Source: Rhodospirillaceae bacterium (lineage in GTDB: Bacteria; Pseudomonadota; Alphaproteobacteria; TMED109). From it: a DNA stretch of 64,000 bases. The notes below the pieces were generated by a model. It ran no database searches. It had not been told where the DNA came from and saw only the letters and a list, made by a program, of their open reading frames with translations. Both the position numbers and the translations under genes were made by a program. The stretch spans positions 1 to 64,000 of the forward strand of contig CACMQH010000001.1 of assembly GCA_902615805.1 (NCBI GenBank), written 5' to 3'. This document shows positions 1 to 64,000 of the stretch, in pieces. Numbering within the stretch: the first letter of the stretch is position 1; each line of letters begins with the position of its first letter.

Positions 1-1270
1 TAATAGAATAATTCTTACTGCCTCAACCTCAGAATTACAATTTGATGGATATAAAAAAATCTATCAAGATGAAGAAACAATTAATGTAAATAAAAATAAA
101 GATATTGATAAATTAAATAAAGAAACATTAATTAAAAAAGTTGAAACAGAAAAAAAGCAACACTTCACTGAGCCTCCTCCAAGGTATTCAGAAGCCTCAC
201 TAATAAAAAAACTTGAAGAATATGGTATAGGGAGGCCTTCTACTTATGCAAATATTATGAAAAAGAATCAGTTAAGAGGCTATGTTACCTTAAATTCTAA
301 AAGGTTTTTTCCTCAGCCGAGTGGTAGGATTGTTACATGCTTTTTAGAGAATTATTTTCAGAAATATTTAAACTATAACTTTACAGCAGAAAAAGAAAAT
401 GAATTAGACCTTGTATCACAAGGAGAAAAGGATTGGAAATCAGTTCTTCATGAATTTTGGAATGATTTTAATGACAGTGTAGAGTCAACTGTTAAATTAT
501 CTAATACTAGTGTTTATGACTATATAAATGAAGCTATGAAAGATTATTTATTTCCTCATAAACAAGGAAATAAATGTCCTTGTAAAAAGGCTAATTTATC
601 AATAAAAATGCGAAAAAATGGAACCGGCCCTTTTGTTGCCTGTACTAATTATCCTGATTGCGATTATATCAGAAGCGAGGTTTTTCCTAATGAAAATGAA
701 GAAGAAATAATACTTGAAAATAAAGTTTTAGGAAAAGAAAATGATATTGAAATATTATTAAAAAAAGGTCCATATGGACCTTATGTACAACTAGGTCAAG
801 ACGATAAAGACAAAAAAAAATTAAAAAGAGCTTCTATTCCCAAAAATATTGCTATAAATGAAGTAGATTTAGAGATAGCTAAAAAACTATTAGCCCTTCC
901 TCGTGAAGTTGGAGAACATCCAGAAACTGGAGAAATAATAATTGCAAACAATGGTAGATATGGCCCGTATTTGAAATACAATAATACTTTTTATTCTATA
1001 CCTAAAGATGAAAGCCCTCTCACTATAGGAATTAATAGAGCTGTTGATATTTTATCAAAACCTAAAAAAAGTTCAAACAGATCAGTAAAACCTCTAAAAG
1101 AATTAGGCACTCATCCTGAAAATCAAGAAAAAATTTCTCTTTTTAAGGGAAAATATGGCTTTTATACTAAATATAAAGGAGTTAATTTCGGTTTACCAAA
1201 GTCTATTGATCCTGAAGAAGTCAAGTTAGAGGATATTCTTAAAATAATTGAAAAAAAGCAGAAAAGGTAG
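1..1270 (+). CDS. topA: DNA topoisomerase I, C-terminal part (5' end outside the window)
   Basis: Type IA topoisomerase, which relaxes negative supercoils. The reading frame is open from the first bases, so the gene is cut by the window edge; the ATG at 257 is internal. Just before it lies the family signature [26 protein letters not shown] (split here: [11 protein letters not shown] then [11 protein letters not shown], about 165-257). After the core come a zinc-ribbon-like CPC...C...C segment (about 575-665) and three glycine-rich C-terminal repeats ([30 protein letters not shown]). Such repeat-rich tails are usual in alphaproteobacterial TopA. The active-site tyrosine and Toprim domain lie upstream of the window. 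No frameshift is seen. Confidence 0.96.
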
Positions 1271-1273
1271 TCC

Positions 1274-1303
1274 TTGACAAATACTCTTTTATTATTGTAT
1301 TAA
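1274..1303 (+). promoter_or_regulatory. Possible rpmG promoter placed for a leaderless mRNA
   Basis: A perfect TTGACA at 1274-1279 is followed after 18 bases by TATTAA (1298-1303, 4 of 6 matches). The rpmG ATG is at 1309, so transcription would start at or within a base or two of the start codon. No Shine-Dalgarno sequence precedes rpmG. This is prediction from sequence only. Confidence 0.35.
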
Positions 1304-1308
1304 TAATC

Positions 1309-1476
1309 ATGGCAAAACCTTCTTCTATAAAAATAAGGCTTAATAGTACTGCAGATACAGGTTTTTTTTATGTTACTAAAAAAAACAATAAAACTATGAC
1401 CGAAAAAATGCAAGTGCGCAAATACGATCCAGTAGCTAAAAAACATGTCTTGTTTAAAGAAGGTAAAATTAAGTAG
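1309..1476 (+). CDS. rpmG: 50S ribosomal protein L33
   Basis: Translates to a 55-residue protein beginning [20 protein letters not shown] and ending in [10 protein letters not shown], the usual size and pattern of L33 in alphaproteobacteria (MAK...[18 protein letters not shown]...KKYDPV..KHV.FKE.KIK). L33 sits in the large subunit near the E site. This copy has no cysteines, so it is the zinc-free type. It is too short for most ORF cut-offs but clear by homology pattern. It lies 38 bases after topA and 13 bases before the HAD-like gene. No ribosome binding site is visible. Confidence 0.95.
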
Positions 1477-1489
1477 TTAAGTACTTAAG

Positions 1490-2128
1490 TTGCAGCCCTT
1501 AACATTTCCAAAGCTCATTTCATATAAAATAAAAAAAGATAAGCCTTTAATAGTTTGCGATGCTGATGAAGTGATTTTTGATTTTATGTATAGTTTCGAA
1601 AAGTATTTACATACTAAGAGTTTATATTTTAATTGGAAAAGTTATGCGTTAGAAGGCAATATTTTAAACAAGAAGAATGAAGCCTTAAACAAAAGCCAAA
1701 TTACTAATATAATCAATAATTTTTTTATGCACGAGACCGAAAGTATGAGTTTAGTTGAGGGTGCAGCAAATAGCCTGAAGATACTATCAAAACAAAATAG
1801 TATAATAATTTTATCAAATATTCCTTTTAAATTTTATGAAAAAAGAAGAATAGCTTTAAAAAAATGTGGCATTAATTTCCCTTTTTTTGCAAATACAGGG
1901 CCTAAAGGAAAAGCAGTAAAATACCTATCTGATATTCATAAAGGAAAAATTTGGTTTATTGATGATAGCCCTTATCAGATAAAATCAGTTAAATTAGAAG
2001 AAAAAAATATTAACACTATATTATTTGTAGGTAATAGTAAACTTGAAGCGCTTATAAAAAGTAAAAATAAATATTGTGATCATTTTTCTAATAAGTGGGA
2101 AGATAATATTAAAACTATTTTAAATTAA
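1490..2128 (+). CDS. HAD-superfamily hydrolase-like protein
   Basis: A 212-residue protein with the HAD-superfamily layout: motif I near residues 23-28 (CDADEV, with the two acidic residues two apart as in DxD), motif II SN in IIILSNIPF, a lysine in GPKGKA, and motif IV FIDDS near residue 163. This suggests a soluble phosphatase or phosphotransferase; the substrate cannot be read. The only early start is TTG at 1490 without a clear Shine-Dalgarno, and no in-frame ATG exists before motif I, so the exact N-terminus is uncertain. It lies between rpmG and ridA and is probably co-transcribed with ridA, whose SD begins right after its stop. Confidence 0.75.
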   Translation: MQPLTFPKLISYKIKKDKPLIVCDADEVIFDFMYSFEKYLHTKSLYFNWKSYALEGNILNKKNEALNKSQITNIINNFFMHETESMSLVEGAANSLKILSKQNSIIILSNIPFKFYEKRRIALKKCGINFPFFANTGPKGKAVKYLSDIHKGKIWFIDDSPYQIKSVKLEEKNINTILFVGNSKLEALIKSKNKYCDHFSNKWEDNIKTILN

Positions 2129-2137
2129 AGGAGATAT

Positions 2138-2611
2138 ATGATTAATATTGAAGAAAATTTAAGAAAATATAATATAACTATTCCAAAGGCTAATAAGCCT
2201 GTTGCTAATTATAGCCCTTATGTTAAGACAGAAAATCTCTTATTTATATCAGGACAAATTCCCATAGTTGATGGAAAAATGCTTTTTACTGGAAAAGTCA
2301 ATAAAGACGTAGAAATACCTTCTGCAGTAAAGGCTGCAGAATTATGTATGTTAAACTCTTTCGCTATTTTAAAGGATGCCATACAAAATAACCTAAATTT
2401 AGTTAGAAAATGTGTAAAAATAAATGTATTTATTAATAGCGATGATTTATTTATTAATCAGCCTGAAGTTGCAGACGGAGCATCCAATTTGATAACTAAA
2501 ATAATGAGTCCTAATAGTGATCATGCTAGATCTGCTGTAAGTGTTAATTCCTTACCAAAAAATGCAACAGTTGAAATAGATTCAGTTTTTGAGATTGCAT
2601 TTGAAAAATAA
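2138..2611 (+). CDS. RidA/YjgF family protein
   Basis: 157-residue member of the RidA (YjgF/YER057c/UK114) family. Classical RidA hydrolyses reactive enamine/imine intermediates released by PLP enzymes. The C-terminal part carries the family arginine in HARSAVSVNSLPKNATVEID, matching the RSAVGV..LP....VE pattern, and the GQIP segment is near residue 46. It belongs to the longer (about 155 aa) RidA subgroup rather than the 130-residue archetype, so its exact activity is open. The start is well supported by AAAGGAG eight bases before the ATG. The next gene overlaps its 3' end. Confidence 0.88.
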   Translation: MINIEENLRKYNITIPKANKPVANYSPYVKTENLLFISGQIPIVDGKMLFTGKVNKDVEIPSAVKAAELCMLNSFAILKDAIQNNLNLVRKCVKINVFINSDDLFINQPEVADGASNLITKIMSPNSDHARSAVSVNSLPKNATVEIDSVFEIAFEK

Positions 2612-3746
2612 AATAAATATCAAAGTAGTAAACTCAATAAATAAATTTAAAGCCAAAGATTGGGATAACTGTAATAAAAATGGAAATGTTTTTTTAAGTT
2701 ATAATTTTTTAAAGCTATTAGAAGATAGTAAATCTATAGGAGGTAATACTGGATGGCAGCCCATTTATTTTTGCTTAAAAGTCGATGATAAAATTACTGC
2801 TGTTGTTCCTTCTTTCATTAAATACCATAGTCAGGGTGAGTTTGTATTTGACCATTCATGGGCTCAAGCGTATCAAAGCTTAGGTTTAAACTATTATCCA
2901 AAACTTTTAATCGCTTCACCTTTTTCTCCTGTTACAGGTAAAAGAATATTAGTTACTCAAAATATTAATGCTCTAATTAAAAAAAAATTATTCGATTTCA
3001 TTAAAGACTTTTGTATAGAAAAGAAAATATCTAGTATTCATATTAATTTTTTTGAAGAACATGAATTAGATTTTTTAAAAAATGAAGGTTTTTTAATTAG
3101 ATATGGAGAACAATTTCATTTTACAAATAATAATTATAATACTTTTGAAGATTTTTTAAATAAACTTTCTTATAAAATAAGAAAAAGTATAAATAAAGAG
3201 AGACAAAGTATTAAACATCAAGGCATTGATATAGAAATAATAAAAAATGAAAAATTCAATAAAAATCTTAGCGAAATTATGTATCAATTTTATATATCAA
3301 CTATTAAGAAAAAGTGGTCATACAACTATTTATCTAAGGATTTTTTTATTAAACTTCCACAATATCTAAAAAAAGAAAGTATGTTGATATTAGCGAAGAA
3401 AAATAAAAATATTATTGCCGGTGCTCTTAATTTTATTTCTAATGATATACTTTATGGTAGATACTGGGGATGTAATTCTGATATAAAGAATCTTCACTTT
3501 GAAGTTTGCTATTATCAAGCTATGGAATACGCAATAAAAAATAAATGTATAAAAGTAGAAGCTGGAGCTCAGGGTGCTCATAAAATAAAAAGAGGTTATT
3601 TACCTAAAATAACTTACAGTGCCCACTATATTTTTAATGAAAAACTTAAATTGGCTATTAAAAATTTTTTGGAAGAAGAAAGGAGAATAATATTAAATGA
3701 TATAAATCATATAAATGATAATTATTCTCCCTTTAAAATTATTTAG
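2589..3746 (+). CDS. COG3146-type GNAT/FemAB-like acyltransferase
   Basis: About 385 residues resembling the COG3146 (DUF482) peptidogalycan-biosynthesis family, which has the FemAB/GNAT fold. Supporting features are the N-terminal AYQSLGLNYYPKLLIASPFSPVTGKR, split as AYQSLGLNYYPKL and SPFSPVTGKR, a central aromatic and basic region, and a C-terminal GRYWGC...HFEVCYYQAMEYAI...EAGAQGAHKIKRGY pattern characteristic of this family. Substrate unknown; a role in transferring an acyl or aminoacyl group to envelope material is inferred. The start is TTG at 2589 or TTG at 2601, both inside ridA, so translation is probably coupled. It converges on clpA, overlapping its end by 8 bases. Confidence 0.82.
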   Translation: MRLHLKNKINIKVVNSINKFKAKDWDNCNKNGNVFLSYNFLKLLEDSKSIGGNTGWQPIYFCLKVDDKITAVVPSFIKYHSQGEFVFDHSWAQAYQSLGLNYYPKLLIASPFSPVTGKRILVTQNINALIKKKLFDFIKDFCIEKKISSIHINFFEEHELDFLKNEGFLIRYGEQFHFTNNNYNTFEDFLNKLSYKIRKSINKERQSIKHQGIDIEIIKNEKFNKNLSEIMYQFYISTIKKKWSYNYLSKDFFIKLPQYLKKESMLILAKKNKNIIAGALNFISNDILYGRYWGCNSDIKNLHFEVCYYQAMEYAIKNKCIKVEAGAQGAHKIKRGYLPKITYSAHYIFNEKLKLAIKNFLEEERRIILNDINHINDNYSPFKII

Positions 3747-5970
3747 TAAGGTTAATTTTTAACTGTTCTTTATTGAATTCTACAATAACTTTTCCTCCCT
3801 TTTTGAGTTTTCCGAATATTATCTCATCAGCCAAGGGCTCTTTAATTTTCTTTTGTATAAGTCTTTCTAAAGGTCTAGCACCAAACTTTCTATCGTATCC
3901 CTCTTCTATAAGATAATCTTTGGCACTATTTGATAGACTAATAGAAATATTTTTTTCTGCTAACTGCCCATCAAGTATATTAATTGCCTTATCTACTATA
4001 CTTTTCATAACCTTCTTTGATAAAAAATCAAATTGTATTATAGAATCTAATCTATTTCTAAATTCAGGTGCAAACATTCTATTTATTTGTGTCTCATTAT
4101 CTCTATCAATATTTGAATTAGTGAAACCTACACTATTTTTTTCTAAAGCCTCTGCACCTACATTAGAAGTCATTATTAATATTGTATTTCTAAAATCAAC
4201 TGTTCTAGAGTTATGATCTGTTAATTTACCATAATCCATTATTTGCAATAAAATATTAAAAATATCAGGGTGCGCTTTTTCTATTTCATCTAGTAGCACT
4301 ACACTGTTAGGACTTTTATTCACTGATTCGGTTAAAGCCCCTCCTTGATCAAAGCCTACATATCCTGGTGGGGAACCAATTAACCTAGATATACTGTGTC
4401 TTTCCATATATTCAGACATATCAAACCGTAATAAATCAATATTTAAAACACTAGATAAAACCTTTGCTATTTCTGTCTTACCTACTCCAGTAGGTCCTAC
4501 AAATAAATATGACCCTATAGTCTTGTTATCATCCCTTAAACCTGATCTTGATAATTTTACAACTCTACTAAGCTCATCTATTGCTTTATCTTGACCAAAT
4601 ATAGACAGTTTTAGGTTGCGTTTTAAATTAACTAATACTTTAGTATCATCAGAAGAAATATTTTTAGAAGGTATCTTAGCTATTTGAGCTACCGTATCTT
4701 CTACATCTTTAACCTTAATATCTTTTTTATTATTATTTAAATTAAATTGTGCTCCTATCTCATCTATTATATCTATAGATTTATCTGGTAATTTTCTGCC
4801 ATGAATAAACTTAGCAGACAACCTTACTGCCTCCGAGATTACTTCATCGCTGTATTTTACTTTATGAAACTTCTCAAAATTAGGAATAATTCCTTTCATA
4901 ATTAATACAGCTTCTTCCTGACTGGGTTCTTCTATATCCACTTTTTGAAATCTTCTAACTAAGGCGGAGTCTTTTTCAAAATATTTTCTATATTCTGTAT
5001 AAGTGGTAGAACCAATACACCTTAATGATCCATTAGCAAGTGCAGGTTTTAATATATTTGAAGCATCTATTGAACCACCAGATGTAGCTCCAGCACCAAT
5101 AACTGTATGTATTTCATCAATGAATAATATGTTATTAGTATCTGAAGTAACAATTTTAAGTATACCGTTTAGTCTTTCCTCAAAATCTCCTCTGTATCTT
5201 GTCCCTGCCAATAATGTTGCCATTTCTAAGGAGTAAATTTTAGCTTCTTTAAGAATCTTAGGTACTTTACCATCTACTATGTTTTTTGCTAAGCCTTCAG
5301 CTAATGCCGTCTTACCTACACCAGGATCTCCAACAAATAATGGGTTATTTTTAAGTCTTCTACATAATATTTGTACCGTTCTATTTATTTCTTTTTTTCT
5401 TCCAATTAAAGGATCAATTTTTCCAAGTTTTGCTTTTTTATTCAGGTTAATGCAATATTTTTCTAGCAAATTATTTTGACTTTTAGCTTCTTGATTAGAT
5501 TCTTCAGATATATTTTCTTTAGTTTCATTATTATATTCATCCTTATCTTTTTCATGACTAATATATGAAACTAAATCTAATCTTGTTAAATTTTGTTTTT
5601 CTAAAAAATATACTGCAAAGCTATCTCTTTCTGAAAACATTGCTACTAGAATATTTAAAGTTTGAACTTCTCCTTTTCTTGAACTTTGAACGTGTTGTGC
5701 TGCTCTTTTTAATACTCTTTCAAATGACATAGATGGAACTGGCTTCACATCTTCTTTTACTACTATAGTCTTTAATTTTTTTTCTATATAACCATTTAAA
5801 TCGTTTTTAATAGATTGAATATTTACCATCTTGTAACTAAAAAATTTTTTCACATCCTCAGCATCACATAACTCTAGCAAAAGATGTTCTAATGTTAAGA
5901 ACTCATGTTTTTTATTTTTTGCTAGCTCAAAAGCTTTTTGTATTATAATTTCTAATTGCTCTGATATCAT
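3739..5970 (-). CDS. clpA: ATP-dependent Clp protease ATP-binding subunit ClpA
   Basis: Hsp100 unfoldase that feeds substrates to ClpP in the cytoplasm. At 743 residues it is close to E. coli ClpA (758). It has the N-terminal Clp repeat domain (ALAKNKKHEFLTLEHLLLEL), two AAA+ modules with Walker A GDPGVGKTALAEGL (about residue 215) and GPTGVGKTE (about 495), Walker B LFIDEIHT and VLLDEIEKAHP, and the C-terminal FGARPLERLIQ segment. The loop expected to dock ClpP reads VGF instead of the E. coli IGL. The start ATG overlaps the clpS stop as TAATG, indicating coupling. ClpP is not in the window. Confidence 0.97.
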   Translation of the reverse strand: MISEQLEIIIQKAFELAKNKKHEFLTLEHLLLELCDAEDVKKFFSYKMVNIQSIKNDLNGYIEKKLKTIVVKEDVKPVPSMSFERVLKRAAQHVQSSRKGEVQTLNILVAMFSERDSFAVYFLEKQNLTRLDLVSYISHEKDKDEYNNETKENISEESNQEAKSQNNLLEKYCINLNKKAKLGKIDPLIGRKKEINRTVQILCRRLKNNPLFVGDPGVGKTALAEGLAKNIVDGKVPKILKEAKIYSLEMATLLAGTRYRGDFEERLNGILKIVTSDTNNILFIDEIHTVIGAGATSGGSIDASNILKPALANGSLRCIGSTTYTEYRKYFEKDSALVRRFQKVDIEEPSQEEAVLIMKGIIPNFEKFHKVKYSDEVISEAVRLSAKFIHGRKLPDKSIDIIDEIGAQFNLNNNKKDIKVKDVEDTVAQIAKIPSKNISSDDTKVLVNLKRNLKLSIFGQDKAIDELSRVVKLSRSGLRDDNKTIGSYLFVGPTGVGKTEIAKVLSSVLNIDLLRFDMSEYMERHSISRLIGSPPGYVGFDQGGALTESVNKSPNSVVLLDEIEKAHPDIFNILLQIMDYGKLTDHNSRTVDFRNTILIMTSNVGAEALEKNSVGFTNSNIDRDNETQINRMFAPEFRNRLDSIIQFDFLSKKVMKSIVDKAINILDGQLAEKNISISLSNSAKDYLIEEGYDRKFGARPLERLIQKKIKEPLADEIIFGKLKKGGKVIVEFNKEQLKINLTK

Positions 5971-6296
5971 TACTGTTTTTGAACCTTACATTCTAAAGGG
6001 TGTTGATTAACTCTTGAAAATTCAATTACTTGGTTTGCCTTAGTTTCTGCAATATCTAAGGAATATACACCACAAATGCCCTTGCCCTCATTATGAACCA
6101 GTAACATAATCTTTTTTGCTTCTTCATAACTTTTTTTAAATATTGTTTGTAATACATATATCACAAATTCCATAGGTGTGTAATCATCATTAATTAGCAC
6201 AACGGCATACATATTCGGCTTTTTTACTTTTGGTTTTTCTTTAGTAATTACGCCTAGCTCTTGTTCTAATATATCATTTTTATTTTTTTTTGGCAT
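5970..6296 (-). CDS. clpS: ATP-dependent Clp protease adaptor ClpS
   Basis: N-end-rule adaptor that hands substrates to ClpA. The core shows [19 protein letters not shown], the binding-pocket region typical of ClpS ([11 protein letters not shown]), and [20 protein letters not shown] near the C-terminus. I chose the ATG at 6296, giving 108 residues starting MPKKNKND; an upstream TTG would add five residues (LYCV) without family support. It sits directly before clpA with a one-base stop/start overlap. The adaptor and its unfoldase being adjacent is the standard arrangement. Confidence 0.95.
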
Positions 6297-6343
6297 AACA
6301 CAATATAACAATAAAAATTAAAGTTTATATATATTAATTTACA

Positions 6344-7714
6344 TCAATAATTTAATTTCAGATCAAATTTTAATAAAATAAGTTCTACTTCTTTAATCAA
6401 AGTAGTGAGACTTTTCTTCGAATTTGCCTCACATCTAACAATTATAGCAGGTTGTGTATTCGATGCCCTGATTAACCACCAACCATACGATAAATTTACT
6501 CTTACTCCATCAATATAACTAACATCTCTATATTTTTTAGAAGTAATTTTAATAATTTTATCAATAATTTTAAACTTATAACTATCTTCACAAAATACTT
6601 TAATTTCAGGAGTTGAATAGAGATTTTTAAACTTTTCTAAAAACCCTTTTATATTAAAGCCTTGAGACATAATGTTTAATAACCTTATAGAAGCATATAT
6701 AGCATCGTCAAAACCATAATACTCATCTGCAAAGAATATATGTCCGGACATTTCTCCTGCCAAAAGTGCCTTTGTTTCTTTCATCTTAGTTTTTATTAGT
6801 GAGTGACCTGTTTTACTCATTATTGCCGTACCACCTAGACTTCTTATAGTTTTAAAAATTAAATTACTAGCTTTCACATCTGCAATAATTTTTGACTTAG
6901 GTTTTTTCTTCAGAATATCCATAGCAAATAATAATAATAATTTATCTCCTGAGACGAAGTTTGCCTTAGAATCTAAAACACCAATTCTATCTCCATCTCC
7001 ATCAAAAGCTATACCTATATCTGCATTATATTTTTTTATGGTTTTCTTTATCTCAACTAAATTTTTTTCTTCTGTTGGATCAGGGTGATGAGATGGAAAA
7101 GTACCATCAACCTCAGAGTTAATTAAAATATGTTCTCCTGGTATGTGCTTTATAAGTTTCTTAATAATATTTCCTGTAGAGCCATTACCTGGATCCCAGA
7201 CTACCTTAAGGTCGTTATTTTTAAAAGATATAGCACTTACTAAATTACTAATATAAGAATTACTAATATCATAATAGTGAATTTTACCATGTATCAAAGG
7301 CATAGCTTTTATCTTCATAAGACTTGATAATTCTTTTCCAAAATAGCTGCCTTCCTTAGTTAATATCTTAAAACCATTATAATTTGAAGGATTATGTGAG
7401 CCTGTTATCATTATCGCACCTTCAGCTCTTAATCTTATTGATGCAAAATATAACATAGGAGATGGACAAAGTCCTATCCTGATAATATTTGCACCATTAT
7501 CAAATAAACCTTGTATTAAACTCTTTTCTAAAATAGGAGAAGATAGTCTCCCATCATAGCCTACAACTATATTTACAGATTTGAACTTATCCCTTATTTT
7601 TTTTGCAAAATTATAACCAATATAATAAGCATCCTGTACGGATAATGTATCTGCAACTATGCCTCTTATGTCATAAGCTCTAAATATGCCTTTATTGAAT
7701 TTGTGTCCTTTCAT
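6344..7714 (-). CDS. Phosphomannomutase/phosphoglucomutase
   Basis: Alpha-D-phosphohexomutase of 456 residues, interconverting hexose 6-phosphates and 1-phosphates. The four family loops are present: the phosphoserine loop TGSHNPSNYNG (about residue 105), metal loop DGDGDRIGV (about 240), sugar-specificity loop GEMSGHIFF (about 325) and phosphate loop RASNTQPAIIVR near the C-terminus. GEMSGH is characteristic of the bifunctional PMM/PGM (AlgC) group. Next to ugd and galU it would supply glucose 1-phosphate for UDP-glucose and UDP-glucuronate, precursors of surface polysaccharide. The gene name (algC, manB or pgm) cannot be settled from sequence alone. Confidence 0.93.
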   Translation of the reverse strand: MKGHKFNKGIFRAYDIRGIVADTLSVQDAYYIGYNFAKKIRDKFKSVNIVVGYDGRLSSPILEKSLIQGLFDNGANIIRIGLCPSPMLYFASIRLRAEGAIMITGSHNPSNYNGFKILTKEGSYFGKELSSLMKIKAMPLIHGKIHYYDISNSYISNLVSAISFKNNDLKVVWDPGNGSTGNIIKKLIKHIPGEHILINSEVDGTFPSHHPDPTEEKNLVEIKKTIKKYNADIGIAFDGDGDRIGVLDSKANFVSGDKLLLLFAMDILKKKPKSKIIADVKASNLIFKTIRSLGGTAIMSKTGHSLIKTKMKETKALLAGEMSGHIFFADEYYGFDDAIYASIRLLNIMSQGFNIKGFLEKFKNLYSTPEIKVFCEDSYKFKIIDKIIKITSKKYRDVSYIDGVRVNLSYGWWLIRASNTQPAIIVRCEANSKKSLTTLIKEVELILLKFDLKLNY

Positions 7715-7720
7715 ATTCTT

Positions 7721-9049
7721 TTAGCTTTTAAACCCTATTCCATAGTATTTTATATTAAATTTCTTTACGTCGTCTAGGTTAAAAATATTTCTTAAATCTA
7801 AAATAATTGGATTTTTTAATTCTTTTTTTACTTTTAATAAATCTAATCCTCTATATTCATTCCATTCCGTATGTATTACCAAAAGGTCAGCATTTTTCAT
7901 TGCATCTAAAACATTACTGTACCATTTAACTTTATCAAACTCCTTGATCTTAAATTCTGAATTAAATGCAGGGTCATGGGCATGAATTTTTATACCTAGC
8001 TTTCTTAATCTAGGAATAATTTCTAAACTAGGTGACTCTCTCAAATCATCAGTATTAGGCTTAAATGTTACACCTAAAAAAGCTATAACTTTATTTTTAA
8101 TATTAGGTTTTAATAAATTTTTAATTTTATTTACTATGCTTATTTTTCTATCTTCATTAAAGTTGATTACTGATTTGACTAAAGTATTTTTAATTTTATT
8201 TTTTTTAAATGAGGCATAAAGAGCTCTTGTATCTTTTGGAAAACAACTTCCTCCAAAACCAGGGCCTGGATGTAAAAATTTTGGACCAATTCTATTATCT
8301 AACCCCATACCCTTAGCAACCATTTGTACATTTCCTCCAGTCTTTTCACAAAGATTTGCTATCTCGTTTATAAATGAAACCTTTAGAGCTAGAAAAGCAT
8401 TAGAAGCATACTTTATAATTTCTGCACTCTCTATATCAGTAAAAAGAACTGGAGCCTCCCTTAGGTTTAAAGGCCTATATAATTCTTTTAAAGTTTCTTC
8501 TGCTTTCTTATCTGTCACTCCACAAACTACTCTATCTGGTCTCATAAAATCTTCTATCGCTGACCCTTCTCTCAAAAATTCTGGATTAGATGAAACAAAA
8601 TAATCTTTGTTATTAATTAATTCTGGTCTTAATTCACAGATTATATCTTGTATTTTTTTACCAGTACCAACAGGAACAGTTGACTTAGTTATGACTAATT
8701 GTTTCTTTCCTTTTTTTAAAAATTTAGAAATATCATTAACTACGCTAAATACAAATTTTAAATCTGCTTCTCCATCCCCTCTTCTAGAACTGGGTGTTCC
8801 TACAGCAATAAATATAATATTAGCATCCCTAATTTTGCTTATACTGTTACTAAATAAAAGATATTTTGATTTAGCATTTTTTTTTACTAAGTCAGAAAGT
8901 CCTGGTTCATAAATTGGAATAATGTTTTTCTTTAATTTTTTAATTTTATACTTATCATTATCTATACAAATTACTTCGTACCCAAACTCTGAAAAACATG
9001 CTGCTGTAACTAACCCTACATAACCTGCACCAATAACAGCTATTTTCAT
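7721..9049 (-). CDS. ugd: UDP-glucose 6-dehydrogenase
   Basis: Oxidises UDP-glucose to UDP-glucuronate in two NAD-dependent steps. The 442-residue protein opens with the Rossmann motif VIGAGYVGLV and has the catalytic cysteine in GPGFGGSCFPKDT near residue 260, followed by the UDP-binding domain (GVTFKPNTDDLRESPS). The length is typical. A strong AGGAGGT Shine-Dalgarno lies within the last codons of galU, so the two genes are almost certainly one operon; only two bases separate them. Confidence 0.97.
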   Translation of the reverse strand: MKIAVIGAGYVGLVTAACFSEFGYEVICIDNDKYKIKKLKKNIIPIYEPGLSDLVKKNAKSKYLLFSNSISKIRDANIIFIAVGTPSSRRGDGEADLKFVFSVVNDISKFLKKGKKQLVITKSTVPVGTGKKIQDIICELRPELINNKDYFVSSNPEFLREGSAIEDFMRPDRVVCGVTDKKAEETLKELYRPLNLREAPVLFTDIESAEIIKYASNAFLALKVSFINEIANLCEKTGGNVQMVAKGMGLDNRIGPKFLHPGPGFGGSCFPKDTRALYASFKKNKIKNTLVKSVINFNEDRKISIVNKIKNLLKPNIKNKVIAFLGVTFKPNTDDLRESPSLEIIPRLRKLGIKIHAHDPAFNSEFKIKEFDKVKWYSNVLDAMKNADLLVIHTEWNEYRGLDLLKVKKELKNPIILDLRNIFNLDDVKKFNIKYYGIGFKS

Positions 9050-9051
9050 AG

Positions 9052-9927
9052 CTAACCTCCTAAACTCTTAATAAATTTTTTAATTTCTTTTTTGATATCT
9101 TTATCTTTAAATGCAGTGGCTATTTGTGCTTTTAAAAATCCTATTTTATTTCCACAATCATAACGTTTGCCACTAAATTTGTAACCCCAAACTTCATTAA
9201 TTTTGCTGCTTAAAAATATTGCATCAGTTATTTGAAGTTCTCCACCACTTCCAATTTTAGTTTTCTTGATAAATTTATATATGTCATTATGTAAAATATA
9301 TCTACCTACTATAGCAATATTAGAAGGAGCATCTTTGACTTTTGGTTTCTCAATCATATTTTTAATTTTATACATATTTTTCATAAATATTGAGCTTTCT
9401 ATAATCCCGTAACTGGAGACGTCTTTTTTGTCTACTTCCATTACTCCTATTACAGTTGATTTTTTTTTATTATAAACATTTATTAACTCTTGAGTGCAGT
9501 TTGAACCTATAATTAGATCATCTGGTAAAATTACACAAAAATCTTCTTTCTTAATATATTTTTCTGTTCTAAGAATTGCATCAGCTAACCCGGAAGGCTT
9601 ATCTTGAAAAATAATTTTCATATTTTTTTTCTTAATATTCAGCTTTTTTATTTCATTTAATAAATCAATTTTTTTCTTTTTTTTCAAAAAGCTCTCTAAT
9701 TTGGTGTTTTTTGAAAAATAATCTACAGGCTTTGTGTTTTCTTTATTTGTTACAAATATAAATGTTTCTATTCCTGCTGCTTTTGCTTCCTGTACTGCAT
9801 AATCTAGTAAAGGTCTATCCAAAATATTTAACATTTCCTTTGAAATAGTTTTTGTAATAGGTAAAAACCTTGTCCCCATACCTGCAATAGGAAATACTGC
9901 TATTTTAATTTTTTTGTTATGCCTCAT
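9052..9927 (-). CDS. galU: UTP-glucose-1-phosphate uridylyltransferase
   Basis: Makes UDP-glucose from UTP and glucose 1-phosphate. The 291-residue protein has the nucleotide-binding signature AGMGTRFLPITKTISKEML (the G-x-G-TRFLP..K..PKE pattern, here with SKEML), ILPDDLIIG, the GVMEV segment, and the C-terminal YDCGNKIGFLKA. It abuts recJ upstream and ugd downstream, and with the phosphohexomutase forms a three-gene UDP-glucuronate module. The ATG at 9927 sits directly after the recJ stop region. Confidence 0.96.
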   Translation of the reverse strand: MRHNKKIKIAVFPIAGMGTRFLPITKTISKEMLNILDRPLLDYAVQEAKAAGIETFIFVTNKENTKPVDYFSKNTKLESFLKKKKKIDLLNEIKKLNIKKKNMKIIFQDKPSGLADAILRTEKYIKKEDFCVILPDDLIIGSNCTQELINVYNKKKSTVIGVMEVDKKDVSSYGIIESSIFMKNMYKIKNMIEKPKVKDAPSNIAIVGRYILHNDIYKFIKKTKIGSGGELQITDAIFLSSKINEVWGYKFSGKRYDCGNKIGFLKAQIATAFKDKDIKKEIKKFIKSLGG

Positions 9928-11682
9928 CTATATTATTCTCAAATCTTCAATAAAAAATTGTGGAATTTTTTTATTTTCCCAAATGTTTAAAGAAACTTTA
10001 CCTATAACATCGAATTCTCTTTTTTCTTCTATTACACGAAGAATAGTGTTTTCAAAATTAAATATAATAGCATTTATGCGATATCCGTAAATATCTTCCA
10101 GCGTACAAGATAAATGAGTTTTATTTTTACCAATTATTTTTGAATAAACAGAACTAACTTTTTTTATTAGTATTTTGGGTTCTGGATAACCCATACCAAA
10201 GGGTTCAAGCTGTTCCATACTGTTTATCATTTCCAAGTTTAAATCAGAAATTTTTGCTTCTAAATCAATGTTTATAGTACTGTTTTCAGATTTAAAAAAT
10301 TCATAACTATTTTCTTTAAGATAATTTTGCAACGAAGACAGTCTTTCTGCTTTTAATTTAAACCCTCCTGCCATTGCATGACCACCTCCTGATTCCAAAA
10401 AACCTTCATTAACCAGTTTAGCTAATATCTTACTTATATCTATATTTTTAATAGACCTTACTGATCCTACAACTTTATTTTCATCTATGTTCATCACAAA
10501 TGCTGGTACTTTAAACTCTTGCACTAATCTACTAGCTATTATACCTATTATTCCTGGGTGCCAGGTTTTACTATATAAAAATATAAATTTCATATTATTT
10601 AAATTCTGTAATAACATTTTAGCTTGATTATATGATATATTCTCTAAGGTTTTCCTCTCATTATTACTATTTATTAACTTTTCTGCTATGATTTCTAATT
10701 CTTTTTTTTCATTTTTCACTAATAAATTAAAACCTAGAAATGGATCTCCTATGCGCCCAGAAGCATTAATACAAGGACCTATGTAGTACGCTATATCCGT
10801 ACTTTTAATTTTATTTTCTAATTTCAATTTACTTTTTAAGACACTTAATCCGATATTTGGTTTAAGATTTATTTTTTCTAAACCCTTTTTTACTAATAAT
10901 CTGTTTTCATTATGTAAAGGGACTAAGTCACATATAGTCCCTACTGCTACTATATCTAAAAACTCCTTTAAGTTTATTTCTTTTTTATTCTCAAAAAATT
11001 TTTTTTTTCTAAGTTCTCTATTAAGTCCTATTACAAATAAAAAAACTAAACCTGCTGTACATAGATTATTTAAATTACTTGTGTCATCTTTTAACTTTGG
11101 GTTAATAATAGATAATGGTGACCCTAAACTTTTAACCTCATGATGATCAATAACAATAATTTCTATACCTTTTTCTCTAGCATAAGCAATAAACTCTGCG
11201 TCATTTGTTCCACAATCTAAAGAAACTAAAAGGTTAACTTTTTTTCTAAAAAAATGATCAATACTATTCTTACTTATACCATAACCATCTTTTATTCTAT
11301 CAGGAATGTAAATCTCAGCATTAACTCCAATAAACTCAAAGTATTTAAACAAAATTGCTGTTGAAGTTGCACCATCTACATCATAATCACCTAATATACC
11401 TAGAGTGTTGTTTCTAAATATTTTTTCTAATAAAATTTTTATACTACTGTTCATATTTTTTAGAGTACTGGGATCAGGTAAATTATTTTTTAATGTGGGA
11501 TTTAAAAAATAATCTAAATGCTTATCATCAATATTTCTATTTGCTACTATATTTGCAATAATATTAGATAAGTTAAATGATAATTTGATTTTTTCTACAA
11601 AATTTATTGATGGCTTTTGATAAGCCCAATAATTACCCTTAATTGATTTATTTTCTTCAATTAAGCAATTAGATTCATTCAT
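9928..11682 (-). CDS. recJ: Single-stranded-DNA-specific exonuclease RecJ
   Basis: 5'-3' single-strand exonuclease of the DHH phosphoesterase family, acting in recombination and mismatch repair. At 584 residues it matches the family (E. coli 577). Metal-binding motifs are visible: GDYDVDGATSTAI (about residue 100), SLDCGTND, the DHH motif VIDHHEVKS (about 180), the LHNENR region, and the DHHA1-type GGGHAMAGGF near residue 430. The tail contains the OB-like domain (LEPFGMGYPEP). It follows glpX by two bases, a gene order seen in many alphaproteobacteria. Confidence 0.96.
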   Translation of the reverse strand: MNESNCLIEENKSIKGNYWAYQKPSINFVEKIKLSFNLSNIIANIVANRNIDDKHLDYFLNPTLKNNLPDPSTLKNMNSSIKILLEKIFRNNTLGILGDYDVDGATSTAILFKYFEFIGVNAEIYIPDRIKDGYGISKNSIDHFFRKKVNLLVSLDCGTNDAEFIAYAREKGIEIIVIDHHEVKSLGSPLSIINPKLKDDTSNLNNLCTAGLVFLFVIGLNRELRKKKFFENKKEINLKEFLDIVAVGTICDLVPLHNENRLLVKKGLEKINLKPNIGLSVLKSKLKLENKIKSTDIAYYIGPCINASGRIGDPFLGFNLLVKNEKKELEIIAEKLINSNNERKTLENISYNQAKMLLQNLNNMKFIFLYSKTWHPGIIGIIASRLVQEFKVPAFVMNIDENKVVGSVRSIKNIDISKILAKLVNEGFLESGGGHAMAGGFKLKAERLSSLQNYLKENSYEFFKSENSTINIDLEAKISDLNLEMINSMEQLEPFGMGYPEPKILIKKVSSVYSKIIGKNKTHLSCTLEDIYGYRINAIIFNFENTILRVIEEKREFDVIGKVSLNIWENKKIPQFFIEDLRII

Positions 11683-11684
11683 TA

Positions 11685-12659
11685 TTAATTTTTTGAATTA
11701 AGATTGTGCGTTGCTTTTATTGTTCTAACTGTCCCAGTAGAAGACCTCATCACTATGGACTCAGTAATTGCTTTATTTTCAATTATTTTTACTCCTTTTA
11801 GCATTGAACCATCAGTTACTCCTGTGGCAGCAAACATTGAGTTTCCCGAAGCTAAATCACTTAATAAATATTTTTTATTTAAATCAGTAATACCTAAATT
11901 TTTCGCTCTTAGTTTTTCATCTTCATTATAAAACTTTAACCTTGCTTCCATTTGTCCACCAATGCATCTCAATGCAGCAGCTGCAAGAACTCCTTCAGGC
12001 GCTCCTCCTATACCTAAATACATATCTACTCCTGTATCAGGATTAGCAGTTGCAATAATACCTGATACATCACCATCTGGTATCAACATAATTCTTGCTC
12101 CAACGTTTCTACACTTTTCTATGATATTTTTATGTCTTGGTCTATCTAGAATACAAACTACTATGTCATTAACTTCTTTTTTTAAAGCTTTTGCCAAATT
12201 TTTTATATTAATTTCTGGTTCTTCATCTATATCAATAATACCTTTAGGCAGATCGCCTCCAACAGCTATTTTGTCCATATAAACATCAGGAGCATTTAAG
12301 AAACCTCCTTTTTCAGAAAAAGCTATAACAGTTAATGCGTTATTCCCTCCAGTTGCACAAATTGTAGTACCCTCAAGTGGATCTAGAGCTATATCAACTT
12401 GAGGTCCTTTTTGTGTTCCTACTTTTTCGCCTATATACAACATTGGAGCTTTATCTCTCTCACCTTCTCCTATGACTACTTCACCATCAATATCTAGAGT
12501 ATTTAAAGATTCTCTCATTGCTTTGACTGCAGCTGCATCTGCTTTTTTTTCTTCCCCTAGCCCTATCCAGCTACTTGCTGATAATGCTGCTGCTTCGGTA
12601 ACTCTAACTGCCTCTAAAGCTAAATTTCTTTCTTTAATTTCTATTGTCTTTTTATTCAT
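11685..12659 (-). CDS. glpX: Class II fructose-1,6-bisphosphatase
   Basis: Dephosphorylates fructose 1,6-bisphosphate in gluconeogenesis. The 324-residue protein has the class II family marks: the metal site GEGERDKAPMLYIGE near residue 60, DPLEGT near 92, and the GIGGAPEGVLAAAALRCIGG segment near 220. Its start overlaps the hom stop by four bases (ATGA), so the two are translationally coupled. The hom-glpX-recJ order is common in alphaproteobacteria. No class I FBPase is in the window. Confidence 0.96.
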   Translation of the reverse strand: MNKKTIEIKERNLALEAVRVTEAAALSASSWIGLGEEKKADAAAVKAMRESLNTLDIDGEVVIGEGERDKAPMLYIGEKVGTQKGPQVDIALDPLEGTTICATGGNNALTVIAFSEKGGFLNAPDVYMDKIAVGGDLPKGIIDIDEEPEINIKNLAKALKKEVNDIVVCILDRPRHKNIIEKCRNVGARIMLIPDGDVSGIIATANPDTGVDMYLGIGGAPEGVLAAAALRCIGGQMEARLKFYNEDEKLRAKNLGITDLNKKYLLSDLASGNSMFAATGVTDGSMLKGVKIIENKAITESIVMRSSTGTVRTIKATHNLNSKN

Positions 12660-13951
12660 ATGTTATTCTCTATTCTTATAACATTAACTTTAGTTTTAAC
12701 TTTATCAAGTTTCTCAATTTTTTTAATAGTTAATGTTAGTTGTCTTTCTAGAATATTGTGTGTAACAAATATCAATTGCACATAACCTGATATTTTTTTT
12801 TCTAACTGAAACATATTACTTATAGATATTTTTTGCCTTTTAAAAAAACTAGTTATATCAGCTAATACACCTGGTTTATCAAGCACACCTATTCTGAGAT
12901 AAAATTTACCTTTTCTATCATTAATATTTGCTTCAATAAAAGACCAATTTTTTTCTTTTATATAATCAAGCTTCCTTTTTTTGTAATTATCAAAACTAAT
13001 TATATCAGAAATTACAGATGCTGCAGTAGGCTTTTTCCCTGCTCCTTTTCCTATTAAAAGAGTTTTTCCAACCATATCTCCCTCTATAACCACGGAATTT
13101 AACTCGTTTTTTACTTTTGCCAGTAAACTTTTCTTTGAAACTAAACAAGGATGAACACGTAATTGAATTATTTTTTTTTTAATATTAGTTATTCCTAAAA
13201 GTAATATTGTATACCCTAACTTATCTCCCATTTCTAAATCTATACTAGATATTTTAGTTATTCCTTCTAAGAAAACATGCTTGATCTTGAAATTAGTAGA
13301 AAAAATTAAATTAGTTAATATTACTAATTTATAAGCAGTGTCATTACCACTAATATCGTCATATGGATCAGCTTCAGCAAAACCTGCATTTTGCGCATTT
13401 TTTAAGGCTGTATCGAAAGATATTTTTTTCTCACTCATTTGAGATAAAATATAATTACATGTACCATTTAAAATTCCATACACGTTAGAAATATCATCAG
13501 ATAACATTCTATTTTCTAAAACATTTACTATAGGTATTGCTCCAGCTACTGCAGCTTCAAAACATATATTTACTGAATTTTTCTTTGCTAATTCAGATAA
13601 TTTTTCACCATGAACAGCTAAAAGAGCTTTATTCGCAGTAACAAGATGTTTTTTTGCGTTAAGGGTTTTATTTGCTATCTCAAATGCAAGTCCTGAAGAC
13701 CCTCCTATCAATTCTACTATTACATGAATATTTCTAATACCAATAATATCTAAAGGATTATTATACCACTTATATTTTTTTACATTAAAAGCTCTTTTTT
13801 TATTTTTGCTTTTTGCTGAAATACCAAAAATATTAATTTCTAAATTATATTTTCTTTTAAAATAATTATTTTTTTTTTCTAAAGTTTCAATAACTCCACT
13901 ACCAACAGTGCCTAAACCTATTATACCTATATTTAACTGTTTACTGGCCAT
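12656..13951 (-). CDS. hom: Homoserine dehydrogenase
   Basis: Reduces aspartate semialdehyde to homoserine, the branch to threonine and methionine. The 431-residue protein starts with the NAD(P)-binding IGIIGLGTVGSGVIE, has LVTANKALLA near residue 107, the catalytic core GILNGTCNYILS and AEADPYDDISGNDTAYKL near 205, and a C-terminal ACT domain (VLDKPGVLADITSFF) for likely threonine feedback. It stands alone without an aspartokinase fusion. It follows the aminotransferase with no spacer and overlaps glpX by four bases. metY, at 19341-20624, uses the downstream product. Confidence 0.96.
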   Translation of the reverse strand: MASKQLNIGIIGLGTVGSGVIETLEKKNNYFKRKYNLEINIFGISAKSKNKKRAFNVKKYKWYNNPLDIIGIRNIHVIVELIGGSSGLAFEIANKTLNAKKHLVTANKALLAVHGEKLSELAKKNSVNICFEAAVAGAIPIVNVLENRMLSDDISNVYGILNGTCNYILSQMSEKKISFDTALKNAQNAGFAEADPYDDISGNDTAYKLVILTNLIFSTNFKIKHVFLEGITKISSIDLEMGDKLGYTILLLGITNIKKKIIQLRVHPCLVSKKSLLAKVKNELNSVVIEGDMVGKTLLIGKGAGKKPTAASVISDIISFDNYKKRKLDYIKEKNWSFIEANINDRKGKFYLRIGVLDKPGVLADITSFFKRQKISISNMFQLEKKISGYVQLIFVTHNILERQLTLTIKKIEKLDKVKTKVNVIRIENNI

Positions 13952-15127
13952 TTAAAAACTTAAATTATTTTTTATATTTCTTGCTGCCTGCCTGATTCTT
14001 TGCTCATTTTCAACTAAGCTAATTCTAACATGTTTATCACCATAGGATCCAAATCCAATTCCAGGTGATACAGCTAATGATGCTTTTTTTAAAAGTACTT
14101 TAGAAAAATAAATACTACCTTTACTTAAATACTTTTTTGGAATAGGAGCCCAGGCGAACATAGTAGCTTCTGGGTTAGGAATATCCCAGCCTACTCTTTT
14201 CATTGATTCTATTAAAACATCCCTTCTATTTTTATAAACATTTCTAATATTATTTACGTGTTCCTGAGAACTATTTAATGCAGAAGCAGCTGCAACTTGA
14301 ATAGGAGTGAAAGCTCCATAATCTAAATATGATTTTATTCTTGCTAAAGCAGATATTAATATTTTATTACCACTAGCAAAACCTATTCTCCAACCTGGCA
14401 TATTATGAGATTTGCTCATTGAAGAAAACTCAACAGCTACTTTTTTTGCATCTTTTACTTGTAACAATGACGGAGGTGGTTTTTCATTAAAATAAATTTC
14501 TGAATAGGCAATATCAGATAAAATCCAAATATTATTTTTTTTACATATTTTTACTAATTCTTTATAAAAGTCTAATTCTACTATTTTAGCTGTTGGATTA
14601 TTAGGATAGTTGATAACAATAGCTTTAATTTTATTTTTATACTTATTTATATTCTTCACTAAATTTTTTAAGAATAATTCTTCCTCTGTCATTCTAATTC
14701 GTTTCACTATAGCTCCTGCTATTATAAAACCATATGGATGAATAGGATAACTTGGATTAGGAACTAATATAATATCCCCTTTTGAAGTAATTGCAGAAGC
14801 TAAGTTAGCCAAACCTTCTTTGGAGCCTAAAGTTACAACTACCTCATCTTCAAAGTTAAGCTTAACTCCAAATCTTCTTTTATAATAACTACAATGTGCC
14901 TTTCTTAAACCTAAAATTCCTTTTGAAACCGAATATCTGTGTGTTTTTCCGTTTTTAATAGTTTCTATTAGTTTATCAACAATATGTTTGGGAGTACTAT
15001 TATCAGGATTACCCATTCCTAAATCAATGACGTCTCTACCTTTTAATCTCTCCTTAGCCTTTAAGTCATTGATCTCAGCAAAGACATAAGGTGGTAACAA
15101 TGCTACCCTTTCAAACTTAGTTTTCAT
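13952..15127 (-). CDS. Class I/II PLP aminotransferase (AlaC / LL-diaminopimelate aminotransferase-like)
   Basis: Fold-type I PLP aminotransferase of 391 residues. Motifs include DLGMGNPDNSTP near residue 36, NYPNNPTAKI (about 170) with the PLP-contacting residues, SDIAYSEIYF (about 203), the Schiff-base lysine in SSMSKSHNMPGWRIGF (about 238) and the carboxylate-binding arginine HVRISLVEN. This subgroup, beside hom in alphaproteobacteria, is variously annotated as glutamate-pyruvate transaminase AlaC or LL-DAP aminotransferase; the sequence does not decide between them. Ordinary spacing and codon use. Confidence 0.88.
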   Translation of the reverse strand: MKTKFERVALLPPYVFAEINDLKAKERLKGRDVIDLGMGNPDNSTPKHIVDKLIETIKNGKTHRYSVSKGILGLRKAHCSYYKRRFGVKLNFEDEVVVTLGSKEGLANLASAITSKGDIILVPNPSYPIHPYGFIIAGAIVKRIRMTEEELFLKNLVKNINKYKNKIKAIVINYPNNPTAKIVELDFYKELVKICKKNNIWILSDIAYSEIYFNEKPPPSLLQVKDAKKVAVEFSSMSKSHNMPGWRIGFASGNKILISALARIKSYLDYGAFTPIQVAAASALNSSQEHVNNIRNVYKNRRDVLIESMKRVGWDIPNPEATMFAWAPIPKKYLSKGSIYFSKVLLKKASLAVSPGIGFGSYGDKHVRISLVENEQRIRQAARNIKNNLSF

Positions 15128-15136
15128 AAATCATGA

Positions 15137-16000
15137 CTAATTAGAAATAAAAAAAACTTCTACTCTTCTATTTACTGCCTCTCCAAACTCTTCTGCCTCT
15201 TCCTGTAATGGTTCTAAATCACCTTTACCAAATACTTCGATATTATTACTTTCGAAGCCTTTATTAATTAACATATTTTTAATTGTTTGTGCTCTAGAAA
15301 TAGATATCTCCATATTAATTCTTTTTCCTTCTACTGTTTCACTTCCTGTTTTAGATGCATGGCCAACCAACCTTAGTTTTCTTTCACCTTTAAACTTAAC
15401 TATTTCTTCTAATACCTTATCCGCACTACTATCAGGTATAATGGCATTATCAGGGAATTGAATTATTGCAACTTTAGTTATTTTAATGTTTTCAGAAGAA
15501 GAAATATCAATTATTGGTTGCTGTTTATCGACAGGAGGATCAGAGTCTAGAAACATTTTTGCAAGTTTAAATCTGATATTTTTTCTTACTTCTAAAACTG
15601 CAGCAATATTTTTTTTCTTTAACCCATTCTCCTTTTTAATATTATCTTTTTGATTTATTTGACTCACCTCAACATTGTTATCATCTGCATCGCTACCTTC
15701 AATTTCTTTCTTTTCACTTTCAAAGAAGTCCTCATCTATTTCCTCAAATTCAGGTTTAATTTGAGGAACATCATTAATATCGGGAAAAACCTCTTCGACT
15801 TCAACTCTCTCTTCAGCAAATTCTTTGTCATTAAATTCATCAAGACTAACTTCTTTTTCTTCAGAATTATCTTCTACATCAAATAACCACCTTTCCGTCT
15901 TATCTATTATTTTTGAGACATCCCAATCATTCACGGTTGAGCAACTAACCACAAAAAAAGACAAAAAGATTAAGAATAAATTATTTAAATAAAATTTCAT
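15137..16000 (-). CDS. OmpA-family outer-membrane lipoprotein
   Basis: A 287-residue lipoprotein: a hydrophobic N-terminal signal ends in the lipobox-like VVSC, with Cys at residue 20. A strongly acidic, low-complexity segment (about residues 40-120) follows. The C-terminal 100 residues form an OmpA/MotB peptidoglycan-binding domain with IQFPDNAIIPDSS, LRLVGHASKTGSE and the NRRVEVFF ending. It probably anchors the outer membrane to peptidoglycan, related in design to Pal, but it is not beside tol genes. The long acidic linker is unusual. It is located between argC and the aminotransferase on the same strand. Confidence 0.85.
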   Translation of the reverse strand: MKFYLNNLFLIFLSFFVVSCSTVNDWDVSKIIDKTERWLFDVEDNSEEKEVSLDEFNDKEFAEERVEVEEVFPDINDVPQIKPEFEEIDEDFFESEKKEIEGSDADDNNVEVSQINQKDNIKKENGLKKKNIAAVLEVRKNIRFKLAKMFLDSDPPVDKQQPIIDISSSENIKITKVAIIQFPDNAIIPDSSADKVLEEIVKFKGERKLRLVGHASKTGSETVEGKRINMEISISRAQTIKNMLINKGFESNNIEVFGKGDLEPLQEEAEEFGEAVNRRVEVFFISN

Positions 16001-16009
16001 TAAATTATA

Positions 16010-17068
16010 TTAAGGCCAGAATGAATGTTGATCAAGTCCTAACTCCTCTGGAAAGCCAAATATCAAATTCATATTTTGAACAGCTTGCCCTGAAGCTCCT
16101 TTTAATAGGTTATCGATTACTGAAGTAATAATAACATGATTCTTTTTATTATGTTGTAAAACTCCTATTTTGCATAAGTTAGTACCAATAACATCTGATA
16201 TTTTAGGCATTTCCCCTAAATTATTGATTTTTATAAAGCTTTCATTCTCATAATGTTTCAATAGAGCTTTTTGAATTTGCAAAGCATTTCCTTTTAAATA
16301 TATAGTACTTAATATTCCTCTATTAATAGGAATAATATGTGGCGTAAATACTATGTTTATTTTTTTTGTAGTTTGATCATAAATACAGCTCTCAATCTCT
16401 GGAATATGTCGATGATTCCCTCCACCGTAAGCTTTAAAAGAATTATAATTTTCACTAAAAAGTAGATCTTGTTTAGTGTTTCTTCCTGCACCAGATAATC
16501 CTGACTTAGAATCTACTATTATGTCATTAGTAGAAATTATATTTTTTTTTATAAGCGGAACAATTGGAATTAAAATTGATGTAGGATAACAACCAGGACA
16601 AGCAATATATCTGCTACTTTTAATCTTATTTCTATTAAATTCCGTCAAACCATAAGTAAACTTTTTTAAATACTTCGGGTTTTGGTGTTTTGTATAGTAC
16701 TTCTCAAATAATTTAACATCTTTTATTCTAAAATCTGCTGACAGATCTATTACTACTATGTGCTTAGGTATTAGGTGAATAATATTATCTAAGTTGCCAC
16801 TAGGCATACAAGAAAAGACGATATCAATATTAGAAAAATTTGCAGTTTTTAGATTTTTTATTTTAGGTAAATCAATTTGAGATAAAGAAGAAAAAATTTC
16901 TGAAATGTGCTTTCCCTTACTCTTGTTTCCAATCAATAATTTAATTTTAACCTTAGGATGCTTGAGTAATATCCTAATTATTTCGTATCCTGTATATCCT
17001 GAGGGCCCTATAATAGCTGCTTTTAAATCTGTCTTCTCAACAGATTTAGGTTTTATTTTTGAAATCAT
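16010..17068 (-). CDS. argC: N-acetyl-gamma-glutamyl-phosphate reductase
   Basis: Third step of arginine synthesis: reduction of N-acetylglutamyl phosphate to the semialdehyde. The 352-residue protein has the NADP-binding IIGPSGYTGYEIIRIL, the catalytic cysteine in IACPGCYPTSILIPI near residue 150, and the GLSGAGR.T substrate segment followed by HRHIPEIE. The length is typical of the long form of the family. It lies 13 bases after rpsI, the same rplM-rpsI-argC order found in many alphaproteobacteria. Confidence 0.96.
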   Translation of the reverse strand: MISKIKPKSVEKTDLKAAIIGPSGYTGYEIIRILLKHPKVKIKLLIGNKSKGKHISEIFSSLSQIDLPKIKNLKTANFSNIDIVFSCMPSGNLDNIIHLIPKHIVVIDLSADFRIKDVKLFEKYYTKHQNPKYLKKFTYGLTEFNRNKIKSSRYIACPGCYPTSILIPIVPLIKKNIISTNDIIVDSKSGLSGAGRNTKQDLLFSENYNSFKAYGGGNHRHIPEIESCIYDQTTKKINIVFTPHIIPINRGILSTIYLKGNALQIQKALLKHYENESFIKINNLGEMPKISDVIGTNLCKIGVLQHNKKNHVIITSVIDNLLKGASGQAVQNMNLIFGFPEELGLDQHSFWP

Positions 17069-17081
17069 TTTTTTTTAAAGA

Positions 17082-17519
17082 TTATCTTTTGCTAAATTGA
17101 TAACTTCTTCTAGCTTTAGCTTTACCGTACTTTTTTCTTTCAACTATTCTAGAATCTCTAGTAAGAAGTCCCTTACTTTTTAAATTTTTTCTTAAATCTG
17201 GTTCAAATTTTACTAAAGCCCTTGCTATTCCATGTCTAATAGCTCCTGCTTGACCAGATAGACCTCCCCCTATAACTGTGCATATAATATCTATTTCTGA
17301 TTTTCTTTGTGATAGAACTAAAGGTTGATTTAGTAATATTCTGTGCGATTTTGAAGAAAAGTATTTCTGTTCTTCTTTACCATTTATCTTAACTAAACCT
17401 GACCCTCTTTTTAACCAAACTCTAGCAATAGAAGATTTTCTTTTACCTGTTGAATATGATCTACCTAGTGAGTCCAACTTTTTTTCGTTTGTATCTTCTA
17501 AAGAGTTACTTGCTTGCAT
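17082..17519 (-). CDS. rpsI: 30S ribosomal protein S9
   Basis: Small-subunit protein whose basic C-terminal tail reaches the P-site tRNA. The body shows [33 protein letters not shown] and the classical ending [18 protein letters not shown] chose the ATG at 17519 (145 residues); the longer TTG/GTG alternatives at 17531/17528 also fall within rplM. With this start it overlaps the rplM end by 14 bases, so the two ribosomal proteins are translationally linked. Confidence 0.96.
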
Positions 17520-17985
17520 AATTTTCACCAACTACATTCTTTTTATTTAATGATTTAAAATCTATATTTTCCGGCTTTTGTGCATCATGTGGATGCTTGT
17601 CTTCAGAGTATACATAAAGTTTTTTAAACTGTTCTCTACCTAATACCCCTTTAGGAAGCATTCTTTTAACTGATAGTTTAATTAACTTCTCAGGACTTGA
17701 GCTATTTAAAATATCTTTATAAGAGGTTTCCTTCAATCCTCCTGGATAACCTGTGTGCTTATATAATATTTTTTGCTCTAACTTATTTCCTGTCATCTTA
17801 ATTTTTTTGGCATTAACAACCACAAAGTTGTCTCCACAATCTATATTAGGACAATAGTTGCTTTTATGTTTTCCCATAAGCCTTATGGCTAAGAAAGAGG
17901 CTAGCCTACCTAAGACTAAGTCAGTAGCATCAATAATGTACCAATTCTTTTGTACGTTTTTTTTATTTACCCAAGTTGTTAACAT
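17506..17985 (-). CDS. rplM: 50S ribosomal protein L13
   Basis: Early-assembling large-subunit protein, 159 residues, slightly longer than E. coli (142) as in other alphaproteobacteria. Recognisable segments are [47 protein letters not shown] and AVKRMLPKG-like [13 protein letters not shown]. It is the first gene of the long minus-strand run ending with clpA. No Shine-Dalgarno is visible before its ATG; a candidate promoter lies 50-80 bases upstream. Confidence 0.97.
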
Positions 17986-18014
17986 ATTTTTTACAAATTA
18001 ATATAGATATACGC

Positions 18015-18066
18015 TTTATTAAAAATAATCAATAGTTTATAATATTTTTTTTAATAAAGTTTGCAA
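18015..18066. promoter_or_regulatory. Divergent promoter region with a shared symmetric -10 element
   Basis: Between rplM (minus) and the crotonase gene (plus). On the plus strand TATAAT (18038-18043) lies 17 bases after a weak TTTATT (18015-18020). On the minus strand TATTAT (18044-18039) lies 16 bases after TTGCAA (18066-18061). The two -10 elements occupy the same seven base pairs, so polymerase could bind in either direction. Prediction only. Confidence 0.35.
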
Positions 18067-18073
18067 TGAAAAA

Positions 18074-18850
18074 ATGGCCTTAATAAAAACTAAATTTGAA
18101 AAAAAAAATATCTATATAATAGAATTCAATAATCCAAAAAAAAGAAATCCTCTTTCTTTAGAATTAATAAAAAGTTTGCAAAATGAATTAGATTACATAA
18201 AAAAAAATAAACAAATAAAAGTGGTTATTATTCAGTCCACAGGACCTTCATTTTCTGCTGGTCATGATCTAACAGAAGTTAGAAAGTCTTCAAAATCAGA
18301 AATAAAACTTTTAAATTTATTTAAAGCATGTAGTAAAATGATGTTATCAATTCAATATTTACCACAACCTGTTATTGCCTGCGTTGATGGAATAGCTGCT
18401 GCTGCTGGATGTCAATTGGTGGCTAGTTGTGATCTTGCATTTGCATCTAAAAATTCTTACTTTCAAACTCCAGGAGTAAATATTGGTTTATTTTGCTCAA
18501 CACCTATGGTGGCTATATCAAGAAAAATATCATCAAAAGATATGATGTATATGCTTCTTTTGGGTGAAAAAATTTCGGCTTTAGAGGCAGAAAAAATCAA
18601 ACTTATCAATAAAGTGTTTCCCAAAAAGTCTTTAAAAAAAGAGGTTATAAATATTGCTACTAATATTACAAAAAAATCCAACCAATCTATAAAAATTGGA
18701 AAATTAGCTTTTTACAAGCAATTAAATATGAGCACAGAAAAAGCATACGAATATACATCAAAAGTAATGACAAAAAATATGGGTTTTAATGATGCAAAAG
18801 AAGGAATAGAAGCATTTATTGAAAAAAGAAGCCCGAATTGGAAAAATTAG
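18074..18850 (+). CDS. Crotonase-superfamily protein, ECHDC3-like
   Basis: 258-residue enoyl-CoA hydratase/isomerase fold protein. It has the first oxyanion-hole segment GPSFSAGHDLTEV (about residue 58) and the second DGIAAAAGCQLVASCDLAFA (about 100). The segment that holds the second catalytic glutamate in true hydratases reads TPGVNIGLFCSTPMV, with glycine in place of Glu, as in the ECHDC3 group. Hydratase activity is therefore doubtful, though CoA-ester binding is likely. Its stop overlaps the next gene (CoA-binding protein) as TAGTG, suggesting a functional pair with that gene and perhaps metY. Confidence 0.85.
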   Translation: MALIKTKFEKKNIYIIEFNNPKKRNPLSLELIKSLQNELDYIKKNKQIKVVIIQSTGPSFSAGHDLTEVRKSSKSEIKLLNLFKACSKMMLSIQYLPQPVIACVDGIAAAAGCQLVASCDLAFASKNSYFQTPGVNIGLFCSTPMVAISRKISSKDMMYMLLLGEKISALEAEKIKLINKVFPKKSLKKEVINIATNITKKSNQSIKIGKLAFYKQLNMSTEKAYEYTSKVMTKNMGFNDAKEGIEAFIEKRSPNWKN

Positions 18851-19344
18851 TGACTTTAAAAAATAATATTTATTATGCTGACGATTATATTAAAAAAATT
18901 CTTTTTACTACCAAATCAATAGCTATAGTTGGTCTTAGTGATAAAGAAAATAGACCAAGTAATTTTGCTGCTAGTTATTTAAAAAATAGAGGCTATAAAA
19001 TTATTCCTGTAAATCCAGTAACAAATAAAAAAACAATTTTAGGAGAAAAAGTATATAAAACCATCTCTGAATTAGAATTTATTCCTGATATGGTTGATTT
19101 GTTTGTTAAAAAAGAAAAAATATTAACGTTTGTCAAAGAAGCAGTTAAAATTAAAACTAAAACTATATGGTTGCAATTAGGACTAATTGATAAAAAAAGT
19201 GAAAAAATTGCAAATACTGCAAATATTAATTTTATAATGAATAGGTGTCCTAAAATTGAGTATGCTAAGTTTTCAGGTGAATTAGGATGGGCTGGAGTAA
19301 ATTCTAATGTGATTTCCAATAAGAGAAACCTGCTTATAAAATGA
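18850..19344 (+). CDS. CoA-binding domain protein (YccU type)
   Basis: A small single-domain protein with the CoA_binding_2 Rossmann fold: KSIAIVGLSDKENRPSNFAASYLKNRGYKIIPVNP, quoted here as IAIVGLSDKENRPS and YKIIPVNP, then a VDLFVKKEKI stretch and IWLQLGLIDKKS near the end. These domains occur alone or fused to acetyl-CoA synthetases; the free form's role is not established. The start is GTG at 18850 (one-base overlap with the crotonase stop) or TTG at 18838. The 3' end overlaps metY by four bases (ATGA), so all three genes form one operon. Confidence 0.9.
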   Translation: MTLKNNIYYADDYIKKILFTTKSIAIVGLSDKENRPSNFAASYLKNRGYKIIPVNPVTNKKTILGEKVYKTISELEFIPDMVDLFVKKEKILTFVKEAVKIKTKTIWLQLGLIDKKSEKIANTANINFIMNRCPKIEYAKFSGELGWAGVNSNVISNKRNLLIK

Positions 19345-20624
19345 CTAAAAAAAAAATATCATATGGTTTTGCTACAAGAGCTATTCATTCCGGTGCTGCT
19401 CCTGAACCCATAACGGGAGCAAGAAATACACCTATCTATCAGACTACTTCCTACGTTTTTAAAAACACTGAACATGCTGAAAGACTTTTTAAACTAGAAG
19501 ATTTTGGTTTCATTTATAGCCGATTAACTAACCCAACTGTTTCAGTACTAGAAGAGAGATTGGCTAATTTAGAAAATAGTAGAGCAGCTGTGGCTTGCTC
19601 TTCTGGTCATGCATCTCAACAATTAGCTTTTACAACTTTATTAGGTAATAATGATCATTTCATAGCTTCAAATAAATTATATGGTGGATCAATTAATCAG
19701 TTTAATAAAACATTCAGAAAATTTGGTTGGGATTGCTCTTTTGTAGACCCTGATAATGTAAAAAATTTTGAAAATGAAATAAAAAAAAATACAAAATTAA
19801 TTTTTATAGAAACATTATCAAACCCTGATGGATCAATAGTTGACATTGAAGCTGTTGCAAAAATAGCTAGCAGATATCATATACCACTAGTTGTTGATAA
19901 TACTTTGGCCACTCCTTTTCTTCATAACCCTGCAAATTGGGGAGCTAATATAATAACTCATTCTTTAACAAAATTTATTTGTGGAAATGGTACTAGTATG
20001 GGAGGAATTGTTATAGACTGTGGGAATTTTAATTTTCTAAAAGATGACAAATATCCTAGTTTAAGTGAGCCTGATCAATCTTATAATAATATAAGATTTT
20101 CAGAAACCTTCGGAGATTTTGGTTTTGCTATGAAAGTAAAAGCAGATACATTAAGAGATCTTGGCTGTACTTTATCTCCTCAAAATGCTTTTTATATATT
20201 AAATGGTATTGAAACCTTAAATTTAAGAATGAAAAAACATTCAGATAATGCATTAATAGTAGCTAAATATTTGCAAAATCATTCAAAGGTAAGTTCAGTA
20301 TCTTACGCTGGTTTAAAAAATAATAAATATTATAATTTGGGAAAAAAATATTTTCCTTATGGAGTAGGATCAATTTTTACAATTAAACTAAAAAATGGCT
20401 ATAAAGCATGTGTATCTATGGTAGAAAAAGCTAATTTATTATCACATGTTGCTAATGTAGGAGATACTAGAAGCTTAATTATACACCCTGCATCTACAAC
20501 TCATAGTCAGCTTTCAGATGAGGAAAAAATTAAGGCTGGAGCAGGACCAGATATAATACGCCTCTCAATTGGACTAGAAGATGTTGAAGATATTATATTA
20601 GATATAGATAACTCTATTAACTAA
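19341..20624 (+). CDS. metY: O-acetylhomoserine aminocarboxypropyltransferase (sulfhydrylase)
   Basis: Cys/Met-metabolism PLP enzyme of 427 residues that makes homocysteine from O-acetylhomoserine and sulfide. Motifs: FATRAIHSGAAPEP at the N-terminus, YSRLTNPTVSVLEERLA near residue 53, the PLP-lysine segment THSLTKFICGNGTSMGG near 205, and SIGLEDVEDI at the C-terminus. The 425-residue length and the ATRAIHSG start favour MetY over cystathionine enzymes. Third gene of a tightly overlapped operon. Its stop abuts the stop of the convergent small exported protein gene with no spacer. Confidence 0.94.
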   Translation: MTKKKISYGFATRAIHSGAAPEPITGARNTPIYQTTSYVFKNTEHAERLFKLEDFGFIYSRLTNPTVSVLEERLANLENSRAAVACSSGHASQQLAFTTLLGNNDHFIASNKLYGGSINQFNKTFRKFGWDCSFVDPDNVKNFENEIKKNTKLIFIETLSNPDGSIVDIEAVAKIASRYHIPLVVDNTLATPFLHNPANWGANIITHSLTKFICGNGTSMGGIVIDCGNFNFLKDDKYPSLSEPDQSYNNIRFSETFGDFGFAMKVKADTLRDLGCTLSPQNAFYILNGIETLNLRMKKHSDNALIVAKYLQNHSKVSSVSYAGLKNNKYYNLGKKYFPYGVGSIFTIKLKNGYKACVSMVEKANLLSHVANVGDTRSLIIHPASTTHSQLSDEEKIKAGAGPDIIRLSIGLEDVEDIILDIDNSIN

Positions 20625-21026
20625 TTAATCCTTTCTCCATATACCTTGATCTTTTGCAATAGATCCTCCGTCTATTAGCTCTATAAATCTATCTGGTTCA
20701 AGACTAACCCAAAAAACAAAACAGTCATCTTGAGCTGCAAATATATACCATTCATTCCTATCTAATAATGCTAATAAAACTACCTCATCAGCTATTAATT
20801 CTTCTTCTTCCTTTGAAAATTTATTATAATTTTTTATAAATGCATTTCTAAGTGAATAATTCAATACTATTTCATTAAATATAGGAAAATATTCTTTAGC
20901 TTCTTTTAACTTAGCATCAAAATTTTGACATTCTTCAGAATATAAATTGACGAAGGAACTAAATAAAAAAAATACTAGATTAACTATAATAAATTTTTTA
21001 ATATTTAAGTTTATAAATTTATGCAT
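20625..21026 (-). CDS. Small exported protein of unknown function
   Basis: A 133-residue protein I do not recognise. The first 30 residues form a Sec signal (basic start, hydrophobic FIIVNLVFFLFSSFVNLYS), with a likely cut before EECQNF. The mature part is acidic and has two cysteines (near residues 33 and 103) that could form a disulfide in the periplasm, plus a WYIFAAQDDCFVFWVSLEP segment. Its ATG is at 21026, inside the palindrome ATGCAT that also holds the start of the divergent hydrolase gene. It converges stop-to-stop with metY. Confidence that it is expressed is moderate. Confidence 0.65.
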   Translation of the reverse strand: MHKFINLNIKKFIIVNLVFFLFSSFVNLYSEECQNFDAKLKEAKEYFPIFNEIVLNYSLRNAFIKNYNKFSKEEEELIADEVVLLALLDRNEWYIFAAQDDCFVFWVSLEPDRFIELIDGGSIAKDQGIWRKD

Positions 21027-21764
21027 GAAAAAAATATAATCATAAAAACAAAAGATGGCAATTTAGATTGTAAAACTTTTATAAACAGCAATTTAAATGC
21101 TCCTACCGTTATCTTTTATATGGACGCCCCTGGAATTAGGGAAGAATTAAGAACTATGTGTAGAAGAATTTTAAAAAATGGTTATAACGTTTTACTTCCT
21201 AACTTATTTTATAGAGTAGGTACAGAAAGAAATTATCCTTTTAACCAATTACTTTATAAGAAATCAAAAAAAGAGTTAAATAAAATGATTTCTACTATGA
21301 ATAATACAACTAATAATATGATTATAGATGATACAAAATATATTATTAATTATATAAATAATAATTTTGATAATAGTAATGGAATTGGTATCGTAGGATA
21401 TTGCATGAGTGGAAGATTTGTTGTTAGCTGTGGAGCTTTATATGCTGATAAAATATCAGCAGTTGCATCTTTTTATGGAGTAGATATTTTTACTGAGAAG
21501 GATGACTCTCCTCACTTAATAGCTGATAAAATAAAAGGAGAATTATATTTAGCATTTGCAGAAAAAGATAAATGGGTACCTAAAGCTACATTAAGCAAAA
21601 TAAAAAAAAATTTTTCTAAATATAAAAAATGTTCTATTGAAGTATACCCTTCAACAGAGCATGGTTTTGCATTTCCAGAAAGAAATACTTATGTAAAAAA
21701 AGCAGCAGAAATGCACTGGGAAAAATTGATTCATTTATTTGAAAGAAATTTAAAGAAAAAGTAA
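21021..21764 (+). CDS. Dienelactone hydrolase family protein
   Basis: Alpha/beta hydrolase of 247 residues in the DLH family. The nucleophile motif is GYCMSGRFVV near residue 128 (cysteine nucleophile), the acid lies around AFAEKDKWVP, and the catalytic histidine is in EHGFAFPER near residue 212. Such proteins hydrolyse lactones or esters; without other aromatic-ring genes nearby the substrate is unknown. Its ATG (21021) shares the ATGCAT palindrome with the divergent exported-protein gene, so there is no intergenic promoter space; no later in-frame ATG precedes the fold. It is followed by tRNA-Pro on the other strand. Confidence 0.9.
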   Translation: MHEKNIIIKTKDGNLDCKTFINSNLNAPTVIFYMDAPGIREELRTMCRRILKNGYNVLLPNLFYRVGTERNYPFNQLLYKKSKKELNKMISTMNNTTNNMIIDDTKYIINYINNNFDNSNGIGIVGYCMSGRFVVSCGALYADKISAVASFYGVDIFTEKDDSPHLIADKIKGELYLAFAEKDKWVPKATLSKIKKNFSKYKKCSIEVYPSTEHGFAFPERNTYVKKAAEMHWEKLIHLFERNLKKK

Positions 21765-21773
21765 TTTTATTTT

Positions 21774-21850
21774 TGGTCGGTGCGGCAGGATTTGAACCTA
21801 CGACCCCTAGTCCCCCAGACTAGTGCGCTACCAGGCTGCGCTACGCACCG
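21774..21850 (-). tRNA. tRNA-Pro (anticodon GGG)
   Basis: A 77-base cloverleaf including encoded CCA: acceptor stem CGGTGCG / CGCACCG, D arm closing with GCGC pairs, anticodon stem CTAGT / ACTAG around the loop CTGGGGG (anticodon GGG), five-base variable loop, and T arm with TTCAAAT. Reads CCC and CCU. It follows merR and SCO1 on the minus strand; a proline tRNA after merR is usual in alphaproteobacteria. The first ten bases of the tRNA also encode the end of the SCO1 reading frame. Confidence 0.97.
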
Positions 21851-22434
21851 TTTAAAATTTTGCTTATTTTACCCAAAATATTATTGTCTTTTTCATTCGT
21901 AGATAAGGTGCCAAAAAAGCTTCCGTTTTTATTAAATAAAAATATTTGAGAGCTATGATCTATTGTATAATTATTATTATCTAGCTGTATTTCTTTTTTG
22001 TATACGTACATATATTTTAAAAAATTTTCTATATTAATATTTGAACCCGTCACACCAATAATTTTTGGATGAAAAGCATTTAAATATTCTTTTAAATCTT
22101 CTATTTTATCTCTTTCTGGATCCACCGTAACGAAATAAAACCTCATAAGTTCACTTTTATCCTTCAACTTTTCAATTATTTCTGAAATTTTTGTTAATGT
22201 GAAAGGACAAACATCAGGACAATTTAAAAAACCAAAAAAAATTAAAGAAGGATAATTAGAAAAAAATTTGTCATCAAATTTTTCATTAGAATGTGTAATT
22301 AGCTTATATTTATTAACATTTTTAGATAAATACAGAGTTTCATTATTTTTTGAGCTAAATACACTAATACAAATTATACCTAATACTACTGAGAATATAG
22401 CTAATAGAAAAATTTTTAATTTTTTATTATTCAT
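21841..22434 (-). CDS. SCO1/SenC family copper-binding protein
   Basis: Membrane-anchored thioredoxin-fold copper chaperone for assembling the CuA site of cytochrome oxidase. The 197 residues comprise one N-terminal transmembrane helix ([19 protein letters not shown]), the copper-binding CPDVC motif in [13 protein letters not shown] near residue 77, VTVDPERDK near 104 and the third ligand histidine in [10 protein letters not shown] near 160. The last codons Gly-Ala-stop lie in bases 2-10 of tRNA-Pro. Its start overlaps the merR end by eight bases. Confidence 0.93.
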
Positions 22435-22777
22435 TTATTAAAATACTTCTAGCTTTTTTTAAATACTTTTCAATGTTATCTAATTTGATGTCTAAATCTT
22501 CAGATATTTTAATAGCACCTTCTTTTTTAATATTGCTAATTTTATTTTTAGAAAGATATTTTTTTACTCCTTTCACGCTATATCCTTCATCATTTACTAA
22601 CTTTTTTATAATTCTTAATATATTTATAGTATCTTCAGAATATAATCTTCTTCCTCCTTTTCTTTTTAATGGTTTTACCTGTGAAAAAGACTCTTCCCAA
22701 AACCTCAATACATGAGGCTTTACTTTTAAAATTTTTTCTACTTCACCTATAGTTTTGTATGCTTGAACATTTTTCAT
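22427..22777 (-). CDS. MerR-family transcriptional regulator
   Basis: A 116-residue regulator with an N-terminal winged helix-turn-helix: YKTIGEVEKILKVKPHVLRFWE then RKGGRRLYS, quoted here as IGEVEKILKVKPHVLRFWE and RRLYSEDTINIL. There is no long metal-binding C-terminal domain; the tail is a basic helix with a possible dimerisation coil (about residues 85-110). This is the regulator habitually found after ihfA in alphaproteobacteria; its targets are not established. It lies directly after ihfA (no spacer) and overlaps the SCO1 start. Confidence 0.93.
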   Translation of the reverse strand: MKNVQAYKTIGEVEKILKVKPHVLRFWEESFSQVKPLKRKGGRRLYSEDTINILRIIKKLVNDEGYSVKGVKKYLSKNKISNIKKEGAIKISEDLDIKLDNIEKYLKKARSILINE

Positions 22778-23071
22778 TTAGTAATCATTATTAATCTTAT
22801 TTTTTAAATTTTTTGAAAATTTACAAGATACTACTTTTCTTTCTGAGATAATTGCTTCTTGCCCTGTTTTAGGATTACGACCAATTCTTTCTTTTTTACT
22901 AATAACCTTGAAAGATGCGAGTTTAGATATTTTAATATTTTCTTTTGTATTAATATTAATTTTTATATAATTTAAAAAAAATTCAATAAACTCTTTTGCT
23001 TCCTCTTTTGAATAACCCAATTTCACATTTATTCTTTCTGCTAGTTTATTTCTTGTAAAATTTTTTCTCAT
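22778..23071 (-). CDS. ihfA: Integration host factor alpha subunit
   Basis: HU/IHF-family DNA-bending protein, 97 residues. It has the family start TRNKLAERINVKLGYSKEEA and the DNA-arm signature GRNPKTGQEAIIS with the intercalating proline. The position between plsX and merR identifies it as the alpha subunit, since alphaproteobacteria keep ihfA in this cluster. The usual fabH gene between plsX and ihfA is absent here: only two bases separate ihfA from plsX. Confidence 0.93.
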   Translation of the reverse strand: MRKNFTRNKLAERINVKLGYSKEEAKEFIEFFLNYIKININTKENIKISKLASFKVISKKERIGRNPKTGQEAIISERKVVSCKFSKNLKNKINNDY

Positions 23072-23073
23072 AT

Positions 23074-24093
23074 TTACTCTATATTTTGCTTAGAAATGTT
23101 CCCAATTATTTTTTTTGCTATATCTTCATAAGCGAATTCGTATGCTATATCGATTGCTGATGCAAAACCTAATGCATCAGCTCCTCCATGGCTTTTAACT
23201 ACTATGCCATTTAAACCCAAAAATAAAGCTCCATTCCTTTTTCTAGGATCTAGTTTATCTTTTAAAGCAGCTAGTTTTTTTGATAATAGTAAAAAAGAAA
23301 TTTTTCCTAAAAAAGAGCTTTCAAAAATATTTTTAATATAATTACTACACAATGTTGCTACCCCCTCTGCGGTTTTTAGCGCAATATTCCCAGAAAACCC
23401 ATCACTAATTACTACATCTACATATCCATTTATGATATCATTACCCTCAATGTATCCTACAAAATTTTTTGATAAATAGCTTTTTTCTAAATTTTTTGCT
23501 GTTTCATTAATATAGACTTTTCCTTTATCTGCTTCTGTTCCTATATTTAATATAGCTAATTTAGGGTCTTCCTTTCCTAAAACCACTTTTGCATATTCTG
23601 AACCCATAACTGCAAATTGTAATAGGTTATCTTGACTACATTCAGTATTTGCCCCCAAATCTAGCATAACAAATTCACCCTTTTTATGAGGGAATGTAGC
23701 TGCAATAGCAGGTCTCAATATGCCATCCAGCATTCTTAACTCTAGTTTAGACATAGCCATTAAAGCACCTGTGTTACCAGCAGAGACTAAAGCTTCTACT
23801 TTTTTTTCTTTTAAAAAAGATAATGCTCTCCCCATACTAGTACTTTTCCTTTTTCTTAAAGCTAAGCTAGGTTTATCTTCTGGTAAAACTTCTTCGTCAG
23901 TATGTATAATTTCATAGCAGTTAATTAAGTTTTTGTATTTTTTAACATATTTTGATATCAATTTACTATTCCCAAAGTAAGTATACTTTATTTCTGGATA
24001 TCTAGTCTTACTTATGGATGATGCTTCAATTATGGTTTCTGGGCCTTTATCACTTCCCATAACATCAATAGCTATGTTTATTCTGTTTGTCAT
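23074..24093 (-). CDS. plsX: Phosphate acyltransferase PlsX
   Basis: Converts acyl-ACP to acyl phosphate, the first acylation step of phospholipid synthesis. The 339-residue protein has INIAIDVMGSDKGPE at the start, the SAGNTGALMA segment near residue 100, MLDLGANTECS near 147 and VISDGFSGNIALK near 232, all standard for PlsX. It follows rpmF by five bases. In most relatives fabH comes next; here ihfA does. Confidence 0.97.
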   Translation of the reverse strand: MTNRINIAIDVMGSDKGPETIIEASSISKTRYPEIKYTYFGNSKLISKYVKKYKNLINCYEIIHTDEEVLPEDKPSLALRKRKSTSMGRALSFLKEKKVEALVSAGNTGALMAMSKLELRMLDGILRPAIAATFPHKKGEFVMLDLGANTECSQDNLLQFAVMGSEYAKVVLGKEDPKLAILNIGTEADKGKVYINETAKNLEKSYLSKNFVGYIEGNDIINGYVDVVISDGFSGNIALKTAEGVATLCSNYIKNIFESSFLGKISFLLLSKKLAALKDKLDPRKRNGALFLGLNGIVVKSHGGADALGFASAIDIAYEFAYEDIAKKIIGNISKQNIE

Positions 24094-24098
24094 AAAGA

Positions 24099-24299
24099 CT
24101 AAGCTTGTTTGTCTTCAATACTCTTAGTAAGTGATATAATTTTTTTTTTATTGTAAAAACCACAGCTTGGACACACCTGGTGTGGTAATTTTTCAGCTCC
24201 GCAGTTTGGGCACTCTACTATAGTTCGAAAATTTAGAGCATCATGAGATCTTCTATTTCCTCTTCTAGATTTAGAAACTTTTTTCTTAGGTACAGCCAT
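24099..24299 (-). CDS. rpmF: 50S ribosomal protein L32
   Basis: 66-residue large-subunit protein starting MAVPKKKVSKSRRGNRRSHD, the family signature, with a zinc ribbon of two CxxC pairs (CPNC and CPSC). AAGGAA precedes the ATG by a suitable distance. The rpmF-plsX order is widespread in bacteria and supports both calls. Confidence 0.97.
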   Translation of the reverse strand: MAVPKKKVSKSRRGNRRSHDALNFRTIVECPNCGAEKLPHQVCPSCGFYNKKKIISLTKSIEDKQA

Positions 24300-24312
24300 C
24301 TTAAATTCCTTT

Positions 24313-24864
24313 TTATTTATTTATAATATAACGATTTAAATCAATAAATATAGAACTATTTTCTGAAACTTCATAAATTAAAGATTTATCTATATATTCC
24401 ATAGAATCAATAATATATGATTTAACAATTTCTATATACTTTGCATCAATATTTTCAATAGTACCATAAATATTTCTTTTTATTATTGTTCCCATACTGC
24501 CGAAGTTTTTTTTATTATTAAATTTTCTATAGGCAAATAACCTTCCAGAAAAAGCTTCTGTCATTTGATATATTTTTTTTCCTACTGATAAATCGCCTAC
24601 TCCTATTTCTCTCAAACTCATATCAAAATCTTTATACATTATTTCTAATAATTCTTTGTAAATTAATTGATCATTTTTAATTTTTTTATCTAAAGTCCTT
24701 TCCAACAAAAAAAAGTGTAGGATAATTAGTTCAAATCTTCCATCAATGGTATCAGGAATTTTTAACCTTAAGTAGAAGTCCTTTGTTCTAGCCTGCCTTA
24801 CAATCTGTTTATACAAAGTAATGCTTAGTTCTACTATTTTCTTATTTTTTTTTTTGAAAAACAT
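24313..24864 (-). CDS. Ubiquinol-cytochrome c chaperone family protein
   Basis: A 183-residue soluble protein of the CBP3/UQCC1 family (PF03981 type), which assists cytochrome bc1 assembly. Recognisable stretches are LYKQIVRQARTKDFYLRLKI, DGRFELIILHFFLLERTL and DMSLREIGVGDLSVGKKI, followed by the SGRLFAYRKF helix. In alphaproteobacteria it lies head-to-head with bamE, as here with a 34-base gap. A DUF177 (YceD-like) gene normally follows it; here rpmF follows instead. Confidence 0.9.
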   Translation of the reverse strand: MFFKKKNKKIVELSITLYKQIVRQARTKDFYLRLKIPDTIDGRFELIILHFFLLERTLDKKIKNDQLIYKELLEIMYKDFDMSLREIGVGDLSVGKKIYQMTEAFSGRLFAYRKFNNKKNFGSMGTIIKRNIYGTIENIDAKYIEIVKSYIIDSMEYIDKSLIYEVSENSSIFIDLNRYIINK

Positions 24865-24898
24865 TTTATTTAAAAATTTATTATGTAGACTTATTTAT

Positions 24899-25345
24899 AT
24901 GAAAATTATGAAAAAATCTATATTTGTTATTATACCTTTATTTTTAATAACTTTTTTCTCCTGTCAGCCAAGGATTACAAAACACGGTAATTTTTTAAAT
25001 CCAAAAAATATAGAATTAATAAAAAAAACCAAGTTAAGTAAATCAGAGGTAGTTGAAATATTTGGTCAGCCCACTTTAAAGTCTACTTTTTCTGATAATG
25101 TATGGTATTACATTACTTTAGTTCAACACGAAAAGGCATACTTTGAGGTTAAAAACCTTGAAAATAATATACTTGCTGTAACATTTGATGAAAATCAGTT
25201 AGTAAAAAAGTATAAAATTTTTACTGAAGATGATACTTCAGAAATAAATATTAGTTATCCTAAAGAGGCATATAACCAAAATAGTGAAATTACTTTAATA
25301 CAAGAGTTTTTCTCTATTTTCACTAGAAAGTTAGATGCCCCTTAA
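24899..25345 (+). CDS. bamE: Outer-membrane assembly lipoprotein BamE (SmpA/OmlA)
   Basis: Small lipoprotein of the BAM outer-membrane insertion complex. A hydrophobic signal (FVIIPLFLITFFSC) ends in a lipidated cysteine; the mature protein has LSKSEVVEIFGQPTLKS, the standard helix-and-GxP segment of BamE, and VWYYITL. I chose ATG 24899 (MKIMKKSIF); ATG 24908 is an equal alternative. The longer frame upstream overlaps the divergent chaperone gene and lacks signal-peptide character. It converges on hppA with a two-base gap. Confidence 0.93.
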   Translation: MKIMKKSIFVIIPLFLITFFSCQPRITKHGNFLNPKNIELIKKTKLSKSEVVEIFGQPTLKSTFSDNVWYYITLVQHEKAYFEVKNLENNILAVTFDENQLVKKYKIFTEDDTSEINISYPKEAYNQNSEITLIQEFFSIFTRKLDAP

Positions 25346-25347
25346 GA

Positions 25348-27453
25348 TTAATGTGCTAAAAATGCTAATAACAATAAAGCCACAATATTTGTAATTTTAA
25401 TCATTGGGTTAACAGCAGGCCCAGATGTATCTTTATAAGGGTCTCCAACTGTATCGCCTGTCACTGCAGCTTTGTGGGCTTCTGAACCCTTTCCACCATG
25501 ATTACCATCTTCAATATATTTTTTGGCATTATCCCAAGCACCTCCACCTGAAGTCATACTAATAGCCACATATAAACCAGTAACTATAACTCCCAATAGC
25601 ATAGCTCCCAATGCAATAAACGCCTCTGCTCTAGAAGCCACTAACTCAATTATAAAATAAAAAAGGATAGGTGCTAAAACTGGAAGCAATGAAGGTATAA
25701 CCATTTCTTTTATAGCAGATTTAGTTAATAAATCCACTGTTCTACCATAATTAGGTTTGGTTTTGCCTGTCATTATTCCTTTATTTTCTTTAAATTGTTT
25801 TCTTACTTCTAAAACAACTGAAGAAGCAGCCCTACCTACTGCTGTCATTGACATAGCGCCAAATAAAAAAGGTAATAAACCACCAAAGATTAGACCTATT
25901 ATTACAAAGGGATTATCAAGGGAAAAACTAATTTCAAGCCCTTCAAAATAAGGATAGGACCCAGAATTAGAAATAAAATAATCTAGATCTTCTCTGTAGG
26001 CTCCAAATAAGACTAGAGCTCCTAATCCAGCAGAGCCTATTGCATATCCTTTTGTTACAGCCTTTGTTGTGTTACCAACAGCATCTAAATTATCTGTAGT
26101 TTTTCTGACACCTTCTGGGAGATCCGCCATCTCAGCTATACCGCCAGCATTGTCTGTTACGGGCCCATATGCATCAAGGGCAACTACCATTCCTGCGAGA
26201 GCCAACATACTTGTTACAGATATAGCTATTCCAAACAAACCAGCTAATGTATTAGATACAATAATTGCTACACAAATTATCAAAGCAGGAACAGCAGTAG
26301 ACTCCATAGAAATAGCTAAACCCTGAATTACATTAGTTGCATGACCTGTTTCAGAGGCCTTAGCAACTGATCTAACTGGTCTGTAATTAGTTGAGGTATA
26401 ATATTCAGTTATCCAAATAAACAATGCTGTTACAACTAACCCTACTATTGAACAAAGAAAAATATCCATTGATGTAAAGTTTCCACCAGAATAAGTAAAG
26501 ACAGTATCCATACCCACAAAAAATTCAATTACTAAATATATTCCTATAAAAGACAAAATAGCTGAAGCTATAAAACCTTTATAAAGTGCTCCCATTACTG
26601 AGCCATTTTTAGATATTTTTACAAAGTATGTTCCAATTATTGAAGAAACAATACAAACACCACCAATAGCAAGAGGTAAATTCATTAGTAAAACTTCTAA
26701 ACTTCCATTAAAAAATATTGAAGCTAGTACCATAGTAGCAACCACTGTTACAGCATAAGTTTCAAATAAATCCGCTGCCATTCCAGCACAATCTCCTACA
26801 TTATCTCCTACGTTATCGGCAATTACAGCAGGATTTCTAGGATCATCTTCTGGAATACCTGCTTCTACTTTTCCTACAAGGTCAGCTCCTACATCTGCTC
26901 CTTTAGTAAAAATTCCTCCTCCTAATCTTGCAAAAATTGAAATTAATGATGCTCCAAATCCTAAAGCCACTAGTGGATCAATAAGTTCTCTGCCAGAAGC
27001 CCCGCTATTGATTAAAAAGTAATAAGTTAAACAAATTGATAATAAAGCTAACCCTGCAACTAGCATTCCAGTTACAGCCCCAGATTTAAAAGCTACCCCT
27101 AAGCCATCATTTAAACTTTTCTTGGCAGCCTCAGTAGTTCTAACATTAGCTCTTACAGAAATATGCATGCCAATAAAACCGGCCATTCCAGATAAAATCG
27201 CACCTACTAAAAACCCTAAAGCTACACTAAGATTTAAAAAAAAAGCAATTATAATAAATATTATTACTCCTACCAAAGCAATAGTGTAATATTGCCTTTT
27301 AAGGTATGCAGAAGCTCCCTCTTGAATAGCATTAGAAATTTCCTGCATTTTTTTTGTACCAGCTGACATACCTAAAACTTGTTTAGCAGTTATAAAGCCA
27401 TAGATAATTGCTAAGGCACCAGCTATACATGAAAAAATAAAAATTTGTTCCAT
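25348..27453 (-). CDS. hppA: Membrane proton-translocating pyrophosphatase
   Basis: Integral membrane pump, 701 residues with about 16 helices, coupling pyrophosphate hydrolysis to ion transport. The substrate site [19 protein letters not shown] (about residue 203) and the second acidic motif [16 protein letters not shown] (about 430) are intact, as is the C-terminal [15 protein letters not shown]. The segment [10 protein letters not shown] carries lysine where potassium-dependent enzymes have alanine, so it should be the potassium-independent proton-pumping type (established correlation). AGGGG precedes the ATG. A 78-base gap to thiL could hold its promoter, which I could not place. Confidence 0.97.
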
Positions 27454-27531
27454 TTCTTACCCCTATTTTGTTGATTTTTTTGTACAATGGCAGATGATCT
27501 ACTTTATTGCAATATCTAAATAATTTTTTTG

Positions 27532-28488
27532 CTAAAAGTGAGAGTAACCTCCAGAAAAAACTTTACCATCTAATAAAAATTTTTTTTCTTTAGTAAATTT
27601 CCCTATAACCGAAACTTTTACTTTTTTAGTTTTTCCAGCTTTTTTAATAAACTCTAAATTCTTTTCACTTACAGAAAAGGCTAACTCATAATCATCTCCA
27701 GCAGTTATCATATCATTCAAAGAGAGATACTTTCTCTTTAATAAACTTCTCGCTTTTAAGGATATAGGAATTTTACTTGAACTTATTTCTACTCCACATT
27801 CTGAGTTTGATGCTAGTTTAAAACTATCAAAAATCAAACCATCTGATATATCTATACAAGAAGAGACTTTATGACTAATCATTCTAATAAAATCATTTCT
27901 TATTGGTGGATTAATAAACTTTTTAATAAAATAATTATTTTTAAAATTTTTACTTTCTTTTTTATTTTTTAATAATACATCTAAACCAATCTTAGCATCA
28001 CCAATATTACCAGAAACACAAAGCAACTCATTAGGCTTAGCTCCTTTTCTATATAATAAGTTTTTTCTATAGCCTTTCCCAATAACAGTAACTGAAAAAG
28101 ATACTGCGCCTGAAGAGGAACATAAATCTCCTCCTGCTAAAAAAGCTTTAGAATTTTTCAATGCTTTTCTTATTCCCTGTTTTAAGCCTTTAAGTAATTT
28201 TATTGAAATATTATCTTTGTTTAATGTTATAGAAATAAATATACAATAAGGCTTTGCTGCCATAGCTGACAAATCACTAATTGCAGCTAATATTGCACGA
28301 TTAACCCCACTAGAAATATTAATATATTTTGGACAATGAATTCCATATATAAAATTATCCACACTAACAACTAAATTTTTATTTTTCAAAACTTTTAATA
28401 CCGCTGCATCATCTGATAGATTTAAAGCTTCTTTAAAATTTTTAGATAATGGTTTAAGATATTTATTAATTATAAAATTTTCATCCAT
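27532..28488 (-). CDS. thiL: Thiamine-monophosphate kinase
   Basis: Phosphorylates thiamine monophosphate to the diphosphate cofactor. The 318-residue protein of the AIRS/PurM-like fold has LSDDAAVL near residue 25, VSVDNFIYGIHCP, AISDLSAMAAKP, LAGGDLCSS near 115 and SCIDISDGLIFD near 205, all metal- or ATP-contacting segments of ThiL. It follows nusB by one base, in the conserved ribH-nusB-thiL order. Confidence 0.95.
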   Translation of the reverse strand: MDENFIINKYLKPLSKNFKEALNLSDDAAVLKVLKNKNLVVSVDNFIYGIHCPKYINISSGVNRAILAAISDLSAMAAKPYCIFISITLNKDNISIKLLKGLKQGIRKALKNSKAFLAGGDLCSSSGAVSFSVTVIGKGYRKNLLYRKGAKPNELLCVSGNIGDAKIGLDVLLKNKKESKNFKNNYFIKKFINPPIRNDFIRMISHKVSSCIDISDGLIFDSFKLASNSECGVEISSSKIPISLKARSLLKRKYLSLNDMITAGDDYELAFSVSEKNLEFIKKAGKTKKVKVSVIGKFTKEKKFLLDGKVFSGGYSHF

Positions 28489-28489
28489 T

Positions 28490-28921
28490 TTATGATTTTC
28501 TAATATTTTTAGCTATATTATCCAAAATTCCATTTATAAACCCCGTATTACTTTTATCTAAATATTGATTAGCTATTGATACATATTCATTAATGATTAC
28601 TTGTAAAGGTATATTCTCATAAATCATTAATTCATATATTGCCAAACTTATTATAGCCTTCATAGTTAAATCCACTCTATCAATTAACCAGTTTTCTGAT
28701 AAATTACATTCTATCATTTCAGTGATTTTTTTCTCATTATGATAAACTCCAACAACAACTTTTTTTAAAAAATCAATATCATACTTTTTTTTATAATTTT
28801 TAAATTCTTTTATTCTATAATTACAAAATTCTTCTAAAATTTTGTTTACATCTTCTTTAGAAAAAAAAAATTGGAATACAGCTTGCACAGCAATTTTTCT
28901 AGTGTTTCTTCTAGCTTCCAT
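28490..28921 (-). CDS. nusB: Transcription antitermination protein NusB
   Basis: 143-residue all-helical RNA-binding factor that, with NusE/S10, binds BoxA for rRNA antitermination. Family segments are ARKIAVQAVFQFFF-like RRNTRKIAVQAVFQFFF at the start, and VIINEYVSIANQYLD then GFINGILDNIAKN at the end. Its start lies within the ribH 3' end (11-base overlap), and thiL follows, so ribH-nusB-thiL are one transcript. Confidence 0.95.
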   Translation of the reverse strand: MEARRNTRKIAVQAVFQFFFSKEDVNKILEEFCNYRIKEFKNYKKKYDIDFLKKVVVGVYHNEKKITEMIECNLSENWLIDRVDLTMKAIISLAIYELMIYENIPLQVIINEYVSIANQYLDKSNTGFINGILDNIAKNIRKS

Positions 28922-29351
28922 CTGTATATTTTGCTTTTAAGCTCATCTGATTTATGCAAGCTAACGCCGCCACCTTTCCTTTGCCTATACTTTTATTAGC
29001 AATAGTTTTAGACCTAATTAATGCTTGATTATAATTTTCAACTGTTAATATCCCATATCCAATTGCAAAACCTTCTAATGATATATTCATTAATGCTCTA
29101 GCACTTTCACTGCATACATAATCGTAGTGTGTAGTCTCACCTCTAATGACACATCCTAATGCAATATAGCCATCAAACTTATATTTACAAAAGGTTATTA
29201 TGGATGGAATCTCAAAAACACCTGTAACTGTTTCAAGATGGCAAAATAAATTATGTTTTTCTACTTCTTCTCTAGTTTCATCAACAAGATTTTGAAATAT
29301 TTCTTGATAATAATTACTACCAACTATTAAGATGTTTTTTTTTTTATTCAT
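28911..29351 (-). CDS. ribH: 6,7-dimethyl-8-ribityllumazine synthase
   Basis: Penultimate step of riboflavin synthesis; forms icosahedral or smaller shells. The 146-residue protein has the substrate segment TGVFEIPS near residue 43, GCVIRGETTHYDYVCSE with the catalytic histidine near 88, and YGILTVEN near 108. Eight bases overlap ribBX upstream. It consumes the dihydroxybutanone phosphate made by the neighbouring gene. Confidence 0.95.
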   Translation of the reverse strand: MNKKKNILIVGSNYYQEIFQNLVDETREEVEKHNLFCHLETVTGVFEIPSIITFCKYKFDGYIALGCVIRGETTHYDYVCSESARALMNISLEGFAIGYGILTVENYNQALIRSKTIANKSIGKGKVAALACINQMSLKAKYTDGS

Positions 29352-30456
29352 TTCTTAATTCCTTATGACCTACTATTTTTAAATCGAAACCTTGCAATCC
29401 TATAATTGCTCTTTTTGAATTAGTTAAAAGCACCATTTTTCGAACTCCTATATCTCTTAAAATTTGAGCTCCTACACCATACTCTCTAAATTCCTGACTG
29501 TCTGTATTATAATTTTCCTTTTTATGGTTATTCCATTCAAATATGCTTTTGTTTTCTTTAATTATAACAATAACACCTTTCTTAATATCTTGCATTTCTA
29601 ATATTATTCTATTTATAGATACCTCTTTTTCGTAAGAATTATTTTTTGATAAAGTACCTTGAAATAAGTCACTAATATAATTAAGCTTTTGCACTCTTAC
29701 TAAAACTTCATCATCTTCTTCTATATCCCCTTTTACTAATGCAAAATGTTCTGTATCGTCTATTTTATTTGAATAGCAAAAAAATTTAAAGTTACCAGCT
29801 ATCTTAGTAACTAGCTGATCAGTGTATTTTATTTTTACAATAGGATCATTTCTAACTCTCCACCTTATTAGCTCTTCAATAGTTGCAATGTTAATGTTAT
29901 GAGATTTACAGAACTCTTTTAAGTCTTCCAGTCTAGCCATACTTCCATCATCATTCATAATTTCACATATAACTGCAGCTGGTTTTAAACCAGCAAGTCT
30001 GGCAATATCTACAGCTGCTTCTGTATGACCGGCTCTAGACAGCACTCCTCCATCTCTTGCAATTAATGGGAAAATATGCCCTGGAGTACTAATGTCTTCC
30101 TTACTTTTATTATCATCTATAGCTGTTTGAATAGTTGTAGATCTATCTGCTGCTGATATTCCTGTTGTAATACCTTCTTTAGCTTCAATAGATGTCGTAA
30201 AAGCAGTATCAAATTTACTTGAATTTCTTCTATCCATCTTTTTTAGGTCTAATTCTTTAGCCCTATCTTTTGTAAGAGCAAGACATATTAAACCTCTTCC
30301 ATATTTTGCCATAAAATTAATAATATCTGGAGTTATTAATTGAGCAGGAAAAATTAAATCACCCTCATTTTCCCTATTTTCATCATCAACTAAAACAAAC
30401 AATTTTCCATTTCTAGCATCTTCTACAATTTTTTCAATATTTGAAAGTTTTAACAT
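29344..30456 (-). CDS. ribB: 3,4-dihydroxy-2-butanone-4-phosphate synthase with inactive RibA-like domain (RibBX type)
   Basis: 370 residues in two domains. The N-terminal half (about 1-200) is a complete RibB: DDENRENEGDLIFPAQ, RAGHTEAAVDIARLAGL and CEIMNDDGSMAR contain the metal and catalytic residues. The C-terminal half resembles GTP cyclohydrolase II at its end (GVGAQILRDIGV, then IIGLQGFDLKIVG), but the zinc-binding cysteine signature (HSECLTGD...RCDCG in true RibA) is missing. It should therefore make only the four-carbon precursor, like the RibBX proteins described in proteobacteria. A true ribA must lie elsewhere in the genome. Confidence 0.9.
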   Translation of the reverse strand: MLKLSNIEKIVEDARNGKLFVLVDDENRENEGDLIFPAQLITPDIINFMAKYGRGLICLALTKDRAKELDLKKMDRRNSSKFDTAFTTSIEAKEGITTGISAADRSTTIQTAIDDNKSKEDISTPGHIFPLIARDGGVLSRAGHTEAAVDIARLAGLKPAAVICEIMNDDGSMARLEDLKEFCKSHNINIATIEELIRWRVRNDPIVKIKYTDQLVTKIAGNFKFFCYSNKIDDTEHFALVKGDIEEDDEVLVRVQKLNYISDLFQGTLSKNNSYEKEVSINRIILEMQDIKKGVIVIIKENKSIFEWNNHKKENYNTDSQEFREYGVGAQILRDIGVRKMVLLTNSKRAIIGLQGFDLKIVGHKELRNE

Positions 30457-30460
30457 ATTC

Positions 30461-31051
30461 CTACTTTATATTTTTAATATTATTCTCTATGTATCTAGCT
30501 AAAATATCAATTTCTATATTTACTATATCATCTTTTTGTATATTACCTAAAGTTGTGACCTTAGAAGTATGAGGAATTATGCTAACGGAAAAGCTTTTTT
30601 CTTCAACACTATTTACTGTGAGTGAGATTCCATCTAATGCAATTGATCCTTTTTTACAAACATACTTTTGCAGGTTATGTGGTAATTCAAAAATTAATTC
30701 TGATGACTTTTTTAATACTCTTTTTCTAAGCAGTCTAGTTGTATCATCAATATGGCCTGTAACAATGTGACCACCTAACTCATCTCCTACTTTTAATGAC
30801 TTTTCTAAATTTAATTTAGTACCTTTTTTCCAATTTATTGCATTAGAAACATTTAAAGTTTCCTCAGACACATTAACCGCAAAACTTTTATTGTTCTTAT
30901 TGATTACTGTTAGACAAATACCTGAACACATAATAGAACTTCCAATTTTAACTTCTGATAGATCAATATCACTTTCTATAGTGTATTCATTGCTTCTTTT
31001 TTCTTTAATATTTTTTATTATTCCATAATTTGTAGCTATTCCTGTAAACAT
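30461..31051 (-). CDS. ribE: Riboflavin synthase alpha chain
   Basis: Final step: dismutation of two lumazine molecules to riboflavin. The 196-residue protein starts MFTGIATNYG, the family hallmark, and consists of two similar beta-barrel repeats, each with a GxSxxxxGxxLTV pattern (GSSIMCSGICLTVIN and GSIALDGISLTVNS). HIVTGHIDDT marks the first active site. It lies four bases before ribBX and three after ribD. Confidence 0.96.
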   Translation of the reverse strand: MFTGIATNYGIIKNIKEKRSNEYTIESDIDLSEVKIGSSIMCSGICLTVINKNNKSFAVNVSEETLNVSNAINWKKGTKLNLEKSLKVGDELGGHIVTGHIDDTTRLLRKRVLKKSSELIFELPHNLQKYVCKKGSIALDGISLTVNSVEEKSFSVSIIPHTSKVTTLGNIQKDDIVNIEIDILARYIENNIKNIK

Positions 31052-31054
31052 ATA

Positions 31055-32149
31055 TTACCTGTGCCATTTTTTTATATTTTTATTTATCCAAATTTCTAAC
31101 TTTTCGTTACTTAAATCAACTGTATTAAAAAGTTCAAAATCATCAATATTTTTTATTTTATCAACTACATTTAAAGACTCTTTCCCTGTAAATTTATTAG
31201 ATCTATACAAGTAAATTATATCAATTAAATCTTTATTTAAAAAAGAAGTTGCAATCTTAGATCCGCCTTCCAATAAAATAGACTTTATTTTACTAATCTT
31301 AATTTTTTTAAGAAAAGCATCTAGGCAAAGGTTTTTTTTATTATTTAATTTTATCTCATTAATAATAGCCCCCAATGATAATAATTTTTTATATTTCTTT
31401 TTATTTGTAATTTTTTTTGTAAAAATTATAAGCGGATTTTTTTTTATGTTTTTAAATAAATTACTTTTGGGGTTTATAATCAAATTTTTATCAAAAACTA
31501 TTCTATGATTATTTTGCTTATATCCAAAAATTCTAACATCTAGTGATGGGTTATCTGATAACATAGTATTAGTACCAACCATAACTGCATCATAAAGACT
31601 TCTAATTTGATGGACATGCTCTCTTGAAAACTTTGAGGTAATCCATTGATTTTCAGTTATTGTATTTGTGATATTCCCATCTAAAGATACTGCCATTTTT
31701 AAACCTATCATAGGTCTATTATTTAAATGAGTGCTAAGCTGTGAGAAGTTTATTAAAAAATTTTGAAATGAAACTTTTTTTAAAACTACATTTATACCGT
31801 TTTTAATTAATTCATTATAACCTTTTTTATAAGTTAAGGGGTTAGGATCGAGTGCTCCTATTACTACTTTTTTAATACCTGAATTAATAATTATTTTTGT
31901 ACATGAAAAACAATTATCAGATAAATTGCAGGGTTCTAATGTTATGTATATTGTAGAACCTATTACTTCTTTGCCAGCCATTTTAATAGCATTTTCTTCT
32001 GCATGAGGTCTACCATTTTTAGATGTAGAACCTACACCTACTACTTTATTATTATTTACCAGTATGCATCCAACAGCAGGATTTTTTCCTGTATTTCCTA
32101 AGGAGCAATGTGCTTGGTAAAATGCAGAATTTAACCAAAATGAATCCAT
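31055..32149 (-). CDS. ribD: Bifunctional riboflavin deaminase/reductase RibD
   Basis: Performs the second and third steps of riboflavin synthesis. The N-terminal deaminase (about residues 1-145) holds the zinc site HAEENAIKMAG and TLEPCNLSDNCFSCTK. The C-terminal reductase (about 150-364) has GLKMAVSLDGNI, the segment DAVMVGTNTMLSDNPSLDVR and LLEGGSKIATSFL. The length is typical of the fused form. It follows nrdR by five bases in the standard nrdR-ribD-ribE order. Confidence 0.95.
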   Translation of the reverse strand: MDSFWLNSAFYQAHCSLGNTGKNPAVGCILVNNNKVVGVGSTSKNGRPHAEENAIKMAGKEVIGSTIYITLEPCNLSDNCFSCTKIIINSGIKKVVIGALDPNPLTYKKGYNELIKNGINVVLKKVSFQNFLINFSQLSTHLNNRPMIGLKMAVSLDGNITNTITENQWITSKFSREHVHQIRSLYDAVMVGTNTMLSDNPSLDVRIFGYKQNNHRIVFDKNLIINPKSNLFKNIKKNPLIIFTKKITNKKKYKKLLSLGAIINEIKLNNKKNLCLDAFLKKIKISKIKSILLEGGSKIATSFLNKDLIDIIYLYRSNKFTGKESLNVVDKIKNIDDFELFNTVDLSNEKLEIWINKNIKKWHR

Positions 32150-32154
32150 AATAA

Positions 32155-32613
32155 TTATTTTTTATGGTCTTTTAATTCACCCAAAAAGTTCTCGAAGTCT
32201 TGTACCTCTCGAAAATTTTTATATACGGAAGCAAACCTAACGTAAGCTACTTGATCTATTTCAGATAAAGACTCCATTACTAATTGTCCAATCATATGCG
32301 ATGGGATATCTACTTCCCCTGAGCTCTCCAACCTTCTTACAATACCACTTATTAATTTTTCAACTCTTTCAGTATCAACTTTTCTTTTTCTTAATGCAGT
32401 TAATATTGAGTTAGCTAATTTGTCTCTATTAAATACTGCTCTTTTACCATCTTTTTTTATTACCGTTAGGTCCCTTAATTGTACTCTTTCAAACGAGGTG
32501 AACCTTGATCCACATGCGGGACAAAGCCTCCTTCTTCTTATAGCTGAACCATCTTCAGTAGGCCTTGAATCTTTTACTTGAGTTTCAGTATTATTACAAA
32601 AAGGACACTTCAT
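32155..32613 (-). CDS. nrdR: Transcriptional repressor NrdR
   Basis: Nucleotide-sensing repressor of ribonucleotide reductase genes. The 152-residue protein begins [18 protein letters not shown], has the second zinc pair [15 protein letters not shown], and an ATP-cone domain from about residue 49 ([16 protein letters not shown]). No nrd genes are in the window. It sits between the RpiB-GlyA gene and ribD, its usual neighbourhood. Confidence 0.97.
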
Positions 32614-32622
32614 ATTAAATTA

Positions 32623-34311
32623 CTAGTAAAGAGGAAATTTATTACATAAATCAAGTACTTTACTTCGCACTAAATCTGCAGTTTTTGATATTTCATCATC
32701 AGATTTTTTTAAAGAATCAATTACCTCACTTATAAGATTTCCAACATATTTAAATTGTTCCTCCTTAAATCCTCTGGTGGTTCCAGCTGCTGTTCCTATT
32801 CTTATTCCTGATGTTACAAAAGGGGACTTATTATCAAATGGGATAGAATTTTTATTGCAAGTAATACCTGCATCATCTAAAGCCTTTTCTGCTAATTTAC
32901 CAGTAACTTCTTTATTACTCAAATCTATCAATAGCATATGACAAGATGTTTCTCCTGATACCACTTCAAAATTATTTTCTTTTAATGAACTACAAATAGC
33001 TTTAGCATTTAGAAGAGTTTGTTTGCTATATTCTTTAAAATCGTCTGATAATGCCTCCTTAAATGCAGCAGCTTTAGCTGCAATAACATGCATAAGCGGA
33101 CCTCCCTGTAACCCAGGAAATACGGCTTTATCTATTAACTTTCCTAGATCCTCATCATTACTAATTATAATACCACCCCTAGGACCCCGTAAAGTTTTAT
33201 GTGTAGTTGATGTACAAACATCAGCATAAGGTATTGGGTCAGGATAAACTTTACTTGCAATTAAACCAGAATAATGGGCCATATCTACTAGAAGGTAGGC
33301 CCCTACTTCATTAGCTATTTCTCTAAAAAGCTTAAAATCAATTTTGGAAGAATATGCTGATGCACCCGCTATGATCATTTTTGGCTTATGTTTTTTACTT
33401 AATAATCTAACTTCATCATAATCAATTTTTCCATCATCTTTTTTAACACCATAGTGCACTGAATTAAAATATTTTCCTGATTGATTAGGTCCTGCACCGT
33501 GAGTAAGGTGTCCTCCAGCCGATAAAGACATTCCTAAAATGGTATCTCCTGGCTTTAATAAAGCTAGAAAAACTGCTTGATTTGCTTGTGATCCTGAATT
33601 AGGTTGAACATTAGCCCAGGCACATCCAAATAACCGCTTTAATCTATCTATAGCTAAATTTTCTGCAACATCTACAAATTCACATCCACCATAATATCTT
33701 TTTCCTGGATATCCCTCTGCATATTTATTAGTTAAAACAGACCCTTGATATCTCATAACATTTCTGGATGCAAAGTTTTCAGAAGCTATAAGTTCAATTG
33801 TATATTTTTGTCTATTTAACTCATTTAGTACTGCATTTTCTAAATCTATATCTTCCTTATGTAGTGTTGCCTTTTCAATCTTTTCCAACCTATTTATATG
33901 TCTTTCTCCTTCAAACTCTGTGTTCAAAAAAGCGTCTACGCATTTATTTGCACATTGAAGATCTATGCTTCTTGCTCCTAAAGCAATTATGTTTGCATTA
34001 TTGTGTTTTCTAGCTTGTACTGCCATTTCCTTATTACTACATAAAGCAGCTCTAATACCTGTAAATCTATTAGCTGCAATAGAAATACCAATCCCTGTAC
34101 CACATAAAGCTATTCCCTTTTTAACATTTCCTTTTAAAATATTTTGAGCTAGTACTTTTCCATAATCTGGATAGTCAACTGCCTCTTCGCTATTAGTACC
34201 TAAATCTAAAACTCCATATCCATTTTCTTCTAGATTAAGTTTGATTTTCTCTTTAAGCTCAAATCCAGCATGATCAGACGCTATTGCAATTTTTTCTTTA
34301 ACATTATCCAT
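32623..34311 (-). CDS. Fusion of ribose-5-phosphate isomerase B and serine hydroxymethyltransferase
   Basis: One open frame of 562 residues joins two enzymes that are separate neighbouring genes (rpiB, glyA) in related bacteria. Residues 1-145 are Rpi[14 protein letters not shown], the catalytic cysteine in [17 protein letters not shown] and histidine in [15 protein letters not shown]. Residues about 155-562 are Gly[46 protein letters not shown], and the PLP lysine in [13 protein letters not shown]. All active-site landmarks look intact in both halves. There is no stop, frameshift or in-frame ATG in the linker (about residues 135-180). One gives ribulose/ribose 5-phosphate interconversion, the other glycine and one-carbon units. 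AGGA precedes the ATG. Confidence 0.95.
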
Positions 34312-34360
34312 AATAAATCCTAATAATTAAATTACAATTGTTATTATAAATATCAATTGT

Positions 34361-35854
34361 TTATTCACTTAATTTAATTTTTAAATATGTATTTAGTTCT
34401 TTTTTAACCTTTGATGCTAATAAATAGACTCCTACAATATTAAATAAAGCCATTAAGAACATCATAGAGTCAGATAAGTCAATTACTGCTCCAATACTTA
34501 AACTTGATCCAAAAATTACAAATAAACAATATATAAACTTAAATATATTTTCATTATTTTTACTTTTACCAAATAGATAAGTCCATGACTTTAAGCCATA
34601 ATATGACCAAGATATCATTGTAGAAAAAGCAAATAATATAGCAGCAATTGCCAAAATATAGGGGAAAAATGTAATATCTTTTTCAAATGCCCTTGAAGTT
34701 AACTCTATTCCACCTAATCCCTCACTCTCCAAGTGCATACCGGTAATTATTATCACTAGAGCAGTCATAGTGCATATGATTACAGTATCAATAAATGGTT
34801 CTAACAATGATACAAATCCTTCTGTTACTGGATAATTTGTTTTAACCGCTGAATGTGCTATAGGCGCTGATCCTAAACCAGCTTCATTTGAAAAAGCTGC
34901 TCTTCTAAAGCCCTGAATTAATACTCCTACAAATCCACCAGCAACTCCTTCTCCAGTAAAAGCACCATTTATTATAAGTTTGAAAGCATCAAAAATTAAA
35001 TCATAATTTAATATTATAATTATTAAAGCAGCAGAAACATAAATCAGTGCCATAAAAGGTACTAACTTTTCTGTTACTTTAGCAATACTTTTAATGCCTC
35101 CTATTATTACAGCCCCTAGTAATACAGCCATAATTAAACCATAAAGCCATGCTTTATCTGAAAAAAAAGACGTCTCTCCTCCAGTTATATTTAAAAATTG
35201 CTGAAAAGATTGATTAGCTTGAAACATATTCCCACCACCTAAAGCACCCCCTATACAACAAATGGAAAAAAATATAGCTAAATATTTTCCTAAATTTGCT
35301 AACCCTATTTCCTTTAGTCCAGCTGAGAGATAATACATAGGTCCTCCAGATATTGAACCATCCTCATTAATTACTCTATATTTTACACCTAAAGTACATT
35401 CGCAAAACTTTAGTGACATTCCTAGCAAACCTGCAACTATCATCCAAAAAGTTGCTCCAGGCCCTCCTAGGCTAACAGCTATTGCTACACCTGCAATATT
35501 TCCCAACCCTACTGTAGCAGCACATGCTGTCCAAAGAGCTTGTTTGTGAGATACCTCTCCGGGTGCATTTTTTTCATTAGACCTAAATATTTTAATTGCT
35601 GTTCCAAAATGCCTTATATTTACAAAACCAAAATATATGGTACAAAATACAGCTGCAACTATAAGCCAAACTACAATTAGTGGTACTTTAATTCCCTCAA
35701 AAATTTCTACTGAAAAGAAAACTATACTTACTACTATAGCGGATACTGGATTTAAAATTTCATTTATTTTTTCATCTATCTGAACTGCAAAAGATGAGAA
35801 TGTGAAGCTAATCGTTGCTAGCAAAACAAGGAGACTAGAAAGAAGTTTTCTCAT
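34361..35854 (-). CDS. Sodium:alanine/glycine symporter (AGCS family)
   Basis: Inner-membrane amino-acid transporter, 497 residues with about ten or eleven helices. Family segments: [31 protein letters not shown], quoted as [14 protein letters not shown] and [26 protein letters not shown]; and [21 protein letters not shown] near residue 310. The N-terminus carries a signal-like extra helix ending near SFA, seen in some alphaproteobacterial members. It overlaps the hemA 3' end by 20 bases and might supply glycine for 5-aminolevulinate synthase just upstream (inference). Confidence 0.94.
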
Positions 35855-37073
35855 TACAATTTTTCTTATTTAAATTTAGATTTGACCAAACTTTTTTAAT
35901 TGAGTCAATAAAGTAATTAATCATCTTTGTATTATGTAAAGGAGTGGGAGTAACCCTTAATCTTTCAGTTCCTCTAGGAACAGTAGGATAATTAATAGGT
36001 TGAACATAAATATTATATTCTTCTAAAAGTAAATCAGAAGCTTTTTTACATAAATCAGGATCACCAACTAAAATTGGTATTATGTGACTGTTGTTTTGGA
36101 TTATTGGAATTTCAGTATCCGTTAATTTTTGTTTTAATTCCTTAACTGCTTCTTTTTGTTTAGTTCTTTCTATATTGCTTATTTTTAAATGTTTTACTGA
36201 TTCAATCGCTCCAGCTGCTATTGTCGGAGGTATTGAGGTAGTAAAAATAAAACCTGATGCGAAAGATCTAACTGTATCAACTAAATATTTATTACCTGTA
36301 ATATAACCGCCCATTACACCATATGCCTTAGCTAAAGTACCCTCTATTATGTCAATCTGATTACTTATTCCTAACTCTTGTGAAATACCACCGCCCCTAT
36401 CTCCATACATCCCCACTGCATGCACTTCATCTAAATAAGTTAATGCATTATAGTTTTTTGCAACCTCTGCTATATGTTCAATTGGAGCAATATCACCATC
36501 CATAGAATATACAGACTCAAATGCGATAATTTTAGGAGTATCTTTATCTAATTCCTTTATTTTCTTTTGAAGATCCTCCACATCATTATGCCTAAATATA
36601 ATTTTTTTAGCACCACTAGCCCTAATACCTTGTATCATCGAAGAATGATTTAACTCATCTGAAAATACATAACAATTTGGAAGTGTAGAAGCAAGAGTTG
36701 ATAATGTAGCTTCATTTGAAATATAACCTGAAGTAAATAATAATGCTGATTCTTTATTATGAAGGTCTGCTAATTCTTTTTCTAGTAAAACATGATAGTG
36801 AGTTGTCCCTGAAATATTTCTAGTACCACCAGAACCTGCGCCACAAGTATCTAATGCTTTTTTCATTGCATTTATTACATTAGTATTTTGTCCCATTCCT
36901 AAATAATCATTACTACACCAGACTGTTACGTTATTTATTGCTTCATTTTTATCATTATATTTTGTAGCATTAGGAAAATTTTGAACATTTCTTAATATAT
37001 CTATAAATATTCTATACCTTCCTTCACTTTTAATCTTATTTATAGTTTCTTCAAAATATTTTTCGTAATTCAT
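35835..37073 (-). CDS. hemA: 5-aminolevulinate synthase
   Basis: Condenses glycine with succinyl-CoA to make 5-aminolevulinate, the alphaproteobacterial route into heme. The PLP enzyme has [53 protein letters not shown] and the Schiff-base lysine in [15 protein letters not shown] chose the ATG at 37073 (412 residues, beginning [11 protein letters not shown]), which has a GGGGA Shine-Dalgarno; the longer frame to 37127 overlaps the next gene and adds a non-homologous leader. The length agrees with R. sphaeroides HemA (407). Confidence 0.96.
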
Positions 37074-37096
37074 CTGTCCCCTTAGATTAAACTTGA

Positions 37097-37828
37097 TTAT
37101 CCTATAGAATAGCCGCCATCTACACAAATGGTTGACCCTGTAATATAAGAAGAGTTTTTTGAAGCTAAAAATATTATTGCTTCTACAACTTCTTTAGGAT
37201 AACCAAATCTTTTGAATGGTATTCTATCTTTAATATTATTTATATTGTCCTCTTCTTCTAAAATTTTATTAAGAGTCTTACCTTCTATAAAGCCTGGGGC
37301 TATACAATTTACTCTAACTTTATGTTCTGCCCAACAAGATGCCATTGACTTTGTTAAAGATTCAACAGCACTCTTTGTAGCAGTATAGGAGGGTGCATTT
37401 TTCATTGTCGATTTTGTAAATATTGAACCAATATTAATTATATTTCCTTCTGACAAGGCCAATTTTGGTAAAAAAGTATGACAAATTCTCATTAAACCCA
37501 TTAAATTTACGTTAACAACATCAGAAAAGTTTTCTATTCTGTATTCAATTCCTCCTTTCAATAAAGTAGCATTATTAATTAATATATCTAGCTTATCTAT
37601 TTTCTGATGAAGAATATCTATAGAAATTTCATTAGTTAAATCTAATTTTTCTAATTGAATATTCTCTTTCGAAGAATTTTTTTCAAAAAAATCATAACTA
37701 GCTTGAGATTTACAAGTAACTATTACTTTACTGCCAAAAGACTGAAACTTTTTTGCACACTCAAAGCCAATACCTTGAACACCGCCTGTAATTAGAACTG
37801 TTTTATTTTTAAATTGTTGTTTATTCAT
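37097..37828 (-). CDS. Short-chain dehydrogenase/reductase
   Basis: Classical SDR, 243 residues: cofactor motif [27 protein letters not shown], the serine in [10 protein letters not shown], and catalytic [17 protein letters not shown] (Tyr-x-x-x-Lys), ending with [15 protein letters not shown]. Substrate unknown. It overlaps the 2-hydroxyacid dehydrogenase by eight bases and lies in a minus-strand set with that gene and the FAH-family hydrolase, suggesting a small oxo/hydroxy-acid catabolic operon that reads on into hemA. Confidence 0.9.
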
Positions 37829-38801
37829 ATCGCTGTAAAGTTTTATTTACCAAATTATCTTTAACATTATGTAACAAGAAGTTAGTTATATTTTTACATG
37901 CAAGTTCTACCATAGATCTTCTAGTTGTATATGTTGCGCTTCCTGCATGAGGCATTAAAACAGTATTTTCCATACTCATTAATTGCTTACTAACTTTAGG
38001 TTCAAATTCAAAAACATCTAAACCTGCACCTGCTATAACTTTATTTTCTAAAGCTTCTACCAAATCATCTTCTTTGATAATTTTACCTCTGGCTAAATTT
38101 ATTATAAAAGCATCTTTTCTCATTAAAGCAAATGTTTCTTTTTTCATTAAATGTCTTGTCTGATCAGTTAACGGACACAATAATAAAACAAATTTACTTA
38201 CATTCAGTAAATGCCTTAAGCTTGAATAAGATGCATTAAAACTAGTTTCATCTTTATGATTAAGTTTTTTTCTATTATGATACAAAATTTTTAGATTAAA
38301 TGCGCTCGCTCTGGTGGCAACTTTTTTTCCTATATTACCCATACCTATTATCCCAAGTATTTGTTCGTTTAAATCTTCTCCTAAAAAAAGTGGCCAAGAA
38401 TTTTTTTTCCACTTTCCTGCTTTTACATAATTATTACCTGAGCAAATTTTTCTAGCTGATGCTATCAGTAAACCCATAGCTAAATCAGCCACAGCATCAT
38501 TTAAAATATTTGGGGTATTAAAAATTGCAATATTGTATTTAGTTGCAAACTCTACATCAACATTATCATAACCTACTGAAACATTAGATATAACCTTCAA
38601 TATATTACAATTTTTTTTAATATATTCATTACTTATAATATTACCCTGACTTATGACTCCTTCAAAACCACTAGCGTGTGCAATTAATTCTTCAGGTGAT
38701 AATATTTTTTCATTAGCATTATGCACATTTACAAAAAAATTATCTTCTAGAAATTTTTTCTGACTTTCATCTAGAAAACAATGAGCAAATATTTTTGTCA
38801 T
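37821..38801 (-). CDS. D-2-hydroxyacid dehydrogenase family protein
   Basis: NAD(P)-dependent D-isomer-specific 2-hydroxyacid dehydrogenase, 326 residues, closest in pattern to glycerate dehydrogenase/glyoxylate reductase. It has the nucleotide motif GIIGMGNIGKKVATRA, the substrate arginine in INLARGKIIKEDDL, the glutamate in DVFEFEPKVS and the catalytic histidine in VLMPHAGSATYTTR. It is preceded by the FAH-family gene (17-base gap) and overlaps the SDR. The physiological substrate is not determined by sequence. Confidence 0.92.
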   Translation of the reverse strand: MTKIFAHCFLDESQKKFLEDNFFVNVHNANEKILSPEELIAHASGFEGVISQGNIISNEYIKKNCNILKVISNVSVGYDNVDVEFATKYNIAIFNTPNILNDAVADLAMGLLIASARKICSGNNYVKAGKWKKNSWPLFLGEDLNEQILGIIGMGNIGKKVATRASAFNLKILYHNRKKLNHKDETSFNASYSSLRHLLNVSKFVLLLCPLTDQTRHLMKKETFALMRKDAFIINLARGKIIKEDDLVEALENKVIAGAGLDVFEFEPKVSKQLMSMENTVLMPHAGSATYTTRRSMVELACKNITNFLLHNVKDNLVNKTLQRYE

Positions 38802-38818
38802 CTATTTAAAACTATAAT

Positions 38819-39712
38819 TTATTTTTTCCAAGTAATTACTTTTTGTATTTGTACACCTAAGCCATCAATGCCTAATTTCATCTCGTCGCCTTTTTTTAAG
38901 TACCTTGGAGGCTTCATTCCCATACCCACTCCTGGAGGAGTACCAGTTGCTATTATGTCCCCCGGATAAAGCGTCATATAATGGCTCACATAAGAAATTA
39001 ATTCTTTTATGTTAAAAACCATAGTCTTAGTATTTCCATTCTGCATTTTTTTACCATTTAACTCTAACCATATAGACAAATTCTGAGGTCTTGAAATTTC
39101 ATCTTTAGTCACTAGCCAAGGCCCTACTGGACAAAAAGTATCACACCCTTTACCTCTAGTCCATTGACCTGCAGCAGCATCAAGTTGATAAGCCCTTTCT
39201 GAAACATCATTTACAATGGTATATCCTGCAACATATTGCATAGCTTTAGACTCTGGTACAGATCTAGCTTTATCACCAATTACTATACCAAGTTCGACTT
39301 CCCAGTCAGATCGCTTGCTATCTACTAGTCTTGAAGGAGTTTTTCCCTTTTTTGGTATTATTCCTTTAGGTAGCATTACTTCATCATTTGGCCCAGATAA
39401 AGAAGATGTAGGCTTTAAAAAAATGATTGGTTCTTTGGGTAGTGGTGAACCCACTTCTTTAGCATGATCTACATAATTTAAGCCTATACAGACAATTTTA
39501 CCTATATCAGAAACAGGGACACCTAACCTAGGTTTCCCTCTAACAATATTAAGTTTTTTTAAGTTTACTCTTTGTACAAGTTTTAGAGAGTTTGGGTTAA
39601 TAGCCTTGCTATCTATATCTTTTAACTTTGTAGATAAATCTCTTATCTGCCCCTCTTCGTCTATTATTCCTGGTTTTTCTCTACCTAGTTTTCCAAACCT
39701 TACTAACTTCAT
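38819..39712 (-). CDS. Fumarylacetoacetate hydrolase family protein
   Basis: FAH-fold enzyme acting on 2-oxo acids (hydrolase, decarboxylase or lyase). After an N-terminal MKLVRFGKLGREKPGI segment come IVCIGLNYVDHAKEVG, EPIIFLKPTSSLSGPND and DWEVELGIVIGDKAR with the acidic metal ligands, then VNDVSERAYQLDAAAGQW and GDIIATGTPPGVGMGMKPP. I chose the ATG at 39712 because GGAG lies 11 bases upstream; a longer TTG start at 39727 would include that SD. It is the first gene of the operon running toward hemA. Confidence 0.92.
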   Translation of the reverse strand: MKLVRFGKLGREKPGIIDEEGQIRDLSTKLKDIDSKAINPNSLKLVQRVNLKKLNIVRGKPRLGVPVSDIGKIVCIGLNYVDHAKEVGSPLPKEPIIFLKPTSSLSGPNDEVMLPKGIIPKKGKTPSRLVDSKRSDWEVELGIVIGDKARSVPESKAMQYVAGYTIVNDVSERAYQLDAAAGQWTRGKGCDTFCPVGPWLVTKDEISRPQNLSIWLELNGKKMQNGNTKTMVFNIKELISYVSHYMTLYPGDIIATGTPPGVGMGMKPPRYLKKGDEMKLGIDGLGVQIQKVITWKK

Positions 39713-39811
39713 AATTCTTATCTCCAATCAATTTGCTAATTTGTATAAATAAATTATATTACTGTAAGAATGATAAAATAACAATTAACTTTAAGGCATA
39801 GGAATTACACT

Positions 39812-40789
39812 TTGAAGCTTAGAACTATAATTAAAAAAAATAATAATAAAAATATCTCAGAAGTTGTAGCAAGATTAAAAGCAGGGGAAGTGATCGGATT
39901 GCCTACTGAAACTGTGTATGGGTTAGCAGGTAGATGTGATAGTAAAAAGACAATTGAAAATATATATAAAATCAAAAATAGACCAAAAAGTAACCCTTTA
40001 ATCATTCATTACTCAAATATAAATGATGCCCTGAATGATATACATAAAGACTCAAGAGCTGTAGACTTAGCTAATAGATTTTGGCCTGGCCCTTTAACTT
40101 TAGTAGCCAAAGTAAAAAATAGGTCTATTTGTAAATCTGCTTTATCAAACATGAATACCATAGCCGTAAGGGTCCCATCTAATAGCGTATTTTTAAGAAT
40201 TTTAAGTAAACTTAAAATACCGTTGGCGGCTCCAAGCGCTAATCGATATGGTAAAATAAGTCCCACAAGTGCAAGTGATGTTTATGAAGAATTAAATGGA
40301 AAAATATCCGTTATTTTAGATGGGGGCGACTCATTAATTGGTTTAGAATCTACTGTTATTGACTTAACAAAAAAAAAAGCAAAGATTATCAGACATGGTG
40401 GTATAAATAAAAAGGAACTTAATTCGATTATGCCTCTATATGATAATGATAATAAAGAAAAATTAAAAGTGTTCATTTCTCCAGGACTGTCTAATTCTCA
40501 TTATAAGCCTGATACCTCGTTAAGAATAAATGCCCTTAGACCTAGGAAAAATGAGGCATGGCTTGCTTTTGGAACTATTCCAAAAAGTTTTAAAGGTATA
40601 GCTCTAACTTTAAGTGAAAAAAAATGTTTGAAAGAAAGTGCTAAAAATTTATATAAAATGTTAAGATCTTTAGATAAAAAAAAATGTAGTAGAATTGCAG
40701 TGCAAAAAATACCTAAACTTGGTTTAGGAATAGCTATCAATGATCGTTTAAAAAGAGCTGCCTTTAATGATAAAACCAATGTCAAATAA
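39812..40789 (+). CDS. L-threonylcarbamoyladenylate synthase (Sua5 type)
   Basis: First step of the universal tRNA t6A37 modification: forms threonylcarbamoyl-AMP. The 325-residue protein is the long Sua5 form, with a YrdC domain (VIGLPTETVYGLAGR, KNRPKSNPLIIHY, FWPGPLTLVAK, RVPSNSVFLRIL, APSANRYGKISPTSASDV) and a C-terminal Sua5 domain joined by SPGLSNSHYKPD. The start appears to be TTG at 39812 with AGGA about ten bases upstream; no ATG precedes the conserved core. It overlaps the next gene by up to 23 bases. Confidence 0.94.
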   Translation: MKLRTIIKKNNNKNISEVVARLKAGEVIGLPTETVYGLAGRCDSKKTIENIYKIKNRPKSNPLIIHYSNINDALNDIHKDSRAVDLANRFWPGPLTLVAKVKNRSICKSALSNMNTIAVRVPSNSVFLRILSKLKIPLAAPSANRYGKISPTSASDVYEELNGKISVILDGGDSLIGLESTVIDLTKKKAKIIRHGGINKKELNSIMPLYDNDNKEKLKVFISPGLSNSHYKPDTSLRINALRPRKNEAWLAFGTIPKSFKGIALTLSEKKCLKESAKNLYKMLRSLDKKKCSRIAVQKIPKLGLGIAINDRLKRAAFNDKTNVK

Positions 40790-42182
40790 AATAAAAAAAC
40801 TTAAAGATAAATTAAACAAGACTATATGGACAGATAACATTGAAAAGTTAAAGTCTCATTTATATGAACAAAGGGGAAATATTCAAGGAAAATCATCTTT
40901 ACTAATGCTCCCTAAAAATACTGCAGACGTAGTAAAAATTGTAAAATTTTGTAATAAAAATAAAATATCAATCGTACCTCAAGGTGGTAGAACAGGTTTA
41001 TGCGGAGGAACCGTGCCAAATAAAAATGGTAGAGAAGTTCTTCTTTCCACAGAAAAAATGGATAAAATTATTGAAGTTAGTAAAGATGGCTTTTACATGA
41101 TAGTTCAAGCAGGCTGTCCTTTATTATTAATTAAAAAAATAGCTTTTGAAAATAATAGATTTTTTCCTCTTTCTTTGCCTTCTGAAAGTTCTTGTACAAT
41201 AGGAGGAAATATTTCTACTAATGCTGGGGGAGCAGCTGTTTTAAAATACGGGATGACAAAGGAATTAGTTGAAGGCATTGAAGTTGTCCTTCCTAATGGA
41301 GAAATCATTAATTCTATTAAAAATATAGAAAAAGATAATAGAGGGTTTGATCCAAAATATCTTCATATCGGCTCTGAGGGGACCTTGGGAATAATAACTA
41401 AGGTTAAAATAAGGCTATTTCCAGAAATTAAGAAAAAAACAATGGCTATTGTAGCAACTGATACAATTAATAATTTAATAAACTTCCTTAAAATCATAAA
41501 AAATGATTGCTATGAATATTTTAGCTCTTTTGAAATTAATACAAATATTGGCCTAAATCTTATCAATAAATTTTACAATGACATACCTATACCGTTTGAT
41601 AATCAATACAATTGGTATGCAATAGTAGAGTTATCTTCTTATGACAATGTAAATTTAGAAAAAAAAATAAGTGATATCATTGGTAAATCAATTAAAAATA
41701 AAATAATATTTGATGCTATTATTCCTCAAAATTTAAAACAATATAATAATATTTGGAAAACAAGAGAACTTTTATCAGAAGCACAAAAACTTAATGGTAA
41801 ATCTATTAAACATGATATTTCGATACCCATAGAAAAAATTCCATTATTTATTAAAAAAGCTAGAAAATTTCTTACTGACTTTCGTAAAAATAATATTTTG
41901 ATATTTGGACACCTTGCTGAAGGTAACCTTCACTACAATGTTTCTAAACCTAAAACAATGTCTATGTTAGTTTTTAATAAATTGCATAAAAAGGTTAATA
42001 GTAATATATTTAAATTGGTACATGATTTAGGAGGAAGCTTCTCTGCTGAACATGGTATTGGTTTAATCAAAAAGAAGGAATTTAAAAAATATACTTCTAA
42101 GGAAGAGTTTATAATAAAATATAATTTAAAAAAATTGTTAGACCCCAACAATATAATGAACCCCGGGAAAATATTTAATTAA
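40767..42182 (+). CDS. FAD-linked D-2-hydroxyacid dehydrogenase (GlcD/D2HGDH type)
   Basis: 471-residue flavoprotein of the PCMH/vanillyl-alcohol-oxidase fold. The FAD-binding part has VPQGGRTGLCGGTVPN near residue 70, NISTNAGGAAVLKYGMTKELV near 147 and GSEGTLGIITK near 205; the C-terminal substrate domain ends with LAEGNLHYN, AEHGIGLIKK and LDPNNIMNPGKIF. Candidate substrates are D-2-hydroxyglutarate, D-lactate or glycolate. It starts at ATG 40767 or 40779, inside the sua5 3' end, a common neighbourhood in alphaproteobacteria. Confidence 0.91.
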   Translation: MIKPMSNKIKKLKDKLNKTIWTDNIEKLKSHLYEQRGNIQGKSSLLMLPKNTADVVKIVKFCNKNKISIVPQGGRTGLCGGTVPNKNGREVLLSTEKMDKIIEVSKDGFYMIVQAGCPLLLIKKIAFENNRFFPLSLPSESSCTIGGNISTNAGGAAVLKYGMTKELVEGIEVVLPNGEIINSIKNIEKDNRGFDPKYLHIGSEGTLGIITKVKIRLFPEIKKKTMAIVATDTINNLINFLKIIKNDCYEYFSSFEINTNIGLNLINKFYNDIPIPFDNQYNWYAIVELSSYDNVNLEKKISDIIGKSIKNKIIFDAIIPQNLKQYNNIWKTRELLSEAQKLNGKSIKHDISIPIEKIPLFIKKARKFLTDFRKNNILIFGHLAEGNLHYNVSKPKTMSMLVFNKLHKKVNSNIFKLVHDLGGSFSAEHGIGLIKKKEFKKYTSKEEFIIKYNLKKLLDPNNIMNPGKIFN

Positions 42183-42191
42183 AGGAAAATT

Positions 42192-43967
42192 ATGGAAAAA
42201 TATACAGCTCCTGTAGAAGATATGTCTTTCATTCTAACTAATCTATTGGATATTGATAATTATTTAAAAAATATAAATAATAAGGAACTATCTTTTGATA
42301 GTTTAAAAATGATTATTGAAGAAGCAGGTAAGTTCGCTTGTGATGAATTAGATACAATAAATCAAGAAGGTGATCAAAAGGGAATTAAACTAGAAAATGG
42401 TGTGGTAAGAATGCCTGAAAGCTTTATTAAAGCTTATAAAAAATTTGTTAATACTGGTTGGTTTTCAATCATAGGTGAAAAAAAATATGGGGGTCAAGAT
42501 TTACCTTTAGCAGCAGTAGTAATGATTAACGAAATTTGGCATTCAACTAATATGAGTTTCGCTACTAATAATATGTTAACTCAAGGAGCAGTGGAACTTC
42601 TAGAAAGTCATGGCAATGAAAAGCAAAAAGAATATTATTTACCTAATCTGATTTCCGGTAAGTGGAGTGGTACCATGAACTTAACTGAACCACATGCTGG
42701 ATCTGATCTATCTTCAATCAAAACTAAAGCAATTGAAAAAGATAAAAAATTTTTAATCAAAGGAACAAAAATTTATATTACTCACGGAGATCAAGATATG
42801 AGTGATAATATTATTCACCTTGTATTAGCTAAGTTGCCTAATGCTCCTGAAGGAGTAAGAGGTATTTCTCTTTTTTTAGTTCCTAAATATTATTTTAATG
42901 ATAAAGGAACCAAAGTGAAAAACGATATTAAGGTTGTTTCTGTAGAACATAAACTAGGTCATCATGCAAGCCCTACTTGTGTTTTAAGTTTTGGAGAAAA
43001 TGAAGGCGCAATTGGTGAGCTTGTTGGCGAACCTAATCAAGGTTTAAAAGCAATGTTTACAATGATGAATAATGCTAGATTAAATGTGGGGGTGCAGGGT
43101 TTAGCTATATCTGAAAGAGCTTATCAAAAGGCGCTAAGTTTTTCTAAAGAGAGGATACAAGGCTATTCATTAAATAAGAACATCACAGGGCATGTTGAGA
43201 TAATAAAACATCCAGATGTAAAAAGAATGTTAATGGAAATGAAATCTCAAACTGAAGCAATGCGTGGACTTGCAGTTACAACTGGTAATTTTATAGATAA
43301 ATATAAAAACTTCCCAAATTCTCCTGAAGGAAAAGAATGCCTTTTTATTTCTAATTTGTTAACTCCTATTGTTAAAGCATGGTGTACCGATCAATCAATT
43401 TATATTACCTCTTTAGGTGTGCAAGTTCATGGAGGTATGGGTTTTATAGAAGATACAGGAGCTGCGCAATATTATCGGGATTGTAGAATATTAGCAATTT
43501 ATGAAGGGACTAACGGAATTCAAGCATTAGATTTATTAAGAAGAAAACTTTTCCAAGAGAATGGTGAAACTTATAAAAAAGTATTACAAATAATTAAAAA
43601 TACCGCAGAGTTAGCTATAAATAGTGAAAATAATAATTTAAGAGAAATGGGAGAGTTATTATTTAAAAGCCTTGATATTATTGAAGATTGTAGCGTTTGG
43701 TTAATTAATAAGTATGAAGAAAATCCGGAAATTTCAGCCGCAGGAGCTACACCATTTTTAAATATGTTTGGCTGGGTATTAGGTGGTTGGGTAATGTTAG
43801 ATTCTGCTAACAAAGCACAACTTATAATTTTAAAAGACAAGAATAACAAATTTGCTAAAGAAAAAATTAATACAGCATCCTTTTTTTGTAATACATATCT
43901 GCCTTTAGCCTCTTCATTGCAAAACACAATAAAAAAATCTTTTTATGCTATAGAAAACTTTAATTAA
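42192..43967 (+). CDS. DmdC/AidB-like acyl-CoA dehydrogenase
   Basis: 591-residue acyl-CoA dehydrogenase with the extra C-terminal domain seen in 3-methylmercaptopropionyl-CoA dehydrogenase (DmdC). It opens YTAPVEDMSFILTNLL, like DmdC, and has GTMNLTEPHAGSDL, GTKIYITHGDQDMSDNIIHLVLA (quoted to DNI), VQVHGGMGFIED and the catalytic-region IYEGTNGIQALDLLRRKL. The DmdC substrate is inferred, not shown; medium-chain acyl-CoAs are possible. AAAGGA precedes the ATG. Its stop shares a TTAA with the convergent dehydratase gene. A DmdB-type ligase at the right window edge fits this theme. Confidence 0.9.
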   Translation: MEKYTAPVEDMSFILTNLLDIDNYLKNINNKELSFDSLKMIIEEAGKFACDELDTINQEGDQKGIKLENGVVRMPESFIKAYKKFVNTGWFSIIGEKKYGGQDLPLAAVVMINEIWHSTNMSFATNNMLTQGAVELLESHGNEKQKEYYLPNLISGKWSGTMNLTEPHAGSDLSSIKTKAIEKDKKFLIKGTKIYITHGDQDMSDNIIHLVLAKLPNAPEGVRGISLFLVPKYYFNDKGTKVKNDIKVVSVEHKLGHHASPTCVLSFGENEGAIGELVGEPNQGLKAMFTMMNNARLNVGVQGLAISERAYQKALSFSKERIQGYSLNKNITGHVEIIKHPDVKRMLMEMKSQTEAMRGLAVTTGNFIDKYKNFPNSPEGKECLFISNLLTPIVKAWCTDQSIYITSLGVQVHGGMGFIEDTGAAQYYRDCRILAIYEGTNGIQALDLLRRKLFQENGETYKKVLQIIKNTAELAINSENNNLREMGELLFKSLDIIEDCSVWLINKYEENPEISAAGATPFLNMFGWVLGGWVMLDSANKAQLIILKDKNNKFAKEKINTASFFCNTYLPLASSLQNTIKKSFYAIENFN

Positions 43968-44782
43968 CTTATTAATTGTATTTCAGATGAAAAGGCAATA
44001 TCATTTTTCTCTTTTAATACTTTAGCAACTATCACTGACTTGTCTAATCTCGACCTATATAACTTTAAGGTTATCTTTTCATTTACATAAATAGGCTTTA
44101 ATAATGAAAAACTATATCTGCTGATATCTTTTTTTATGAAGCTATTTATTTCATTAATAACGAAAGTGGCTGTTAAAGGGCCATGCACCAATAAATTTTT
44201 ATGTCCCTCAACATTAGTAGTATAATCTAAGTCATAGTGAATCCTATGACTATTATAAGTTAATGCTGAATATCTAAATAAATCTATGTTATTAAATTTA
44301 AATTTTTTTTTATGTAACAATTTTAAATTAATATTATTAGATTTTTTTTTACCTTTATTAGAAACATGATTATTTTTAACAAAAACAATTGTTTGAGTTT
44401 CTTGTAAAACCTCTAAGTTATCTCTGAAAAAAGTATTTGCTAAATTTAAAAAGTAAATATTTTCATTATCAGACTTCTTTTTAATTAACGGTTTAATTAC
44501 CGTTATTTTTTTTATTTTATCTTCAAAATAAATTTTTTTCTTAAAAACTAAATTGGCTCCTGCAAACATTCTTTTATACCCTTTTAGTAAAGGAATATTT
44601 TTACCTCTTTTAGGGTGCCCATCAAAGCCTAAATCTTTTTTATTAAAGTTTTCATTAAAGAATATCCAATGTGCTCCATATGGAACTATTTTTTTTTTAT
44701 ACAAAAATTTACTACCAAGAATATTTTCAAGAAAATTAACTTTATTTTTATCAATAAGATCAAAATTTGTATTTGTCTTCAT
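43964..44782 (-). CDS. MaoC-like (hot-dog) acyl-CoA dehydratase, mesaconyl/itaconyl-CoA hydratase-like
   Basis: 272-residue double hot-dog protein with an FAS1-type dehydratase N-terminal half (HWIFFNENFNKKDLGFDGHPKRG, quoted as GFDGHPKRG) and a C-terminal catalytic half. The hydratase signature is YNSHRIHYDLDYTTNVEGH followed by LLVHGPLTATF, with the Asp/His-type catalytic pair region. Members act as mesaconyl-C4-CoA or itaconyl-CoA hydratases, or on other beta-hydroxyacyl-CoAs. It overlaps the CoA-transferase gene by four bases, forming an operon with it and an acyl-CoA dehydrogenase. Confidence 0.85.
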   Translation of the reverse strand: MKTNTNFDLIDKNKVNFLENILGSKFLYKKKIVPYGAHWIFFNENFNKKDLGFDGHPKRGKNIPLLKGYKRMFAGANLVFKKKIYFEDKIKKITVIKPLIKKKSDNENIYFLNLANTFFRDNLEVLQETQTIVFVKNNHVSNKGKKKSNNINLKLLHKKKFKFNNIDLFRYSALTYNSHRIHYDLDYTTNVEGHKNLLVHGPLTATFVINEINSFIKKDISRYSFSLLKPIYVNEKITLKLYRSRLDKSVIVAKVLKEKNDIAFSSEIQLIS

Positions 44783-45897
44783 TGTGTTTTGAACTCTTTT
44801 CTTATCTTTAATGAATGTTCTCCTAATTCAGGGATCTTACCAAAGCTTTTTTTATTTTCTATAGTCACTGGAGGAACAAAAACAAACTTTTTATTTTTTT
44901 TTGTAACATAAGATTTTTTTAATTGCGGATGATTAGAAAAATCTTTGATAGAATTTAAAAGCCCAAAAGCTATTTTTAATTTTTTAAATTTTTTAATTAA
45001 AATATTAGAACTTAATTTGCTGAACTCTCTAGTTATTAAACTATTTAAACTTTCTTTATTAATTAATCTTAAGCTAGGTGTTTTATATTTAGACTCTGAT
45101 ATTTTTGAAACTTTAATTATTTCTTTTGAAAATGCTCTCCATTCACGTTCATTTTGAATAGAAAACAAAATGTTTTTATTATCTTTAGTTAAAAAAGCTC
45201 CGTAAGGTACTATTGATGGATGTGATAAACCTACTCTTTTAGGAGCACTTTTAGTATAGAAATATTGAAGAAAAGGTACATTCATCCATTCACTTAGACT
45301 CTCAAATAAAGAAATTTTTATAGCTGATCCTTTACCAGAAAACTCTTTTTTAATAAGCGCTTCTAAAATTAAACTATAAGCATTCATTCCACAGGCTATA
45401 TCACATACAGACACTCCCACTCTTCCTGGAGCATCTGGTGTGCCAGTTAAACTGCATAGTGCTGTTTCAGCTTGTACTAATAAATCATATGCTTTTAATT
45501 TTGAATAGGGTCCTGTTTCTCCAAAACCTGAAATGTCACAAGTAATTAAAGAGTGATACTTCTTTCTTAAAGTAGAACTATCTAGCCCTACTTTTTTTAA
45601 AACACCTGGCCCTAAGTTTTGAACAAAAACATCAGCTTTTGAAATTATTTTTTTTAGAAGTTTCACATCTTCATTATTTTTTATATTAGCAACTAAACTT
45701 TCTTTACCCCTATTTAGCCAAACAAAGTAAGTACTATCTCCCTTTACAAAGTCATCATAATACCTAGCAAAATCTCCTTCTTTGCGCTCTACTTTTATTA
45801 CTCTTGCTCCTGCATCCGCAAGCTTTGCTGTACAATATGGAGCTGCTACTGCCTGTTCAATTGAAACTATTAATTTATCTTTAAAGTAATTTTTCAC
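44779..45897 (-). CDS. CaiB/BaiF family (class III) CoA-transferase
   Basis: Transfers CoA between acids by the family III mechanism; 372 residues, forming interlocked dimers. N-terminal VSIEQAVAAPYCTAKLADAGARVIKVERKEGDFARYYD (quoted as AAPYCTAKLADAGARVIKVE) is the family signature, with FVQNLGPGVLKKVGLD, ITCDISGFGETGPY, the catalytic-Asp region KAYDLLVQAETAL and GVSVCDIACGMNAYS. It lies between the dehydratase and an acyl-CoA dehydrogenase; the three could convert a dicarboxylic or branched acid via its CoA ester (inference). Confidence 0.92.
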   Translation of the reverse strand: MKNYFKDKLIVSIEQAVAAPYCTAKLADAGARVIKVERKEGDFARYYDDFVKGDSTYFVWLNRGKESLVANIKNNEDVKLLKKIISKADVFVQNLGPGVLKKVGLDSSTLRKKYHSLITCDISGFGETGPYSKLKAYDLLVQAETALCSLTGTPDAPGRVGVSVCDIACGMNAYSLILEALIKKEFSGKGSAIKISLFESLSEWMNVPFLQYFYTKSAPKRVGLSHPSIVPYGAFLTKDNKNILFSIQNEREWRAFSKEIIKVSKISESKYKTPSLRLINKESLNSLITREFSKLSSNILIKKFKKLKIAFGLLNSIKDFSNHPQLKKSYVTKKNKKFVFVPPVTIENKKSFGKIPELGEHSLKIRKEFKTQ

Positions 45898-45900
45898 CTT

Positions 45901-47055
45901 TTAATAAGACCTCGGAAAACCTAAAACTTTATGTGCAACATATGCTAATATCATATTTGTAGATACTGGGGCAATTTGATAAAGTCTAGTTTCTCTAAAC
46001 TTTCTCTCGATATTATATTCTTCTGCAAAAGAAAAACCGCCAAATGTTTGCATTGCAGCCTCCGCAGCTTCCCAAGAAGCTTCAGCTGCTAATAATTTTG
46101 ATATATTTGCTTCCTTACCACAATCTTGTCCTCTATTAAATAAATTACATCCCTCAATTAAAACAAGTTCAGCGGCAAATGTTCGTGAATATGCTTTAGC
46201 AACCGGAAATTGAATACCTTGGTTTTTGCCTATTGGTCTTCCAAAAACTTCTCTCTTATTTCCATATTCTACACTTTTATCAATAAAATATTTTGCATCT
46301 CCAATGCATTCAGAAGCAATTAATAATCGCTCGGCATTAAGTCCGTTTAAAATATATTTAAAACCTTGCCCTTCTTCACCAATTATACAACTCTCATCTA
46401 CTTCTAGGTTATCAAAAAATATCTCTGTTGTAGAGTGATTTACCATTGTCCTTATTGACTTTATTATAATTTCTTTTCCTATATGTTTTCTCATATCTAT
46501 AAGAAAGAGCGATAAAGAATTTTTACTATCTTTAGCTTCTTGGTTGGTCTTTACTAAAAGCATAATTAAATCTGAGTATTCTGCTCTACTTGTCCATACT
46601 TTTTGTCCATTGATGATATATTTATTACCTTTTTTTTTAGCTCTAGTTTGAATTGACAAAGTATCAGTACCACTAGTTGGTTCAGTTACTCCAAATGCTT
46701 GAAGCCTCAAATTACCGTTAGCTATATCAAACAGATATTTTTCCTTTAAAATATCAGATCCATATTTTAGTAATGAACCCATAATATACATTTGTGCGTG
46801 ACAAGCTGCACCGTTTCCTCCATTCCTGTGAATTTCTTCTAAAATTACTGAAGCAGCCCTTATGCTCAAACCGCTACCACCATACTTCTCAGGTATTAAG
46901 CAGGCTAAGTATCCAGCTTCAGTCAAACTTTTCACAAATTTACTAGGATATTCTCTTTTAATGTCTAAATCTCTCCAATAAGTCTCAGGAAATTTCTTGA
47001 AAATAGACCTTATGCCATCTCTTAAATCCTTCCAATCTGATTTAGTTTCAATCAT
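45901..47055 (-). CDS. Acyl-CoA dehydrogenase family protein
   Basis: 384-residue FAD enzyme of the ACAD fold: LIPEKYGGSGLSIRAAS, GVTEPTSGTDTLSIQTRAKK (flavin contact), GQKVWTSRAEYSD, the GEEGQGFKYIL segment and AAMQTFGGFSFAEEYN. Where common ACADs carry the catalytic Glu in a YEGT/S motif, this one reads RLYQIAPVSTNM, so the base is either elsewhere or the activity differs. It is the first gene of the CoA-transferase/dehydratase operon and divergent from moaA across 77 bases. Confidence 0.88.
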   Translation of the reverse strand: MIETKSDWKDLRDGIRSIFKKFPETYWRDLDIKREYPSKFVKSLTEAGYLACLIPEKYGGSGLSIRAASVILEEIHRNGGNGAACHAQMYIMGSLLKYGSDILKEKYLFDIANGNLRLQAFGVTEPTSGTDTLSIQTRAKKKGNKYIINGQKVWTSRAEYSDLIMLLVKTNQEAKDSKNSLSLFLIDMRKHIGKEIIIKSIRTMVNHSTTEIFFDNLEVDESCIIGEEGQGFKYILNGLNAERLLIASECIGDAKYFIDKSVEYGNKREVFGRPIGKNQGIQFPVAKAYSRTFAAELVLIEGCNLFNRGQDCGKEANISKLLAAEASWEAAEAAMQTFGGFSFAEEYNIERKFRETRLYQIAPVSTNMILAYVAHKVLGFPRSY

Positions 47056-47096
47056 ATTTATTATTATATAAAAAAAAATATTTTAATCAAAAAAGA

Positions 47097-47130
47097 TTGA
47101 ATTAATTATGCACAAGTGTATATAATACAC
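47097..47130 (+). promoter_or_regulatory. Predicted moaA promoter with palindromic -10 region
   Basis: TTGAAT (47097-47102), 18-base spacer, then a perfect TATAAT (47121-47126). The moaA ATG begins at 47133, seven bases after the -10, where transcription should start, so a leaderless mRNA is predicted. The -10 is embedded in an inverted repeat GTGTAT-ATA-ATACAC (47116-47130), which could be an operator. Sequence-based prediction. Confidence 0.45.
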
Positions 47131-47132
47131 AT

Positions 47133-48122
47133 ATGTTAATAGATCCATATAAAAGACCTGTAAATTATCTTAGAGTATCGGTAACAGATAGATGTGATTT
47201 TCGTTGTCAATATTGCATGGCAGAAAATATGAAGTTTCTTCCAAAGAAAGACCTTTTAACTTTAGATGAGCTAGAAAGAATCTGTATTTCATTTATTGAT
47301 TTAGGCACCAAGAAAATTAGAATAACCGGAGGCGAACCTCTAGTAAGAAAAAATGTTATGTCATTATTTAAAAATTTAGGATCCTATATTAAAAAAAATC
47401 AATTATCAGAACTCACATTAACAACTAATGGGTCTCAATTAGAAAAATATGCAGAACAACTATTCGATTATGGAGTAAGAAGAATTAATGTATCAATTGA
47501 CACTTTAAAACCAAAACTTTTTAAGTTTTTAACAAGACGTGGTGATCTGGATCAAGTTTTAAAAGGCATTGATAAAGCATTAGAAGTTGGTCTAAAAATA
47601 AAAATAAATACGGTAGCACTTAAAGAGACTAATGAATTTGAATTAAATGATATTTTAAAATGGGCTCACTCTAAAAAATGTGACATTACATATATAGAAA
47701 CTATGCCTTTAGGGGAAATTGATGTAGATAGAACTGACCAATTTTTACCATTATCTAAAGTAAAAGAAACACTTTCTAAGGAATATACTTTGAAATCAAG
47801 TAAGTATTATACAGGAGGTCCCTCTAGATACTTTAGTGTCCAAGAGACTGGACACAAAGTAGGCTTTATAACCCCATTAACACATAACTTCTGTGAATTA
47901 TGTAATAGGGTGCGTTTAACCTGTACAGGAAAACTTTATATGTGTTTAGGTCAAGAAGATTCAGCTGATTTTACAAACGCTGCAAGATCAGAGAACTGGA
48001 GAGTTGAACTTAAAAATGCTATAACAGAAGCTATTTCTAGAAAACCTAAAGGACACGATTTCGTTATAAGAAGAAAGCATTCTCCATCGGTTAATAGACA
48101 TATGAGCGTCACTGGCGGCTAA
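47133..48122 (+). CDS. moaA: GTP 3',8-cyclase MoaA
   Basis: Radical SAM enzyme starting molybdenum-cofactor synthesis. The 329-residue protein has the SAM-cluster motif CDFRCQYCM (CxxxCxxC) near residue 20, ITGGEPLVRKN near 65, TTNGSQL, and the second iron-sulfur site CELCNRVRLTCTGKLYMCLG near 265. It ends in the catalytically needed Gly-Gly (SVTGG). No other moco genes are in the window. It appears to be translated from a leaderless transcript and is followed after five bases by nadK. Confidence 0.96.
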   Translation: MLIDPYKRPVNYLRVSVTDRCDFRCQYCMAENMKFLPKKDLLTLDELERICISFIDLGTKKIRITGGEPLVRKNVMSLFKNLGSYIKKNQLSELTLTTNGSQLEKYAEQLFDYGVRRINVSIDTLKPKLFKFLTRRGDLDQVLKGIDKALEVGLKIKINTVALKETNEFELNDILKWAHSKKCDITYIETMPLGEIDVDRTDQFLPLSKVKETLSKEYTLKSSKYYTGGPSRYFSVQETGHKVGFITPLTHNFCELCNRVRLTCTGKLYMCLGQEDSADFTNAARSENWRVELKNAITEAISRKPKGHDFVIRRKHSPSVNRHMSVTGG

Positions 48123-48127
48123 AAAAG

Positions 48128-48895
48128 ATGAAAAAAATTAAACCTTTTTTCTTAGCTGCTAAATCAAAAAAGGCTCAACACACATTAAAAGTTTTATCAC
48201 AAAAATATAATAACTATGACCTTAAAGTAGCTAACATTGTTGTTGTATTGGGCGGTGATGGCACCATATTGTCATTAATTAATGATGAAGTTTATTTAAA
48301 AAAAAAGATATTTGGTATGAATAGAGGAACTATAGGTTTTTTAATGAATAATTATCAACCTGATAACCTGCTTCACAGAATTAGTATTTCAAAAGAAACA
48401 AGATTAAACCCTGTACAAATGAAAGTAACTGATATCAATAATAAAACTTATAATGCTTTGTCTTTAAATGAAGTATCTTTGCTAAGACAAAATAGGTTTG
48501 CAGCAAATGTTAGGGTAAAAATAGATAATAAAATGAAAATAAATAATCTAGTTTGTGATGGTATATTGGTTTCTACTCCTGCTGGAAGTACTGCTTATAA
48601 TTTATCAGCTCATGGTCCAATATTACCTCTTAGTTCTACCTTATTAGCTTTAACCCCAATTTGTCCTTTTAGACCAAGAAGATGGAAAGGTGCTTTACTT
48701 CCTGAAAAAAGTAAAATTGCATTAGAAATTATAAACCCAGAAAAAAGACCTGTAAGTGCAACTGCAGGACAAGTAGAAGTTAGAAATGTAAAAAAAGTTG
48801 AAATTTCTTATAATTTCAGGAAAACATTAAAATTATTATTTGATAAAGATCAAAATTTAGAAGAAAAAATACTCAATGAACAATTTATATTATAG
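48128..48895 (+). CDS. nadK: NAD kinase
   Basis: Phosphorylates NAD to NADP. At 255 residues it is a short, alphaproteobacterial-type NAD kinase. It has VVLGGDGTILSLIND (GGDGT motif near residue 40), NRGTIGFLMN, ALNEVSLLRQ, the DGILVSTPAGSTAYNLSAHGPILPL segment near 140 (quoted as STPAGSTAYNLSAHGPI) and PVSATAGQVE-like RPVSATAGQVEV. Together with moaA and the following SDR it forms a plus-strand trio. Confidence 0.95.
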   Translation: MKKIKPFFLAAKSKKAQHTLKVLSQKYNNYDLKVANIVVVLGGDGTILSLINDEVYLKKKIFGMNRGTIGFLMNNYQPDNLLHRISISKETRLNPVQMKVTDINNKTYNALSLNEVSLLRQNRFAANVRVKIDNKMKINNLVCDGILVSTPAGSTAYNLSAHGPILPLSSTLLALTPICPFRPRRWKGALLPEKSKIALEIINPEKRPVSATAGQVEVRNVKKVEISYNFRKTLKLLFDKDQNLEEKILNEQFIL

Positions 48896-48902
48896 GTGAT
48901 AT

Positions 48903-49667
48903 ATGATTAAAAAAATTAATGCCATCGTAACTGGAGGATCTTCAGGTTTAGGTGAAGCTACTGCAAGAAAAATATTAGAAAGAGGAGGTAATGTATCAAT
49001 ATTAGATACACAAGAGGATAAAGCAAAGGTTTTATCTGAAGAGTTTGGAGAAGCTTGTACATTTTTTTATACTGATGTTACCAATGAGAAAAGTATAAAT
49101 GAAGCTTTAACGTCTGCTATTTCGAAATATCAATTTATAAATCTGCTAGTGAATTGTGCTGGTATTGGAATAGCTAGTAAAGTGATAGGAAAAGAAAAAT
49201 TACATGATAGCAGTATTTTTCAAAAAATAATAAATGTAAATTTAGTAGGAACTTTCAATGTTTTAAAACTAGTTGCCGAAAAAATGATAGAAAATCAACC
49301 AGACGATGATAACTTTAGAGGAGTTATCATAAATACTGCCTCTATAGCTGCCTTTGACGGTCAAATAGGGCAAGCAGCATATAGTGCTTCAAAGGGAGGA
49401 ATAGTTAGTTTGACTTTACCTTTAGCAAGAGAGTTTGCAAGGTATGGGGTCAGAGTATGCACTATTGCTCCAGGTTTATTTGAAACTCCTATGATGTCTG
49501 GACTTCCAGAAAAAGCTTATCAAGCGCTAGTTGATTCTACTTTGTTTCCAAAAAGACTAGGGCATCCGAAAGAATTTGCAAAATTAGTACTATCTATATT
49601 TGAAAATAATATGCTGAATGGAGAAGTTATAAGGCTAGATGGGTCATTAAGGATGTCTCCGAAATAA
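48903..49667 (+). CDS. 3-hydroxyacyl-CoA dehydrogenase-type SDR (HSD10-like)
   Basis: Classical SDR of 254 residues: cofactor motif VTGGSSGLGEATARKI, DTQEDKA and TDVTNEKS for NAD selection, LLVNCAGIGIA, INTASIAAFDGQIGQAAYSASKGGI with catalytic Ser/Tyr/Lys (quoted as GQAAYSASKGGI), and IAPGLFETPMM. The pattern matches the HSD17B10 group acting on short branched 3-hydroxyacyl-CoAs. AGGTGA precedes the ATG. It converges on the APH-like kinase/acyl-CoA dehydrogenase pair, with which it may share a pathway (inference). Confidence 0.9.
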   Translation: MIKKINAIVTGGSSGLGEATARKILERGGNVSILDTQEDKAKVLSEEFGEACTFFYTDVTNEKSINEALTSAISKYQFINLLVNCAGIGIASKVIGKEKLHDSSIFQKIINVNLVGTFNVLKLVAEKMIENQPDDDNFRGVIINTASIAAFDGQIGQAAYSASKGGIVSLTLPLAREFARYGVRVCTIAPGLFETPMMSGLPEKAYQALVDSTLFPKRLGHPKEFAKLVLSIFENNMLNGEVIRLDGSLRMSPK

Positions 49668-49680
49668 CTATAAATTAAAA

Positions 49681-50721
49681 CTAAATATTTTTAATAATAT
49701 CATAAGTTGCTTTAGCCAAAGGGACTACATCATTACCAATATCCTTAGCGTTTGGAGAACTCTCATTTCCATTTACATACCTAGCATATACACCCTCTAA
49801 AATTGAAATAGATCTGAACAAAGACAAGACAACATAAAAAGTAGGATCAAAAACTTTAATATTTCTTACCTTACAATATTCATCAACTAATTCCTTAACT
49901 GAGGGAATATTTAAATCATCAAGATCAGCTCCCTTTAGACCATGTCTTTCACCATAAGGAATAAAGTGTGCATATAAAAAATAGCCAAGATCTGCAAAAG
50001 GGTTGCCTAGGGTAGATAACTCCCAATCTAATACTACTTTAACTAAAAAATTATTTTCCTCACAAATAGTATTTCCTATTCTATAATCTCCATGAACTAT
50101 AGTAGTTTCATCACCCTCAGGAATGTTGTTGTTTAACCAATCAATAATTTTTTGCATTTCGGGAAGCTCTCTTTGTTTTGACAAGTGCCATTGCTTTTCC
50201 CATCTTATAATTTGTCTAGTAGCATAATTTCCTATTTTTCCAAAATCACTCAAGTTTATAGAGGAGAAATTAACATTATGGAGATTTCCTAACATACGTG
50301 TTAATTCTAAATAGTATTTTTTTCTTCCAGTCTTATCTTTAATATCTAATATACTTTCAAAAACTCTTCCTTCTATAATATTCATTAAGTAAAAGGGTGT
50401 ACCTATTATTTTCTCATCTTCGCATAGCTTTATCATCTTAGGGCAAGGTACATTTGACTTCTCTAATGCTTTTTGAACTTTATACTCTCTTTCAATAGCA
50501 TGTGCCGAGGGCAATAGTTTTCCTGGTGGTTTTTTTCTTAAAATTAACTTTTCTTTATTTTCAAAAAAAAGCACAAAAGTTGGATTTGACTGACCTCCAA
50601 CAAACTGTTTTACATCAATAATATTTTCATAGTTTTCAAGATGATTATCAACCCACTTATTAAGGCTACTTAAATTAAATTTATGATTTTTCCTAACTTC
50701 AACTAAATTATTAGGTAGCAT
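49681..50721 (-). CDS. APH-like phosphotransferase family protein (ACAD10/11 kinase-domain or LvaA-like)
   Basis: 346-residue kinase-fold protein. Visible: KQFVGGQSNPTFVL nucleotide loop, the lysine region LILRKKPPGKLLPSAHAIEREY, the catalytic loop IVHGDYRIGNTI (HGDxxxxN) near residue 210 and the metal-binding DWELSTLGNPFADLGYFL. This is the family found N-terminal to the dehydrogenase in eukaryotic ACAD10/ACAD11 and as LvaA in Pseudomonas levulinate catabolism, which phosphorylate 4-hydroxyacyl-CoAs. The acyl-CoA dehydrogenase gene is four bases upstream, so the two are one operon. An aminoglycoside-resistance role is unlikely. Confidence 0.88.
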   Translation of the reverse strand: MLPNNLVEVRKNHKFNLSSLNKWVDNHLENYENIIDVKQFVGGQSNPTFVLFFENKEKLILRKKPPGKLLPSAHAIEREYKVQKALEKSNVPCPKMIKLCEDEKIIGTPFYLMNIIEGRVFESILDIKDKTGRKKYYLELTRMLGNLHNVNFSSINLSDFGKIGNYATRQIIRWEKQWHLSKQRELPEMQKIIDWLNNNIPEGDETTIVHGDYRIGNTICEENNFLVKVVLDWELSTLGNPFADLGYFLYAHFIPYGERHGLKGADLDDLNIPSVKELVDEYCKVRNIKVFDPTFYVVLSLFRSISILEGVYARYVNGNESSPNAKDIGNDVVPLAKATYDIIKNI

Positions 50722-50725
50722 ATAT

Positions 50726-51931
50726 TTAATTATATTTTCTTAATTCAAGTTTTGCAATCTGATTTCTGTGTACTTCATCAGGTCCATCTGCCAATCTTAA
50801 TAATCTTGCTTGTGCATATGCTTGTGATAAACCAAAGTCATCACTAACACCTCCACCTCCATGAGCTTGTATTGCCCAATCTACAACTTTACAAGCAATG
50901 TTTGGAGCTGCTACTTTAATCATCGCAATCTCCATTCTAGCTTCTTTATTACCAACAGTATCCATCTTATAAGCTGCATTGAAAGTTTGTAATCTAATTT
51001 GATCTATTGCTATTCTAGCTTCAGCAATTCTTTCCTGGGTAACTGTTTGAGCCGAAACTGGCTTTCCAAATGCAACTCTGGCTTTAGTCCTTTTACACAT
51101 TTTTTCTAATGCAACTTCAGTTAGTCCTATCAACCTCATACAATGATGTATTCGTCCAGGGCCTAATCTTCCTTGTGCAATTTCAAACCCCCTACCTTCA
51201 CCTAATAGCAAGTTTTCTTTAGGAACTTTAACATCAGTAAAAGATACTTCTGCATGTCCATGTGGAGCATCTGTAAAACCGAAAACTGGCAAATATCTTT
51301 CTACTTTTATACCAGGAGTATCCATTGGTACTACTATCTGAGATTGTTGTTTATGTTTATCTGGATTATTAGGGTCTGTTTTACCCATAAAAATCAATAC
51401 TTTACACCTTGGGTCCATAGCACCTGAAGTCCACCACTTTTTTCCATTAATAATATACTCATTATCCTCTTTCTTGATACTGGCTTCAATATTAGTAGCA
51501 TCCGAGGAAGCAACTTGTGGTTCAGTCATAGCAAAGCCAGATCTAATTTCACCTTTAAGAAGTGGCGTTAACCACTTTTCTTTCAATTCTTCGCTCGCGT
51601 ATCTTTCGAAAACCTCCATATTCCCTGTATCAGGAGCATTACAATTAAATACTTCTGGCGCATATGGTGATCTCCCCATTATTTCACAAAGAGGTGCATA
51701 ATCTAGATTACTTAAACCAGCTCCTTTATCACTCTCTGGCAAGAATAAGTTCCACAGCCCTTCTCCTTTTGCCTTTTCTTTTAGTTCTTCTATGATGCTT
51801 GATGGCTCCCATATATTTCCGGAATTAATTTCCTCAGTAATATTACTTTCATTTGGATAAACATTCTTATCCATAAATACTTTTAATTTTTCTTGTAATT
51901 CTAAAGATTTTTTTGAAAACTCAAACATCAT
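50726..51931 (-). CDS. Acyl-CoA dehydrogenase (ACAD11/LvaC-like)
   Basis: 401-residue ACAD-fold flavoprotein. Segments: [40 protein letters not shown] (flavin contact), [32 protein letters not shown] and the ending [20 protein letters not shown] and [18 protein letters not shown]. The RIHHCMR and DGPDEVH patterns are those of the ACAD10/11 subgroup. With the adjacent kinase it should process phosphorylated 4-hydroxyacyl-CoAs to enoyl-CoAs (known chemistry of the family; assignment here inferred). The start is either of two successive ATGs. Confidence 0.92.
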
Positions 51932-51941
51932 ATCCCCTAAG

Positions 51942-53588
51942 TTATAATTTTTTTAATAAATAAATTTCTATCCACTGCCCTTTAGCAGCATTAAAACCTA
52001 TTAAACTTGAAATTTTTTTATGTTCCAAGTTAACTCCCTTTATTTTCTTATTAAACTCTATATAGTAGTCTTTTTCAATTATTAAATAATCAAAAAGGCT
52101 AAAGTTTTCCGAAAATTTTTCAATACTTTTAAAAACTTTAATATTTGTACCAACTTCAAAAACTAGGCTAGGTTCATTATAACCTATACTTGCTACAGTA
52201 CTTTTATTTTCTATATATTCATTATTTTTTAAAGAAGTGGCTATATGACTGCTAGTCCATAACATTGTAAAGCTTGGTATAATTAGTAAATATAGAATTG
52301 CTGAAAATATATTAGAATAAAAAACTAAATAATAAAAAGTATTTTTAAGCTGTTTTTTAAATATGAAAATAAAAACTACATTATTGAATAAAAATAATAT
52401 TAAATAGTATAAAATATTTATTTGTCCGTAAATTTGATTTGCTTTTAAAATCATTAAAAGCAATCCGTTACTTATTAGAAAATAAATAAAGTATCCGAAA
52501 TACGAATATTTTGTAAAAAATAAATTTTTATAATTATTATGATTAGCGAGCATTAATCCCATTAAAACTGCTATTGCAGGATAAATAGGCAAGATATAGT
52601 GAGGTAGTTTTGTAGGAACTAATTCCATAATTATTAAACAGGGTAAAAGCCAGCATAATAAAAAAATTATATTTTTATTTCCAATAGAAACCTTTAAATA
52701 TTTAACTAGAGGAAAAAAGAATATTGAAAATGGTAAAAAAAAGATAAATAAACCTATCAAATAAAAACCAGGAAAGCCACCATGACTCTCTTGAGTAGAA
52801 ATTATCTTTCCAAGAAAATCATGAAAAAATGACTCTTGCAGAAAGTTTTTTTGTTCTTCTAGAGGCATAAAAAAATACCATGGTACTGATATAAGTATTA
52901 CTAATAAAAGACCTAAAAAAGGCTTTGTGTTTTTTATCCACACTATATTTTTTTCTATTAGGATAATACATATAATACTTATACAAAATAGTAATATCAG
53001 TATTGGTCCTTTAATTAATATTGATAACCCTATGCTTATCCAAAGAAGGAAAAAGTTTAATATATTTTTTTCTTCAACACGTTTAAAATACTTTAAAAGA
53101 GTAATAAAAATTATTGTGCTTAATAACAAAAGGATAGAGTCTGTTTTCGCAATATGAGCTTCCGCTATTACTAAGAGACTGCTTGCTAGAATCAAACAAG
53201 CATTAAAGCTAGCTTCTCTACCTAGAATATTCTTACTTAATAAATATAACAATAAAATACATAATAAAACTGCAATTGAAGATATTACTCTATATTTCCA
53301 AATACTATCATTTAAAACCTCATACTTTAAATTTTTAATTTCTGAAACACTTGCTAATAAATTTATAGAAAAAGCTTGCAACCAATATATTCCTATTGGC
53401 TTTTTACTTCTATATTCTTCTTGAAATTTAATGGATAAATAATTATTATTTTCAACCATTTGTTTAGAAGACTGAACATACCTAGCCTCATCTCTATCTA
53501 GAACGGGCAAAGAGTTTATGCTAGAAAAAAATAAACTTACTGATAATAATAATAAAACTATAAGATCTTTTACGTGTATTACTTTCAT
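51942..53588 (-). CDS. Glycosyltransferase family 39 (ArnT/PMT-like) membrane protein
   Basis: 548 residues, about 11-13 transmembrane helices, with a short C-terminal periplasmic domain. The first periplasmic loop has the family acidic motif [17 protein letters not shown] near residue 30, followed by [15 protein letters not shown] and later [10 protein letters not shown], as in ArnT-type transferases that move sugars from polyprenyl phosphate to lipid A or proteins. Substrate unknown. Its start is 29 bases from the divergent FAD-oxidoreductase gene. Its low-complexity Ile/Leu/Phe content follows from the AT-rich genome. Confidence 0.88.
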
Positions 53589-53617
53589 ATAATTTTATAT
53601 TAAGTATTATTATAATT

Positions 53618-54925
53618 ATGACAAAGAATAAATTTTATAAAGAAAAAGATAAAAATATGCATTTAGCTGTAATAGGTGCAGGAGTCTCAGGATTAACTAT
53701 AGCTATGCATTTATCTAAAAAACATAAAGTAACACTTTATGAAGCCAATAATTACTTGGGTGGTCATGCTTTAACATTGAATGAAAAAATACTCGTAAAT
53801 AATAAATTAACTGATATTAAATTTGATGTAGGATTCTTGGTTTATAATAATAAAAATTATCCATTATTCAGTGAGCTACTTAATTTACTTAAAGTAAAAA
53901 GTATTGATAGTAGTATGTCATTTAGTGTTGCAAATAAAGTAAGTAATTTTGAATATGGAAGCACAGGAGTTTTGTCTTTAACAAATAACCTAAAAAACAT
54001 TGTTAAAATAAGATTTTGGATATTACTTAAAGAGATAAGTAGATTTTACAAAATAACAAACAATATTTTAAGTTCAAAAAATATAGATTTTGATAAAACA
54101 GTTAATATTTTTTTGCAGGAGCACAAATTTAAAGATGTATTTATAATTGAACATTTTTTGCCTATGTGTGGTGCAATCTGGTCTGTCCCGTTTAAGAAAG
54201 TTTTAAAGATGCCTATTAAAACAATTTTAATGTTTTTTAAAAATCATGGTCTATTAAGTTTTTTTGGAAAACCTCAATGGAAGACAATACTAAATGGAAG
54301 TAAAAATTATGTCAATGCTATTAAAAAAACAATAAATGGTAATATTTATCTTAACGAAAAAGTAGTAAAAGTAGTAAGAAAAAAAAATAATATAATAATT
54401 AAATCACAGAATATGACAAAAGAGTTTGATAAGGTTATTTTTGCTACCCATGCTGATGATACAATGAAACTAATAGAAAGTCCTTCTGCTTTGGAAAAAG
54501 CAATATTAACTAAATGTAAATATGAGACAAATCAAATTATAGTTCATCAGGATTATAAGCTGATGCCAACAAATAAAAAAGTATGGTCATCATGGAATGT
54601 AATAAATCATAAACAGAATAATAATCATAACATATGCGTTACTTATTGGATTAATAAACTTCAAAGAATAAAGTCTGATAAACCTATTTTAGTTACTCTA
54701 AACCCACAGCTCAATAGACTCCCATCTAAACAAGAAATTATAAAAAAGTTATCATTTAGACACCCAGTCCTAGATAAAAATTATCTAAAAGCACAAAATG
54801 AAATAAATTCTATTCAAGGTAAAAATAATACCTACTTTACTGGAGCTTGGTTAGGCTATGGCTTTCATGAAGATGGTGTCAAATCTTCATCAGTAATAGC
54901 AAAAAAGCTCAACCTGATAAAATAA
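53618..54925 (+). CDS. FAD-dependent amine-oxidase-like oxidoreductase of the CFA/DUF1365 cluster
   Basis: 435-residue flavoprotein with the dinucleotide motif LAVIGAGVSGLTIAMHLS and YEANNYLGGHALT, KFDVGFLVYNNKNYP near residue 70, and a C-terminal AWLGYGFHEDGVKSS flavin segment. This is the COG2907-type family that travels with DUF1365 and cyclopropane-synthase-like genes and is controlled by RpoE-ChrR in photosynthetic relatives; members have been linked to desaturation in furan fatty-acid synthesis. Start: ATG 53618, or ATG 53657 directly before the Rossmann motif. It leads a four-gene plus-strand operon. Confidence 0.9.
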   Translation: MTKNKFYKEKDKNMHLAVIGAGVSGLTIAMHLSKKHKVTLYEANNYLGGHALTLNEKILVNNKLTDIKFDVGFLVYNNKNYPLFSELLNLLKVKSIDSSMSFSVANKVSNFEYGSTGVLSLTNNLKNIVKIRFWILLKEISRFYKITNNILSSKNIDFDKTVNIFLQEHKFKDVFIIEHFLPMCGAIWSVPFKKVLKMPIKTILMFFKNHGLLSFFGKPQWKTILNGSKNYVNAIKKTINGNIYLNEKVVKVVRKKNNIIIKSQNMTKEFDKVIFATHADDTMKLIESPSALEKAILTKCKYETNQIIVHQDYKLMPTNKKVWSSWNVINHKQNNNHNICVTYWINKLQRIKSDKPILVTLNPQLNRLPSKQEIIKKLSFRHPVLDKNYLKAQNEINSIQGKNNTYFTGAWLGYGFHEDGVKSSSVIAKKLNLIK

Positions 54926-54928
54926 ACT

Positions 54929-55714
54929 ATGCAAAACATATATAATACAAAAAACTGTATTTATTTAGGCAATGTCTTTCATGCTAGGTTAAGACCTAAA
55001 CAACATAAATTAAATTATAATGTATTTTATTTGAATATTAACCTTAGGGAAATAAAAAATAAAAGCTCTATGCGTTTATTATCATTTAATAAGTTTAATC
55101 TATTTTCCTTCTATGATAAAGACCATGGACCTAAGAATTGCAAAAATATTGATATTTGGATAAGAACCCTAATAAAAAAGAATAATATAAAAGCAAAAAT
55201 TAAAAATATATACTTATTAAGTTTTCCTAGGGTTTTAGGCTATGTATTTAACCCATTATCTGTTTACTCATGCTTAGATAAAAATAATAAAATAATTTTA
55301 CAAATTTATGAGGTTCATAATACTTTTAATCAAAGATATTTTTATTTAGTAAAAAATTCTTTTGATAAAAAAAATCATGATAAAGTTTATAAAAAAAAGT
55401 TTCATGTATCACCTTTTATGAGCATGAGTGGAAAATACAGGTTCAAGAGCTATTTAAATAATGAAAAAATTAAATTAATTGTAGAATACTTTTCTAAAAC
55501 AGAGAACTTTATCGCATCATTTAGCGGTGTAGAAAAAAAACTAACTAATTATAATTTATTTGTCTATTTTCTTAAAATTCCTTTCATGACAATCAAAATA
55601 ATCGTAGGAATCCACTTTGAAGCTATTATATTATATTTAAAAGGTGTAAAGTTTTTTAAGTGTCCAAATCCCAACAAGATCAATTTTGTAAAATATATTA
55701 GGAACAAAAAATGA
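54929..55714 (+). CDS. DUF1365 family protein
   Basis: 261-residue protein of the DUF1365 family. Characteristic parts are the opening YLGNVFHARLRPKQHKLNY, RVLGYVFNPLSVYSCLD near residue 100, EVHNTFNQRYFYLV, and KKFHVSPFMSMSGKYRF near 155. Biochemical function is not established; it always accompanies the FAD oxidoreductase and CFA-like methyltransferase and is thought to act in fatty-acid modification. It starts three bases after the oxidoreductase and overlaps the methyltransferase by four bases. Confidence 0.93.
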   Translation: MQNIYNTKNCIYLGNVFHARLRPKQHKLNYNVFYLNINLREIKNKSSMRLLSFNKFNLFSFYDKDHGPKNCKNIDIWIRTLIKKNNIKAKIKNIYLLSFPRVLGYVFNPLSVYSCLDKNNKIILQIYEVHNTFNQRYFYLVKNSFDKKNHDKVYKKKFHVSPFMSMSGKYRFKSYLNNEKIKLIVEYFSKTENFIASFSGVEKKLTNYNLFVYFLKIPFMTIKIIVGIHFEAIILYLKGVKFFKCPNPNKINFVKYIRNKK

Positions 55715-56880
55715 ATTTAATATACAAAATATTTTTTGATAAATTAAATAAAAATAATAGCCTTGGGTCTAAAGGCTCTATTGAAGTTTATCTAAGAGAT
55801 AATTTAAAATTTCTAATAGGTCGTAAAAAAAGTAATATAAAAGTATTTATAAAAAAAAAGAAGGTAATTTTAGGATTAATCTTTTATGGATTGCCCTATT
55901 TAGGTTTAAGTTATTCTAAAGGTTATTGGACTACAAATAATTTAAAGAAACTATTACAGCTTGGCTTGCTTAATAAAAATATATTTAGAGCTAACACTTC
56001 TTTTAACATTTTCTCAAAATTTTATTTTTATTTTATTAACGTATTTGAAAAAAATACTATTTCAAAAAGTAAAAAACAAATATCCTTCCATTACGATCTA
56101 GGAAATAATTTTTATAAGCTTTGGTTAGATAGATCTATGACCTACTCTAGTGCTATTTTTACTAAATCTAATAATTTAATCAATGCTCAAAAAGATAAAT
56201 ATCAATCAATAACTAAAATAGGTAAAATAAATGAAAAACACAACATTCTTGAGATAGGCTGTGGTTGGGGTGGGTTTATTAAATATGTGGAAAAAAATGT
56301 AGGATCAAATGTAACCGGTATTACATTATCGAAAGAGCAGTTTGAATATATTAACAGTCTAAGTTTAAATGGTTCTACAGTTCAACTAAAAGACTATAGA
56401 AATATTAAACAACAGTTTGACAGAATAGTGTCAATAGAAATGTTTGAGGCAGTAGGCAGAAGAAGCTGGGGCATCTATTTTAATAAGTTAAGAGAGTGTA
56501 TTACTGATAAGGGAAAAATAATATTGCAAATAATAACTATATCTGAGGAAAATTATAATTACTATGCAAATAGAAAAGACTTTATTCAAAAATACATTTT
56601 CCCTGGTGGGATGCTACCTACTAAAAGCTTACTTAAAAATTTAGCAAAAAATAATAATTTAACATTTAAAGAGCACCTGAGTTTTGGTAAAGATTATGCT
56701 AAAACCCTTTCTATCTGGAGAAATAACTTTCTATTAAATTGGAGTAAAATTAAAAAGCTTGGTTATGATGAAAATTTTAAGAGATTGTGGGAATATTATC
56801 TAACATATTGTGAAGTAGGTTTTACAAATGGATCAATAGATGTTAGCCAATTTTTACTAGAGAAAAAAAAGAACATATAA
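55711..56880 (+). CDS. Cyclopropane-fatty-acyl-phospholipid synthase family methyltransferase
   Basis: 389-residue SAM-dependent enzyme acting on membrane phospholipid acyl chains. The catalytic part shows SFHYDLGNNFYKLWLDRSMTYSSAIF (quoted as HYDLGNNFYKLWLD and MTYSSAIF), the SAM motif NILEIGCGWGGFIKY near residue 180, TGITLSKEQFEY, SIEMFEAVG near 245 and YIFPGGMLPT. Family products include cyclopropane or methyl-branched chains; in this cluster a furan- or methyl-fatty-acid route is possible. It overlaps its neighbours by four bases upstream and one downstream. Confidence 0.93.
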   Translation: MNLIYKIFFDKLNKNNSLGSKGSIEVYLRDNLKFLIGRKKSNIKVFIKKKKVILGLIFYGLPYLGLSYSKGYWTTNNLKKLLQLGLLNKNIFRANTSFNIFSKFYFYFINVFEKNTISKSKKQISFHYDLGNNFYKLWLDRSMTYSSAIFTKSNNLINAQKDKYQSITKIGKINEKHNILEIGCGWGGFIKYVEKNVGSNVTGITLSKEQFEYINSLSLNGSTVQLKDYRNIKQQFDRIVSIEMFEAVGRRSWGIYFNKLRECITDKGKIILQIITISEENYNYYANRKDFIQKYIFPGGMLPTKSLLKNLAKNNNLTFKEHLSFGKDYAKTLSIWRNNFLLNWSKIKKLGYDENFKRLWEYYLTYCEVGFTNGSIDVSQFLLEKKKNI

Positions 56881-57338
56881 TGACTAAAAATAATGCAATT
56901 AAAAAATTTGAATTTGAAAAGTTTTTCACTGGCAAAGTAGTAGCTACTGGGTATATGTGTTTTTTTTATCCTAAGACGAGAAAAAAAAAGTTAAAAGTAG
57001 TATTTAAAGGTGTTTTCGAAAATAAAAAATTAAAGCTAATAGAAGAATATTTTGAAGATAATTTGAAAACCATAAGAGAATGGCAATTTGAAAAAGTAGA
57101 TAAAAATAAATTTTTTGGAAATGGTAAAAATATAGTTAATCCTTTTGAGCTTCATATCAAAGACAACTTTTTAGAAATGAGTTATAAATTTAAAACACAA
57201 TTTAAAAATTTTGATTTTAATGTTAATGTAAAAGATCATATGTACGTAATTAATAACAATACACTTATCAATTATACAAAAATATCTAAATTTCTAATTC
57301 CCATAGCTGAAACCCAATTGCTTTATAAAAAGCTATAA
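56880..57338 (+). CDS. DUF3833 family protein without a signal peptide
   Basis: 152 residues matching DUF3833: FEKFFTGKVVATGYMCFFYP, IREWQFEKVDKNKFFGNG, and the end segment VKDHMYVINNNTLINYTKISKFLIP. The family is of unknown function and is part of this lipid-modification gene set. Many members are lipoproteins, but this one begins MTKNNAIKKFEFEKFF with no hydrophobic leader, so it would stay in the cytoplasm. Its ATG overlaps the methyltransferase stop. It converges on and overlaps the SDR gene by six bases. Confidence 0.82.
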   Translation: MTKNNAIKKFEFEKFFTGKVVATGYMCFFYPKTRKKKLKVVFKGVFENKKLKLIEEYFEDNLKTIREWQFEKVDKNKFFGNGKNIVNPFELHIKDNFLEMSYKFKTQFKNFDFNVNVKDHMYVINNNTLINYTKISKFLIPIAETQLLYKKL

Positions 57339-58091
57339 CCTTTTTATTAATAGCTGAGTTAAACTAAAATACACGCTATTTGGTAATACTCTAAGTATCT
57401 TCATAATAAAACAAAATAACCATGGACAATTTATTTCAAACTTTTTTGAAAAAACAATTTTTTTATATATAATATCTGCTGCTTTTTCTGCAGGTATTAT
57501 CATAGGCATTTTAAATTTGTTCTTATCTGTTAAAGGAGTTTTAACAAATCCAGGATTAATTACTCTAATTGCTATTCCTAAATTTTTACATTGATTGTAA
57601 ATTGATTCAGCAAATGTAGTTATAGCTGACTTTGATGAACAGTAAGCAGCAGCATAAGGTAACCCCCTATAACCTGCAACAGAAGACATAAAAATAACTT
57701 GTGATTTATTTTTTTTTTTCAGGAAGGGTAGTAATGCATACAAACAATTTAGAGTACCAAAAAAGTTAATTTTAAATATTTGCTCAGTTTCTTCTATAGA
57801 AAAAATATTTTTTGAATTAGGGTTATTTGTGCCAGCATTTAATAAAACAATATCAGGAATACCATATTTTTTGATAGTTTTATTCATTTGAGAAAATACA
57901 GTTTTTTTATTACTTATATCCATTTTTACTGGAATAATTGTATTTAAATTAATACATTCTTTATCTAGCTTTTTTAAGAGATCCAACCTTCTTGCAGAGG
58001 CTAATACCTTCCACCCATTATTTGCAAACTTTATAGACAATGCTTTTCCTATACCGGAAGAAGCACCAGTAACAAATATTATTTTTTTCAT
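57333..58091 (-). CDS. Short-chain dehydrogenase of the RpoE-ChrR cluster
   Basis: 252-residue classical SDR: VTGASSGIGKALSIKFAN cofactor motif, ASARRLDLLKKL, VLLNAGTNNP, FMSSVAGYRGLPYAAAYCSSKSAI with Ser/Tyr/Lys (quoted as LPYAAAYCSSKSAI) and VINPGFVKTPLTD. The C-terminal hydrophobic tail (LFCFIMKILRVLP) suggests membrane association. An SDR of this type commonly sits beside the DUF1365/CFA genes. It is downstream of chrR by three bases, in an rpoE-chrR-SDR operon facing the lipid genes. Confidence 0.9.
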   Translation of the reverse strand: MKKIIFVTGASSGIGKALSIKFANNGWKVLASARRLDLLKKLDKECINLNTIIPVKMDISNKKTVFSQMNKTIKKYGIPDIVLLNAGTNNPNSKNIFSIEETEQIFKINFFGTLNCLYALLPFLKKKNKSQVIFMSSVAGYRGLPYAAAYCSSKSAITTFAESIYNQCKNLGIAIRVINPGFVKTPLTDKNKFKMPMIIPAEKAADIIYKKIVFSKKFEINCPWLFCFIMKILRVLPNSVYFSLTQLLIKRL

Positions 58092-58094
58092 TTT

Positions 58095-58775
58095 CTAGAA
58101 TTTAGTAAGGTTTAGTATGGATCCTAAGAGTCCTTTAAATTGTAGAGAACCAGAATAAACAACTAAACAAATACAGCCTGAAGAAGCTGATACAGGACTA
58201 TGTACTTCGTCGCAACTAGCTACTACTAAATCTCCTTTATTGTAGTCTCCCTTTTCGTCACAATATCCTCCATAAAGAACTAATGTAGCTTCTAGAGCTT
58301 CGTGACCATGCTTTGGCATAGATTTGTTTGCTGGTATTTCAAGCAACTTACCGCTTATATTTCTATCTTGGAATTTTATATCTTTGTATTTAATATTGTT
58401 AATTGAAGATTTCCAATTTTTTGTGTCAAAATCTGGTCCTAGATATCCTGAAAGAGTTGATGGTATCTTAATATCTGAGTGACTAAGGTTACTTTTAATA
58501 GAATGAGAAGTATAGTTAGCCTGATATTGTTCTTGATCTAAACCATCTACTCTTTCTAAGATGTTTTTCCATAAGTCCTTACTTACACTCAATTCCTTAT
58601 GATTAGATAAGTAATAACCACCTAATGTCTCATACTTTTTTAATTCTTCTTTACATTCTGCACAATAAGCAATGTGACAAGAAATTATTAAAGATTCTGC
58701 TTCCGTAGTATTGCCCATTGAATATTTCAAAAGCATATCTGAACTAGGGTGCAAATTGATTTCTTTTGGCAACAT
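58095..58775 (-). CDS. chrR: ChrR-type zinc anti-sigma factor
   Basis: 226 residues in two domains. The N-terminal zinc anti-sigma domain has HIAYCAEC (HxxxCxxC) near residue 33, which binds zinc and holds the sigma factor. The C-terminal cupin domain (about 125-226) shows MPKHGHEALEATLVLYGG and the following DEVHSPV, candidate metal ligands. In Rhodobacter ChrR, singlet oxygen triggers release of RpoE and needs the cupin for full response. It overlaps the rpoE stop by one base (TAATG), giving equal production with the sigma factor. Confidence 0.94.
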   Translation of the reverse strand: MLPKEINLHPSSDMLLKYSMGNTTEAESLIISCHIAYCAECKEELKKYETLGGYYLSNHKELSVSKDLWKNILERVDGLDQEQYQANYTSHSIKSNLSHSDIKIPSTLSGYLGPDFDTKNWKSSINNIKYKDIKFQDRNISGKLLEIPANKSMPKHGHEALEATLVLYGGYCDEKGDYNKGDLVVASCDEVHSPVSASSGCICLVVYSGSLQFKGLLGSILNLTKF

Positions 58776-59398
58776 TAATTTACCTCCACTAGGTGTCTCA
58801 TTTTAGTTAGTGCAAGTCTTATTCTAGACTTAACTGTACCAAGAGGTATTTTTAATTCTGCTGATATATCCGCATGAGTTTTATTATAAAAATATGATAA
58901 TTTCAAAAGTTTACTTTGTTCTTCAGGTAAATTTGACATATATTTTTTTAAACTGTTTGAAACCTGAGCGGTGAAAATTTCTTTTTCTTGAGTAGAATCT
59001 ACTGGAATTTCAAGCCCTTCATCACTTTCAGATAAATAATGTCTTTTTTCTTTTCTAATCTTATCTATCCTCTTATTTCTTGCAATTGTGTAAATCCAAG
59101 TACTTACAGAAGATTTATTACTATCATATGTAGAAGATTTAGTCCAAACTGCAATCATTACCTCTTGAATTACTTCTTCTGCTTGGGTATCAGTAGAACC
59201 TGCTTTTACTAAAAAACTTTTTAATCTTGGTGCAAAATATTTAAAAATAGTATTAAATGCAAGTTTATCTTGGTTTTTTCCTATTAATTCAACACATAAT
59301 GTTAGGTCATCATTAGTGTCAGCACTAAAAGTATCTGCTTTAATATTTCTAGATTTCATAGCAGTGTTTGAGTTAAAAGATTTTAAATTTAATTGCAT
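58775..59398 (-). CDS. rpoE: ECF RNA polymerase sigma factor RpoE (singlet-oxygen type)
   Basis: 207-residue ECF sigma factor paired with ChrR. Region 2 is seen in FKYFAPRLKSFLVKAGST and VIQEVMIAVWTKSSTYDS, then STWIYTIARNKRIDKIRKEKR; region 4 is LPEEQSKLLKLSYFYNKTHADISAELKIPLGTVKSRIRLAL (quoted as KIPLGTVKSRIRLAL), a helix-turn-helix reading the -35. The match to Rhodobacter RpoE around APRLKSFL is close. ATG 59398 is used here; ATG 59359 is also possible. No TGATC-like -35 was found upstream by eye. Confidence 0.94.
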   Translation of the reverse strand: MQLNLKSFNSNTAMKSRNIKADTFSADTNDDLTLCVELIGKNQDKLAFNTIFKYFAPRLKSFLVKAGSTDTQAEEVIQEVMIAVWTKSSTYDSNKSSVSTWIYTIARNKRIDKIRKEKRHYLSESDEGLEIPVDSTQEKEIFTAQVSNSLKKYMSNLPEEQSKLLKLSYFYNKTHADISAELKIPLGTVKSRIRLALTKMRHLVEVN

Positions 59399-59559
59399 TG
59401 TATTATAATAACCGTAAATATCAAGTATACGTTTGTAATTTATACTTAGATTACTATATATAGTATAATTTTTAAAAAGTAAGATATAAAATAAATTTAT
59501 ACATTTCCAGTATAAAATTATAAATATTCAAAAATATGAATTAAAAATTAGATTTTATG
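59399..59559. promoter_or_regulatory. Intergenic region upstream of rpoE with two palindromes
   Basis: 161 bases between parA and rpoE, both minus strand, very AT-rich and non-coding. Two symmetric elements: an inverted repeat AAGTATA (59423-59429) and TATACTT (59441-59447) with an 11-base spacer, and a 14-base perfect palindrome TACTATATATAGTA (59452-59465). They lie 25-70 bases upstream of the rpoE start and may be operator sites. I could not place a convincing -35/-10 pair or a parA terminator. Confidence 0.35.
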
Positions 59560-60309
59560 TCACTTAATTAAAGACAAATTTTTGGATCTCTCATATTTGG
59601 TATCAATCCTGTAAATCTCATCTAGTTCTTCATCCATAACATACCTATTAAGGAATTCCATAACTTTTATTAAATCATTAAATATCGTTTCTCTTTCAAT
59701 CTTCTCTAATTCATAGTTTTTTAAATAAACTTTCCTTATAAAAGAACTATCATGAATAGGAGGACCAATAACTACATCCAAGTTATCAAAATACTTTACA
59801 AATTCATCTAAATGCTTTCTATTATTATGAATTTTATTAGGAATAATAACTATGTGAGGATGTATTTTTTGAAATCTTTCTTTAATCTTATCTAGTTTTT
59901 TTACAAACTCCAATGTTGGAGGTAACTCTGCCATAGTATTAGAAACAGGAACAATTATAGCATGAGATTTAGTAAATAATTCAATTCCTTCTTGACCAGG
60001 TCTAGCTGGAGTATCTATTACCAAAACATTACCTTGCTTCATTCTTGTGTTTTCCATTAATTGACTTAACAGAATTAAATTTAATTTATCATATTCATAT
60101 GAAATAGGATAATGGCTACAAGGCACATTCTTACAAATTCTTTGCAATAAACTTACCGAGCTACCTTGCTTGTCAGCATCTATTAGTTGGACCATTTCAT
60201 ATTTTTTAGACCATTCTAGCATTGCAGTAATTAAACAACTTAAAGTACTTTTACCTACACCTCCCTTAGGATTAGCAAAAGTTAAAATTTTTCCTCGAGT
60301 TGTCTCCAT
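59560..60309 (-). CDS. ParA/MinD-family ATPase (orphan)
   Basis: 249-residue Walker-type ATPase of the ParA family: deviant Walker A FANPKGGVGKSTLSCLI near residue 13, QLIDADKQGSSVSLLQ (A' motif) near 43, VLVIDTPARPGQEG (Walker B) near 96. These proteins form DNA- or membrane-bound gradients that position cargo. No ParB gene or parS-like cluster is nearby, so it is not the chromosome-partition ParA; its neighbour coiled-coil gene is the likely partner. A strong AGGGGAGGA Shine-Dalgarno lies in the end of that gene, two bases separating them. Confidence 0.9.
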   Translation of the reverse strand: METTRGKILTFANPKGGVGKSTLSCLITAMLEWSKKYEMVQLIDADKQGSSVSLLQRICKNVPCSHYPISYEYDKLNLILLSQLMENTRMKQGNVLVIDTPARPGQEGIELFTKSHAIIVPVSNTMAELPPTLEFVKKLDKIKERFQKIHPHIVIIPNKIHNNRKHLDEFVKYFDNLDVVIGPPIHDSSFIRKVYLKNYELEKIERETIFNDLIKVMEFLNRYVMDEELDEIYRIDTKYERSKNLSLIK

Positions 60310-60311
60310 TT

Positions 60312-60776
60312 CTATTCCTCCCCTTTAATATTATTTATTAAAGCAATACTTTGCTCAAAAAAATTAATATTACTTTTTAAATCACTAATATCTTTCTCAT
60401 AAGAAGCTTTAATAGACATAATATTATTTTTTACTTTTTCTAACTCTTCATCTATTAGATTAATTTTTTTAGAATAATTATCTCTTTGATTAGTCAATGC
60501 TTCAATATTTTTTAATAAAGGTAACAATTCCTTTTTAGCAACAATTGTGACGTCGTTTTTTTTATTTTTGTTATAATCTTTGGTACCTTTGATTTCCTTT
60601 TTTAACTTCATTCTTTTTTTAATTTCTTCGGCTAAAATGCCAAAATTTTTGTCTAAAGAAAAATCCTCATCAAAATTATTTGATACTTCCTTTTTAGATT
60701 GTTCATTGGTCAAGACACTTTTGCTATTCTTCCATGAACCATTTCTTCTAAGTACTTTTATTACCGAATCATCCAT
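60312..60776 (-). CDS. Coiled-coil protein, putative ParA partner
   Basis: 154 residues, not recognised. The N-terminal third is basic (SVIKVLRRNGSWKNSKSV), the middle is lysine-rich and probably disordered (about 55-75), and residues about 80-150 form a continuous heptad-like helix (LLKNIEALTNQRDNYSKKI, then LIDEELEKVKNNIMSI). The design, a short basic N-terminus plus coiled coil beside an orphan ParA, resembles cargo adaptors that stimulate ParA-like ATPases (inference). Start: ATG at 60776 with AAGG just upstream. Confidence 0.72.
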   Translation of the reverse strand: MDDSVIKVLRRNGSWKNSKSVLTNEQSKKEVSNNFDEDFSLDKNFGILAEEIKKRMKLKKEIKGTKDYNKNKKNDVTIVAKKELLPLLKNIEALTNQRDNYSKKINLIDEELEKVKNNIMSIKASYEKDISDLKSNINFFEQSIALINNIKGEE

Positions 60777-60916
60777 ACCTTATTATTATAAATTATTATA
60801 AATATGTAAATAATTTCTTATTCTACATTATGCAGTTTTCTAGCTTTTATATACTATATGTTGACAAAATAAAAAAAATATTTTTTTTTTTATTATTTTT
60901 AATAAAAAAAAAGTTT
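60777..60916. other. AT-only intergenic region with possible terminator of gdhA
   Basis: 140 bases between gdhA and the coiled-coil gene, both minus strand. Read on the minus strand after the gdhA stop there is a run of nine T, then an all-A/T hairpin candidate (11-bp stem AATAAAAAAAA with TTTTTTTTATT, five-base loop, about 60868-60895). It could terminate gdhA transcription or simply be curved DNA. The promoter of the coiled-coil/parA pair should be in the remainder; several TATAAT-like hexamers occur but none is convincing. Confidence 0.3.
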
Positions 60917-62314
60917 TTAAAGACCTAACGTATCATAGGATAATGCTATTTTTTCTAGTGCTATTGACATAGCACTAGTTCTTAAATCTTTAACTTTATT
61001 TTTAGCATGCATTCTATAAGACATAGCTATATAAGCTGACCTCATAGTATCATCTAACCCTGATCTTACTAAATCTATCTCATCAGAACCTTTAATAATA
61101 TTTTCTTTATTACTTAAATTTAATTTTCTACCAGTAATTTCTTCTACAGAGGATATCAAGTTTAAAATCTTATTTTCTTCTCCTCTTTTATGAAGTCTTC
61201 CAAATCTTATACGAGATAAATTTTTAACCCATTCAAAATATGAAACAGTTACTCCTCCTGCATTAGCATAAAGATCAGGAATTATTACTTTTTCTTTATT
61301 AAGTATTTGATCTGCTTCATAAGTAATTGGTCCATTTGCCGCTTCTACTATTAGATTTGCTTTAATTTTTTTAGCATTATCTTTATTTATTACTCCTTCT
61401 AAAGCAGCTGGTATTAAAATATCACAGTTTTCAGTTAATAAATTTTCTCCTGAACTTTTATACCCCTTATACTTCTTTACACTTCCTGTTTTTAAAATAT
61501 GTTTTTTTAGTTTTTCTATATCTACGCCTTTTTTATTATAGACTGCACCATCTCTTTCTATAACTCCTATAACTTTTGCTCCATCTTCCTCAGATAAAAA
61601 CTTGGCAGCATGATAACCTACGTTACCTAAACCTTGCACAATTATTGTTTTACCCTCAAGTGTGCCTTGCAATTTTGCTAATTTCATATCTTTTTTATGC
61701 CTAAAAAACTCTCTTATAGCATATTGAACGCCTCTTCCTGTTGCTTCAGTTCTTCCTCTAATGCCATGCTTGTTAATTGGTTTACCTGTTACGCAAGCAA
61801 AAGCATTTATATCAACTGGATTTAGCCTTCTATATTCGTCAGCAATCCAGGCCATTTCTCTTTCTCCTGTTCCCATATCTGGAGCTGGTACATTTTGCGA
61901 GGGATTTATCATATCTCTTTTTATAAGTTCTTGTGAGAACCTTCTAGTTATTCTTTCTAAGTCAAACTTGTTGTATGAGTTTGGATCAATTATTAAGGCT
62001 CCTTTTGACCCACCAAAAGGTATATCCACTAACGCACACTTATAAGTCATTAATGCTGCAAGTGCTTCAACTTCAGATTGGTCTGCCAGAAGAGAAAATC
62101 TAATCCCTCCTTTTACAGGTTCAAGATGATCAGAATGAACACACCTATAACCAGTAAATGTTTTAATTTGATTATTAATCCTTACTCCAAAATTTACTTT
62201 ATAAGTAGCATTAGGAGATTTTATTTGATTGGACAATGAAGCAGATAATTTTAATACTTTAGCTGCATTATCAAATACCTTATCAACTGATTCCAAAAAT
62301 TCTTTTCCAGACAC
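60917..62314 (-). CDS. Glu/Leu/Phe/Val dehydrogenase (probable glutamate dehydrogenase)
   Basis: 465-residue hexameric-type amino-acid dehydrogenase linking 2-oxoglutarate and ammonium with glutamate. Substrate part: PVKGGIRFSLLADQSEVEALAALMTYKCALVDIPFGGSKGAL (quoted as PVKGGIRFS, MTYKCALVDIPFGGSKG), with catalytic lysine and PAPDMGTGEREMAWIADEY; cofactor motif IIVQGLGNVGYHAAKFL near 222, and LIVEAANGPIT. Glutamate is likeliest, leucine-type substrates cannot be excluded. The start is GTG at 62314 with GAGAGG seven bases upstream. Divergent from the cNMP-domain gene across 44 bases that carry TATAAT on both strands. Confidence 0.93.
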   Translation of the reverse strand: MSGKEFLESVDKVFDNAAKVLKLSASLSNQIKSPNATYKVNFGVRINNQIKTFTGYRCVHSDHLEPVKGGIRFSLLADQSEVEALAALMTYKCALVDIPFGGSKGALIIDPNSYNKFDLERITRRFSQELIKRDMINPSQNVPAPDMGTGEREMAWIADEYRRLNPVDINAFACVTGKPINKHGIRGRTEATGRGVQYAIREFFRHKKDMKLAKLQGTLEGKTIIVQGLGNVGYHAAKFLSEEDGAKVIGVIERDGAVYNKKGVDIEKLKKHILKTGSVKKYKGYKSSGENLLTENCDILIPAALEGVINKDNAKKIKANLIVEAANGPITYEADQILNKEKVIIPDLYANAGGVTVSYFEWVKNLSRIRFGRLHKRGEENKILNLISSVEEITGRKLNLSNKENIIKGSDEIDLVRSGLDDTMRSAYIAMSYRMHAKNKVKDLRTSAMSIALEKIALSYDTLGL

Positions 62315-62358
62315 TTTTACCTCTCTTTTTTATAATAATTATATTATAATGAATAAAA

Positions 62359-62820
62359 ATGATAAACAGTAATAAAAAAACTTGGGAACCTGACTCAATT
62401 ATTTATAATTTGGGGGATGAACCAAAATGTGCTTTTTTAATTGTTACAGGAATAGTCGAGTTTTATTCTAAAAATAATGTCTTATTAGGTAGCGCAGGTC
62501 AAACTGAAGTCTTTGGAGAGATTAGTTGCTATTTAAATAAAAAACATTCAGTAACAGCAAAAGCTAAAACGCATCTGGCGGCAAAAATAATACCTAAAAA
62601 TGAATTTTCAAAAATAATCAAAAATGCGCATCCTGTTATAATGGGTATGCTTAGAAGTACTTATCATAGATTAGCAGAATCAAATATTCAAAGAGAGTAT
62701 TCTCAAGAAGAAATTGATAAATATACACTTATGTATAAAAATAGTATTGAAAATAAAGAAGAAATTAAAAATAAGATTGACACTATTAAAGAAAAATTAG
62801 ATAAAAATACGAACACTTAA
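62359..62820 (+). CDS. Stand-alone cyclic-nucleotide-binding-domain protein with coiled tail
   Basis: 153 residues: an N-terminal Crp/PKA-type jelly roll (about 1-100; WEPDSIIYNLGDEPKCAFLI, VTGIVEFYSK, FGEISCYLNKKHSVTAKAKT) and a charged helical C-terminus (about 112-150) without helix-turn-helix. The phosphate-binding cassette keeps the FGE glutamate but has histidine where CRP has the cNMP phosphate-binding arginine, so ligand binding may be lost or changed. It is not a DNA-binding regulator on this evidence. One base separates it from the next coiled-coil gene, implying a pair. Confidence 0.78.
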   Translation: MINSNKKTWEPDSIIYNLGDEPKCAFLIVTGIVEFYSKNNVLLGSAGQTEVFGEISCYLNKKHSVTAKAKTHLAAKIIPKNEFSKIIKNAHPVIMGMLRSTYHRLAESNIQREYSQEEIDKYTLMYKNSIENKEEIKNKIDTIKEKLDKNTNT

Positions 62821-62821
62821 T

Positions 62822-63424
62822 ATGAGTAGTAAAAAAATGTTTAGTAAATTTGATGAGTTAGAAGATATAGTTAGAGAAAATACTATACTAATAAAAAAAA
62901 ATAGAGCATTAGTAAGTATAAATCATGATAATCTTCACAATGCCTATAGAGAATCCTATGACGTAACTAGAGAATTATTATTGTTACAACTTGAAAGAGC
63001 TAGAAAATTCATAGTCGAGTCTCAAAATAAAAAAGATGTTTTTGAATATTTAAAAAAAAGAATAGAAATTAATAAAAAAACTGCACAAGTTACGGAAAAA
63101 ATTATTTCCTCAAATGAAATAATGATGGAAGCAGTAGAAGATTCAAAAAAAGTTAATGAAGAATTAGTTAAATTTTTAGAAACCTCATTGAAAGAACAAA
63201 AGAAAAATAAACCAGCAAAAAATGAATTTGTATTTAGTGACGAGGAAATAAACTCTCTTTTTAATATGCAAAAGGAAAACATAGTAAATATATTTAGAAA
63301 TAATTCTAGAATTACACATAATAGAAAAGTAATACAAGATAAAATAGTCGAAGTAGATATTATATCAAAGAAAGCTCAGGACTTAGTAGCAAACTTTCAC
63401 GAGCTTCTTTACAAAGACGATTAA
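62822..63424 (+). CDS. Coiled-coil protein of unknown function
   Basis: 200 residues, predicted almost wholly helical, not recognised. Charged heptad-like stretches occupy most of the length (for example FDELEDIVRENTILIKKNRA, LLLLQLERARKFIVESQ and VEDSKKVNEELVKFLETS), with a lysine-rich break near residue 128 (EQKKNKPAKNE). No signal peptide, membrane helix, zinc motif or catalytic motif. It follows the cNMP-domain protein with one base between, so they probably act together, perhaps as a structural or scaffold pair. The stop shares a TTAA with the convergent ligase gene. Confidence 0.72.
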   Translation: MSSKKMFSKFDELEDIVRENTILIKKNRALVSINHDNLHNAYRESYDVTRELLLLQLERARKFIVESQNKKDVFEYLKKRIEINKKTAQVTEKIISSNEIMMEAVEDSKKVNEELVKFLETSLKEQKKNKPAKNEFVFSDEEINSLFNMQKENIVNIFRNNSRITHNRKVIQDKIVEVDIISKKAQDLVANFHELLYKDD

Positions 63425-64000
63425 TTTATAAGATAATTTAAATATTTAGTTTTTAAATCAACTTTTCTAATTTTACCAGTTGCTGTATGAGGTAATTCAT
63501 TTAAAAACAATATATCATCAGGCATCCACCACTTTGCTATCTTATCTGCTAAAAATTCATAAACTTCCTCTTTAGATACTTCTTCACTTTTTACAACCAA
63601 GAGTAAAGGTCTTTCATCCCATTTTTTATGTTTTACACCTATTACAGCTGCTTCCTTTACTTTAGGGTGAGCAACTGTAATATTTTCTATTTCAATAGTA
63701 CTAATCCATTCCCCCCCAGACTTAATAACATCTTTCACTCTATCAGTAATTTGCATATATCCATCTTCATCAATATTTGCAACATCTCCTGTCAAAAACC
63801 ATCCATCTTTTGTATGAACATCACTTTCTATTATATTCATATAACCTTTACAAATCCATGGGCCTTTAACCCATAAATTACCTGCTGTTTTTCCATCTCT
63901 TGGTAGATCATTCCTTTCATCATCTTTAATTTTAATATCAACTCCATAAACAGGTCTTCCTTGTTTAGTGGCTAATTCATATTTTTGTTCTTTTGTAAAT
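63421..64000 (-). CDS. AMP-binding acyl-CoA ligase, C-terminal part (DmdB-like; 5' end outside the window)
   Basis: C-terminal ~193 residues of an acyl-adenylate-forming ligase; the frame is open to the window end, and the ATG at 63840 is internal. Motifs: [30 protein letters not shown] (hinge Asp), the [20 protein letters not shown] (A8 hinge), [11 protein letters not shown] and [24 protein letters not shown] with the A10 lysine. The KWDERPLL and KWW.PDD patterns match DmdB-type (methylmercaptopropionate/medium-chain) ligases. It may activate acids for the acyl-CoA dehydrogenases in this window. Confidence 0.92.

Follow-up and report, generated by a model that had tools for sequence, protein, structure and literature searches.

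The cargos positioned by ParA/MinD ATPases are diverse, and for many orphan proteins of the superfamily no partner is known because the partners have almost no sequence in common. The locus described here, part of a 64,000-nucleotide stretch of alphaproteobacterial DNA (hereafter the window), raises two questions: does a ParA-type gene form a positioning pair with the small gene preceding it and, if so, what would the pair position? What gives the partner away in this case is its coupling to parA together with a basic N-terminus that is strictly conserved. As the genome is small and shows little trace of the usual cargos, only a few candidates are left, and two small genes can be transferred to a laboratory host. 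We consider it probable that the genes constitute a two-gene ParA/adaptor positioning system, a new member of a known ParA-based class, and that its cargo probably lies outside the familiar set. Among the papers listed by a literature search, in a library with few subscription articles and no bioRxiv preprints, no title or opening of an abstract describes this pair.

The ParA-type ATPase

The initial annotation had located both open reading frames correctly; their strand, which it did not give, is minus, with the adaptor gene first and parA second. The parA gene (59560–60309, minus strand) encodes a deviant Walker A ATPase of 249 amino acids, and the proposed ParA-family identity was borne out by its orthologues, its dN/dS and three Pfam models whose cut-offs were exceeded: AAA_31 (38.4 bits vs. 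27), CbiA (37.5 vs. 25.4) and PF10609. The deviant Walker A motif KGGVGKST occupies residues 15–22 (60244–60267, minus strand); seven of its eight residues are invariant across a six-row ParA alignment, G19 being an X (unresolved base) in one row, and the motifs LIDADKQGS and V(I/V)DTPA are retained beside it. The KGGxGK[S/T] signature together with the Pfam scores places the protein in the ParA/MinD superfamily. It stays under the curated cut-off of every NCBIfam model that it matched, among them the best named family, ParA_partition (NF041546; 53.4 bits vs. 180), and the minD_bact equivalog (13.5 vs. 212.9). Against PF09140 (MipZ; cut-off 20.7) it scored 17.1 bits, and the orthologue from genome G005 fell just above the line at 21.2.

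The most amphipathic 11-mer in the last 30 residues has a moment of 0.66 and a mean hydrophobicity of -0.52; these values, which stand without a MinD control, may favor association with the nucleoid over the membrane. Sequence searches of solved structures returned weak ParA-family matches. The AlphaFold2 model was poor (mean pLDDT 48.7), and the Foldseek matches listed for it, nitrogenase-type iron proteins and their relatives, were discarded because the model was too poor. Neither ParA nor the adaptor matched any PADLOC defence model at E 0.01.

The adaptor protein

The adaptor gene (60312–60776, minus strand) encodes a putative ATPase-activating partner of 154 amino acids (154–169 among relatives) with a pI of 9.2, as judged from the open reading frame, alignment, AlphaFold2 model and dN/dS. 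Its most conserved part is the N-terminal peptide MDDSVIKVLRRNGSW (residues 1–15; codons at 60732–60776, minus strand), which contains K7, R10 and R11 and the sole tryptophan, W15. All 15 columns are identical in the six sequences from three genera, as compared with 33 of the other 155 columns when one sequence per genus is used and 30 of 155 when all six are; for the former comparison the hypergeometric probability is 9e-10, a value that ignores phylogeny. Six of the 15 codons vary synonymously among the six sequences, hence it is the protein and not the DNA that is conserved here. The block LDxxFxxLAxEIKKRM is the second conserved region.

The AlphaFold2 model built from the six sequences (pTM 0.35) predicts helices at residues 4–11, 41–64 and 73–151, with pLDDT below 50 at 19–41 and 63–72 and block means of 91–98 over residues 81–150. 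The basic N-terminus, disordered middle and long coiled coil attributed to this protein at the outset thus agree with the alignment and, for the latter two features, with the predicted model. Two details count against it as a basic activating partner: acidic D2-D3 precede the basic residues, and the G005 adaptor has an overall pI of 6.65. Pfam and NCBIfam yielded sub-threshold matches only, no DNA-binding family of Pfam matched at E 0.1, and searches of solved structures by sequence were unspecific, returning mostly helical proteins.

Coupling and distribution of the two genes

The two genes are 2 nt apart in the window and in the relative nearest to it, whereas they overlap by 4 nt (ATGA) in the four other relatives, in keeping with the translational linkage that had been proposed. 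Within the last codons of the adaptor gene is a Shine-Dalgarno-like GGGGAGG (60317–60323, minus strand), spaced 7 nt from the start codon (ATG) of parA; among the six genomes, this gene end carries GGAGG in four, AGGAG in G017 and neither in G003. Purifying selection acts on both genes, with dN/dS values against the nearest relative of 0.043 for ParA and 0.209 for the adaptor. Promoter-like sites (25, vs. 18.7 in shuffles, sd 4.4) showed no clear excess over chance, and a terminator scan found none.

The family and the order comprise the same 28 genomes, the window's own (G000) included. ParA orthologues were found in seven of them (G000, G003, G004, G005, G007, G017 and G019) and are 73–97% identical to the window ParA; that of G019, 90% identical over the available piece, is cut by the end of a 4,985-base contig and was left out of the adaptor pairing count. 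The adaptor occurs in six of the 28 genomes, never alone and each time directly upstream of ParA. The co-occurrence check suggested in the initial annotation was therefore passed in 6/6 genomes where both genes could be assessed, and the pair is confirmed as real and not a chance arrangement. It is confined to three genera of one alphaproteobacterial family, and we take the relatives that carry it to be marine. A class-wide search with the adaptor at E 1e-5 retrieved one of 385 genomes, the window's own. The ParA-bearing genomes are 97% (G005) and 57–79% (the other six) complete; G016, G018 and G020 (54–61% complete) lacked the pair as well as the glutamate dehydrogenase (GDH) and coiled-coil protein described below.

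Comparison with known positioning systems

Published activating partners (AAPs) of ParA/MinD ATPases act through a basic N-terminus: PMC10241942 describes a charged N-terminus as general among them, and according to PMC12204374 K7 of the McdB N-terminal helix is critical. What marks an AAP in the portions of PMC7993993 and PMC10241942 at hand, a conserved positively charged N-terminal peptide ahead of a separate domain, is found in the adaptor (K7, R10, R11; the peptide also has D2 and D3). The layout matches that of published activating partners and supports the proposed likeness to systems in which a ParA works with a small adaptor.

One parallel in overall plan is PomX/PomZ, which positions the division site in Myxococcus xanthus. 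According to the available text of PMC7993993, PomX has conserved charged residues 1–22 with K13/R15, an Ala/Pro-rich stretch and a coiled coil. The adaptor likewise has a conserved charged N-terminal peptide, a likely unstructured stretch, a long C-terminal coiled coil and a ParA/MinD partner; PomX has 404 residues as against 154–169, and the likeness is one of architecture and not a sequence comparison. McdB, in the part of PMC12204374 available, resembles the adaptor in being small and in having an N-terminal helix that includes K7 and disordered stretches, whereas its C-terminal tryptophan, invariant according to the excerpt of PMC11321042, has no counterpart in the adaptor. With PpfA/TlpT and ParC/ParP, which serve chemoreceptor arrays, the pair shares an orphan chromosomal ParA outside parAB, as far as the accessible portion of PMC9178275 describes them.

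On the model of PomX and McdB, the ATP-bound ParA dimer would spread on the nucleoid, and the conserved basic N-terminal helix of the adaptor (K7, R10, R11) would dock at the dimer and trigger ATP hydrolysis and release of ParA. The flexible linker would carry the predicted helical module (41–64) and the long C-terminal coiled coil (73–151); this part of the protein may self-associate, hold the cargo, or both, and a diffusion ratchet acting along the nucleoid would then transport the cargo and set its spacing. We retain the first reading of a cargo-positioning pair because of the pairing, the presence of parAB elsewhere in the genome and an adaptor architecture like that of published partners.

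Other ParA/MinD proteins and the division site

The absence of ParB near the pair, claimed at the outset, holds: the sole ParB_N match of the genome lies on another contig (C5), where a 296-aa ParB adjoins a 259-aa ParA beside genes that by eye resemble rsmG and mnmG. The chromosomal ParA/ParB system, whose ATPase is of the same superfamily, is encoded separately, and the possibility that the pair is a parAB remnant was rejected since the genome has its own parAB elsewhere. In a tree of 25 ParA-type proteins, the chromosomal ParA, a second orphan ParA, Mrp, the pair's ParA and a related ParA from another family (f109) are all separate. We take f109 to be SAR116-like, from its gene content and a single-contig genome of 2,753,527 bases.

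For a census of P-loop proteins we used G005 (all 31 contigs, 1,695,481 bases, 97% complete), which carries the pair. A six-frame scan for KGGxGK[S/T], which is blind to other P-loop forms, identified four proteins in the assembled 97%: an Mrp/ApbC-like protein, the chromosomal ParA, the pair's ParA and the second orphan ParA (224 aa). None reached the MinD cut-off (the pair's ParA was scored as the window copy), and MipZ was not the best Pfam model of any; FtsZ is present. PF09140 was nevertheless exceeded by the chromosomal ParA (40.7), Mrp (27.9) and the pair's ParA (21.2), hence this model fails to tell the families apart, and it is not proven that G005 lacks MipZ. According to a review (PMC4460556), conservation of MipZ extends to every alphaproteobacterium that lacks MinCD, and a lack of both would therefore be unusual. 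If the census is right, this clade lacks MinCD as well as MipZ and has two orphan ParAs as candidate replacements. Within the family, the second of these (about 224 aa) lies beside a gamma-glutamyltransferase-like gene (L195:11527-12201; also L008, L011, L016 and L018).

A narrower form of the positioning hypothesis would have the pair position or time the division septum in a PomX/PomZ-like manner, filling in for MinCD and MipZ. The census, the FtsZ of G005 and the predicted PomX-like architecture of the adaptor point in this direction, and this role, if true, would explain how midcell is located in an alphaproteobacterium that has no clear Min or MipZ. We nonetheless regard it as unlikely. 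PF09140 draws no clean line, being passed weakly by three of the proteins; a MinD or MipZ could lie in the missing 3% of G005 or have a P-loop that escapes the scan; the pair has no gene link to ftsZ; and the second orphan ParA has just as good a claim. A replacement may even be needless, as Agrobacterium tumefaciens divides without major defects after removal of Min (PMC5900048, in the portion available). The more ambitious proposal, that in a streamlined, presumably marine alphaproteobacterial clade MinCD and MipZ have both given way to the pair as a small division-site positioner of the PomX/PomZ type, is likewise improbable.

Searches for the usual cargos

Returning to the general reading of a ParA/adaptor positioning system, the window carries no carboxysome, flagellar or chemotaxis genes near the pair, as had been noted initially and as we found on reading the lists of open reading frames by eye. 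Pattern-based motif searches were extended to 1,796 open reading frames of at least 60 aa in G005, contig C31 being treated separately. No RuBisCO or BMC shell-protein motif was present among them, a difference from McdA/McdB, nor was the chemoreceptor signaling hairpin, a difference from PpfA/TlpT; both results come from searches without a positive control. Flagellin-type, CheA-type, GGDEF, FlhA and FliI-type motifs were likewise absent from this set, and the four motifs sought on C31 gave no match. Two FlgE-type matches were obtained. Two PhaC-type lipase-box matches resembled other enzymes by eye, and the MotA pattern, with 73 matches, was too loose.

A type IV pilus, Tad or type II secretion cargo had been suggested by two SAR116-like genomes in which pilin- and PilT-like genes, identified by eye, lie close to the related ParA. 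In a search of 31 genomes, PF00437 (the T2SSE-family ATPase) did not exceed its cut-off in any of the seven that carry the pair's ParA (57–97% complete), and among three SAR116-like genomes tested it did so in G238 only. This cargo was rejected on that basis; against the rejection, six of the seven genomes are 57–79% complete, and G018, of the same genus and without a detected pair, has two matches.

The genes around the pair

Upstream of the pair lies the GDH gene (465 aa; 60917–62314, minus strand), followed divergently by a gene for a small cyclic-nucleotide-binding-domain (cNMP) protein (62359–62820, plus strand; PF00027 45.5 bits vs. a cut-off of 27.5) and one for a 200-aa helical/coiled-coil protein (62822–63424, plus strand). 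Within this two-gene stretch (62359–63424), the cNMP part is similar to a PADLOC model for the sensor module of TIR effectors, and no TIR family matched. Downstream of parA are genes for an ECF sigma factor (58775–59398, minus strand) and a ChrR-type cupin anti-sigma factor (58095–58775, minus strand). By eye, the region 53618–59398 joins this pair to amine-oxidase-like, DUF1365-like, cyclopropane-fatty-acid-synthase-like and SDR-like genes, a layout that we take to be like that of a singlet-oxygen regulon.

Within the family, GDH and the coiled-coil protein were found only in the three genera that have the pair. The latter is highly conserved and is found in seven of the 28 family genomes and in one of the 385 class genomes, again the window's own; in G017 its gene is split into two open reading frames of 98 and 100 aa (L046:12637-13240), by a frameshift or an assembly error. 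G006 carries both genes without ParA and adaptor, but there only 79 bases separate the GDH end from the start of the contig; we do not count it as an exception to the pairing, since its sequence stops short of where the pair would lie. No GDH or coiled-coil match came from G019, in which the contig breaks off within parA.

A search of the relatives for a consistent third partner had been advised. It did yield co-occurring genes, but it did not single out a partner, because synteny is general here across the three genera: over about 20 kb the window shares its gene order with one genome from each of the other two genera and with a second genome of its own genus (L044–L046). Adjacency therefore weighs little, and no functional linkage can be read from it. 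The clade distribution of the cNMP and coiled-coil genes is the same as that of the pair and inseparable from this synteny, and they were set aside as third partners. Kept as a rival is the proposal, another narrowing of the positioning hypothesis, that GDH or the cNMP-domain and coiled-coil proteins are the cargo or its receptor within a five-gene positioning or signaling unit. The restriction of GDH, the coiled-coil protein and the pair to the same genera speaks for it, as does the rarity of the coiled-coil protein in the class; the shared gene order weakens this argument, and the related ParA of SAR116-like genomes has other neighbors. We hold the proposal to be a long shot.

A related ParA subfamily and the origin of the pair

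A ParA profile search of the 385 class genomes at 1e-15 recovered, besides the window's own genome, three others, all of f109. Within f109 a related ParA was present in 45 of 61 genomes at 1e-20 and in 24 of the 28 good genomes. These proteins are 25–29% identical to the window ParA, are its closest relatives found outside the family, and group with it in the 25-protein tree at 86/88 support, which is moderate and short of the program's star.

In contrast to the window locus, no adaptor match was found at 30 f109 ParA loci. At 22 of these, the gene upstream on the same strand encodes a single-pass membrane protein that has a helical tail and a motif like FxFFKR; ten of the 22 had themselves supplied rows to the 11-row profile used in the search and were thus bound to match. 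The other eight loci include L107, where the upstream sequence is just 309 bases long, and L097, whose genome has the gene further off (L143). The helical tail reads IEqEMlxxRxLYxxGhixxdvYVxETRxLY (L093–L122, e.g. L104:431-898). The membrane protein had no Pfam match (two members searched) and no NCBIfam match (one member), and its candidacy as an adaptor homologue was dropped at an hhalign probability of 0.2 over one column. With no adaptor match at the 30 loci and the adaptor found in only one of the 385 class genomes, the wider ParA subfamily does not depend on it, which counts against the positioning reading. In one complete f109 genome (G404), ParA is reduced to a 97-aa C-terminal piece without a P-loop, downstream of an intact membrane protein gene (L245:4952-5828); the subfamily is therefore dispensable there.

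The recurrent membrane protein would suit a ParA-like regulator that positions nothing, much as BcsQ-type proteins serve one machine, and so would the fact that no cargo is known for the pair. The predicted positioning-partner architecture of the adaptor argues against such a role, which we judge quite improbable. Least likely of all is a plasmid- or phage-derived partition system settled on the chromosome, with the adaptor as centromere-binding protein: ParA_partition is indeed the best named family (below its cut-off) and PHROG 164 ParA scored 68.5 bits, but the adaptor matches no DNA-binding family at the threshold given above and has no match in plasmids, plasmid ParAs reach at most 33% identity among the matches listed apart from one short 48% stretch, and scans of viral contigs with two short peptide patterns per protein returned no relative of either. 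A mobile origin was rejected on the grounds that the plasmid search gave no adaptor match, the plasmid and phage searches no close ParA, and the viral-contig scans neither. Also against a partition system, the genes run adaptor first, and the pair occupies the same chromosomal place in three genera.
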